38,415 nucleotides of DNA from Candidatus Gastranaerophilales bacterium. Lineage in GTDB: Bacteria; Cyanobacteriota; Vampirovibrionia; Gastranaerophilales; Gastranaerophilaceae. Shown piece by piece: positions 1 to 38,415 of this stretch. Every line of letters starts with the position of its first letter. Position 1 is the stretch's first letter. The notes beneath the pieces were generated by a model, which saw only the letters and a program-made list of their open reading frames with translations, was not told the DNA's origin and did no database searches. Position numbers and translations under genes: made by a program. The stretch covers positions 1 to 38,415 of the forward strand of contig CALUSA010000012.1 of assembly GCA_944323275.1 (NCBI GenBank), written 5' to 3'.

Positions 1-2661
1 TCGGTTGAAATTTCTACAATCTACAAAAAATGGGATAAAACAAGAAAAGTCCACCACGTAGTTTTTGCACCGGATATGGAAATTGCACAGAATTTCAGAA
101 GCAAACTCGGGGCTATCGGCAATATTGTGTCAGACGGAAGACCCATACTCGGGCTGGATTCTCGTGATTTGCTTGAAGTTGCTTTAGAATCAGGCGAGGG
201 CAGCTATATTATCCCTGCTCATATCTGGACACCATGGTTTTCCGCTCTCGGGTCAAAATCCGGTTTCGATTCTATAGAAGACTGCTACGGCGATTTGGCT
301 GAGCATATATTTGCTGTTGAAACAGGACTTTCATCGGACCCTGAGATGAACTGGAAGGTTTCAAAACTCGATAAATACCGCCTTGTTTCAAACTCTGATG
401 CGCATTCTCCTTCAAAACTGGCAAGAGAAGCCACTGTCTTTGACACAAATCCGGATTATTTCAGCGTGATGAAGGCACTAAAAACAGGCAAGGGCTATGT
501 CGGAACAGTTGAATTCTTCCCCGAAGAAGGCAAATACCACGAGGACGGGCACAGAAAATGCGAGGTGTGCTTAACCCCTGATGAAACAAAAAAATATAAC
601 GGAATCTGTCCTGTCTGCGGCAAACCTTTGACAATAGGCGTTTTAAACAGGGTAATGGAGCTTGCAGACCGTGATTTAAAATCGGATTTTAAACCTGAAA
701 CAGGCGGAAAAGTTTTCAGTCTTGTACCGTTAGCAGAAATTCTTGCGGAAATCCTGCAGGTCGGTGCACAAAGCAAATCCGTAACAGCAGAATATGAAAG
801 ACTTATACAAAAATTCGGCTCTGAGCTTTTTATTTTGCAGGAGGCTCCCGTTGATACAATAGAAAAGGATTCCCCGATGCTGGCTACGGCACTTTCACGA
901 TTGAGAGAGGGTAAAGTCATAAAACATGCCGGATATGACGGCGAATACGGTGTTATCAAATTGTTTGAACCTGATGAAATTTCACAAAAAAGTTTTGCAA
1001 ATTTAAAACTTGATATAAATATTCCAAAAAGCTCACCTCAAAAAACAGCAAAGAAACCTGTAGCGGCTGCAAAAGAATATGAAATAAATAAAAATACTCC
1101 CAGGCTGTCTAAAGAAATAAACCCATCTTCTCTTGATGAGTATCAGAGAGCGGCTGTTGAAAGTAAAAGCAAACAAATCCTTATAACTGCAGGACCAGGT
1201 TCAGGCAAAACAACCGTGCTTACACATCGTATAGCTCATGTAATAAAAAATAATATTTTTTCGCCTCAAAATATCCTTGCAATAACTTTTACACGCAAAG
1301 CTGCGCAGGAAATGAGAGAGCGTCTTAATAGCCTTGTTCCTGATGATAGTTTAAAAATAAGCATACATACTTTTCACTCCTTCGGACTTGAGGTTTTAAA
1401 AGAACATTTTGAAAAAGCCGGTCTGGATAAAGATTTTTATGTGATAAGCGAGCAGGAAAAAGAACTTTATAAAGAATTGCCGGAAAATGCGATAGAATTT
1501 GATGATTTAATAACAAAAACCGTTAAGCTGTTTGAAGATTACCCTCAAATAAAACAGCAGTATCAATCGCATTTTAAATACGTATCGGTTGACGAGTATC
1601 AGGATATTGACGAGAACCAGTATAAATTGATAAAAAGCCTCGTTCCCTCAGACGGCAATATCTTTGCCATAGGCGACCCTAATCAGTCTATTTATGGTTT
1701 CAGAGGCGGCAGCGCAAAATTCTTTAATAATTTTAAACAGGATTACCCTGACGCAGAAATCATAAACCTTAAAAACAACTACCGTTCTTCAAAATACATT
1801 GTTAATGCCTCTAACCAGATGATAGATTGCTTTAACATAACAGCACAAAACAAAATTGAACTTGATAAAATAACAATCCATACGGCACCAACAGATAAAG
1901 CCGAGGCAGAGTTTGCGGTAAGTACGATAGAAAACCTGATTGGCGGAAATAGTTTTTTCTCTTTTGATTCCGACCGTTCTGACGGACAAAAGGAAAGCTA
2001 TTCCTTCGGCGATTTTGCTATTTTGTATAGAACCTCATCACAAGTTCATGATTTGGAAGAAGCTTTAGCCCGCTCGGGTATGCCGTTTGTGAAACTTTCT
2101 GATGACTTGTTGTGCGCAAAAAAGCCTGTGCGTGACCTATTGAAAAGTCTTGATGATACAATGCCGGTTTTTAACAGGCTTGAGGCTGATTTTGACAAAT
2201 ATAAAGACAAAATAGAGGACTATATTTTTAAATATCTTCTGGAGTTGTCAAAGATTTATACACAGCGCAAGGAGTTTATTCACGAGGTATCGCTGCTTAA
2301 GGAATCAGATACTTTAGATGAAAGAGCGGACAGGATTGCGCTTATGACTTTGCATTCGTCAAAAGGACTGGAGTTTAAAAATGTCTTTATTGTAGGTTTG
2401 GAAAACGGAATTATTCCTTTTTACAAGGCTCAAACACCGGAAGAAATCGAAGAAGAAAGACGTCTTTTGTATGTCGGTATGACAAGGGCAAAGCAGCGTC
2501 TGTTTTTGTGCAGGGCATTAAAAAGACGCTTGTTTGGCAAAACGGAAAATTTTGAGATATCTCCGTTTCTTGCAAGTATTGAAGAAAACCTTTTGACGCT
2601 TTCAAAGTACGAACGTGAAAGAAAAGAAAAAGACCACGCAAATCAGTTGAGTTTGTTTTAG
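1..2661 (+). CDS. EndoQ-like PHP nuclease fused to UvrD/Rep-type DNA helicase (5' truncated)
   Basis: The reading frame is open from base 1, so the true start lies upstream of the window; the ATG at 76 is internal. The N-terminal part (to about 1000) resembles the EndoQ family of PHP-type endonucleases that nick DNA at deaminated bases: it shows the PAHIWTPWFS and SNSDAHSP metal-ligand motifs and a four-cysteine zinc knuckle (CEVC...CPVC, about 556-630). From about 1130 it is a superfamily 1 helicase: Walker A GPGSGKTT (about 1190), motif Ia TFTRKAAQEM, motif II DEYQD (about 1591), GDPNQSIYGFRGG, NYRSS, motif V TLHSSKGLEFK and motif VI YVGMTRAKQR. The helicase half is about 500 residues, shorter than classical UvrD/PcrA, so the 2B region is probably reduced. 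The likely role is lesion recognition plus unwinding in DNA repair. The helicase call is firm. The EndoQ assignment is strong by motif, but substrate specificity is inferred. Confidence 0.9.
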   Translation, partial: SVEISTIYKKWDKTRKVHHVVFAPDMEIAQNFRSKLGAIGNIVSDGRPILGLDSRDLLEVALESGEGSYIIPAHIWTPWFSALGSKSGFDSIEDCYGDLAEHIFAVETGLSSDPEMNWKVSKLDKYRLVSNSDAHSPSKLAREATVFDTNPDYFSVMKALKTGKGYVGTVEFFPEEGKYHEDGHRKCEVCLTPDETKKYNGICPVCGKPLTIGVLNRVMELADRDLKSDFKPETGGKVFSLVPLAEILAEILQVGAQSKSVTAEYERLIQKFGSELFILQEAPVDTIEKDSPMLATALSRLREGKVIKHAGYDGEYGVIKLFEPDEISQKSFANLKLDINIPKSSPQKTAKKPVAAAKEYEINKNTPRLSKEINPSSLDEYQRAAVESKSKQILITAGPGSGKTTVLTHRIAHVIKNNIFSPQNILAITFTRKAAQEMRERLNSLVPDDSLKISIHTFHSFGLEVLKEHFEKAGLDKDFYVISEQEKELYKELPENAIEFDDLITKTVKLFEDYPQIKQQYQSHFKYVSVDEYQDIDENQYKLIKSLVPSDGNIFAIGDPNQSIYGFRGGSAKFFNNFKQDYPDAEIINLKNNYRSSKYIVNASNQMIDCFNITAQNKIELDKITIHTAPTDKAEAEFAVSTIENLIGGNSFFSFDSDRSDGQKESYSFGDFAILYRTSSQVHDLEEALARSGMPFVKLSDDLLCAKKPVRDLLKSLDDTMPVFNRLEADFDKYKDKIEDYIFKYLLELSKIYTQRKEFIHEVSLLKESDTLDERADRIALMTLHSSKGLEFKNVFIVGLENGIIPFYKAQTPEEIEEERRLLYVGMTRAKQRLFLCRALKRRLFGKTENFEISPFLASIEENLLTLSKYERERKEKDHANQLSLF

Positions 2662-2746
2662 CTGCTATGAGATAATTATTAATTGCATAAAATTGTACGT
2701 TGCCGACTTTCTGTGTAAAAAATTAGTTACTTTTTAGCTGTTATAG

Positions 2747-2752
2747 TATAAT
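2747..2752 (+). promoter_or_regulatory. -10 box of nadK, leaderless geometry
   Basis: A perfect TATAAT lies exactly six bases before the nadK ATG at 2759, which would place the transcription start on the A of the start codon. The -35 region is weak (TTAGTT at 2723). No Shine-Dalgarno sequence is seen before the ATG, which fits a leaderless mRNA. Confidence 0.5.
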
Positions 2753-2758
2753 TACCTT

Positions 2759-3589
2759 ATGGAAATGTTGTCATTTAAAAATATATCAGTTGTTTATAAT
2801 GAGGACGTGAAAGAATCTTTAGCCGTTGCAAAACAGACACAAAATATTCTTTTATCACACGGTCTGGATTCCGTTGTTACGCCGTCATCACAATATGACA
2901 CTCTGGCGTCGCTTGTTATAACAATTGGCGGCGACGGAACGTTGTTGAAAGCAGCACGTTTTTATGCACCTAAAAATGTTCCTATATTCGGTATAAACCT
3001 TGGCAGGCTCGGGTTTCTTGCGCAGGCAAATATTGATGAAATAGAAGCCTCTGTTAAAAAACTTGTTAAGCAAGAATACAGAATAGAAAGCAGAATGATG
3101 CTGTCAGCATACGGTGATAATGTTCTTGCTTTAAATGACATTGTTATTAAAGGCGATACTTTTTCACGCACCTCTAAACTGTTTTTGTATATCAACGGGA
3201 AAGTTGTCTGTGATTATCTTGCCGACGGTATAATAATTTCAACTCCGACAGGTTCAACCGCATACACTCTTTCAGCCGGCGGTCCTGTTATGGTACCGGG
3301 GCTTGATGCAATAGTTATCGTTCCGATTTGTGCGCATACACTTACGGCAAGACCGTTAGTTATACCTGCAGATGAGGAGATAAAAATCACAAGCTGTAAC
3401 ACCTGCAGCAGACTCAAAATGTCCGCCGACGGTCAGGATACTATAGATATTTCTTCTGACGATTGCGTCGTTATTAAAAAGAGCACTACACAGGCAAAAC
3501 TGGTTATTCTTGAAAAAGACGGCAATGATTTTTATGCAATATTGCGAGAAAAACTGCAGTGGGGAGTGGCACCGGAGCGGCAGGCATGA
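2759..3589 (+). CDS. nadK: NAD kinase
   Basis: A 276-residue ATP/polyphosphate-dependent NAD kinase that makes NADP from NAD in the cytoplasm. The hallmark GGDGT loop is at residues 57-61, followed by the GINLGRLGFL motif, the NDIVI segment and the NAD-binding ADGIIISTPTGSTAY and AGGPV motifs. The length is normal for the family. The ATG at 2759 is followed by a second ATG at 2765; the upstream -10 box favours the first. The stop codon overlaps the recN start (ATGA), so the two genes are translationally coupled. nadK next to recN is a common bacterial arrangement. Confidence 0.96.
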   Translation: MEMLSFKNISVVYNEDVKESLAVAKQTQNILLSHGLDSVVTPSSQYDTLASLVITIGGDGTLLKAARFYAPKNVPIFGINLGRLGFLAQANIDEIEASVKKLVKQEYRIESRMMLSAYGDNVLALNDIVIKGDTFSRTSKLFLYINGKVVCDYLADGIIISTPTGSTAYTLSAGGPVMVPGLDAIVIVPICAHTLTARPLVIPADEEIKITSCNTCSRLKMSADGQDTIDISSDDCVVIKKSTTQAKLVILEKDGNDFYAILREKLQWGVAPERQA

Positions 3590-5238
3590 TAAAAACATTA
3601 CGTATAAAAGATTTTATAATTATTGATGAGCTGGAAATTGACTTTGGCAGCGGGTTTAATGTTATAACAGGCGAAACCGGCGCAGGCAAAAGTATTATGA
3701 TTAATGCCATAGATCTTGCCTTTGGAGCACGTGCAAGCAAAGAACTTATTAAATCAGACAAAACAAAAGCTGTTATAGAACTTACACTAGAGCTTAAAGA
3801 ACCTTTGCCACAAAAAATTATTGAAGAATACGCAATAGAAGATTACGGCAAAGAACTTATTCTATCAAGAGAAATAACGGAATCAGGCTCACGCTCTCGT
3901 GTGAACGGAGCACTTGTCACACAGGAATTAATAAAAACTCTGCGTGAAATGTTTATTGATATTCACAGCCAGCACATGACTTATACTTATATCCAGCCTA
4001 AATATCATATAAAACTTTTGGACAGTTATGGCGATGATGCTCACAAAACCGCATTAGAGCAGTACAGAAATTTGTATAAATCATATACACAGGTTGTAAA
4101 AAAACTTGAGGAATTGCAAAATAAAACTCAGCTTGACGAGCAGCAGATTGAATTTTTAAAATTTCAGATTGATGAAATCGAGTCTGCACAGATAGAAGAC
4201 CTTGAAGAAGATAAAAAATTAGAAGAAGAATTAAACGTTCTTGCTAATGCAGAAAGGTTAAAAGAACTTACATATTCCGCCTACTGGACATTGTACGGCG
4301 ATGACGGATGTATATTAGATGCTCTTGGCAAAGTTAAAACAAATGTTTCTAAGGCTGCAGAAACCGATAACAGTCTTGTTGACTATGAAAGCGACTTGAT
4401 AAATGTTCAGGAAACTTTAAGAGAAATTTCTTCCAATCTGCGTAATTACGCAGAAGCCATGGAACTTGATGAACAGCGTATGGATGAGGTTACGCAAAGG
4501 ATTGATGTGCTTGAAAAACTCAAACGCAAATACGGTTCTACCCTTGAACAGGTTATGGATTCCTATGAAAAATTCACAAAAGAGTACAACTCTATTGAGT
4601 TTTCACAGGATGAAATAAACGAACTTGAAAATCAAAAAAAAGAACTGCTTGAAAAAATGCATACACAGGCAGAAGCTTTGAGTGCTTCAAGAAAACAGCT
4701 TGCTCAACATCTGAGCACTGTCATGACATGTCAGCTTGAAAAATTGGATATGCCTAAAGTCCGTTTTGAAATCAGCATAAATCCTTGCGGATATTGCCCT
4801 GACGGGGCTGACAGCGTTGAGTTTTTGATTTCCACAAATATATCGGAAGACCCGAAACCGCTGGCTAAAATTGCCTCAGGCGGGGAAATTTCCAGAGTAA
4901 TGCTTGCAATAAAAACAATATTTGCAAAAGCAGATAATATAGACACGATTATTTTTGATGAGATAGATACGGGCATTTCAGGCAATGCTTGTCAGGCTGT
5001 TGCGCAGACGATTTCAGAACTTGCAAAATCTCATCAGATTATTTCAATAACCCATCAGCCCATAATAGCTGCAAAATCAGACAGACATTTTTATGTCGCC
5101 AAAACACAGGATGGACAAACTGCGGTAAAAGTGTATAATTTAAGTGAAGATAATAAAATTAAAGCAATAGCCATGCTGGCTGCCGGTGAAATTACCGAAG
5201 ATTCAATAAAATTTGCAAAACAACTGATAAACGGTTAA
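3586..5238 (+). CDS. recN: DNA repair protein RecN
   Basis: A 550-residue SMC-like ATPase of double-strand-break repair. Walker A GETGAGKS is at residues 29-36, a long coiled coil (about 150-360) fills the middle, and the C-terminal half has the ABC signature ASGGEISRVMLA, Walker B TIIFDEIDTGISG and the ITHQP switch. The frame is open further upstream, but the ATG at 3586 is chosen because it starts the canonical IKTLRIKDF N-terminus, overlaps the nadK stop as ATGA, and has GGAG eight bases upstream. Length and motif order are complete, so it should be functional. Confidence 0.96.
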   Translation: MIKTLRIKDFIIIDELEIDFGSGFNVITGETGAGKSIMINAIDLAFGARASKELIKSDKTKAVIELTLELKEPLPQKIIEEYAIEDYGKELILSREITESGSRSRVNGALVTQELIKTLREMFIDIHSQHMTYTYIQPKYHIKLLDSYGDDAHKTALEQYRNLYKSYTQVVKKLEELQNKTQLDEQQIEFLKFQIDEIESAQIEDLEEDKKLEEELNVLANAERLKELTYSAYWTLYGDDGCILDALGKVKTNVSKAAETDNSLVDYESDLINVQETLREISSNLRNYAEAMELDEQRMDEVTQRIDVLEKLKRKYGSTLEQVMDSYEKFTKEYNSIEFSQDEINELENQKKELLEKMHTQAEALSASRKQLAQHLSTVMTCQLEKLDMPKVRFEISINPCGYCPDGADSVEFLISTNISEDPKPLAKIASGGEISRVMLAIKTIFAKADNIDTIIFDEIDTGISGNACQAVAQTISELAKSHQIISITHQPIIAAKSDRHFYVAKTQDGQTAVKVYNLSEDNKIKAIAMLAAGEITEDSIKFAKQLING

Positions 5239-5278
5239 TATTATATAAATACTGCATCACAATATGGGGTTATAAAAA

Positions 5279-5455
5279 ATGAAATCTGAACACTTAATTT
5301 TTCTCTATGTCCTGGCTGTGTTGATGTATTCCGGTATGCAGATTTTTCATATCCATTTGAGAATGCTGGATAGCTTTTTTGTCATGCTGTGCGGTTTGTG
5401 CGTGATTGTTTCTCTTGCTTCAATAGTAAAAATTCTTGCAAATAACAGAGAATAA
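5279..5455 (+). CDS. small two-helix membrane protein (58 aa)
   Basis: A short ORF 40 bases after recN, beginning MKSEHLIFLYVLAV and ending ILANNRE. It has a GGGG Shine-Dalgarno stretch about nine bases before the ATG. Two hydrophobic segments (about residues 6-23 and 32-53) are separated by a short IHLRMLD loop, which predicts a small inner-membrane hairpin protein. It is probably co-transcribed with nadK-recN because no terminator is visible after recN. I do not recognise a family. The ribosome-binding site and coherent hydrophobic pattern support it as real. Confidence 0.6.
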   Translation: MKSEHLIFLYVLAVLMYSGMQIFHIHLRMLDSFFVMLCGLCVIVSLASIVKILANNRE

Positions 5456-5564
5456 TTAACTTTATAGAGTGAATAGTGTTTATGTTTTTTTGAATTAAAT
5501 AAGCATCTGTTCGCTGTTGTGTTGTTTTTTGTCTGTAATGCAATACTAAATATTTCGTGTAGTT

Positions 5565-5593
5565 TTGTATCAATTAAAGTTGTGAAATATAAT
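5565..5593 (+). promoter_or_regulatory. sigma-70-type promoter of the SLH gene
   Basis: TTGTAT (5565-5570), a 17-base spacer and a perfect TATAAT (5588-5593) lie upstream of the SLH gene, giving a leader of about 70 bases with AAGGAG just before the ATG. A weaker alternative begins at TTGATA (5611). The rest of 5456-5671 shows no gene. Confidence 0.55.
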
Positions 5594-5671
5594 GACATCT
5601 GTTTATTTCTTTGATAAAATCAAGTAATTAAAATACGTAAACTATCGAGTGTTTCTAATAAGGAGAAAGAT

Positions 5672-6826
5672 ATGAAGAAATTTTTAACAAAGGCACTTAT
5701 GCTTGCTGTTGTTTTTGGTATATCTTGTGCTTCTACTATTGCAAAAGAGTACAAAGATTTGCCCGAAAATCACTGGGCATATAAACAAATCCAAATATTA
5801 ACCGATTTTGATGTAGTTGTCGGATATCCAGACGGATTGTATCGTCCTGACCAGCAGGTTACAAGAGCCGAGTTTTCTTCAATTATCGTAAAAGCATTTG
5901 ATCAGGCTAGTGCTCCTATTACAAATCCTGTTAAATTCAACGACGTAAGCACAAAAGACTGGTTCTACGGTGTTGTGCAGAGAGCTGTTATGTTCGACCT
6001 GTTAAAAGGTTATCCTAACGGAAACTTCAACCCCCGTGGAACGGTTGCAAGAGGTCATATCCTTTCTACAGTTGTTAACGCTTTGACTACAGAATCAATT
6101 TCTAACCAGAAAGCCAAAGATATCCTAGAAAACAGCTATGACGATTACGATCAGCTGCCTGATTGGCTGATTATTGCTGCAGGTAAAGCAGAAATCCTCG
6201 GTATGGTTGTTAAAGAACCCGGCGAAGATAATTACATAAACGCAAACCGTCCTGCAACAAGAGCAGAGCTTGCTGCATTCGTTGTAAAAATGCTCGAGCA
6301 GGCAAAACTTAATCCGAATGAAAAACTTAAAGAGGCTATGCGTCCCAGAATGGGTGAAGGCTATGTAATTCCGCAGGCAACAGTCGACGGATACATCGCT
6401 ACTATCCCTGCAGGAACCAAAATTCCTATTATGGTTTTAAACAAAAAAATCACCTGCAAAGATTCTAATGTAAATGATGATTTTTATTCAAAACTTCCAA
6501 AAAATCTTGTAACAAACGAAAAATATCTCTTGCTTGTAGAAGGGGATTGTCTTAACGGTAAAATCACCGATATTAAACGTGGAAGATTGTTTGTAAGAAA
6601 CGGTTCTGTTAACATGCAAACACATACAATCACAACTGACAGAAACCAGACAGCACAGCTTCTCGGTGATGCTGTAGGCGGTTATAGATTGGAAGGTTTC
6701 TGGAAAACTTTGTATTTGAAAGTTATCAAAGGACACAGAATTGTTATCCACGAAGGTGATATACTGAATCTTGAACTCAAGAAACCTGTCAGAATAGACC
6801 TTACAAACGGTATGATTCTTGAATAA
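5672..6826 (+). CDS. secreted SLH-domain protein
   Basis: A 384-residue exported protein with a clear signal peptide (KKFLTK n-region, hydrophobic core, cleavage near residue 25). Three S-layer homology domains follow: about 26-80 (NHWAYKQIQIL...GYPDG...VTRAEF), 88-140 (DWFYGVVQRAV...GYPNG...VARGHI) and 155-210 (ANRPATRAELAAFVVKML). The C-terminal 170 residues are predicted beta-rich and not recognised. In cyanobacteria and relatives, SLH domains tether envelope proteins to peptidoglycan-linked polymer. No OprB porin barrel follows here, so it is a stand-alone SLH protein rather than the typical SLH-porin. AAGGAG lies seven bases before the ATG, and a terminator follows. It is a single-gene transcription unit. 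Confidence 0.88.
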   Translation: MKKFLTKALMLAVVFGISCASTIAKEYKDLPENHWAYKQIQILTDFDVVVGYPDGLYRPDQQVTRAEFSSIIVKAFDQASAPITNPVKFNDVSTKDWFYGVVQRAVMFDLLKGYPNGNFNPRGTVARGHILSTVVNALTTESISNQKAKDILENSYDDYDQLPDWLIIAAGKAEILGMVVKEPGEDNYINANRPATRAELAAFVVKMLEQAKLNPNEKLKEAMRPRMGEGYVIPQATVDGYIATIPAGTKIPIMVLNKKITCKDSNVNDDFYSKLPKNLVTNEKYLLLVEGDCLNGKITDIKRGRLFVRNGSVNMQTHTITTDRNQTAQLLGDAVGGYRLEGFWKTLYLKVIKGHRIVIHEGDILNLELKKPVRIDLTNGMILE

Positions 6827-6847
6827 ATCAAATCAAAATTTAAAATT

Positions 6848-6878
6848 AAGACCGGGATTTTAACAATCTCGGTCTTTT
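6848..6878 (+). terminator. rho-independent terminator after the SLH gene
   Basis: AAGACCGGGAT pairs with ATCTCGGTCTT (one G-U pair) around a loop of about eight bases and is followed by a T-run. It lies 21 bases after the SLH stop codon. Confidence 0.85.
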
Positions 6879-6900
6879 AATTTATTTTGTTCAAATAAAT

Positions 6901-6927
6901 TAAAGTTTAAGTTTTTTATGCCGATTA
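6901..6927 (+). promoter_or_regulatory. sigma-28 (FliA)-type promoter
   Basis: TAAAGTTT (6901-6908), exactly 11 bases, then GCCGATTA (6920-6927). The enterobacterial consensus is TAAAGTTT-N11-GCCGATAA, so 15 of 16 positions match at the right spacing. It lies between the SLH terminator and the ATG at 6968 and can only serve that gene. Confidence 0.75.
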
Positions 6928-6967
6928 TTTTAATTAATAAACCTGTAAATAGAAATGAGAATCCACC

Positions 6968-7597
6968 ATGTTATTTAAAAGAAAATGCAAAATAACTTTT
7001 ATAGCCCACGGCGCAACACTATATACCGAAGAAAACAGAATATGCGACATCGAAAGCCATCCGCCTTTGAATGAAAGAGGTCAAGAGGAAGCAGAAAATA
7101 TTGCAAAATGGATAGTAAAACGTTCTCCTCAGGTTGATGCAATATACACAGGCGAGTCGTTAAGCTGTATTCAAACAGCAAAATATGTTGCAAAAGAGTA
7201 TGACAAAGATATAATTATCCGTACTGACTTAAAAAATCAGGAGTTCGGTATCTGGAAAGGTTTGAGTTATACGGAAATTGAAAAAAAATATCCTGAAATG
7301 CTTGACAAATACCATGAGTTTACCTCGAGCTATGCCCCCGAAGGCGGTGAAACACTGCTTGAGTTTCAGGCTCGTGTGGAATCCGTTATAAATACTTTAA
7401 TAGAAGAAAATTTGACAAAAAGAATCATTGTCGTTACACATTCAAACTTCATAAGAGCAGCAATAAGAAATGCTCTTGAACTTCCTGTAGAATTTCAAAA
7501 CAGAGTGTTTATTCCTACGGGCAGCGCAACCCAGATAAAATATTCTCAAGGCTGGAATATGCTTATGTACTGCGCTCATGTGCCGTTATCTGTTTAA
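6968..7597 (+). CDS. atypical histidine-phosphatase-superfamily protein
   Basis: A 209-residue protein with the phosphoglycerate-mutase-like fold. It keeps the nucleophile region as FIAHGAT (His14), the PLNERGQEEAENIA helix, the LSCIQTAKYVA segment, FGIWKGLSYTEIEKKYPE, GGETLLEF and the second catalytic histidine in VVTHSNFIRAAI. The usual RHG is AHG here. By hand alignment, the second phosphate-binding arginine (in LSRAxQTA) is Ser66, and the catalytic Glu of the LxE...FGxWEG motif is Asn90. It may therefore be a weak phosphatase, have another substrate, or bind phospho-ligands without turnover. It stands alone behind a sigma-28 promoter, which suggests expression with the flagellar late genes. 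The start at 6968 has only a weak GAG upstream. Superfamily membership is secure; function is not. Confidence 0.85.
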   Translation: MLFKRKCKITFIAHGATLYTEENRICDIESHPPLNERGQEEAENIAKWIVKRSPQVDAIYTGESLSCIQTAKYVAKEYDKDIIIRTDLKNQEFGIWKGLSYTEIEKKYPEMLDKYHEFTSSYAPEGGETLLEFQARVESVINTLIEENLTKRIIVVTHSNFIRAAIRNALELPVEFQNRVFIPTGSATQIKYSQGWNMLMYCAHVPLSV

Positions 7598-7671
7598 AAT
7601 TTTATAGCCTGCTCAAAAGTTTACAGCTATATTTATAAGTTATAAAAAACGTCGGGTAATACCGAGCGTGA

Positions 7672-7754
7672 AGTTTGCAGACTGTGGTGAATCTAAGATT
7701 TAGCGCATCTGAAACTGATTATCGAAATATTTTTTTGCACTAAATTTTAATTTA
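7672..7754 (+). repeat. direct repeat, copy A (83 bp)
   Basis: About 88% identical (roughly 10 mismatches, no gaps) to 8096-8178; the shared core includes GATTTAGCGCAT and GAAACTGATTATCGAAA. Copy A also has short terminal inverted repeats: TGTGGTGAAT (7683-7692) against ATTTACCACA (7750-7759), matching 9 of 10. This is MITE-like. Confidence 0.75.
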
Positions 7755-7783
7755 CCACAACCATTTAACTTACAACATTATCA

Positions 7784-7823
7784 CGGCTAACGTAGTTAGC
7801 CGTCCGGGGTTCGGGGCGAAGCC
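7784..7823 (+). repeat. tandem hairpins
   Basis: CGGCTAAC-GTA-GTTAGCCG (7784-7802) is a perfect 8-bp stem with a 3-base loop. A second stem follows at 7805-7823: GGG and TTCG pair with CGAA and CCC across one G-G mismatch. The style resembles REP-type intergenic palindromes. Confidence 0.65.
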
Positions 7824-8020
7824 CTGATGGAATATGATTAGAGATTTTTAAATGAAGAATGAAAATTTACCGTACCGAAAATAATATTTTATGAGTGAAC
7901 GGAAATTTTCGTTTCTGAATTTTAAAATCTCTTTTGATAAGCGTTCTTTTCTCTTTCTTGCTTGAGTCGTAGGCGAGGTACGAGCCGTACGAATCAGGAT
8001 GCCCTTTAGGGTATGGTTCG

Positions 8021-8056
8021 TTTCTTTCTCTTTTGGTCGCAAAAAAGAGAAAGAAA
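8021..8056 (+). repeat. 14-bp perfect inverted repeat
   Basis: TTTCTTTCTCTTTT (8021-8034) and its exact complement AAAAGAGAAAGAAA (8043-8056) flank an 8-base loop. Just upstream are nested short palindromes, GTACG-AGC-CGTAC (7978-7990) and CCC-TTTA-GGG (8002-8011). These form a structured block that could be a transcribed or transposed element. Confidence 0.65.
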
Positions 8057-8095
8057 TGAACAAATAAAAAAGAATTTGGAAATAGAAAAAACTAT

Positions 8096-8178
8096 AGTTT
8101 GTAAAATGTGGTAAATTTGAGATTTAGCGCATTTGAAACTGATTATCGAAACATTTTTGTACACTAAATTTTAATTTA
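8096..8178 (+). repeat. direct repeat, copy B (83 bp)
   Basis: Partner of 7672-7754. Copy B ends differently: CACTAAAT-TTTA-ATTTAGTG is a perfect 8-bp hairpin here (from 8162), whereas copy A continues into ACCACA. The two copies diverge right after the shared AATTTA. Confidence 0.75.
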
Positions 8179-8250
8179 GTGCAATCTACTTCAAAACCGG
8201 CAGCATATTTAGATGTTTTAAAAACTCTTGATAAAGTGCTGCCTGAATAG
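8143..8250 (+). pseudogene. possible 3' remnant of a lost gene
   Basis: An open frame with no start codon of its own runs from just after a stop at 8140 to a TAG at 8248-8250 and ends PAAYLDVLKTLDKVLPE. It looks like an amphipathic C-terminal helix. A terminator hairpin pointing the same way begins within its last codons. The upstream end lies inside repeat copy B. I infer that a plus-strand gene was disrupted or replaced by the repeat block and only its tail and terminator survive. The tail is short, so chance is possible. Confidence 0.3.
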
Positions 8251-8261
8251 GGCAGATTTTT
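8239..8261 (+). terminator. rho-independent terminator (plus direction), orphaned
   Basis: CTGCC (8239-8243) pairs with GGCAG (8251-8255) and is followed by ATTTTTT. The T-run is on the plus strand, so it does not serve the minus-strand protease gene ending at 8261. An upstream GGCAGCA (8199-8205) can pair alternatively with TGCTGCC (8237-8243), an attenuator-like arrangement. Confidence 0.5.
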
Positions 8262-9535
8262 TACCCTGCTTTGGCTATCTCGTTTTTATTGTTATTAATC
8301 AGCCTGTTAATTATTCTTTTAGCCTCATCAAGCTGAGGGTCTTTGTCTGCAATAAAATCTTTGGCTGTATAATCTACTTCATAATCCGGCGAAATACCTT
8401 TTTTATTAATATCTATGCCTTTGGGAGTCAGATATTTTGCGATTGTCAGATTCATTCCTGTTTGGTTCGGCATAGGATAAATGCGCTGAATCATACCTTT
8501 ACCGTAAGTTCGTTTGCCGACAAGGATGGCTTTGTGGTTATCTTTGAGTGCACCGCTTAAGATTTCGGAAGCACTTGCCGTGCCTTCGTCAATAAGTACA
8601 ACGAGAGGTTTGTTTATGGCATAAGGTTTTGCCTGAGCATTGATATCTGATTTTTGTTTGTCACGGTCAACTATACTTACTATGTGCCCTTGTGTAAGGA
8701 ACATGTCGGCTATAACAACAGCATTTGGCATAAGTCCGCCTGTATTGCCCCTTAGGTCAATAATCAGCCCCTGACAATTCTGTGTTTTATTAAGCGCATC
8801 AATAAATTCTTTGGTCATATCAGAGCTTATAAAACTGGATATCTGAATATAGCCGATATTTTTGTCAATAACTGAGGCATTTATATTCTTTATTTTAATT
8901 TCTTCACGGGTTATTTCTTTAGTGAGTTTTTGTTTGTCACGTAAAAGCTCTAATTTCACTTTAGTGTTGATTTCACCACGAATCAAAGCTGCAACGTCGC
9001 TCACCGTTTTACCGCTGACGTCTTTGCCGTTTACTTTAAGTATAATATCACCTGCTTTGATTCCTGCTTTTTGCGCCGGAGTAGTATCAACAACGCTCAC
9101 GATAAGAATTTTTCCTGATATTGACATAATATTAACACCAATGCCGACAATTTTTGCATCAATGTTAGTGTTTTGTTCTTTATATTGTTCCTGATTTAAA
9201 AATATTGAATAAGGGTCATCAAGACTTGCCAGCATTGAGTTTATTGCAACATAAGCGTCTTCTTGCGTTTTAATCTGGTCAACATAATGTTTATTCCATT
9301 TGGTCCAGTCCTGACCGTTCAAGGTAGGGTCATAGTATTTGCTTTTTATTATTCTCCATGATTTTAAAAACAGCCTTTTGGGGTTGGTTGTCTGTTTGTT
9401 TATAAGCTCGCCTTCGCTGTAGTTTGGAGTAATAAAAAACTGTATATTCTGTAAAGTCAAATAGTTGTATATGGCAAGGCAAGCCAGAAAAATTATAAAA
9501 ACAAATAAAATTTTAGAAACAACTTTTTTATACAT
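8261..9535 (-). CDS. C-terminal processing peptidase, S41 family
   Basis: A 424-residue periplasmic serine protease anchored by an N-terminal membrane segment or uncleaved signal (residues about 8-28). It has a PDZ domain at about 130-200 (IVGIGVNI...AGDIILKVNGKDV) and the tail-specific protease domain with Ser in GTASASEI and Lys in RTYGKGMIQ, the Ser-Lys dyad of CtpA/Prc enzymes. The LIDLRGNTGGL motif that precedes the active site is intact. Such enzymes trim or degrade exported proteins; in cyanobacterial relatives CtpA processes D1, but that substrate should not exist here. It is monocistronic, with its own promoter at 9570-9598. The ATG at 9535 gives a good membrane anchor. Confidence 0.93.
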   Translation of the reverse strand: MYKKVVSKILFVFIIFLACLAIYNYLTLQNIQFFITPNYSEGELINKQTTNPKRLFLKSWRIIKSKYYDPTLNGQDWTKWNKHYVDQIKTQEDAYVAINSMLASLDDPYSIFLNQEQYKEQNTNIDAKIVGIGVNIMSISGKILIVSVVDTTPAQKAGIKAGDIILKVNGKDVSGKTVSDVAALIRGEINTKVKLELLRDKQKLTKEITREEIKIKNINASVIDKNIGYIQISSFISSDMTKEFIDALNKTQNCQGLIIDLRGNTGGLMPNAVVIADMFLTQGHIVSIVDRDKQKSDINAQAKPYAINKPLVVLIDEGTASASEILSGALKDNHKAILVGKRTYGKGMIQRIYPMPNQTGMNLTIAKYLTPKGIDINKKGISPDYEVDYTAKDFIADKDPQLDEAKRIINRLINNNKNEIAKAG

Positions 9536-9569
9536 AAATTTATTTAACCGCTTAATTAATAATTTATCA

Positions 9570-9598
9570 ATAATACTGTTGCTTTATTTTTGACTAAA
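9570..9598 (-). promoter_or_regulatory. candidate sigma-70-type promoter of the S41 protease gene
   Basis: Read on the minus strand: TTTAGT (9598-9593), a 17-base spacer, TATTAT (9575-9570), about 35 bases before the ATG. Confidence 0.4.
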
Positions 9599-9649
9599 AT
9601 TCAAAATAAATATGTATTGCCTTATTCTGACAATTTTCTGTAAAATAAA

Positions 9650-9679
9650 GCAAAACAAAAGGGCACTTTGTGTGCCCTT
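9650..9679 (-). terminator. terminator of the acidic orphan gene
   Basis: AAGGGCAC-loop-GTGCCCTT is a perfect 8-bp stem (9659-9679). On the minus strand it is followed by TTTTGTTTTG, so it ends transcription of the gene at 9748-11073. Confidence 0.85.
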
Positions 9680-9747
9680 GATAAACCTACCATACCTATT
9701 ATAAATAAACCGAGGAATAAAATTATATATGTGTGTGTGAAGTGTGA

Positions 9748-11073
9748 TTATTGTTGTCCTTCTGTAACTTCGTCTGTTGTTAATTGTTTCTCTTTATCAA
9801 ATTTCTTATATGCTATTTCTTCAGCTTTATACAATTTGTTGTACAAATCGTCAAATGCTTTTGTCAAATTATTTTCTCCTTTTTCATCAACAGAAGCATC
9901 TTTTTGTGATTTAAAAGCAGTTGATAAATTATTTATAGCATTTTGAAGTTCCTTAAGTGTAGCTTCAGGTGCTTTTTTATCGTCCACAAATTCTTGTGCT
10001 CTTGCAATTAATGCATCTGTAAGAACTTGCATAAACGGTTTTGCATCGTCGCCACCGAAAATATTCCATCCGAATAAACCATTGTTATTTCCGCCGCCCC
10101 AATTGCTGCAATCATCAAAGATTTTTTCAGCAAGGGTCAGAGTGTCGCCTTTCAAATTATTCTTTCGGTTATATGCTGTAATAATTTCCAAAACATTGTC
10201 TTTGTTTGTTTCTTCGCAAGCGTCTTCTAAGTCGTCGGTTCTTGTTGCTGCATGATTCATCGCATTATAGAATTTCATAGCAGTATCTTCATAACCGTTG
10301 GAAGATTTTGCACGTTCTCTAACGTTTTGTGGCGTTCTTTGCGCATAGTCATTTTCATCGTCGCCATCGTCGTCATCATCAGACTTTTTGTAAGCACCCG
10401 GACCTTCCGGATTCTTAGCTATTTCAAGAAGTGCTTTGTAATCTGCTGTTGTTAATTCACCTGTCTTAACAAACTTGCCTGCTATATCCCAGATTGTGTT
10501 GAAATTATCTTCACTGAGTTCGGCAGTGTCGGGTGATTTTCTGTATTCTTCGCATAAAGCTGTCAATCTGTCGATTAATTTAGCTTTAACATCTTTACCT
10601 TCTTTATTGGTATAAGTGATTTCTGTATTGAATCTTGATTTAATGTCAGGATTATTTGCCATACGTTGCAATGTTTCAACAACTTTGGCTTCTTTAACAT
10701 GTTTTTTGCCGTCAATTTTTGATGTGTCATCGTCATCGTCAGACGGGTTTGGATTTGTTATTCTTGTATTGCTGTGGAGATTTTCCATAATCTTTTTATA
10801 CATTTCAGCCTGTTGTGCCATCCATTGTTTCATCATAGGCATAATGTTGGCATAAAGGCTTGTAGACATGTCCATAAAGGAGCCTACGCTATAATCAAAG
10901 TTCATTAACTGCGTATCATTCATGCTTGAAAGAGCGTCGCAAGGATACATAACACTTGGCGGTGTGGTGTATGGAAACACGCTGTATTGCCACAAGTTAG
11001 AATTAATTGTTCTTGCACTGTCAGATGGTACTGTCACTGTCCAGGTTTTTCCAATGCTTAATCCGTCGCCCAT
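9748..11073 (-). CDS. acidic orphan protein, no signal peptide (441 aa)
   Basis: Not recognised. The N-terminus (MGDGLSIGKTWTVTVP) is neither a signal peptide nor a membrane anchor. Residues about 55-100 are Met- and Gln-rich and helical (MMKQWMAQQAEMYKKIMENL). Two acidic runs (NPSDDDDD near residue 112; KSDDDDDGDDEND near 230) separate helical blocks, and a GGGNNNGLFGWNIFGGDD glycine/asparagine stretch precedes the last helical domain. The gene has its own terminator. On the minus strand a TATATAA box (11164-11158) sits about 85 bases upstream of the ATG, and TTAGGGG serves as ribosome-binding site. In style it matches the EF-hand protein at 29469-31844. It is probably a lineage-specific extracytoplasmic or structural protein; this is unproven. 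Confidence 0.8.
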   Translation of the reverse strand: MGDGLSIGKTWTVTVPSDSARTINSNLWQYSVFPYTTPPSVMYPCDALSSMNDTQLMNFDYSVGSFMDMSTSLYANIMPMMKQWMAQQAEMYKKIMENLHSNTRITNPNPSDDDDDTSKIDGKKHVKEAKVVETLQRMANNPDIKSRFNTEITYTNKEGKDVKAKLIDRLTALCEEYRKSPDTAELSEDNFNTIWDIAGKFVKTGELTTADYKALLEIAKNPEGPGAYKKSDDDDDGDDENDYAQRTPQNVRERAKSSNGYEDTAMKFYNAMNHAATRTDDLEDACEETNKDNVLEIITAYNRKNNLKGDTLTLAEKIFDDCSNWGGGNNNGLFGWNIFGGDDAKPFMQVLTDALIARAQEFVDDKKAPEATLKELQNAINNLSTAFKSQKDASVDEKGENNLTKAFDDLYNKLYKAEEIAYKKFDKEKQLTTDEVTEGQQ

Positions 11074-11308
11074 TTTTGTATCCCCTAATATCTTTCTTGT
11101 AATTCCTCTTAAAAACGATAGACTTAATACGTCTATATAAATTCCTCGTTCCTGTATTTATATAAAGTATTTTTTTTTATAAAAATTGACTTTTTTATAA
11201 AAAACAGCAGAATATTCGTTAACATTTCTTAACAATTGCACGGGGGTATAAGGCATAAAACCTTGTAAATATTGATTTTTGGAATGTTACAAATAAGACG
11301 CAGTATAA

Positions 11309-11866
11309 TTAAACTAATTTTAAAGCCATCAACAAGCCCGCAGGCAGGTCTAAAACCTGTGACTGGTATCTTGTATCATTTTTTATGGTTTCGAGAAAAT
11401 CAGCCACCTTGGCTGCGTGAGAAACAACGTTGTCCGCAAGTATAATAGCACCGGCAGGCAATTTATCTTTTAACAGGTCAAAATATTGAATGTATTCGGC
11501 TTTATTGGCATCAATAAATACCATATCCGGCACAAAGTCCAGCTCGGGTATTATTTCCAGTGCACGTCCCTGTTTGAAGGTTACATAATCCGACAGATTG
11601 CAGTTTTCTATGTTTTCTCTGGCGATGCTCTGCCTTTTTTCGTAAAACTCTATAGTTGTTAAATGCCCGCCTGTGTTGCTGTCTTTTAGTGCATCTGCTA
11701 TCCACAATGTTGAATAGCCGTTAGAGGTGCCGATTTCGAGTACGTTTTTAACTTTTGAAATTTTTATAAGCATACTTATAAATTCAGCGGTTTGATGAGA
11801 AATATTCCAGAAGTCGTGCTGTGTTTCTTCTAGTTTTTCGGCTAATTGCAGGGCATAAGCATCCAT
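11309..11866 (-). CDS. SAM-dependent O-methyltransferase
   Basis: A 185-residue class I methyltransferase of the catechol/caffeoyl-CoA O-methyltransferase-like family. It shows the SAM motif VLEIGTSNGYSTLWIA (about 41-56), an acidic ribose-binding residue in TTIEF, the DMVFIDANKAEY metal/substrate motif (about 109-120) and the ADNVVSH motif. The substrate cannot be told from sequence. It is the last gene of the grpE-dnaJ-propeller operon, five bases after the propeller gene, so it is co-transcribed with the chaperone genes. I see no good terminator after it. Confidence 0.9.
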   Translation of the reverse strand: MDAYALQLAEKLEETQHDFWNISHQTAEFISMLIKISKVKNVLEIGTSNGYSTLWIADALKDSNTGGHLTTIEFYEKRQSIARENIENCNLSDYVTFKQGRALEIIPELDFVPDMVFIDANKAEYIQYFDLLKDKLPAGAIILADNVVSHAAKVADFLETIKNDTRYQSQVLDLPAGLLMALKLV

Positions 11867-11871
11867 ATATA

Positions 11872-13320
11872 TTATTTGACCTTTCTGTTTAAAAGCTCCA
11901 TGTCGCTTATTGTTACATTAGCGGGAACTGTTTGGATAACAGTGTTTTTATCCATATCAAAGACGTGGTAGTTTTTGTTTAAAACATTGGTAATTAGCAG
12001 GATATTGGAGTTCGGCACCCGAACGAGTTTTTTTGAGAATCCTCCGCCGGGGAGTTTTACCTGTGCGGTCATGGAAAAGTCTTTTAAGTTAAAAACATCT
12101 ATTTCGTTAGAAGCACAGAGGATATACAATTTGTCTTTTATTAAAAACATATCAACAGGTTTATTTGCCAGAGGCTGGCTGTAGATTAAATCCTGCAGTT
12201 CGTTATCAACCACCTGTAATTCGTTTTGGGTTCTTGAAAGTAAATAAACATTGTTGCCTCTGAGTGCCAGTTTAGAAATATTTGAAGCGTTAAACACGTA
12301 TCTGTTAAGGTAAGATTCATCAAGCGCAAGAGTATAAATGTCACCGTTATTTCTGTCGGAATAAACTATAGCTGATTCATCGTCACTGAGTGCTATGTTT
12401 TTGGGATAACCTTTAACTTTGATTTTTTCAAGCAGTGCCATATTTTTCAGATCTATAACAAATATCGCCTGATCATCAAGAACCGAGATATAAGCTTTCT
12501 TTTTGTCTTTTGTTAAAATAATTTCAGCAGGCTGATAAGATAAATCTATTTTTTTAGCTATAACCTCCTGTTCAATATCCGCTATTTCTATATATGTTTT
12601 ACCTGCAGTAGCTACGAGTACGTAACGACCATCACCCGCAGGCTGCACGAATTTTGGCAGGTTTTCCAATCTCAGGGTATATTGCGGAACCGCTGAATTT
12701 GAAGGAATAACGTTTACTGTTTTTGAGTCGAGTGTTGTAACCAGAAGGGTTTTGTCCTGCATTGCCGCAACCGGCGTGATTTTTACATCGTTTTTTGCGT
12801 CCGTTTTATTCACCAATGCAGTTTCTTTTAAAATATCGTTTATGCGGGAATCTGCAACATTAATAACAAGATCCCCCATCATAATTTTCATATCATCAGG
12901 TATGATTAATCCCGGCGGAACCAGCATATCCTGTGGAAATAGCCCTGTTTTAACAACAAAAGGGATGTTTTTTGTGTCTGTAACGGTGATTTGACCTTTG
13001 TTGTTTTTTATAACTTTTAACAAAGCAAGGTTTGAATCAAAAACAACAACCTCGGGGAGCTGTGACAATTTTTGGTTAGCCGGATAAGTTGTTACAACTT
13101 TTCCCGTCGGATTCTTTTTAGGGTTGGAAGGTAAAACCGGTAAATATATTGTGCCGTCAGGTAAAGTTATAAGTCCGTCGAAACGGATACTTGCCTCTGG
13201 CAAATCTTTTTTTATAGTCTGCAAAATATAAGGCGGAAGTTTTGTCGCATAGGAACACATAGCCGATAAACAGTAAACAAGTGTTAAAACAGCTATATTT
13301 TTTAAGTTAAACTTCATCAT
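11872..13320 (-). CDS. exported beta-propeller protein (YncE/YVTN-like)
   Basis: A 482-residue protein with a signal peptide (KFNLKNIAVLTLVYCLSAMC, cleavage near residue 25). After a proline-rich N-terminal region come repeated four-strand units of about 40-45 residues from about 190 to the end, such as PAGDGRYVLVATAGKTYIE, TKDKKKAYISVLDDQAIFVI and SDDESAIVYSDRNNGDIYTL. This is the YVTN/YncE-type surface-protein propeller pattern. Cys17 and Cys22 lie inside the signal region; no clear lipobox is present. The likely role is binding or scaffolding in the periplasm. It is encoded between dnaJ (15-base gap) and the methyltransferase, so it appears to be co-expressed with chaperones. Confidence 0.8.
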   Translation of the reverse strand: MMKFNLKNIAVLTLVYCLSAMCSYATKLPPYILQTIKKDLPEASIRFDGLITLPDGTIYLPVLPSNPKKNPTGKVVTTYPANQKLSQLPEVVVFDSNLALLKVIKNNKGQITVTDTKNIPFVVKTGLFPQDMLVPPGLIIPDDMKIMMGDLVINVADSRINDILKETALVNKTDAKNDVKITPVAAMQDKTLLVTTLDSKTVNVIPSNSAVPQYTLRLENLPKFVQPAGDGRYVLVATAGKTYIEIADIEQEVIAKKIDLSYQPAEIILTKDKKKAYISVLDDQAIFVIDLKNMALLEKIKVKGYPKNIALSDDESAIVYSDRNNGDIYTLALDESYLNRYVFNASNISKLALRGNNVYLLSRTQNELQVVDNELQDLIYSQPLANKPVDMFLIKDKLYILCASNEIDVFNLKDFSMTAQVKLPGGGFSKKLVRVPNSNILLITNVLNKNYHVFDMDKNTVIQTVPANVTISDMELLNRKVK

Positions 13321-13335
13321 ACTATCCTTATATAT

Positions 13336-14460
13336 TTAATTATGAATTGCATTTTTAAATTTATCTATAAGCTTTTCGCTTGGCTTTTTATTTTCAGATA
13401 ATTCAAAAAGCTTTTTATAAAGTCTTCTTTCTTCATCGTTTAGAGTTTTTGGCGGTTTGTATTTTATTAATACAAGATGGTCGCCTTTTTTATCGGGATG
13501 TCCCAGATACGGAACACCTGCATTTTTTATAGTAAGTATTTTACCATATTCTATACCTGCTGGCACAACCAGTTCTTTTTGTCCGTGAACAGTGTCAACT
13601 ACAATTGTATCCCCCATAACAGCCTGAGGAATGCTGACATTCACTTCCGAATATATGTTAAAACCTTCTCGTTTAAAGATTTTGTGCGGCTTTACGTGCA
13701 TAACAATGTATAAGTCACCGCTGGAACCGCCGTTTCTGCCTGCATCTCCTTCTTTTGCCACACGGATTTTGGCGTTATTATCAACACCTGCAGGTATTTT
13801 AACTTTTATTGTTTTTTCTTTTTCAACACGACCTTCTCCGTTGCAGGTTTTACATGGCGAACCTATAATCTGTCCGCTGCCGTGGCATTTAGGGCATACA
13901 CTCACCTGTTGTATGCTTCCCAGTATTGTTCTTGTAACATGTGCAACACGACCTTTACCGTTGCAATCAGGGCAGGTCATGGGCTTTGTACCCGGTTGTG
14001 CACCGGTACCGTAACAATCTTTGCACATTTCGAGATGGTCAATTTTTATTTCTTTTTCTACACCAAAGACCGCTTCTTCAAATTCAAGTTCTATATCAAG
14101 CCTTAAATCATGACCTCTCTGAGGTGCATTTGGATCAACCTGAGCAGATGAAAAACCTCCCATTCCGCCGAAAAAGGATTCAAAAATGTCATTTATATCA
14201 CCAAATCCGAAATCAAACGGTCCTGAATTATCGAAACCGGCATTGGTTAACCCTTCTTCGCCGTACCTGTCGTACAAAGATCGTTTTTCTTGATTTGATA
14301 AAGTTTCATAGGCTTTACCAAGTTCTTTAAATCTTTCTTCTGCGTCCGGTGCTTTATTTACATCAGGGTGTAGTTCTCTCGCTTTTTTTCTGAATGCTGA
14401 TTTTATTTCAGCCAGTGTTGCTTCTTTTGTTACACCGAGTATCTCGTAATAATTAGCCAT
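13336..14460 (-). CDS. dnaJ: chaperone protein DnaJ
   Basis: A 374-residue type I DnaJ, co-chaperone of DnaK. The J-domain has HPD at residues 31-33, a Gly/Phe-rich region follows ([20 protein letters not shown]), and four CxxCxGxG zinc repeats ([32 protein letters not shown]) precede the C-terminal substrate-binding domains. A GTG start at 14469 is possible and would touch the grpE stop codon, but the ATG at 14460 gives the family-typical [10 protein letters not shown] start and has GGGG three bases upstream. It lies directly after grpE in the same operon. dnaK is not in the window. Confidence 0.96.
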
Positions 14461-14468
14461 TTTCCCCA

Positions 14469-15053
14469 CTATTCACTAACTGCTACATTTACAAGCGAGG
14501 GTCTTAATACCCTGTCGCCAAGTTTGTAACCTTTTTGAAGTTCCGCAATAATAGTATTTTCAGGATATTCGCTTGTCGGGGTTTGCATAACAGCTTCATG
14601 CAAATTGGGATCAAATTCTTTATCCTGTGTGTCAATAACCTCAAGTCCTATTTTTCCAAGAACATCGTATATTTGTTTAAATACAATATTATAGCTGTCT
14701 TTTACCGTGTTAACGTCATCAACATTTTCAACCGAAGCTTTTGCTCTGTCAATATTGTCGAGAGCTTCTATCATTTTTTTCAAAGTTTCTTCTGCACCAT
14801 ATTTTAAAAGTGCTTCACGCTCTTGCATTTGTCTTTTTCTGTAATTGTCAAAATCTGCAGCAAGTCTGACATATTGATTGTTGATTTTATCAAGTTCAGC
14901 TTTTAGTGATGAAATTTCATCCGTAATTTGAGAATCATCTTCTTCTGATTCTTTTTTATCATTTGTTTGAGTGTCAACATTATCCGAGGCAAACGGATTA
15001 TTTTCAGATTTTATTTCTTCAACATTTTCGATTTCGTTATTTTCATTCCCCAT
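14469..15053 (-). CDS. grpE: nucleotide exchange factor GrpE
   Basis: A 194-residue protein. The N-terminal 45 residues are acidic and disordered, followed by a long coiled coil (about 45-95) with the GrpE motif [20 protein letters not shown] and a C-terminal beta-domain with the LHEAVMQ and [10 protein letters not shown] signatures. It releases ADP from DnaK during protein refolding. It is the first gene of the minus-strand operon grpE-dnaJ-propeller-methyltransferase. There is no CIRCE inverted repeat upstream, so HrcA control is not supported here. Confidence 0.96.
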
Positions 15054-15085
15054 AATAAAAACCCTTTATCAATTTCAATATTTTA

Positions 15086-15113
15086 ATTATAAATTATCAA
15101 GGTATTTACTCAA
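15086..15113 (-). promoter_or_regulatory. sigma-70-type promoter of the grpE operon
   Basis: On the minus strand: TTGAGT (15113-15108), a 16-base spacer, and a perfect TATAAT (15091-15086), about 33 bases before the grpE ATG. Confidence 0.65.
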
Positions 15114-15208
15114 GGAAATTTAATTATTTCTTAACTTTTCATAAATTAAGACAAAAATGTTACACAGAAAGTTTCATTTGTAAAGAATTGTAATGAAAAA
15201 ATTTAAAA

Positions 15209-15227
15209 TTGAATTCGGGCTATATAA
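15209..15227 (+). promoter_or_regulatory. shared promoter-like motif TTGAAWT-N5-TATATAA
   Basis: TTGAATT (15209-15215), CGGGC, TATATAA (15221-15227), about 70 bases before the small gene at 15297. The same motif with identical N5 spacing precedes the genes at 16689(-) and 32018(+). Confidence 0.45.
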
Positions 15228-15296
15228 ATTGTTTTTATATATATACGAGGTATGTAAAAAGTATTTCAGAAGTAAATTTAGAAGAAGGAGTAAATT

Positions 15297-15455
15297 ATGA
15301 ACGTATCAGCAATCGGAAATTTATTCACACCGTACAAACAGCCGGAAAGAGTGGAAAAACCGGTAGAAACAACCGGCTCATTAGCATTTGGTCCTACAGA
15401 AACAGCAGGTTCACTTGCAAATAATGTTGGCGGTTCTTTCTCTGCAATGGCTTAA
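15297..15455 (+). CDS. small Gly/Ser/Thr-rich protein (52 aa)
   Basis: Begins MNVSAIGNLFTPYKQPERVE and ends VGGSFSAMA. A strong GAAGGAG Shine-Dalgarno sequence lies seven bases before the ATG, and a promoter-like motif lies further upstream, so I consider it a real gene although it is very short. It has no signal peptide or membrane segment and low predicted structure. Family unknown. It has an untranslated leader of about 60 bases and is followed 48 bases later by another small gene. Confidence 0.6.
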   Translation: MNVSAIGNLFTPYKQPERVEKPVETTGSLAFGPTETAGSLANNVGGSFSAMA

Positions 15456-15503
15456 GGCAAAGTTTCATTAACGGAGACAGGCTACTATATAATCGGGGTG
15501 GAA

Positions 15504-15656
15504 ATGACAAACGTAACAGAGATTAAAATAGCCAGATATGCTCTGATTGCCATTCTGCTAATGAGCATGGCTAATTTCTACACATCAATAAATGCACTTG
15601 CACAATCAACAACTTATAAAGATTGTCCGTCAATCTTAGCGAGCTACATAAAATAG
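15504..15656 (+). CDS. small secreted or membrane-anchored peptide (50 aa)
   Basis: Begins MTNVTEIKIARYALIAILLM and ends CPSILASYIK. A GGGGTGG ribosome-binding site lies just before the ATG. It has a positively charged start, a hydrophobic core (residues about 11-25) and a plausible signal-peptidase site after INALA, leaving a mature peptide of about 18 residues with one Cys. It shares a bidirectional terminator with the facing zinc-ribbon gene. No family recognised. It is probably co-transcribed with the gene at 15297. Confidence 0.55.
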   Translation: MTNVTEIKIARYALIAILLMSMANFYTSINALAQSTTYKDCPSILASYIK

Positions 15657-15680
15657 CAAAAGAAATAAAGAGAATAAAAT

Positions 15681-15709
15681 AAGCACCCTCAACAGGGTGC
15701 TTAACTTTT
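15681..15709 (+). terminator. bidirectional terminator
   Basis: AAGCACCCT-CAAC-AGGGTGCTT is a perfect 9-bp stem. CTTTT follows on the plus strand, and an ATTTTATT tract follows on the minus strand. It serves the small plus-strand genes and the facing zinc-ribbon gene. Confidence 0.85.
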
Positions 15710-15971
15710 AGTGCATTGAATTATAACAATCTTTGCAATAAACTTCCTTGCCTAAAACCGGTTTAAACGGAACCTGGGTATGAGCACCGCATTTTGAACA
15801 AACTACGTCATACATTTTTTTACGGTTATTTTGCCTTCTTTTTTTTCTGCACTCCGGACATCGTTTTGGTTTATTTACCAATCCTTTTTCCGCATAAAAT
15901 TCCTGCTCACCTGCAGTGAATACAAATTCTGCCCCGCAGTCCTCGCAGATGAGTTTTTCGTCTTGATACAT
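15708..15971 (-). CDS. zinc-ribbon domain protein
   Basis: An 87-residue protein with two CxxC-paired zinc sites: CEDCGAEFVFTAGEQEFYA with CPECRKKRR, then CSKCGAHTQVPF with CKDCYNSMH. The first half is the probable zinc-ribbon family whose FVFTxxEQxFY...KGL..PKRCxxCR signature is common in cyanobacteria and Chloroflexi. The frame is open to 16010, but the ATG at 15971 is chosen because AAGGAG lies seven bases upstream and the family starts there. Function unknown; nucleic-acid or protein binding is possible. Confidence 0.85.
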   Translation of the reverse strand: MYQDEKLICEDCGAEFVFTAGEQEFYAEKGLVNKPKRCPECRKKRRQNNRKKMYDVVCSKCGAHTQVPFKPVLGKEVYCKDCYNSMH

Positions 15972-16063
15972 TAAATTTCTCCTTTTGACAAATCGGTAAA
16001 TAAATACCATTAGTATGCAAATTTATTTTATAACTTTTTATTTAATTTTTCAAATAATGTGAA

Positions 16064-16101
16064 TAAAAAAGTTCCTGATAATAATCATCAGGAACTTTTT
16101 T
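16064..16101 (-). terminator. terminator of the 16144-16689 gene
   Basis: GTTCCTGAT (16071-16079) and ATCAGGAAC (16087-16095) form a perfect 9-bp stem flanked by A6 and T6. It lies about 45 bases after the stop of the minus-strand gene; the symmetry allows both directions. Confidence 0.85.
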
Positions 16102-16143
16102 AATACACTGTTCACACATGCGAGGAATTATGAAACTTACTTA

Positions 16144-16689
16144 TTATGCATATTTAGGAGCTGATTGTTCTATGCCTTTGCTTTCCTGTTCTTCAACTTT
16201 TTGAAGCTCGGTTTCTGCAGCTTTCAATTGAGTTTCTATCATTAATTTTTGGTTTGTAATCTCAGTTTCAAGACGTTTTACTTTTGCTGCTTCAGCTTTA
16301 CCTGCGGCATCAAGTGCCTGTTTAAAGAAGGCATTGAATACAAAGAATTGATTTGCCTGAATTGAACGTGGGTTGGAAGGATCAACAAGCATACCGTATT
16401 GACCGCCTGATGCTGCGTTCATATTCATCATATTGGCATTGTAGATTTGAGTTGCCATTGAAGCGTTATATAAAGCTTGCGGAACACTGTTGTTGAAGTA
16501 ATTCATATTTACTCCGAAAATACTTGCCGGTGAACTCATAAATTCACCCGGAGTAATTACTCCGTCAGCGACATTTCCGGCATACACAGAAAGATCTTGA
16601 AGTTTCTGTGACAGCTCCATCAACCTGCATTGAAGGTTGTTGATGCGCTGAGTCAATTGAAGTTTTCGCATTGTAAATATTGCGTACAC
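16144..16689 (-). CDS. orphan helical protein, Asn/Met/Ala-rich (181 aa)
   Basis: Not recognised. Residues about 10-35 form a coiled-coil-like helix (QRINNLQCRLMELSQKL), the middle (45-110) is rich in Asn, Met and Ala, and residues 125-175 form a second long coiled coil (AAKVKRLETEITNQKLMIE). Helix-linker-helix with no signal peptide recalls small flagellar or export-chaperone-type proteins, but no family match can be claimed. The GTG at 16689 is chosen over the internal ATG at 16671 because TAGGAG lies nine bases before the GTG. It has its own promoter-like motif and terminator. Confidence 0.75.
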   Translation of the reverse strand: MYAIFTMRKLQLTQRINNLQCRLMELSQKLQDLSVYAGNVADGVITPGEFMSSPASIFGVNMNYFNNSVPQALYNASMATQIYNANMMNMNAASGGQYGMLVDPSNPRSIQANQFFVFNAFFKQALDAAGKAEAAKVKRLETEITNQKLMIETQLKAAETELQKVEEQESKGIEQSAPKYA

Positions 16690-16733
16690 TGTTCTAGTCT
16701 CCTACCATAACCAAACTTTATTTAACCTTACAC

Positions 16734-16752
16734 TTATATAAAAACATTTCAA
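16734..16752 (-). promoter_or_regulatory. shared promoter-like motif TTGAAWT-N5-TATATAA
   Basis: On the minus strand: TTGAAAT (16752-16746), five bases, TATATAA (16740-16734). It continues into GTGTAAGG, which also appears after the copy at 31974-31992 with a short insertion. Confidence 0.45.
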
Positions 16753-16862
16753 AACTTAAAATTGCCTAAGTTGAAGAAAATAATAATTTATTTCTTTTGT
16801 TTGCCTTAAACCCTTGTAATTACCGCCTTTACGTTGTTTTGGTGAAAAAATAATATATAAAA

Positions 16863-16916
16863 TTTATAGAAGGAGTAACTAAACTTTGCATATTTTATAA
16901 TTACTTCTTCTATAAA
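16863..16916 (-). other. 16-bp stem in the clpP downstream region
   Basis: TTTATAGAAGGAGTAA (16863-16878) pairs along its length with TTACTTCTTCTATAAA (16901-16916), one G-U pair, 22-base loop. On the plus strand it contains a ribosome-binding-site-like AAGGAGTAACTAAA, but no ORF follows. It may be a secondary clpP terminator or a small RNA. The remainder of 16753-16862 shows nothing clear. Confidence 0.4.
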
Positions 16917-16949
16917 AAATTGTTTAAAAATGTTAAGAAATGTTAAACA
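16914..16949 (-). terminator. clpP terminator overlapping the stop codon
   Basis: On the minus strand, TGTTTAA (16949-16943) pairs with TTAAACA (16927-16921) and is followed by ATTTTTT. The first arm includes the clpP stop codon. Confidence 0.5.
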
Positions 16950-17554
16950 GTACGTGATATTACTTTATCAATTAACCCGTATTCAACGGCTTGTTGAGCG
17001 GACATGTAATAATCTCTTTCCGTATCTTTCTTTATTTTATCAAGCGGTTGTGAGCAATTTTGAGCGAGAATGCCGTTAAGCATATTTTTCATTCTTAAAA
17101 TTTCTTTTGCTTCAATTTCAATATCCGTTGCCTGACCCTGCGCACCGCCTAATGGCTGGTGAATCATAATTCTGGAACTCGGGAGTGAAAATCTTTTCCC
17201 TTTAGCACCCGATGAAAGCAGGAATGAACCCATACTGGCTGCTTCACCAATGCAAATTGTGCTTACATCTGCACGAATACTTTGCATCGTGTCATATATC
17301 GCCATGCCGGCAGTTATCACGCCGCCGGGGCTGTTGATGTACAACATAATATCCTTTTCTGGATTTTCGGAATCAAGTAATAACAGTTCGGCAACAATTA
17401 CATTTGCCATTTCATCATCAATTTCTTCGCCTAAGAAAATTATTCTTTCACGCAAAAGCCTTGAAAATATATCAAAAGACCTTTCTCCTCTTGATGATGA
17501 CTCAATAACCATCGGTATATAGCTTAATATTTTAGAATAATCAAAATCCGACAT
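16943..17554 (-). CDS. clpP: ATP-dependent Clp protease proteolytic subunit
   Basis: A 203-residue ClpP. The catalytic triad is intact: Ser107 in GEAASMGS, His132 in IMIHQPLGG and Asp181 in TERDYYMS. The NSPGG oxyanion loop is present at 74-78. It forms the tetradecameric protease that works with ClpX or ClpA-type unfoldases; none is encoded here. AAGGAG precedes the ATG at 17554. It is probably monocistronic: a 62-base gap separates it from the upstream pilin-like gene, and a terminator overlaps its stop. Confidence 0.97.
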
Positions 17555-17616
17555 TTACTTCTCCTTTTAGAAGTCTATCTGACAAAAGGTATTATCAAAA
17601 CTTTAATAAATTTATT

Positions 17617-18297
17617 TTACCACGGATATTTATCGTCAATTAACCAATCATTGTCATATATATAAGCTGAACAATACATAGGCATTTCTGCTTCTTTGTT
17701 ACAGCCGATTTTTGGATCTGTTGACAGTTTTTCTTTAGCAACATTAATATTGTAGGGCAAGAAGGGTCTTTGTTTTGAATTTAAAAGCATGAATACAAAT
17801 AAATCTTTACCGAAGGTATTAGGTTCTTTAACAGAATTCAAATCAACATAGACAATTGAGCAAACTGCATCTTTTTTCTTACATTTGCTTATAGTTTCAA
17901 AAGCAATCGCAATACCGTTATTTAGAACTACAGACGGTAATGATGATAAATTAACTTTTGTCGGTTTATTTTTAAAATTTTTATAAAGGACATCGGGGAA
18001 GCAATCGCCTCCATCTGCGACACAGTTCTTTTCTACTTTTAAATATTGAACAATGTTGTTATTTATAACATCAACATTTCTGTATCCGCCTTTAAACTCC
18101 CATATATCAGGGGTAAAATTCAGGTTCATCGAAAACTGCAGAGTCTGCACCATGTCAGAATAAAAAGAACGCAATCTCATTGTCGTATTTTTCTTTTCTT
18201 TAATTTGATAAAAGAAAAAGAAAATAGACAGTGCTGCAGTTATAAAAACTGCTATTGCTCCAACTGCTCGTAATTTTCGTTTTGTAATTTCATCCAT
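17617..18297 (-). CDS. membrane-anchored pilin-like protein
   Basis: A 226-residue protein with a short basic cytoplasmic start (MDEITKRKLRAVG), one membrane segment (about 13-32) and an extracytoplasmic domain. The C-terminal part has the NGIAIAFET and VYVDLNSVKEPNTFGKDLF patterns that resemble the calcium-site loop of major pseudopilin/type IV pilin-like proteins, plus six cysteines likely in disulfides. The canonical GFTLIE prepilin cleavage site is missing. A TTG-started frame reaches 18360, but the ATG at 18297 is preferred: a promoter lies 7 bases upstream of it, which predicts a leaderless mRNA, and there is no Shine-Dalgarno sequence. It could be a minor pilin-like adhesin; function is inferred. 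Confidence 0.65.
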   Translation of the reverse strand: MDEITKRKLRAVGAIAVFITAALSIFFFFYQIKEKKNTTMRLRSFYSDMVQTLQFSMNLNFTPDIWEFKGGYRNVDVINNNIVQYLKVEKNCVADGGDCFPDVLYKNFKNKPTKVNLSSLPSVVLNNGIAIAFETISKCKKKDAVCSIVYVDLNSVKEPNTFGKDLFVFMLLNSKQRPFLPYNINVAKEKLSTDPKIGCNKEAEMPMYCSAYIYDNDWLIDDKYPW

Positions 18298-18304
18298 GCT
18301 TTTT

Positions 18305-18333
18305 ATATTACCACAGAAATTAAATATATACAA
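18305..18333 (-). promoter_or_regulatory. promoter of the pilin-like gene, leaderless geometry
   Basis: On the minus strand: TTGTAT (18333-18328), 17 bases, TAATAT (18310-18305), then seven bases and the ATG. Confidence 0.5.
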
Positions 18334-18370
18334 AAGTAATATTTTTGTAATTTTTTTCAAATAAAATAAA

Positions 18371-18398
18371 TTGCATAAAATTATTCTTAATTTATAAT
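18371..18398 (+). promoter_or_regulatory. sigma-70-type promoter of ybaB-recR
   Basis: TTGCAT (18371-18376), a 16-base spacer, TATAAT (18393-18398), about 46 bases before the ybaB ATG. Confidence 0.65.
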
Positions 18399-18444
18399 TA
18401 GTATTAGTTTATGTGATATATATTAAGGGATGAGGATCAAATTT

Positions 18445-18777
18445 ATGAATATTGCTCAAATGATGAAACAAGCACAGCAAATGCAAAAAAAATTACAAGA
18501 AACACAAAATGAACTGGCTAATACGGAATTTAGTTCAGTATCGGGTAATGGTGCTGTTTCTGTCATCTGTGACGGACAGGGCAAATTTAAGTCAATAAAA
18601 TTAACAAAAGCAGCATTAAACCCTGAAAATCCGGAATCTGTAGATACAGATACGGTTGAAATGCTTGAGGATTTGATTACAACAGCAATAAACAACGCAA
18701 CCGCTCAGGCTACCACAGAAATGCAGGCTAAGATGAAATCCTTAACCGGCGGTATTAATATTCCCGGTTTATTCTAA
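18445..18777 (+). CDS. nucleoid-associated protein YbaB/EbfC family
   Basis: A 110-residue protein with the family N-terminus [19 protein letters not shown], the central [20 protein letters not shown] beta-hairpin and the C-terminal [16 protein letters not shown] helix ending in a glycine-rich tail. It is a dimeric DNA-binding protein, usually encoded beside recR as here. An in-frame ATG at 18430 exists, but the ATG at 18445 has GAGG nine bases upstream and gives the family start. The stop codon overlaps the recR start (TAATG). Confidence 0.93.
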
Positions 18778-19376
18778 TGCAATATACAAAACCGTTAGCA
18801 GTATTAATAGAACAATTTCAAAAGTTACCCGGCATTGGTCCAAAATCTGCCCAGCGGGTAGCTTTTCATCTGATTAAGATGCCTCTTTCCGAGGTTGAAA
18901 AATTTGCTCAAGCAATGATTACCGCTAAACAAACAATTCATTATTGCGATATTTGTTTTAACATGTCCGCAACCAACCCGTGTGAAATTTGTTCGGCACC
19001 AAATCGTGATAATTCTGTTATCTGTGTATGTGCCGAAACAAAAGACTTAATCGCAATTGAAAATACTAATGAGTATAAAGGCAAATATCATGTTCTGCAG
19101 GGGTTAATATCTCCGATAGACGGCATTGGTGCCGAGGATATAAGAATAAAAGAGCTGTTACAGAGAGTGGCGCATGATGATATAAAAGAGGTTATCATTG
19201 CTCTTAACCCGTCGGTTGAAGGCGAGGCAACAAGTCTTTATCTGACAAAATTATTAAAACCGTTTAATATAAAAATAACAAGAATTGCCTTTGGAATACC
19301 AATAGGCTCTGATATTGAGTATGCAGACGAAATCACGCTTGCAAAGGCTATAGAATGCAGGCGTGAAATCAATTAA
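18777..19376 (+). CDS. recR: recombination protein RecR
   Basis: A 199-residue RecR. The helix-hairpin-helix [17 protein letters not shown] (about 17-33), the four-cysteine zinc finger (CDIC...CEIC) and the Toprim domain ([15 protein letters not shown], then the [15 protein letters not shown] Walker-B-like segment) are all present and normal. It acts with RecO and RecF in gap repair. It is translationally coupled to ybaB by a one-base overlap. The gene converges on fliD with a 21-base gap and no clear terminator. Confidence 0.97.
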
Positions 19377-19397
19377 ATTGAGTTTTACTTATAATAT

Positions 19398-20846
19398 TTA
19401 TGAGCTGGAACCCGTCAGCGAGGATAACGTAGACGTTAATTGTGAATACTGGTTGTTTAACGCTGCAATCTGCTGGTCCATGTAATTGAACTGCTGGGTT
19501 ATTCTTTCTCTGTATATTTCTAAATCTTCTTCTCTGTCAGCAATTTTTTCCGATAAACGTGACAATTGGCTTGATAAAGATGAACTTCTCGCAGTGAAGT
19601 ATCCGCCCTGTGCATCGAGCGCAGCATCCAAACCTTCCTGAACACGCTGCATAACTCCCTGTGTTGCTTCTTCACCGGTAATAGAGTTTGCATTAGTTCC
19701 GATTAAAAGCTCTTTTACTGCAGCAGGATTTGATTTAAAGGCTTCCATAAATTTTTCTTCATCAATAACAAGAGAAGTAGTATCCGCATCTACATCCATG
19801 CCCGGTTCCCCTGAAGTAATACCTATATCCGCAAGGGATTTGTATATACCGTCAGGATTTACAACATCGGTAACAAGGTTACGCAAACGATTTCTTATCG
19901 AAACCAGAGTAGTTTCACCGTATAAATAACCTTCCGAATCCGTTTCCGTATCCGTATCATTGATTGCTTTATTGAATGCCTCTACAAAGGATTTCAGTGC
20001 CTCAAGCACCCCTTCTGAGTCGGATTCTCTTTTTATATTAACCTTAACAACCTCGTCGCCCGTTACTTCTTTCAGTTCCAGCGACAATCCTGTTACACCG
20101 GTTTCCGCACTGGTCAAATTGTTTGAGGTTGCTTCTTTTTCTTTACCGTTTATTGTGAATTTTGCATTTTGCCCAAGGGATAAATTTGTGTCATCTGTCC
20201 ATCCTATCCAAGAAGCAAAATCAGAACCTTCGCCGTCTTCTACAATTATATCCTGTGCACCGAGATTTGTACCTTCAAGAACAATTTGTCCGTCTTCAAG
20301 ATATACGGAAACTCCTGCATCTGCGGAATTGTTGATTTCATAGATTAAACCGTCTATTGTGGTATCACCGTTAACTGCAAATGTTTCTCCGTTAATAGTG
20401 AAAGTAGCCTCTTTGTCATATCCTAATTCTGAAAGCTTTTTGGAAGAATCGGAAAAATCCAGTTGTTTGCCGTCTGCACTGTCAGGTCCGTATGTTCTTC
20501 TTGTTGTCGGACTTGCTAACTGCTGTACGCTGATTTTTACAACGGCAGGGGTCGCAAGCTGTGTTGCGGTTGCCGATAAATATTTGTTGTCTTCGTCTGA
20601 GGTTGATATCGAAATTTTTGTAAAGATATCTGCAGCCGAACCATGCAATGCGTCCGTAAATTTTAGTGTTGAATTTTCTACGGAGGTATATGTTGATTTT
20701 AATGTATTAAGAGTACTGCTTTTTTTGTTTAATTCTTCTTGCTGTGCTGTTAATGAATCAATTTTAGTCTGTTCTACTTCAACAAAAGCACTAATCCATT
20801 CATCAATTGGCAAGCCTGATCCGACACCAGAAAATGATATAGACAT
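19398..20846 (-). CDS. fliD: flagellar hook-associated protein 2 (filament cap)
   Basis: A 482-residue FliD, which caps the flagellar filament and assists flagellin insertion. It has the N-terminal SFSGVGSGLPIDEWISAFVE motif (variant of GxxSGxD), a leading coiled coil (KIDSLTAQQEELNKKSSTLN), the central beta-domains, and a C-terminal heptad-rich helix (MDQQIAALNNQYSQLTSTLS) typical of FliD. A TTG at 20852 is in frame, but the ATG at 20846 has GAGG nine bases upstream. A sigma-28-like promoter lies upstream, as expected for late flagellar genes. fliS and a further chaperone gene lie 17 kb away instead of being adjacent. Confidence 0.93.
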   Translation of the reverse strand: MSISFSGVGSGLPIDEWISAFVEVEQTKIDSLTAQQEELNKKSSTLNTLKSTYTSVENSTLKFTDALHGSAADIFTKISISTSDEDNKYLSATATQLATPAVVKISVQQLASPTTRRTYGPDSADGKQLDFSDSSKKLSELGYDKEATFTINGETFAVNGDTTIDGLIYEINNSADAGVSVYLEDGQIVLEGTNLGAQDIIVEDGEGSDFASWIGWTDDTNLSLGQNAKFTINGKEKEATSNNLTSAETGVTGLSLELKEVTGDEVVKVNIKRESDSEGVLEALKSFVEAFNKAINDTDTETDSEGYLYGETTLVSIRNRLRNLVTDVVNPDGIYKSLADIGITSGEPGMDVDADTTSLVIDEEKFMEAFKSNPAAVKELLIGTNANSITGEEATQGVMQRVQEGLDAALDAQGGYFTARSSSLSSQLSRLSEKIADREEDLEIYRERITQQFNYMDQQIAALNNQYSQLTSTLSSLTGSSS

Positions 20847-20928
20847 ACACAATTACCTCATTTTATTTACATCTAATATAATATTAGTTATAAATTTGTG
20901 TTATTAGTATCCTGCATCTGAATTATTT

Positions 20929-20955
20929 TTATTTGCTGCAATTTTGGAAACTTTA
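20929..20955 (-). promoter_or_regulatory. weaker sigma-28-like promoter of fliD
   Basis: On the minus strand: TAAAGTTT (20955-20948), exactly 11 bases, then GCAAATAA (20936-20929). The -35 part is perfect; the -10 part matches 6 of 8 of GCCGATAA. Confidence 0.5.
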
Positions 20956-21008
20956 AACATTTGCATAATTTATAGATATTCAGAATATATTTATGATAAT
21001 TTTACATT

Positions 21009-21036
21009 TTGTACTTTTTTATTTTATGGGTATAAT
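21009..21036 (+). promoter_or_regulatory. promoter of the bamA cluster
   Basis: TTGTAC (21009-21014), 16 bases, perfect TATAAT (21031-21036), followed by GAGGAAG (21042-21048). Confidence 0.55.
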
Positions 21037-21108
21037 TTTTAGAGGAAGTAATTGTAATTTAGGTACGCAATAATTTTTATTAATAATAAAAAAGCTGGTA
21101 TATTTTTA

Positions 21109-23091
21109 TTGACTTTAGGCATGCTGATTGTGCAGTCCTCGCCGTCTTATGCTGCTGATTCAAAATGGAAATTTTGGCAGCGTGATAAAAATAACAACAA
21201 CGGCGGAGTTCACAATATTTGGAACCGCAATAAAAATAATGAAAATCAATCTCCGCAAAGCATGCCGTCCGAGGATTCTCTATGGGAGAAAGTGCAGCCT
21301 GAAATAAAAAATCTGCAGGCTGAAAAAAATGCAGCTACTTCTGATATACAATTTGGTACTGTTGAAATAGAAGGCAATAACCTGATTTCTACCGAAGAAA
21401 TTTTAGAAAACGTAAAAATTCGCCCGGGTGACCCGTATAGCGTTGATGCTGTTCAGCAAAATATGAAATCAATATATGAAATGGGTTATTTTACGGATAA
21501 AATGCGTGCCGTTCCTGTAAAAGTAGATGATAAAACTATAAAATTAAAAATTATTGTTCAGGAAAATATACCGATTACAGATTTTACGATTACCGGAAAT
21601 GATTCAATAGCAACCGGCGACCTTTTGCAGATACTGGGCGAATTAGTTAATAAGCCTCAAAATATTAACAAAATCAATGAAGCCATTCAAGAGATTAAAG
21701 ATTATTATGCAAGTCAGGGATTTATACTGGCTCAGGTTACTTCCGTTACCGATGACCCCGACGGCATAGTTAATATTGTAATTGATGAGGGCAAAATAGG
21801 TTCAATTGTTATTGAAGGCAACAGGAAGACAAAAGATTTTGTTGTAAAAAGAAATATCCTCACACAGCCAGGAACAGTGTATAACGAGAATCTGATAAAA
21901 CAGGATTTGATGCGTTTGTACGGTACACAGGCTTTTAAAGATGTAAAAAGAACTATTGAAAGGGATGAGGACAATCCCGAGGTTTATAAAGTAACAATAA
22001 ATCTTGAAGAACAACGAACCGGTACGATTTCTTTAGGCGGCGGTATTGATACGGCAACAGGTTTATTCGGTACAGGCGGCTTTACTGATAATAACTTCAG
22101 AGGAACAGGTCAGAGAGTTTCTTTAAGCTTATTAGCCGGTACCGGTGTTGTTATGGCTGACAGCTCAATGCTTAACAGAGCAAACCTGCAGGCGGAATTA
22201 AGCTGGTTTGAACCTAAATTAAAAGGGACTGATAATTCTTTAATGATAAAAGCTTTCGGTCGTGATTTTGCCAGCTATCAGATTCCTCTGGCTGTCGAAA
22301 AAAGATTCGGTGTTGAAGCTACAATATCACGTGCTTTTGTTAACTTCCCCCACCTTGTCGGTTCGTTTGGCATAGGGCTTGAAAATGTACATGTTAAAGA
22401 AGGCGATGCAAACCAGATTGAACGTTTGTATGCCGCACATAATATACCTATTTCGGAACGTGCAAAACAATTGCAGGGCGGTTTATTCCTTTCTTTATCT
22501 CCAAGCTTGATTTATGATACACGAGATAACTCTACACTTCCGAGAAGCGGTGTATTTGCTAACGTAAGATTTGATGAAGAAATTGCCTTAGACGGTTTTG
22601 ATAATACCTTCGGTAAGTTATCCGGCGGTATTAAAAAATACTATCCTGTAGGTAAAAAATCTTCTGTATCTTTGGCGTTTAGAGCCGGAGGAAACATTCA
22701 CGGTGATATTCCTGAGGTTATGGCGTACCGTTTAGGCGGTCCTTATACTGTAAGAGGTTTTAGAATGAGCGGTATTGGTACAGGTACCGGTTTTATGATG
22801 GGATCTGCGGAATTCCAGACACCTATTCCTTTTATAGACAGGATTACGGAGGCTAAATTTCTTGATAACATAAGAATCGCAGCCTTTGTTGATGCAGGTC
22901 AAATTTACGGTTCTACGGTTACAAACGAAATTTACAACAGACCGATACATGCTATTACTGCCGGTGTCGGTGTAAGAGTTTATGTACCGGGGGTAGGACC
23001 TTTGAGCATAGACTGGGGCTATCCTCTCACAGGTGTACCTGACGGTACCTCGAAAGGTGCGTTCACTTTTGGTGTAGGTGAGTTTTACTAA
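21109..23091 (+). CDS. bamA: outer-membrane assembly factor BamA / Omp85
   Basis: An Omp85 protein that inserts beta-barrels into the outer membrane. After a signal peptide and a low-complexity Asn/Lys linker come three POTRA domains (about 80-155, 156-230 and 231-305) and a 16-strand-type barrel with the conserved PYTVRGFRMSG lid-lock motif and a C-terminal aromatic residue (GEFY). Three POTRAs match cyanobacterial Omp85 rather than the five of proteobacterial BamA. The start is uncertain: 21109 is a TTG, but the frame is open back to 21058 and encodes INNKKAGIFLL just upstream, which completes a normal signal peptide. The real start is therefore probably a non-AUG codon (ATT 21073 or ATA 21070). 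It heads a plus-strand envelope gene cluster. Confidence 0.92.
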   Translation: MTLGMLIVQSSPSYAADSKWKFWQRDKNNNNGGVHNIWNRNKNNENQSPQSMPSEDSLWEKVQPEIKNLQAEKNAATSDIQFGTVEIEGNNLISTEEILENVKIRPGDPYSVDAVQQNMKSIYEMGYFTDKMRAVPVKVDDKTIKLKIIVQENIPITDFTITGNDSIATGDLLQILGELVNKPQNINKINEAIQEIKDYYASQGFILAQVTSVTDDPDGIVNIVIDEGKIGSIVIEGNRKTKDFVVKRNILTQPGTVYNENLIKQDLMRLYGTQAFKDVKRTIERDEDNPEVYKVTINLEEQRTGTISLGGGIDTATGLFGTGGFTDNNFRGTGQRVSLSLLAGTGVVMADSSMLNRANLQAELSWFEPKLKGTDNSLMIKAFGRDFASYQIPLAVEKRFGVEATISRAFVNFPHLVGSFGIGLENVHVKEGDANQIERLYAAHNIPISERAKQLQGGLFLSLSPSLIYDTRDNSTLPRSGVFANVRFDEEIALDGFDNTFGKLSGGIKKYYPVGKKSSVSLAFRAGGNIHGDIPEVMAYRLGGPYTVRGFRMSGIGTGTGFMMGSAEFQTPIPFIDRITEAKFLDNIRIAAFVDAGQIYGSTVTNEIYNRPIHAITAGVGVRVYVPGVGPLSIDWGYPLTGVPDGTSKGAFTFGVGEFY

Positions 23092-23170
23092 TAGCCTGTC
23101 TACTGATTTTAAAATGAACAATAAAATTCTATAATCGTTAAATGTTTTAGGAAAAGAACGGAGGAACAAT

Positions 23171-23869
23171 ATGCTAAACTTAAATGCCTCAAAAAAAGTA
23201 TTAACCGTACTGTTGGTATCCGGGCTTACATTTGGTGCTGCTTTAACCCTGAGCAATATTTGTTCCGTACCCGTACATGCCGAACAATTTACGCCTGTGC
23301 AGGGCAAAGTTATATATGTGCCCTCAGGTACAATATTTCCTGCTACCGCAACAATGGAGATGTCCTCTGAGGAACTGCAATTAGGACAAAGTGTTTGTAT
23401 TGCGTTATCTCAGGATTTTTACTACAACAATACATTAATTGCACCGATAGGCAGTTCTGTTAACGGTACTGTCACACAGATTAAAAAAGCGGGACAAAGT
23501 GGTGTAAACGGGCAATTAATGGTTAAGTTTACAAATATCATTACTCCGTACGGTCAAATGATTCCTATTTCCGGAAAAATTCAAACTCAGGACGGAACAG
23601 GTCTTATAAAAGGCGAAGCTGATTTGACAAATCAACATACAAAAGACGTTACCGCCGCAGCTGCTGCAGGTGCAGTTGCCGCTGCTGCGATAAATAAATC
23701 GAAACCCGTTACCGATAAGAAGGCAGCAGCATACGGTGCGGCTGCAGGTGCAGGCGCAGTTGCAGCACAGGCGGTGCTTGATAAAGGTGTGCCGGCTAAA
23801 ATTGCAGCAGGAACGGTCGTGTATATAGTATTAGATCAACAGATAACATTTACACCGCAAAAACATTGA
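23171..23869 (+). CDS. exported protein with beta domain and Ala/Gly-rich helical stretch
   Basis: A 232-residue protein with a signal peptide (SKKVLTVLLVSGLTFGAALT, cleavage after VHA, residue about 37). The mature part is beta-rich: VIYVPSGTIFPATATM, IAPIGSSVNGTVTQIKKAG and MVKFTNIITPYGQMIPISGK recall the C-terminal domain of TrbI/VirB10-like proteins. Residues 160-205 are an Ala/Gly-rich segment (TAAAAAGAVAAAA, YGAAAGAGAVAAQ). GGAGGA lies five bases before the ATG, and a TATAAT is at 23130. It lies between bamA and tonB with 80-base gaps on each side. It probably has an envelope role; no firm family. Confidence 0.7.
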   Translation: MLNLNASKKVLTVLLVSGLTFGAALTLSNICSVPVHAEQFTPVQGKVIYVPSGTIFPATATMEMSSEELQLGQSVCIALSQDFYYNNTLIAPIGSSVNGTVTQIKKAGQSGVNGQLMVKFTNIITPYGQMIPISGKIQTQDGTGLIKGEADLTNQHTKDVTAAAAAGAVAAAAINKSKPVTDKKAAAYGAAAGAGAVAAQAVLDKGVPAKIAAGTVVYIVLDQQITFTPQKH

Positions 23870-23951
23870 TACAATAATTAAGTAACTCGGGTGATTTGTT
23901 TTAATGTTTTGCTTTTGTTAAACTATAAAACAAAAGAAATTTGGGGACAAA

Positions 23952-25193
23952 ATGACACTACTAGGTAATATCGAAACATACGAAGACGAGGAAGAATTAC
24001 AGGAGAATTCCAAATATACTTACGGAATTTACAAAAAAGAAGACGAAAATGACATTCCGCTTTCTAAGTGCTTTGTATATTCTGCAATATTTCATCCTGT
24101 TGTATTGGGTTTGATATGGCTGTTAATGATTGTTCTTGCTTTATTGGGAATTAATCTTTCGTTATTTGATAAACCGCAGCCAAAACCGAAAGATATTGAG
24201 TTTGTACTTGTAAACAAAGAGGCTCCGCCTATAAATAAAAATACACAGTTTAGAGCAGACAAGAACTCAAGAGCCGGCGGCATACATGACCCAAAACGTC
24301 GTGTGTCTTTGCCTCAGCAAGCTTCTCAGCCAAGCCGCTCACAGCAGGCTGCACCTGTTAGTAAAGCTTCTAAACCAAAAGCAGTGCAGCCCCAAAGACA
24401 GGTAAAACAACCCCCTAAACCGCAGCAAAAAGTTCAGCCGAAAGTACAGCAAAAGGTACAGCAGCCAAAAGCCCCTGCGCCAAAACCGCTTTTTAATGCA
24501 CCGACTCCGTGGGCACCTAAAAAAACAGAAAAACCGGCAGCACCTCAGGGAGTACCTAAAGTTGCAGCTCCTGCGCCAAAACCGGCAATTAAACCGAGTG
24601 CTCCGAAAACCCAGAAGCCGAGCGGCAGTTTTAATGTACCGGCACCCAAAATCGCTGCGCCTAAAGTTGTCGGACCGTCAGGCGGACCGGTTGCAGGTAC
24701 AAAATCAGGCTCAGGCTCTAAAAGCGGAACTTCAGGCAGCGGAAGCAGATATACTCCTGCACCGAGCTTTTCACCAAGTAATTCAGGCAGTTCGAGCGGC
24801 GGAAGATTTTCACCGGGCAGTGCCGGCAGAAGCGGCAGTATAGGAAATCCAGGTCCCGGAAATCCAAAAGGTGCCCCTGGTATAGACGCTCTAAAAGAGC
24901 CGGATTTCGGTCCTTATATGCGAGAACTGCAGCGCAGAATAAAAATGAACTGGGAACCGCCTAAAGGTAATGAAAGTAAACGTGTTGTACTTTTGTTTAA
25001 AATTGCGAGAGATGGCAGATTACTTTCACACAGAGTTTATAAATCCTCGGGATTGCCGGCTGCAGACAGAGCAGCTATGCATGCGGTTGAATTAACGGCA
25101 CCTTTCAAACCTTTGCCGCCTGAATATAAGGGTGATAGTGTAGATATTCAATTTACCTTTGATTACAACGTTTTCGGGGCAACGGCTTATTAA
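23952..25193 (+). CDS. TonB-family energy transducer
   Basis: A 413-residue protein: an unusually long acidic cytoplasmic N-terminus (about 40 residues), one membrane segment (about 42-68, VVLGLIWLLMIVLALLGINL), a 230-residue linker rich in Pro, Lys, Gln, then Gly and Ser, and a C-terminal TonB domain (YMRELQRRIKMNWEPP; GRLLSHRVYKSSGLPAADRA; FKPLPP; VDIQFTFDYN). It couples proton-motive force from ExbB/ExbD to outer-membrane transporters or, if it acts in a Tol-like way, to envelope integrity. It is followed by exbB and two exbD genes, so the motor is complete. The linker base composition is more GC-rich than its neighbours. Confidence 0.88.
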   Translation: MTLLGNIETYEDEEELQENSKYTYGIYKKEDENDIPLSKCFVYSAIFHPVVLGLIWLLMIVLALLGINLSLFDKPQPKPKDIEFVLVNKEAPPINKNTQFRADKNSRAGGIHDPKRRVSLPQQASQPSRSQQAAPVSKASKPKAVQPQRQVKQPPKPQQKVQPKVQQKVQQPKAPAPKPLFNAPTPWAPKKTEKPAAPQGVPKVAAPAPKPAIKPSAPKTQKPSGSFNVPAPKIAAPKVVGPSGGPVAGTKSGSGSKSGTSGSGSRYTPAPSFSPSNSGSSSGGRFSPGSAGRSGSIGNPGPGNPKGAPGIDALKEPDFGPYMRELQRRIKMNWEPPKGNESKRVVLLFKIARDGRLLSHRVYKSSGLPAADRAAMHAVELTAPFKPLPPEYKGDSVDIQFTFDYNVFGATAY

Positions 25194-25232
25194 CAAAAAT
25201 ATTATTTACAGCAAATAGAAAGAGGACAGACA

Positions 25233-25880
25233 ATGGAATTATTACTCAAAGCAGCAGTAGAAGATTTATGGATTATAGCACCGATTATTCTTTGTTCAAT
25301 CTTGACGGTAGCGGTTGCAATCAATAAATTTTTTTATTACAGCCAAAATAAAAGGAATGTTGTACTTTTTATAAAAAAATTGCAAAAAGAATTGACTCAA
25401 AATAATCTTGATACAGCACAAATTCTCAGCGAGCAGTTGGGCGGTATAATCGGCGGTGTTGCGGAAGAAGCTGTAAGGATTTTTTCCGAACAAAAGAGCG
25501 GATTTTCCCGTTCGTTTGATATTGCGTCAAGCCTTGCAACCAGAAAGCTGGAAGCACATCTTACAATATTAGGTACAATTGGCGGTGTGTGTCCGTTTCT
25601 CGGTTTGTTCGGTACCGTAGTCAGAATCCTTTTTACATTTCAGGATCTGGCAGTTCAGGGCAATCAGTCGGCAGCAGTTGCCTCAGGTATTGCATCTGCT
25701 TTGATTGCAACAGCCTTAGGTCTTGGTGTTGCTATTGTTGCTGTTATTTTGTATAACTATTTTCAATCAGTCGTTAAAAGATTTGAAGATGATTTTCAGC
25801 TTATAAAATTGTTATTCTTGAGTTTTGTTGACAGCAATGAAGAAGTTAATGTAAATCAACCGACTAACATAGCATTATAA
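25233..25880 (+). CDS. ExbB/TolQ-family proton channel subunit
   Basis: A 215-residue protein with three membrane segments (about 12-32, 108-132 and 145-172) and the MotA/TolQ/ExbB signature: THLTILGTIGGVCPFLGLFGTV-like helix (written LTILGTIGGVCPFLGLFGTV) and the GIASALIATALGLGVAI helix. It forms the pentameric stator with ExbD. It is smaller than E. coli ExbB (244) but complete. The gene lies 39 bases after tonB, with AAAGAGG as ribosome-binding site, and 21 bases before the first exbD. Confidence 0.9.
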   Translation: MELLLKAAVEDLWIIAPIILCSILTVAVAINKFFYYSQNKRNVVLFIKKLQKELTQNNLDTAQILSEQLGGIIGGVAEEAVRIFSEQKSGFSRSFDIASSLATRKLEAHLTILGTIGGVCPFLGLFGTVVRILFTFQDLAVQGNQSAAVASGIASALIATALGLGVAIVAVILYNYFQSVVKRFEDDFQLIKLLFLSFVDSNEEVNVNQPTNIAL

Positions 25881-25901
25881 TTTTAATGAAAGCAAATAAC
25901 A

Positions 25902-26426
25902 ATGGCATTTAAAACATCAAAAGGTAAAGAAGCTCTATTTACGGAAATAAACATAACTCCGTTGACGGATATATTTTTGGTACTGTTGATTATTATGATG
26001 GTTATTGCACCGACATTTCAATCAAATGACAGCAGTATAAAGATGCCGGAAATTAATAGCGGTCTAGTTGTTGAACAAAAAAATGCGACTATATCAGTCA
26101 CCAAAGACGGAAAATTTTACGTAAATGGGGCTCAGATACAGGAGGGCGAAATTTATAACAGCCTTGTTGCACTGAAACCAAAATTAGAAAAAAAAGAAGT
26201 TGTTGTTAAAGCTGATGAGAGCGTAAAGAGCAGAGAAATTATGAAGATAATGAGAGCTGCACAGGAAGCCGAATTTGACAAACTTATTGTTGCAGGTGAA
26301 CCTCTTTCTAAAAAAGAACAAAAAAAGCTTGAAAATAGCAGTCTTAAAAAGAATTCCTCAGCTTTAAGCATGAATACAACTCAAAAATATGAGCATACAA
26401 CCGGAGAAATTCCGTCTGAAGAATAG
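25902..26426 (+). CDS. ExbD/TolR-family protein (first copy)
   Basis: A 174-residue protein. A short cytoplasmic start leads into the membrane helix NITPLTDIFLVLLIIMMVIA (about 15-36) with the essential proton-carrying Asp in PLTD. A periplasmic ExbD domain follows, then a 35-residue Lys/Ser-rich tail absent from the second copy. It partners ExbB in the energy-transducing complex. The paralogue starts 11 bases downstream, so the cell may assemble hetero-dimers of ExbD. Confidence 0.92.
   Translation: MAFKTSKGKEALFTEINITPLTDIFLVLLIIMMVIAPTFQSNDSSIKMPEINSGLVVEQKNATISVTKDGKFYVNGAQIQEGEIYNSLVALKPKLEKKEVVVKADESVKSREIMKIMRAAQEAEFDKLIVAGEPLSKKEQKKLENSSLKKNSSALSMNTTQKYEHTTGEIPSEE
25944..26011 (+). 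repeat. 68-bp near-identical segment shared by both exbD genes (copy 1)
   Basis: Matches 26465-26532 at 64 of 68 bases, covering the conserved membrane helix. The rest of the two genes is much more divergent. Confidence 0.85.
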
Positions 26427-26437
26427 GAAAATCAATT

Positions 26438-26827
26438 ATGGCGAGAAACAGAGATTCATTTAACGAAATAAACATAACTCCGTTGACGGATATATTTCTG
26501 GTGCTGTTGATTATCATGATGGTGATTGCACCTTTGTTGGATCAGCAGGGGCTTAATCTTGCCGTGCCAAATAATGTTGAAGTACAGGATGTTAAACAGG
26601 ATAACAAATTAGTTTCTGTTACGGTAAGCGACGATGACCGTTATTATATAGATGAACAGGAAATTACCTCTGAACAGCTAGAGGATACCATTAAACAAAA
26701 AATGAAAGATTTTCCCGAAGGTTTGTTGATACTGGCACAACCAGAAGCATCCCACGGTGCTGTTGTAAAACTTATGGACAAAGCACGTGATGCAGGTGTT
26801 ACAAACATATCTGTGGCTGAATCATAA
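26438..26827 (+). CDS. ExbD/TolR-family protein (second copy)
   Basis: A 129-residue paralogue with the same membrane helix and PLTD aspartate as the first copy but a different periplasmic domain (LDQQGLNLAVPNNVEVQDV; AQPEASHGAVVKLMDKARDA), close to the normal ExbD length. The last gene of the tight tonB-exbB-exbD-exbD run, 11 bases after the first exbD. Paired exbD genes occur in other bacteria, where one may be needed for a specific TonB. Confidence 0.92.
   Translation: MARNRDSFNEINITPLTDIFLVLLIIMMVIAPLLDQQGLNLAVPNNVEVQDVKQDNKLVSVTVSDDDRYYIDEQEITSEQLEDTIKQKMKDFPEGLLILAQPEASHGAVVKLMDKARDAGVTNISVAES
26465..26532 (+). repeat. 68-bp exbD segment (copy 2)
   Basis: Partner of 25944-26011, 4 mismatches, same reading frame in both genes. 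Confidence 0.85.
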
Positions 26828-26853
26828 ACTTAATGTATATTTATTCAAAATAC

Positions 26854-26882
26854 TTTACCATTACACTGTTTAACAATATAAT
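26854..26882 (+). promoter_or_regulatory. sigma-70-type promoter of the TPR gene
   Basis: TTTACC (26854-26859), 17 bases, TATAAT (26877-26882), 36 bases before the ATG at 26919. Confidence 0.55.
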
Positions 26883-26918
26883 AAGAACAGAGATGGTATT
26901 TATTAACGAGTTTTGAAT

Positions 26919-28769
26919 ATGAGTGAAGGGTTAACAACAAAATTTCTAAAACAAGCCTTCCAACTGCAGGAAGAAAAACATTATAAACAGGCAATAGAAG
27001 CTTTATACAAAGCTCTTTGTCTTGAAAGCGACAATATAGAAATTTTGTCACAAATTGCTCAGCTCTATTTTTTAATGAATAACTTTGAGCGTGCTCTTGA
27101 ATATGCGGAAAAAATACTGGATATAAATCCTGAACATCTCGAAACCTTAAAAATAGTCGTAAAAGTTCACAAGTATAATAAAAATTATTCAAAAGCTCTT
27201 GTATTTGCTGAAAAGTTATACAAACTTTCTCCGGATATTGAAAATTTTGTTACATATCTGGAAATGCTTACGGAATGCAGCCAGTTTAATACAGTTTTAA
27301 CAGAGTTGGAGAACAGTAAATTCAACTATGAAGACAGAAAAAACGAAAAACTTCTTTTATTGGAAGGTTATGCAAGACTGAAGCTTAACCAGATATTTAA
27401 AGCAATAGGCGTTTTTCAGGAGATAATAAAATTATATCCTCACAACACGGATGCAAAATTTTATCTCGGGGTAATATATTATCAAAAACATCAGGACTCA
27501 GATGCCGAAAAACTTTTTAACAGCATATTGGACGAAATTCAGTGCGACAGGACCTACAACTATCTCGGTTTATTGAAACTTGACCAGAACAAGGTTGCAG
27601 ATGCAATAAATTATTTTCAGATTGCAATAAAAATTGAACCAAACAACCCGTTTTATCACTATAACCTCGGCAGTGCATATTCTTTAAACGGCTGGCTGTT
27701 TGAAGCTGAAAACTCTTTTAAAACAGCGGTTTCTTTAGAACCTGCAAATGTTGTTTATAATTATTCTCTGGCTTATTTGTATTACGAACGCAAAGACTTT
27801 AAAAAAGCCCTTGAAACAATTGAACATATTTTGCAAATTAGTCCTGAATATACTGATGCTCTTATTTTGCAGGCTTTAATACAGGCTCAAAACGGGAAAA
27901 TTATTGACGCCAAAAATACATTGCAAAATCTGTCACAAAAAATTCAGGATAATGATTTCTTATACTACGCAACCGCTAAAATTTATAAGGAATTCCCTCT
28001 GTATAAAGAAGCTGTTGATTGTCTTCAAAAAGCATTATTTATTAAACCCGAGTCACTTGAATATTTGAGTGAACTTGCTGACTGTTACTGTGAGCTGGAC
28101 AGATATCAGGAAGCAAAAGACATTGCCACAAAGGTTTTGTATTTAAATAACAGATTTATATATGCACATTTGTTAATGGCAAAAATAAATTTAAAACAGG
28201 AACGCTATGCGGAAGCTTCAAAAATAGTTGATAACGTTATTAAGCTGGACAGCAACTGCGCAGAAGCTTATCGATACAAAGCAATGATATTTGAAGCTCA
28301 GGGGCTGAAAAATCGTTCTATAGAAAATGCTAAAATAGCTGTTTCTCTGCAGCCTGACAATCATTCTTATTATGCTTTTCTTGCAAAATTGTACTTTAAT
28401 GCTCAGGAATACGGTGATGCTTTTCTTTATTACAAGGAAGCCTCCATGCTGGATGAGTTAAATGTTGATTACCTCTATAACGCCGCTGTTTCCGCTGATA
28501 AAGCCGATGATTTTAATAATGCGGCAAACTATTATTCCTATGCTCTCAGGTTAGAGCCTTTTAACAATCTGATTATTTATGAATACGTTGATTTGTTGAA
28601 ACGTCATAACAAAATAAAACAGGCTCTAAATCTTCTTAAAAATAAAATAAGTACAGTTGACTCCGCTAACGTGGAAAAATTGTTAAAACAAAAATATAAC
28701 GAACTTCTTGAAGAATCTAAAAAGCCTCTTTTACAAAAGATTAAAAATTTTTTAACTAAGAAAAAATAA
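26919..28769 (+). CDS. TPR-repeat protein (616 aa)
   Basis: Almost entirely tetratricopeptide repeats of 34 residues, about 15 in number, with the usual small/large pattern, for example AIEALYKALCLESDN, ALEYAEKILDINPEH, AINYFQIAIKIEPNNPFYHY and AENSFKTAVSLEPANVVY. It has no signal peptide or membrane segment, and a basic C-terminus (LLQKIKNFLTKKK) that could contact membranes or nucleic acid. It is a cytoplasmic scaffold with an unknown partner. A TTG at 26913 is in frame; the ATG at 26919 is preferred. The gene converges on the 28774 gene with only four bases between the stops. It has its own promoter after the exbD pair, so it is probably a separate unit. Confidence 0.88.
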   Translation: MSEGLTTKFLKQAFQLQEEKHYKQAIEALYKALCLESDNIEILSQIAQLYFLMNNFERALEYAEKILDINPEHLETLKIVVKVHKYNKNYSKALVFAEKLYKLSPDIENFVTYLEMLTECSQFNTVLTELENSKFNYEDRKNEKLLLLEGYARLKLNQIFKAIGVFQEIIKLYPHNTDAKFYLGVIYYQKHQDSDAEKLFNSILDEIQCDRTYNYLGLLKLDQNKVADAINYFQIAIKIEPNNPFYHYNLGSAYSLNGWLFEAENSFKTAVSLEPANVVYNYSLAYLYYERKDFKKALETIEHILQISPEYTDALILQALIQAQNGKIIDAKNTLQNLSQKIQDNDFLYYATAKIYKEFPLYKEAVDCLQKALFIKPESLEYLSELADCYCELDRYQEAKDIATKVLYLNNRFIYAHLLMAKINLKQERYAEASKIVDNVIKLDSNCAEAYRYKAMIFEAQGLKNRSIENAKIAVSLQPDNHSYYAFLAKLYFNAQEYGDAFLYYKEASMLDELNVDYLYNAAVSADKADDFNNAANYYSYALRLEPFNNLIIYEYVDLLKRHNKIKQALNLLKNKISTVDSANVEKLLKQKYNELLEESKKPLLQKIKNFLTKKK

Positions 28770-28773
28770 GTTT

Positions 28774-29373
28774 TTACCAGTATTTTGCCCCGTATTTTTC
28801 CCAGAGGTTAATTTTTTCTGTTATTAGTTCTTTCATTTGTTTGACGGTTTTGTCGTACTGCGGCAATATTTTATCTTCTTGAATTAAATTTAATTCCGTC
28901 AACTTTTCTTTTAACTTGCGTACTGAAGCTTTAACTTTTTCTCTTTGTTGAAACTGCCATCCTTTAAACCCGCAATCCTCAGGCAGCAGTGACCATCCGT
29001 TGTTAGGCAACCGCCTGCAGCAGTCAGGTCGTGTTTGATAAACTGAACAAAGATTGTCTTCTGTTAAATTTGGACAATAGTATATTGTCAGTTTTGACGC
29101 ATCAAAATCAGGATTGTATTTTTGCAGGTTGTTTATTATGTTTTCAACCTGCTGAGGTGCAGCTGCTCTTGCAGCTTCAACAGAGTCATAACGCTTAAAA
29201 ACCTCAACAAAAACTTTAGCCTCCTCCTGTCCTTTTCCGGCTAATTCAACCAGTTCCTTGTGTGAATACTGTGTCGAAATAGCTTTGCAGCATTTGCCGC
29301 ATTTTTTACAAAGATAATTAGGACAGTCTGCAGAAACTCCGTCAGTATTTTTATCGTGAAGAATTTTTTTCAT
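28774..29373 (-). CDS. YkgJ-type CxxCxxCC-motif protein
   Basis: A 199-residue member of the putative zinc/iron-chelating family. It has a Cys-rich N-terminal cluster (CPNYLCKKCGKCCKAI), a central CPNLTEDNLCSVYQTRPDCC motif with the family-typical YxxRPxxC spacing, and a helical C-terminus. It probably binds an Fe-S cluster or metal; the biochemical role is unknown for the family. The ATG at 29373 is chosen over 29382 because a promoter lies so close that 29382 overlaps the -10 box. This predicts a leaderless mRNA, and no Shine-Dalgarno sequence is seen. Confidence 0.88.
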   Translation of the reverse strand: MKKILHDKNTDGVSADCPNYLCKKCGKCCKAISTQYSHKELVELAGKGQEEAKVFVEVFKRYDSVEAARAAAPQQVENIINNLQKYNPDFDASKLTIYYCPNLTEDNLCSVYQTRPDCCRRLPNNGWSLLPEDCGFKGWQFQQREKVKASVRKLKEKLTELNLIQEDKILPQYDKTVKQMKELITEKINLWEKYGAKYW

Positions 29374-29380
29374 AAAAATC

Positions 29381-29409
29381 ATTATAGATAAATTAATATG
29401 AATTTACAA
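29381..29409 (-). promoter_or_regulatory. promoter of the YkgJ-type gene, leaderless geometry
   Basis: On the minus strand: TTGTAA (29409-29404), 17 bases, TATAAT (29386-29381), then seven bases and the ATG. Confidence 0.6.
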
Positions 29410-29419
29410 ACGAAAAAAT

Positions 29420-29447
29420 GGGAAAAGTATTAAAAAATACTTTTCCC
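29420..29447 (-). terminator. terminator of the EF-hand protein gene
   Basis: GGGAAAAGTATT and AATACTTTTCCC form a perfect 12-bp stem with a 4-base loop, followed on the minus strand by CATTTTTT. It lies 21 bases after the stop. Confidence 0.9.
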
Positions 29448-29468
29448 GCAGGTGACAACATAAATTTT

Positions 29469-31844
29469 TTATTCTTCTTTTTCTTTTTCTTTTTTGTATT
29501 TATCAAGTTTATCTTCAAAGTTATCAAAGAAGTTGTCATACATTTCATTGGCGTTAAATGCATAGCGTTCACGAATGCCGCCTTTCGTATCCCAATAATC
29601 ATAGGCGTCTACTGTTTCGTTAATAGCCTGATCAATCATTGTGGAAACATCTGTTTCAATGTAATTATCGCCTAATATAGTTTGAGCTTGTGCTATTAAG
29701 GAAGCTCTCAACATTTCAAGTTTTGACTTAGCGAGATTTTTTACATCAGTTTTTGCATTGCCGGAACTCCAGTGTGTTCCGCCTCTGTTTTCGCCGCTAG
29801 CGTAGTCATCAACAGCACCTGAATCTTTTAATGTCTGTTTTCTGTCAATTGTACCACTGTCATTTGTATTTTCACCTTTGAGACCTTTTGTTGCAATATC
29901 GTTAAATTCAGCAATGATACCGTTTACAAAGGTTTCTACATCAACTGTATTGCCGGAGCCGTTGGCTTGGTTATATATTCGTTGCAAGAATTTATTTTTA
30001 CCGTCGTATACAGCTGTTTTACCTGTACCAAGATTCATCAAATTATTGAGAACTGCTTCATCAAAGAATTGTTCAATTTGTGCTTCATCATAAAGCTCAC
30101 CGAGTTGGGCTTTCATTTCAGATTTAATTCTGTTTTCAAGTTGTTGAAGTATCTTTTCTATGTCGCCTTTATCGTTTGAATTTGTCCACGTGATTGTACC
30201 GTCATCACCAACATTGAATGATGGAATAATCAGATCATCACCGCCATACGTATCATTTGAGTTATATCCCCAGATACCTTCAGCTATATCGTTAGACAGG
30301 TTAACGTTTTTGGCTTCATTCGTTTTGACACCTTTTACTATATTGTCTACACCGTAATCTTTTAACATGTTATTCAAAAGTTCACGGATTTTTTCATAGT
30401 CTTCTTTCGGTGTAGCAGATGTTGCAAGTCCGTCAAACAATGCTTTTGCCTCAAGATAATCTGGATTTGACTCAAAGTTCGGGTAGATTTCTTCAACGAT
30501 TGATGTATCATCGCCCGAAACCATTGTGTTCATAAATAAATCAGTTGCCGCATCGATTATGTTTTGTTCTTCTTCATCTGTAATATAGGCACCTGCCGAT
30601 TCAACCTGACTTACAAGGTTGTTATAGCCAAGAGAATCACCGTCACTGGCTCTTGTTGTCGTACTGTTTATATCATATTCAATAATTTCGTACTGGGCTG
30701 TGATTTCATCAAAGAATTTTTTGAATTCTTCTTCAATATCGCCTGTACCTTCATAGTTTTCAAGGAATTCATTGATTGCGTTATTCAATCTGGTTGTGTA
30801 GTCATCCAAATCTTTCTGACCTGCATCAGATCTTGTATCTATCTGTGTAGAATATTTTTCCGCCATTTGATCAGCTAAATTTTGCAAAGCTTCCAGCTGT
30901 TCAGCTTTTTCTGCATTGTCATGTTTTGTATTAATTGCGGTTGTAAGATAAGATGAACCGTCTGTATTTTGCGGTCCGATAAGTTTTGCAATAGCTTCTT
31001 CAGCTTTTTCTAAATATTCCTTCATTTTGACAGGGTCTGTTTGTGCCTGCATAGTTTGGATGGCATTATAAGCATTGATATAGTTAATATTATTTTTATA
31101 CTTAGGGTTTAATGCAGTAAGAAATTCTTCATCAATTTCTCCTGATAATAATTGTCCAATGATATAATCAACAGCCTTATCTTTTAATGCCTGATATTCA
31201 TCCGGATCCATGTAATTGCCTACATTGTTTGCGTCAGAATATAATACTTCAAAGTTTCCTGCTGCTTCTTTTTTTGTTTCAATTTCTTCATTAAAGGCAT
31301 CAACACCTTCCTGACGTGTGGTAAATGCCTCATCCATTGCCTGAATGTAAGCTGCTGATACTGCTTCCATATCGTATGGACCTTCGGGGTTATCTTGTAA
31401 ATACTCATTTAAAAATTCTGCTTTTTGATTTTTTAAATAAGTAATAACATTTGAAGCGTCATCTTCGACTCCTGCTTCTTCAATAATTTTTTCAATATAT
31501 TGGCTTTCGACTTTAGTTAAAAATGTTTCAAGTTCTGCTGCATCGTCTGCAGTTCTTTCAGCACCGTTATTTAAAGCAGCGTTATATATTCCTAAACCTC
31601 TGCTGTCCAGTTCAGGTGCAGGTTCTTTCGGTTCTTCGGGCGTTTCCGTACCTGTGTTGTTTTCAACACCATCGTCAATTTGTACTTCACCTTCATCGTC
31701 CGGTGCTTGTGAAACAAGCCAGCTCATGTTGTCCTGCAATTCTTCATAAGACACAATACCGTCTTTGTTTGCGTCTAACTGTTGAATCTCCTCTGCCGAG
31801 AGTGCCTTCCCTGTAAAAGGATTAAAATTTACGCCATCAACCAT
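29469..31844 (-). CDS. large acidic EF-hand protein (791 aa), sigma-28 controlled
   Basis: Not recognised as a whole. An EF-hand calcium loop is visible near the N-terminus (about residues 24-35, DANKDGIVSYEE with D, N, D, G and E at the canonical places), followed by an acidic linker (about 50-80). Most of the rest is helical and rich in Asp, Glu, Asn and Ala, with alternating helices and NG/DG turns and no obvious exact repeats. There is no signal peptide or membrane segment; the N-terminus is MVDGVNFNPFTGKALS. AAGGAG precedes the ATG. A near-consensus sigma-28 promoter upstream makes it a late-flagellar-regulon gene. It could be exported through the flagellar system or be a cytoplasmic partner; calcium binding is inferred from the loop only. 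It is monocistronic with a strong terminator. Confidence 0.85.
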   Translation of the reverse strand: MVDGVNFNPFTGKALSAEEIQQLDANKDGIVSYEELQDNMSWLVSQAPDDEGEVQIDDGVENNTGTETPEEPKEPAPELDSRGLGIYNAALNNGAERTADDAAELETFLTKVESQYIEKIIEEAGVEDDASNVITYLKNQKAEFLNEYLQDNPEGPYDMEAVSAAYIQAMDEAFTTRQEGVDAFNEEIETKKEAAGNFEVLYSDANNVGNYMDPDEYQALKDKAVDYIIGQLLSGEIDEEFLTALNPKYKNNINYINAYNAIQTMQAQTDPVKMKEYLEKAEEAIAKLIGPQNTDGSSYLTTAINTKHDNAEKAEQLEALQNLADQMAEKYSTQIDTRSDAGQKDLDDYTTRLNNAINEFLENYEGTGDIEEEFKKFFDEITAQYEIIEYDINSTTTRASDGDSLGYNNLVSQVESAGAYITDEEEQNIIDAATDLFMNTMVSGDDTSIVEEIYPNFESNPDYLEAKALFDGLATSATPKEDYEKIRELLNNMLKDYGVDNIVKGVKTNEAKNVNLSNDIAEGIWGYNSNDTYGGDDLIIPSFNVGDDGTITWTNSNDKGDIEKILQQLENRIKSEMKAQLGELYDEAQIEQFFDEAVLNNLMNLGTGKTAVYDGKNKFLQRIYNQANGSGNTVDVETFVNGIIAEFNDIATKGLKGENTNDSGTIDRKQTLKDSGAVDDYASGENRGGTHWSSGNAKTDVKNLAKSKLEMLRASLIAQAQTILGDNYIETDVSTMIDQAINETVDAYDYWDTKGGIRERYAFNANEMYDNFFDNFEDKLDKYKKEKEKEE

Positions 31845-31884
31845 AATTTTAGTTACTCCTTATATTTTCCCTGTTATGCTATAC

Positions 31885-31911
31885 CTATCGGCAATTTTTT
31901 TTATAACTTTA
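31885..31911 (-). promoter_or_regulatory. near-consensus sigma-28 (FliA) promoter
   Basis: On the minus strand: TAAAGTTA (31911-31904), exactly 11 bases, GCCGATAG (31892-31885). It matches TAAAGTTT-N11-GCCGATAA at 14 of 16 positions and lies 40 bases before the EF-hand gene's ATG. Confidence 0.8.
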
Positions 31912-31973
31912 GGGTAATTAAAACAAATATTAAGATTTTGTTACAAAGGTGTAAAAATTAGCATTTTTATTGC

Positions 31974-31992
31974 TTGAATTGTGTTTATATAA
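31974..31992 (+). promoter_or_regulatory. shared promoter-like motif TTGAAWT-N5-TATATAA
   Basis: TTGAATT (31974-31980), GTGTT, TATATAA (31986-31992), 26 bases before the ATG at 32018. It diverges from the sigma-28 promoter of the EF-hand gene. Confidence 0.45.
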
Positions 31993-32017
31993 GTGCGAAG
32001 AAGTGTAAGGTAAATGT

Positions 32018-32764
32018 ATGCAGAATTATCAGGTAGGCTATCAACCATATACCCAGACGCAAAGTGTGCCGCAGGCAATGACAGGCTCTACTTCTGGTGC
32101 AACATTTAACATCGGCACGGGGACACCGGGGAGCATACCGACAAACGCAAGCGGTGTTACTATTAATATTATCGGGGCATCCGTAAACCCGAACGGTGCT
32201 AATATCTATAATAATAACGGAACAACACAGGCTCCGTCACCGAATAATGCTTATGATAAATCGTATTACACAATGCAGCCTCCTATGTATAATATGCCGG
32301 CACCTACTGTTCCCGTCGGGGCATCAAGCTTGAATACAAACCAGAAAACCGAAGAAAAACCTAAAAAAGATATTGTTTTACTAACGGATGATTATATAAA
32401 AACACTTGAAAACTATATAAGAAACGACAATCCCGAAATAAAATTAATGGGCGCAAAAGAGTTGATGCAGCGTTTTAGAGAAGATGAATCAAGAAAAAAT
32501 GACCCTGCCTTGACAGCCTTGTTGAACTTATTACTTCAAAGTAAATACTCAAATGTAAAAATGATTGGTACAAGCATACTTGAAAATGGCTGGGCACAGG
32601 GTGATGCTCTTACACAACAGCTTTTAACTCAAATGCAGCAATCTAATACCGGCTACGGGTTAGATGCTCTCGATGCTGCTAAAGCAGCTTTAAAAACAGC
32701 AGGTCAAACAGTTAAAGTAGATGACCCGAATCCGCCTAAAAAAGAAGAAACAAAAAGTAAATAA
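32018..32764 (+). CDS. orphan protein with disordered N-terminus and helical C-terminal domain
   Basis: 248 residues. The first 110 are low-complexity, rich in Gly, Ser, Thr, Asn, Pro and Tyr, with a beta-like GVTINIIGASVNPNGANIYN stretch. Residues about 120-225 are helical and resemble HEAT/armadillo-type repeats (KLMGAKELMQRFREDESRK; ALTALLNLLLQSKYSNVKM). A Lys/Pro-rich tail follows. It has no signal peptide. AAGG lies seven bases before the ATG. It is 18 bases upstream of the next gene, so the two form an operon. No family recognised; a protein-binding scaffold is the likeliest role. Confidence 0.75.
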   Translation: MQNYQVGYQPYTQTQSVPQAMTGSTSGATFNIGTGTPGSIPTNASGVTINIIGASVNPNGANIYNNNGTTQAPSPNNAYDKSYYTMQPPMYNMPAPTVPVGASSLNTNQKTEEKPKKDIVLLTDDYIKTLENYIRNDNPEIKLMGAKELMQRFREDESRKNDPALTALLNLLLQSKYSNVKMIGTSILENGWAQGDALTQQLLTQMQQSNTGYGLDALDAAKAALKTAGQTVKVDDPNPPKKEETKSK

Positions 32765-32782
32765 CAAAAAGCAGGTTTATGT

Positions 32783-33220
32783 ATGAACAAATGGAATATC
32801 GCAGCAAAAGTAGCGGGCACAATAACAGCAGGCATGGTTTTGTACAATGCTCACGATGTCGGTAAAAAGCATTCTGAAGAAAAGGTCAAAGAAAAAACCG
32901 CCGCAAGATTGACAAAGCTTTATGTACGCTCCAGAAGAATGGAGGATTTAAGCGAAACAACAAGTAAATTAAAAGACTGGTATTTTAAAACCAATGCCGA
33001 TTGGAATTTTCCTGACAAAATCAATGCAATAACAGGTTATTTCTCGGGGGCGTTTAAGCAAATGACCTCTGATGTTGTACCGGCAATACTTGCTACGGGT
33101 GCACTTCTCAGCAAGAAAATGGCAAAAGTATTTTCTATAGGTTTGTTATTGTACGGAATTAAGTACCTGTTGTTCGATGTAATAGATATAGGGCGTCCAA
33201 ACCGTCTTAAGGGTGAATAA
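32783..33220 (+). CDS. orphan membrane protein (145 aa)
   Basis: Begins MNKWNIAAKVAGTITAGMVL with a short N-terminal hydrophobic helix (7-22), then a highly charged stretch (KKHSEEKVKEKTAARLTKLY) and two hydrophobic helices near the C-terminus (about 99-113 and 117-133) before GRPNRLKGE. A membrane location is likely. The gene follows 32018-32764 by 18 bases. Its last 14 bases overlap the 3' end of the convergent cyclo-ligase gene. Family not recognised. Confidence 0.72.
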   Translation: MNKWNIAAKVAGTITAGMVLYNAHDVGKKHSEEKVKEKTAARLTKLYVRSRRMEDLSETTSKLKDWYFKTNADWNFPDKINAITGYFSGAFKQMTSDVVPAILATGALLSKKMAKVFSIGLLLYGIKYLLFDVIDIGRPNRLKGE

Positions 33221-33746
33221 TATCATTTTCCGTGATGATATAATTGACCTTCACATCGTGTTTGTCAGTAGGTATGCTGTTAAATAATAATTTTGAACAA
33301 ACCGGAACAGCAGAAATTATGCCGGGGTAGCTGTTTAAAAATCTGTCATAATAACCTTTGCCGTATCCAAGTCTGTTGCCTGTGGTATCAGCAGCCAGTG
33401 CAGGTACCAAAACAAGTTCTATGAAGGAACAATCAATAATACTTTTGCCTGATGGCTTAGGAATGTTAAATTCACCTTTTTGAAAATTATTCATCGTTGT
33501 GTATTGCAGCGCATAAAGTTGATTGCCGGCAACCTGAGGAAAATAAAAATTTTTACCTTTTTCCTGTAATAAATCTAAAAGTGAAACTTCCGCACCAACA
33601 GGATAAAAAAGCATAACATTTTGTGCGTTTTTAAAAATACTCCAATTTTTTATTAGATTGCAAATTCTGCTCGAAACAGTTTGGGTATCCAGTGTTTTTC
33701 TTATAGCTTTACATTTCACCCTTAAATCGTATTTTTCACTGTTCAT
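33207..33746 (-). CDS. 5-formyltetrahydrofolate cyclo-ligase
   Basis: A 179-residue enzyme that converts 5-formyl-THF and ATP to 5,10-methenyl-THF. It has the N-terminal LRVKCKAIRKTL helix, the FYPVGAEVSLLDLL motif and the hallmark RLGYGKGYYDRFL loop near residue 130. The length is normal. It is convergent with the orphan membrane-protein gene, overlapping by 14 bases at the stops, and divergent from the XRE regulator gene. GAGG is present but far (about 17 bases) from the ATG. Confidence 0.93.
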   Translation of the reverse strand: MNSEKYDLRVKCKAIRKTLDTQTVSSRICNLIKNWSIFKNAQNVMLFYPVGAEVSLLDLLQEKGKNFYFPQVAGNQLYALQYTTMNNFQKGEFNIPKPSGKSIIDCSFIELVLVPALAADTTGNRLGYGKGYYDRFLNSYPGIISAVPVCSKLLFNSIPTDKHDVKVNYIITENDIIHP

Positions 33747-33775
33747 AATTAAAGCTGTTGACCTCTAATAAAATC

Positions 33776-33804
33776 TTTACACTTATGTAATTTACAATTA
33801 TAAT
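33776..33804 (+). promoter_or_regulatory. promoter of the XRE regulator operon
   Basis: TTTACA (33776-33781), 17 bases, TATAAT (33799-33804). The short leader of about 18 bases has no Shine-Dalgarno sequence. Confidence 0.6.
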
Positions 33805-33827
33805 AAAACAAATTAAAATAGTGTAAA

Positions 33828-34178
33828 ATGAACAGAAAAGAATTAAGTAATAAATTAAAACAAGCAAGAATTGAATCCGGTCTCAAACAAGAAGAAATTG
33901 CAGAGCTTATGAAGCTGCCAGTATCAGGTATTTCTGTAATAGAAAAAGGCAACCGGAAAGTTGATGTGCTTGAATTAATAAAGTTTGCGCAATATTATGC
34001 AAAGCCTGTTGAATGGTTTTTTAAAGATGAGGCAAAACCAAATAATCAGAGATGGTACGATAAAGACGAAAAAATTTCCGAAGCATTTGATTTATTGCAA
34101 AAAGCCCCTGTTAAGTACCAAAAAAGTTGTGCTTGCGCAATAATAGGTTTTTTGAAAGAGAGCGGACTTGTTAAGTAA
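33828..34178 (+). CDS. XRE-family HTH transcriptional regulator
   Basis: A 116-residue protein with an N-terminal Cro/CI-type helix-turn-helix (about 5-60: LKQARIESGLKQEEIAEL, then GISVIEKGNRKVDVLEL). The rest is a short helical tail with CACAIIGFL and no recognised effector domain. It is a DNA-binding regulator, possibly autoregulatory. Its stop overlaps the start of the corrinoid adenosyltransferase gene (TAATG), so the two are co-translated, and it may control that gene or respond to cobamide status; this is inferred from context only. Confidence 0.85.
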   Translation: MNRKELSNKLKQARIESGLKQEEIAELMKLPVSGISVIEKGNRKVDVLELIKFAQYYAKPVEWFFKDEAKPNNQRWYDKDEKISEAFDLLQKAPVKYQKSCACAIIGFLKESGLVK

Positions 34179-34762
34179 TGAACCCACAAGATTACGATAA
34201 TACAAAACTATACAATCCTGAGTTTTCAAAACACGGCTATATTCAGGTTTATACCGGCAACGGCAAGGGGAAAACCACCGCTTCTTTAGGTCTTGCAATG
34301 AGAGCACTCGGCAGAGGCTGGCGGGTTCTTATTGTTATGTTCACAAAAGGCGGAAATGACTACGGTGAGTTGATATCATTTTCGCAACTGTGTCCCGATC
34401 TTAAGGATAATGTAAAAATTATACAGGCAGGGCTTGATAGAATTATATATTCGCAAAATATAAATGAATCAGACAAAAACACAATTCAAAAAGGCTGGCA
34501 GGAAGCAAAGCAGGCAATTAAAAACGATGATTATCAGTTAATTATTCTTGATGAAGCCAATATTGCGATAGATTTGAATTGCATTAGCCTTGAGGATATG
34601 CTTGAAACTTTGAAAAACAAACCGGAAGATATGGAAATTGTGTTGACAGGGCGTAATGCAAAGCCTGAAATTATTGAGCTTGCGGATCTTGTTTCTGAGA
34701 TAAATCCTGTTAAACATTACTGGAATAAAGGTATAAAGGCACGCAAAGGGATAGAATTTTAA
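34178..34762 (+). CDS. corrinoid adenosyltransferase (CobO/BtuR type)
   Basis: A 194-residue enzyme that adenosylates cob(I)alamin using ATP. The P-loop variant GNGKGKTT is at residues 27-34, followed by GLAMRALGRGWRVLIVMFTKG, the Walker-B-like LIILDEANIAID and the family C-terminal VLTGRNAKPEIIELADLVSE. The start overlaps the XRE gene by one base. No other cobalamin gene and no clear cobalamin riboswitch is seen here, so it may serve salvage of imported corrinoids. Confidence 0.94.
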   Translation: MNPQDYDNTKLYNPEFSKHGYIQVYTGNGKGKTTASLGLAMRALGRGWRVLIVMFTKGGNDYGELISFSQLCPDLKDNVKIIQAGLDRIIYSQNINESDKNTIQKGWQEAKQAIKNDDYQLIILDEANIAIDLNCISLEDMLETLKNKPEDMEIVLTGRNAKPEIIELADLVSEINPVKHYWNKGIKARKGIEF

Positions 34763-34833
34763 TATTTGATATTGCTATTTTACGAATTTTGACATAAATT
34801 ATATATATAATAAGAGGATAAAGGAGAAATAAT

Positions 34834-35088
34834 ATGGCTCAACAATTTCCCCAGCAGCAATATAAAACAAGATTGGCACTACTGGTGTTTTTAAAAGGCA
34901 CTTCTGCACCGATGGTGTTATATTTTGAAGATCCAAAAGCCGTATATGATGAAATTTTACCTTTAATAAGAACTCAAACAGCGGTTGGCAAATTAATCGA
35001 AAAAGATGCAACAGGTCCTATTAAAAAGGTTGCAATTATGTCCAATCAAATAGCCTCAATTGCATTGCAGGAAGAAGTGTGTCAATAA
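34834..35088 (+). CDS. small conserved-looking protein (84 aa)
   Basis: Begins MAQQFPQQQYKTRLALLVFL and contains an FEDPKAVYDEILPLIRTQ helix and a beta-strand ending IMSNQIASIALQEE. The alternating beta-alpha-beta pattern suggests a compact soluble domain. AAAGGAG lies eight bases before the ATG. It is 14 bases upstream of the degenerate HerA-like gene, so they are co-transcribed. Family not recognised. Confidence 0.72.
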   Translation: MAQQFPQQQYKTRLALLVFLKGTSAPMVLYFEDPKAVYDEILPLIRTQTAVGKLIEKDATGPIKKVAIMSNQIASIALQEEVCQ

Positions 35089-35102
35089 AAAACGGTAATT
35101 AA

Positions 35103-37250
35103 ATGAAATTAGTAGAAATAAAAAATAGTTTAGCAAAATTATATTATGAACCACTTGATTTCCCTCTTGTTATATCAGACTTTTTAACTGTTGACGACGG
35201 GAATCAGAAAATTCTTGCTCAGGTTGTTTCTATTGAATCAACAAGCAAAGAAGATACAAACTGTGCAATCTTAAAGTTTGCGCTTGATTTGGACGAAGCG
35301 AATTCTCATAGCACATACAGCGGCTATGTTCCTGCGCTGGATGCAATAGTTTCCAAAACTAAAATTAATATACTTCAAAATATCTTTTCCTCCGCATCTA
35401 ATGCTATCAACGTAGGCGTTTTAACCAATTCGTCTAAAATAGAGCTTAATTTGTCTGCCGATATATTAAACAAATTTTTGTATATTCAAGCTGACAGACA
35501 GGAAGAAACAACTAATATTTTAAATACCTTGCTGGATTACAACATATCGTCAGGTAAAAAAACACTCGTAGTAAAATTTAATGATATAGAAGTTTATACC
35601 GGCGACAATACAGTTGTTTTCGGTAAAGATTTAAAATTGCCGGTAAACACTGCTATTTTAAATTATATTTACGAAAACGACCTCAACGGGTTGACCGTTG
35701 AACAAAAAGCGATTGTTCAGGACATACTCCTTGAAATAGAAGAATACATTAATACGCTAGAAGATGGTTTTATTCCATTCAATACCCTGCTCGAAGTTGT
35801 TGACAGCGTTTACGAAACAGATAAATCTACAGGTGTTATCCTCTTTAGAAATAAGCTTTTAAAATATAAGCAGCTTGATATATTTGCGTCGACTTTAGAG
35901 GAAATTAATGCCCTTTATGACTCTTTAAAAGCAAATTCCGTTACTATACTTGATTTGTCAAATCATGATGAAAATTGGACAAAAGAAGCACTCAATTTTG
36001 CACTGCAAAATATTGACGAAAGTTTTTATGTCCTTATGCAGGTAAATGATGAATTGGTTGACGAAAAACATATTAATGAGTTATACAAAAATGAAGATAT
36101 AAAACCGATTGTTGCTTCAAATTTTGATTCGGCTCTTGCTTCCAGAATTAAATCATTTGCGAAAAATCTTATTCTCTTTAAGCCGGAAACTCAACAAAAA
36201 TCTGCGGCAAGTTATAATTCATTTTTAATGAAATTAGCTCCTGCAGAGTTTATTGTGTCTGGAGAATCTACTTATTACACGCCGCTTATTGTAAAAGAGC
36301 TTCCTGTAAAAATAACACAGTGTTCAACTGCTCAAAACGGTGCAGTAATTACAACACCGGAAGTCATTGATGAGGAAACAAATCAGGAGGAATACGCCGA
36401 ATTGTTGACAGAAGAAGAAAATGAGCCTGTTGATGAAATAGCGGAACTTTCTGATTTAGAAGATATAGATGAGTTTGATGATTTATCGACTCTTGAAGAT
36501 ACAGATGAAAACAGTGAGATAAAAAATATTTTTGACGAATCTGTTGAAGAAGAAATCGCTAAAGATGTGGACGAAATGTTCACTGCCAGAGGTGCGGAAA
36601 TTGAAGAACTCCCTGGCGCAGAACTTGAGCAGTTAAGTGATTCTGATGATACTATTGAGGAATTACCGGAGGCACAACCGGAACTTATGTCTGATGATGA
36701 TCTTGATACACTTGATGAATTAAGCGATGGCGACGATGATTTGCTTGTGCAGGATAATTCCCCAACTGTTGATACTCTTGAAGAAATCGAGCCGCTTGAT
36801 GATTTTGGGGAACCTGAAACACTTGAAGAAATAGGTCCTATGGAAGAATATTCAGCACCTGAGGATGAACTTATTGCAGAGGAAGATGATAGTGAAGACC
36901 TTGAACCGCTTGAAGATTTAGAGGACTCTGATTCGGGTATCTTAGGCAGTCAGGAATCAGTAGCACTTGATATGCCGGAAGAAAAACCTACCCAAAATGA
37001 TATATATGAAAATTTAACAGAAAATAACTCGCTTCCGGGAGTGCCGATTTATAAAGCGGATGAACCTGCTGCTAAGTCACGTGACGGTATGAGTATTACG
37101 GAAGGTAATATCGTTTATCATGAAAAATACGGTCGTGGCGTTGTTGAGGAATTGTTTAACTACGGTAAAAGGACGCTTTGCTCAATACAGTTTGATAATG
37201 TCGGCAGACGTTTGCTTGACCCCAATCTGGCTGAGCTTAAACAAATGTAG
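35103..37250 (+). CDS. HerA-like protein lacking ATPase motifs, with acidic linker and C-terminal Tudor-like domain
   Basis: 715 residues in three parts. Residues 1-435 follow the layout of HerA-type ATPases: a HAS-barrel-like start (PLVISDFLTVDDGNQKILAQ), a VGVLTNSSKIELNL segment, then the place of the P-loop reads YIQADRQEETTNILNTLLDY with no GxxGxGKS, and the Walker B place reads FYVLMQVNDELVD. The SVTILDLSNHDENW and APAEFIVSGES segments also fit HerA. Residues 435-650 are a very acidic, repetitive linker (EELPGAELEQLSD, LEEIEPLDDFGEP units). Residues 665-715 (GNIVYHEKYGRGVVEELFNY...DPNLAELK) resemble the UvrD/PcrA C-terminal Tudor or CarD-type domain that binds RNA polymerase. ATPase function seems lost; HerA ancestry is my hand-made inference. 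It precedes fliS by 68 bases. Confidence 0.7.
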   Translation: MKLVEIKNSLAKLYYEPLDFPLVISDFLTVDDGNQKILAQVVSIESTSKEDTNCAILKFALDLDEANSHSTYSGYVPALDAIVSKTKINILQNIFSSASNAINVGVLTNSSKIELNLSADILNKFLYIQADRQEETTNILNTLLDYNISSGKKTLVVKFNDIEVYTGDNTVVFGKDLKLPVNTAILNYIYENDLNGLTVEQKAIVQDILLEIEEYINTLEDGFIPFNTLLEVVDSVYETDKSTGVILFRNKLLKYKQLDIFASTLEEINALYDSLKANSVTILDLSNHDENWTKEALNFALQNIDESFYVLMQVNDELVDEKHINELYKNEDIKPIVASNFDSALASRIKSFAKNLILFKPETQQKSAASYNSFLMKLAPAEFIVSGESTYYTPLIVKELPVKITQCSTAQNGAVITTPEVIDEETNQEEYAELLTEEENEPVDEIAELSDLEDIDEFDDLSTLEDTDENSEIKNIFDESVEEEIAKDVDEMFTARGAEIEELPGAELEQLSDSDDTIEELPEAQPELMSDDDLDTLDELSDGDDDLLVQDNSPTVDTLEEIEPLDDFGEPETLEEIGPMEEYSAPEDELIAEEDDSEDLEPLEDLEDSDSGILGSQESVALDMPEEKPTQNDIYENLTENNSLPGVPIYKADEPAAKSRDGMSITEGNIVYHEKYGRGVVEELFNYGKRTLCSIQFDNVGRRLLDPNLAELKQM

Positions 37251-37318
37251 GTGATTTATAGTATAGACCGCATTTTATTAATGTGCTAAGTTTATATTAT
37301 GAAATTGGAAGTTGCCGA

Positions 37319-37807
37319 ATGAATCCATATTTAAAACAATACAGACAAACACAAATGGAAACCGCACCAAAAGAAGAAATTCTTTTGATGCTTTATGACG
37401 GTGCCGTCAGATTTTTGAACAAAGCAAAAGAAGGTTTTGCTGAAAAGAATATTGAAAAAATTCATAATAATATAATAAAGGTTCAAAATATAATAACAGA
37501 GTTTGAGGCGACTCTGGACATGGAAGCCGGCGGAGAATTTGCAAAAAATTTGTTTAATTTATATGAGTTCATGAGTGCACAGCTTTTAATCGCAAACGTA
37601 AAGAAAAACGAGCAGGCTCTTGATGTTGTTATAAAACACATGACTTCATTGCGTGATACGTGGCGGGAAGCAATCAAAAATTTTAAATCGTCAGGACAAT
37701 CTCTTGCTGACAATAATGCAGTTGATAAATATCATGCTTCTGAAAACGACGCATCAGAGGAAGACGATGAGGATGAGGATAATTCAATCGGGGAATATAT
37801 AGTATGA
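37319..37807 (+). CDS. fliS: flagellar secretion chaperone FliS
   Basis: A 162-residue FliS, which binds flagellin in the cytoplasm and prevents its early polymerisation. The N-terminus NPYLKQYRQTQMETAPKEE, LLMLYDGAVRFLNKA and AQLLIANVKKNEQALD match the four-helix family. The last 35 residues are an acidic tail (ASEEDDEDEDNS) that typical FliS lacks. The frame is open from 37283, but the ATG at 37319 gives the family start. The stop overlaps the next ATG (ATGA). Confidence 0.92.
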   Translation: MNPYLKQYRQTQMETAPKEEILLMLYDGAVRFLNKAKEGFAEKNIEKIHNNIIKVQNIITEFEATLDMEAGGEFAKNLFNLYEFMSAQLLIANVKKNEQALDVVIKHMTSLRDTWREAIKNFKSSGQSLADNNAVDKYHASENDASEEDDEDEDNSIGEYIV

Positions 37808-38172
37808 GTTTAGACTTAGACAATCTTGAAATAATTTATCAAAGATACTATGAAATATCACTTCAAATCAAAGAATTAATCGAAAGAGGCTTGTACGAGG
37901 AATTGGCTGCCTTTATCAGTAAAAAAGAAATGATTTTTCAAGAATCTAAACCAATTACGGAAAGAATAAAAGAAAGCGGTGAAGATATCAGCCGGTTAAC
38001 AGAATTGTGCGATAAAATCCGTAAGGTGGAAAAAAGCAATATAGAAGCACTGACACTGGTCAGGGATAAGCTTAAAGGTGAACTGCAGACTGTTAATAAA
38101 AATACTAAGTTGGCTAACGCTTATGCTTTTTCAACTAAAACAAACGGAAATATTTTGGATTTTACAGAATGA
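37804..38172 (+). CDS. FliT/FlgN-like flagellar chaperone
   Basis: A 122-residue all-helical protein (IIYQRYYEISLQIKELIERG; FISKKEMIFQESKPITERIK; KIRKVEKSNIEALTLVRDKL) with the length and coiled-coil pattern of FliT/FlgN chaperones. It lies directly after fliS with an ATGA overlap, the position where fliT stands in many genomes. Sequence alone does not decide between FliT and FlgN. It is followed by another ATGA overlap to the cation-efflux gene. Confidence 0.72.
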   Translation: MSLDLDNLEIIYQRYYEISLQIKELIERGLYEELAAFISKKEMIFQESKPITERIKESGEDISRLTELCDKIRKVEKSNIEALTLVRDKLKGELQTVNKNTKLANAYAFSTKTNGNILDFTE

Positions 38173-38415
38173 CACATTCAATATTTCTAAATAAAAAAAC
38201 AGCAGCATTGCTGTCGATAGCGTCAAATTTGGGCTTAATAATATTAAAACTGATTACCGGTTTTTTAACGGGCAGTGTAAGTATTATATCCGAAGCTATA
38301 CACTCTGCCAGTGATTTGCTGGCGTCATTTATTGCTTTTGTTGCCGTAATTAAAGCTGATAAACCTGCTGACAGCGATCATCCCTTCGGTCATGGAAAAT
38401 ACGAAGATGTAGCTG
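38169..38415 (+). CDS. cation diffusion facilitator transporter (3' truncated by window end)
   Basis: Only the first 82 residues are in the window. Two membrane helices are visible (about 10-34 and 38-62) with the CDF motif ISEAIHSASDLLASF (metal-binding His and Asp) and the ADSDHPFGHGKYED loop. The family exports Zn, Fe or Mn with proton exchange across the inner membrane. It starts inside the previous gene's stop (ATGA), so the chain fliS-fliT-CDF is translationally coupled. Confidence 0.9.
   Translation, partial: MTHSIFLNKKTAALLSIASNLGLIILKLITGFLTGSVSIISEAIHSASDLLASFIAFVAVIKADKPADSDHPFGHGKYEDVA

What the first reader, a model, noticed from the sequence alone, without database searches (positions are those of the whole stretch)
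29469..31911. Giant acidic EF-hand protein under a near-consensus flagellar sigma-28 promoter
TAAAGTTA-N11-GCCGATAG stands 40 bases before a 791-residue protein of unknown family that has an EF-hand loop, no signal peptide and its own terminator. The promoter places it in the late flagellar regulon. It could be a flagellum-exported protein, a calcium-responsive motility factor or a structural element of this lineage.
Basis: partly seen in the sequence, partly recalled or inferred. Interest (0 to 1): 0.72.

Follow-up and report, generated by a model that had tools for sequence, protein, structure and literature searches.

The report
Sigma-28 protein with shared N-terminal tag
In a genus of uncultured gut relatives of cyanobacteria, a long, acidic, cysteine-free protein is switched on by the sigma factor that normally controls flagella, and it starts with a short calcium-binding tag that also heads several unrelated proteins under the same switch, which suggests that the tag marks them for export.

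Summary
A perfect TAAAGTT-N12-GCCGATA site lies 41 nt before a 791-aa acidic ORF (pI 4.1, no cysteine, no signal peptide) with one canonical EF-hand loop and its own terminator. The genome is a Candidatus Gastranaerophilales MAG and encodes FliA. It has 11 exact sigma-28 sites against 0 for the reversed pattern, and 9 of the 11 sit just before a gene. The site is kept in orthologues of 19 of 20 genomes, in 9 of them in front of a small leader gene. The protein is specific to one genus: the 57-residue N-terminus (invariant MVDxVxxNPF, EF-hand, D-x-E-G-x-V) is its best conserved part. The same tag, or its NPF...EG core without the EF-hand, heads proteins with four unrelated bodies, nearly all behind sigma-28-like sites. 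Best reading (about 50%): an export/targeting tag on FliA-controlled proteins sent out through a flagellar-type type III apparatus, like Campylobacter Feds/FspA but not homologous. Caveat: no flagellin gene in this genome has a comparable box, and FliA plus a second FliF/FliH/FlhA/FliI set persist in flagellin-less relatives. "FliA regulon" is therefore better supported than "late flagellar regulon". Export and calcium binding are not shown.

The parts
31885..31911 (-). sigma-28 (FliA) promoter TAAAGTTA-N11-GCCGATAG
   Evidence: exact match, one of 11 in the genome vs 0 control; conserved upstream of orthologues or of their leader gene
31868..31874 (-). ACAGGGA in the 5' leader, possible CsrA (GGA) site near the transcript start
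   Evidence: conserved in nearly all relatives' leaders; csrA is encoded. Binding not shown; 2.3 matches expected in the window by chance
31856..31861 (-). Shine-Dalgarno AAGGAG, second GGA
   Evidence: sequence, conserved
29469..31844 (-). 791-aa acidic, cysteine-free, mostly helical protein
   Evidence: orthologues in the genus
31674..31844 (-). N-terminal module, residues 1-57: MVDGVNFNPF + EF-hand + DDEGEVQI; candidate export/targeting tag
   Evidence: mean pairwise identity 0.62 vs 0.35 for residues 80-791, 1.0 for residues 1-10; shared with proteins of unrelated bodies
31740..31775 (-). canonical EF-hand calcium loop, residues 24-35
30969..31550 (-). helical repeat A, residues 99-292
   Evidence: profile match to repeat B, hhalign probability 99.4, E 6e-22; AF2 model
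30354..30917 (-). helical repeat B, residues 310-497
29883..30200 (-). helical repeat C, residues 549-654
   Evidence: profile match to repeat D, probability 98.6, E 1e-15
29496..29783 (-). helical repeat D, residues 688-783
29420..29447 (-). intrinsic terminator, 12-bp stem then ATTTTTT

Best explanation
The gene belongs to the FliA (sigma-28) regulon of a Gastranaerophilales genus and encodes a genus-specific, exported, calcium-binding, extended helical-repeat protein. The first 57 residues (NPF motif, one EF-hand loop, D-x-E-G-x-V strand) act as a portable targeting tag that brings this and other FliA-driven proteins to a flagellar-type type III export apparatus, either the flagellum or the second FliF/FliH/FlhA/FliI set; the body then acts outside the cell as an acidic spacer, coat or effector-like protein. 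Shown: the promoter and its conservation, FliA in the genome, the module and its reuse on unrelated bodies, cysteine depletion, repeats, no Sec signal. Inferred: FliA-dependent transcription, calcium binding, export, the route, the extracellular role.
For: Exact sigma-28 site, genome-wide enrichment and position before genes. FliA present. Site conserved across orthologues, moved to the head of the operon where a 69-72 aa NPF leader gene precedes the gene. The NPF...EG tag heads the giant and ~700-aa proteins (homologous helical repeats), 205-239 aa proteins with a Gly/Lys-rich amphipathic end, the leader, and 234/339-aa proteins; these four body classes do not match each other by blastp at 1e-3, and most members have sigma-28-like sites. 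The tag is far more conserved than the body. Cysteine 0.075% in 18 giant proteins vs 1.33% in the window's soluble proteins, as in axial flagellar proteins (established knowledge). A repeat-body paralogue in G003 ends next to a flgB-like/flgC/fliE run. Every genome with the protein encodes flagellin.
Against: No export signal can be proved from sequence. The own genome carries only one protein with this tag, so the family evidence comes from relatives. Four flagellin genes lack the box, so sharing the regulon with flagellar structure is weak. Flagellin co-occurrence is confounded by ancestry (one genus plus one more genome). Low cysteine can have other causes; the other NPF classes are less depleted (0.26-0.43%). 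The protein is absent from most flagellated genera, so it is no core flagellar part.
Confidence: 0.5

Rival explanations
1. A cytoplasmic FliA-regulon protein: the N-terminal module docks several co-regulated proteins on one shared partner (motor, chemotaxis array, pole or chaperone), and calcium tunes that contact; nothing is exported.
For: EF-hand loop with invariant ligands; a shared module equally fits a docking domain; no independent proof of export.
Against: Strong cysteine depletion; variable repeat number and lineage restriction look like surface proteins; a 69-aa protein that is little more than the tag plus a tail is hard to place as a sensor.
Confidence: 0.25
2. A narrower form of the best explanation: the tag family is exported by the second FliF-FliH-FlhA-FliI apparatus rather than by the flagellum; FliA in this order mainly serves that apparatus, hence its retention in flagellin-less genomes.
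For: All 20 listed flagellin-less genomes of the family keep a FliA and 19 keep the second FlhA; two FliA targets (HD-GYP protein, GHL10 protein) flank the second cluster in G006; flagellins lack the box.
Against: The tag family itself is found only in flagellin-positive genomes; a paralogue neighbours flagellar rod genes.
Confidence: 0.25
3. The common N-terminus is only the remnant of gene duplication and fusion and keeps its sequence for a regulatory reason at the mRNA level (promoter, CsrA site, start region).
For: The 5' leader (TACAGGGA, AAGGAG) is conserved together with the tag; csrA present.
Against: Conservation reaches residue 57 at protein level and keeps the EF-hand ligands; bodies are unrelated.
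Confidence: 0.1
4. The promoter match is fortuitous and the gene is read from a sigma-70 promoter.
For: AT-rich region with weak sigma-70-like matches near 31926-31955 (-).
Against: Site enrichment and conservation; sigma-70-like count is no higher than in shuffles (13 vs 10.0, sd 3.0).
Confidence: 0.04

Closest known systems
Campylobacter Feds and FspA (sigma-28-dependent, non-flagellar proteins tied to flagellar secretion; PMC9856085)
   Same: sigma-28 promoter, co-expressed with flagella, not needed for the flagellum itself; FspA is acidic
   Different: homology was not tested and none is known; here a shared N-terminal EF-hand/NPF tag on several bodies and a long repeat protein; secretion untested
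XopAW, calcium-binding type III effector family (NCBIfam NF041410)
   Same: EF-hand-bearing protein; weak profile hit over the EF-hand region (14.9 bits)
   Different: far under the cut-off of 120; not a member
Flagellar axial and cap proteins (flagellin, FliD, FlgK/L, hook)
   Same: low cysteine, helical, sigma-28 control in other bacteria
   Different: no Pfam match to any of them
EF-hand superfamily (calmodulin, polcalcin, bacterial EF-hand proteins)
   Same: one canonical 12-residue loop; best PDB sequence hits over residues 18-60 are calmodulin-like (E 0.06-0.3)
   Different: single canonical loop, body unrelated; a second loop is at best degenerate (D-x-E-G-x-V-x-I)

Membership tests
FliA (sigma-28) regulon | consensus TAAAGTTT-N11-GCCGATAA promoter at the right distance from the start codon | tested here: met
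FliA (sigma-28) regulon | genome encodes FliA | tested here: met
   TIGR02479 229.7 bits vs 189.6; NF005413 219.6 vs 201
FliA (sigma-28) regulon | site conserved in orthologues | tested here: met
   19 of 20 genomes, directly or before the leader gene, several degenerate
FliA (sigma-28) regulon | FliA-dependent transcription | not testable with these tools
   needs RNA data
late flagellar genes | shares the promoter class with the flagellins of the same genome | tested here: not met
   four flagellins and flgL lack a box with two or fewer mismatches at the usual spacing; L061 has only TTAAGTTTTTGCGTATCAGACGATA at -274 with a short spacer
EF-hand superfamily | canonical loop D-x-[DNS]-x-[DNS]-G-x-[ILV]-[DNS]-x-x-E | tested here: met
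   residues 24-35; D24, S32, E35 invariant
EF-hand superfamily | Pfam EF-hand score over the curated cut-off | tested here: not met
   18.1 vs 25.9 bits
EF-hand superfamily | binds calcium | not testable with these tools
   needs a binding assay
flagellum-secreted non-flagellar proteins (Fed/FspA type) | no Sec signal, sigma-28 control | tested here: met
flagellum-secreted non-flagellar proteins (Fed/FspA type) | secretion that depends on the flagellar apparatus | not testable with these tools
   needs an export assay
flagellin/FliD/hook/rod structural proteins | family domain present | tested here: not met
   no Pfam match
XopAW type III effectors | NCBIfam NF041410 over cut-off | tested here: not met
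   14.9 vs 120 bits

The most novel reading that the evidence does not exclude
The NPF/EF-hand N-terminus is a new, calcium-responsive export tag for a flagellum-derived secretion route: Gastranaerophilales use FliA with a second, filament-less flagellar-type apparatus to put out a mosaic set of proteins in the animal gut, and this 791-residue protein is the largest common passenger.
Probability: 0.25. Interest if true: 0.85.

Novelty: new variant of a known kind. Interest (0 to 1): 0.6.

Why it matters
Which proteins uncultured gut Melainabacteria send out, and by what route, is unknown as far as I could find. A portable, recognisable N-terminal tag tied to FliA would give a direct handle on their secretome, and the retention of FliA and of a second export set in non-motile relatives gives a testable reason why 'partial flagellar gene sets' survive there (described as unable to encode a functional flagellum in PMC4040986).

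Tried and rejected
Pfam, NCBIfam and PHROGs searches of the protein gave nothing over cut-off. PDB sequence search found mainly calmodulin-like hits over the EF-hand. AF2 models of the whole protein (pLDDT 80.5, pTM 0.46) and of residues 1-312 (84.0, 0.62) had no Foldseek match at E <= 0.001 and only Z < 7 helical resemblances, sigma-factor and catenin/vinculin helices among them, which I treat as common helical arrangements. The Pfam hits to apolipoprotein, DUF445 and TetR are weak helical noise. I considered a core flagellar structural protein and rejected it: absent from most flagellated genera, no family domain. Weak tag-profile hits in other genera (E about 1e-3) proved to be other EF-hand proteins without the NPF start, mostly without a sigma-28 box; one of them (L118) does have a one-mismatch site. 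The whole genome was not available as a file, so the regulon was taken from pattern searches and stretches only.

Full report
What was checked. The site TAAAGTTA-N11-GCCGATAG is at 31885-31911 (-), 41 nt before the ATG of a 791-aa ORF at 29469-31844 (-). The ORF product has pI 4.1, 20.5% Asp+Glu, no cysteine and no hydrophobic N-terminus. Residues 24-35 are a canonical EF-hand loop. A 12-bp hairpin with a T run at 29447-29420 (-) ends the unit.

Chance. The window is contig 12 of a 2.27-Mb MAG; related records are titled Candidatus Gastranaerophilales. TAAAGTT-N12/13-GCCGATA occurs 11 times in this genome and 0 times reversed; 25 genomes give one reversed hit. Nine of the 11 own sites have an ATG ORF starting 15-75 nt downstream on the same strand, none on the mirror side. 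FliA is encoded on contig 54 beside flhB, fliR, fliQ and fliP. The site is therefore a real FliA promoter by all computable criteria; dependence on FliA is inferred.

Conservation. Relatives of the protein occur in 22 of 23 same-genus genomes and one other genome of the family. Of 20 genomes where the start of the NPF/EF-hand gene can be read, 10 have the box directly upstream, G021 with a longer spacer and three mismatches. In nine others the gene follows a 69-72 aa gene (MTGPINFNPF...DEEGLVNL) whose upstream region carries the box, degenerate in G011 and G013. G022 has no convincing box. The -35 half is kept more strictly than the -10 half.

The tag. Residues 1-10 are identical in all 16 full-length relatives; mean pairwise identity is 0.62 over residues 1-57 and 0.35 over residues 80-791. 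In six genomes a 205-239 aa protein carries the whole module (about 50-54% identity) and an unrelated Gly/Lys-rich end. The NPF...EG core without the EF-hand heads ~700-aa proteins whose bodies share the helical repeats, the 69-aa leader, and 234/339-aa proteins. Body-to-body blastp finds no match between the four body classes. Most of these genes have sigma-28-like sites of 0-3 mismatches. Repeat-body paralogues also occur with other EF-hand N-termini. In the own genome the tag is found once.

The body. It holds two pairs of helical repeats (residues 99-292 with 310-497; 549-654 with 688-783). Orthologues range from 762 to about 990 residues, with paralogues to 1251 and a tandem copy in G019. 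AF2 models it as mostly helical with no matching solved fold. Cysteine is 11 in 14,655 residues of 18 giant proteins, against 69 in 5,202 residues of soluble window proteins.

Flagellum or not. A repeat-body paralogue in G003 lies next to flgC and fliE and a flgB-like gene. Every genome with the protein has flagellin, but these are one genus and one more genome. The own flagellin genes lack a comparable box. Seventy-three of 118 genomes have flagellin, 109 have a FliA and 112 an FHIPEP protein. Flagellin-less genomes of the family that are listed keep only the FlhA form of about 712-736 bits (one, G065, as fragments). In G006 that form sits in a FliF-X-FliH-FlhA-FliI run. In flagellin-less G027, FliF, FliH and this FlhA remain, with rod-type genes and an HD-GYP gene near fliA. 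So either apparatus could be the exporter.

Mechanism. Best reading: FliA turns the operon on, CsrA may hold translation through TACAGGGA/AAGGAG (csrA present; inferred), the tag brings the unfolded protein to a type III gate, and calcium outside the cell folds or locks the EF-hand. The last two steps are inference. Campylobacter Feds and FspA show that sigma-28-driven non-flagellar proteins exist and are linked to flagellar secretion (PMC9856085), so it may work like these but is not shown to be a member of them.

Verdict. Observation confirmed, interpretation partly supported, new variant of a known kind.

Noticed in passing
G000:C69:7401-10856 (L143); L151:5810-12776; L222:8510-14063: A second FliF-X-FliH-FlhA-FliI set, distinct from flagellar FlhA (about 725 vs 865 bits), occurs across Gastranaerophilales, including flagellin-less genomes that keep FliA and rod-type genes.
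   Followed up: partly
L061-L064 upstream regions: Flagellin genes lack near-consensus sigma-28 boxes; two (L062, L064) have TATACTAAAGTATA-like palindromes upstream, maybe an operator or another promoter type.
   Followed up: no
window 31868-31874 and leaders of related genes: TACAGGGA just after the sigma-28 -10 box in nearly all tag-family leaders, and TACAAGGATGT before flagellin L061, resemble CsrA sites; csrA is at G000:C16:12340.
   Followed up: partly
L074:3306-5060 (-): A 584-aa protein behind an exact sigma-28 site, with an EF-hand-like DISGDGVINKGKE and a Cys-His-Asp (NCGE, THVAV, VDTW) transglutaminase/protease-like pattern; no Pfam match.
   Followed up: partly
L084-L089: 205-239 aa tag proteins end in Gly/Lys-rich amphipathic repeats; one (L084) has weak tape-measure-like PHROG hits.
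   Followed up: partly
window 6901-6927 (+) and 20929-20955 (-): Further sigma-28-like sites: one mismatch before a histidine-phosphatase-like gene (6968-7597), two mismatches before fliD (19398-20852).
   Followed up: partly
L076, L078, L212, L216, L217: Other own-genome genes behind sigma-28 sites: GHL10 glycosidase-like, prepilin-like, HD-GYP-like, a 1131-aa and a 126-aa protein of unknown family.
   Followed up: partly
L038 and L042: The G017 and G009 copies of the gene end early at a TAA (326 and 300 aa); pseudogenes or assembly errors.
   Followed up: no
window 32018-33220 (+); L146:5886-7056; L053: The divergent neighbours (248 and 145 aa, unknown) stay beside the gene in another genus (both) and in G010 (248-aa one seen), so the locus is syntenic.
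   Followed up: no
window 9748-11073 (-): A 441-aa acidic protein of unknown family with a weak WXG100-like hit.
   Followed up: no
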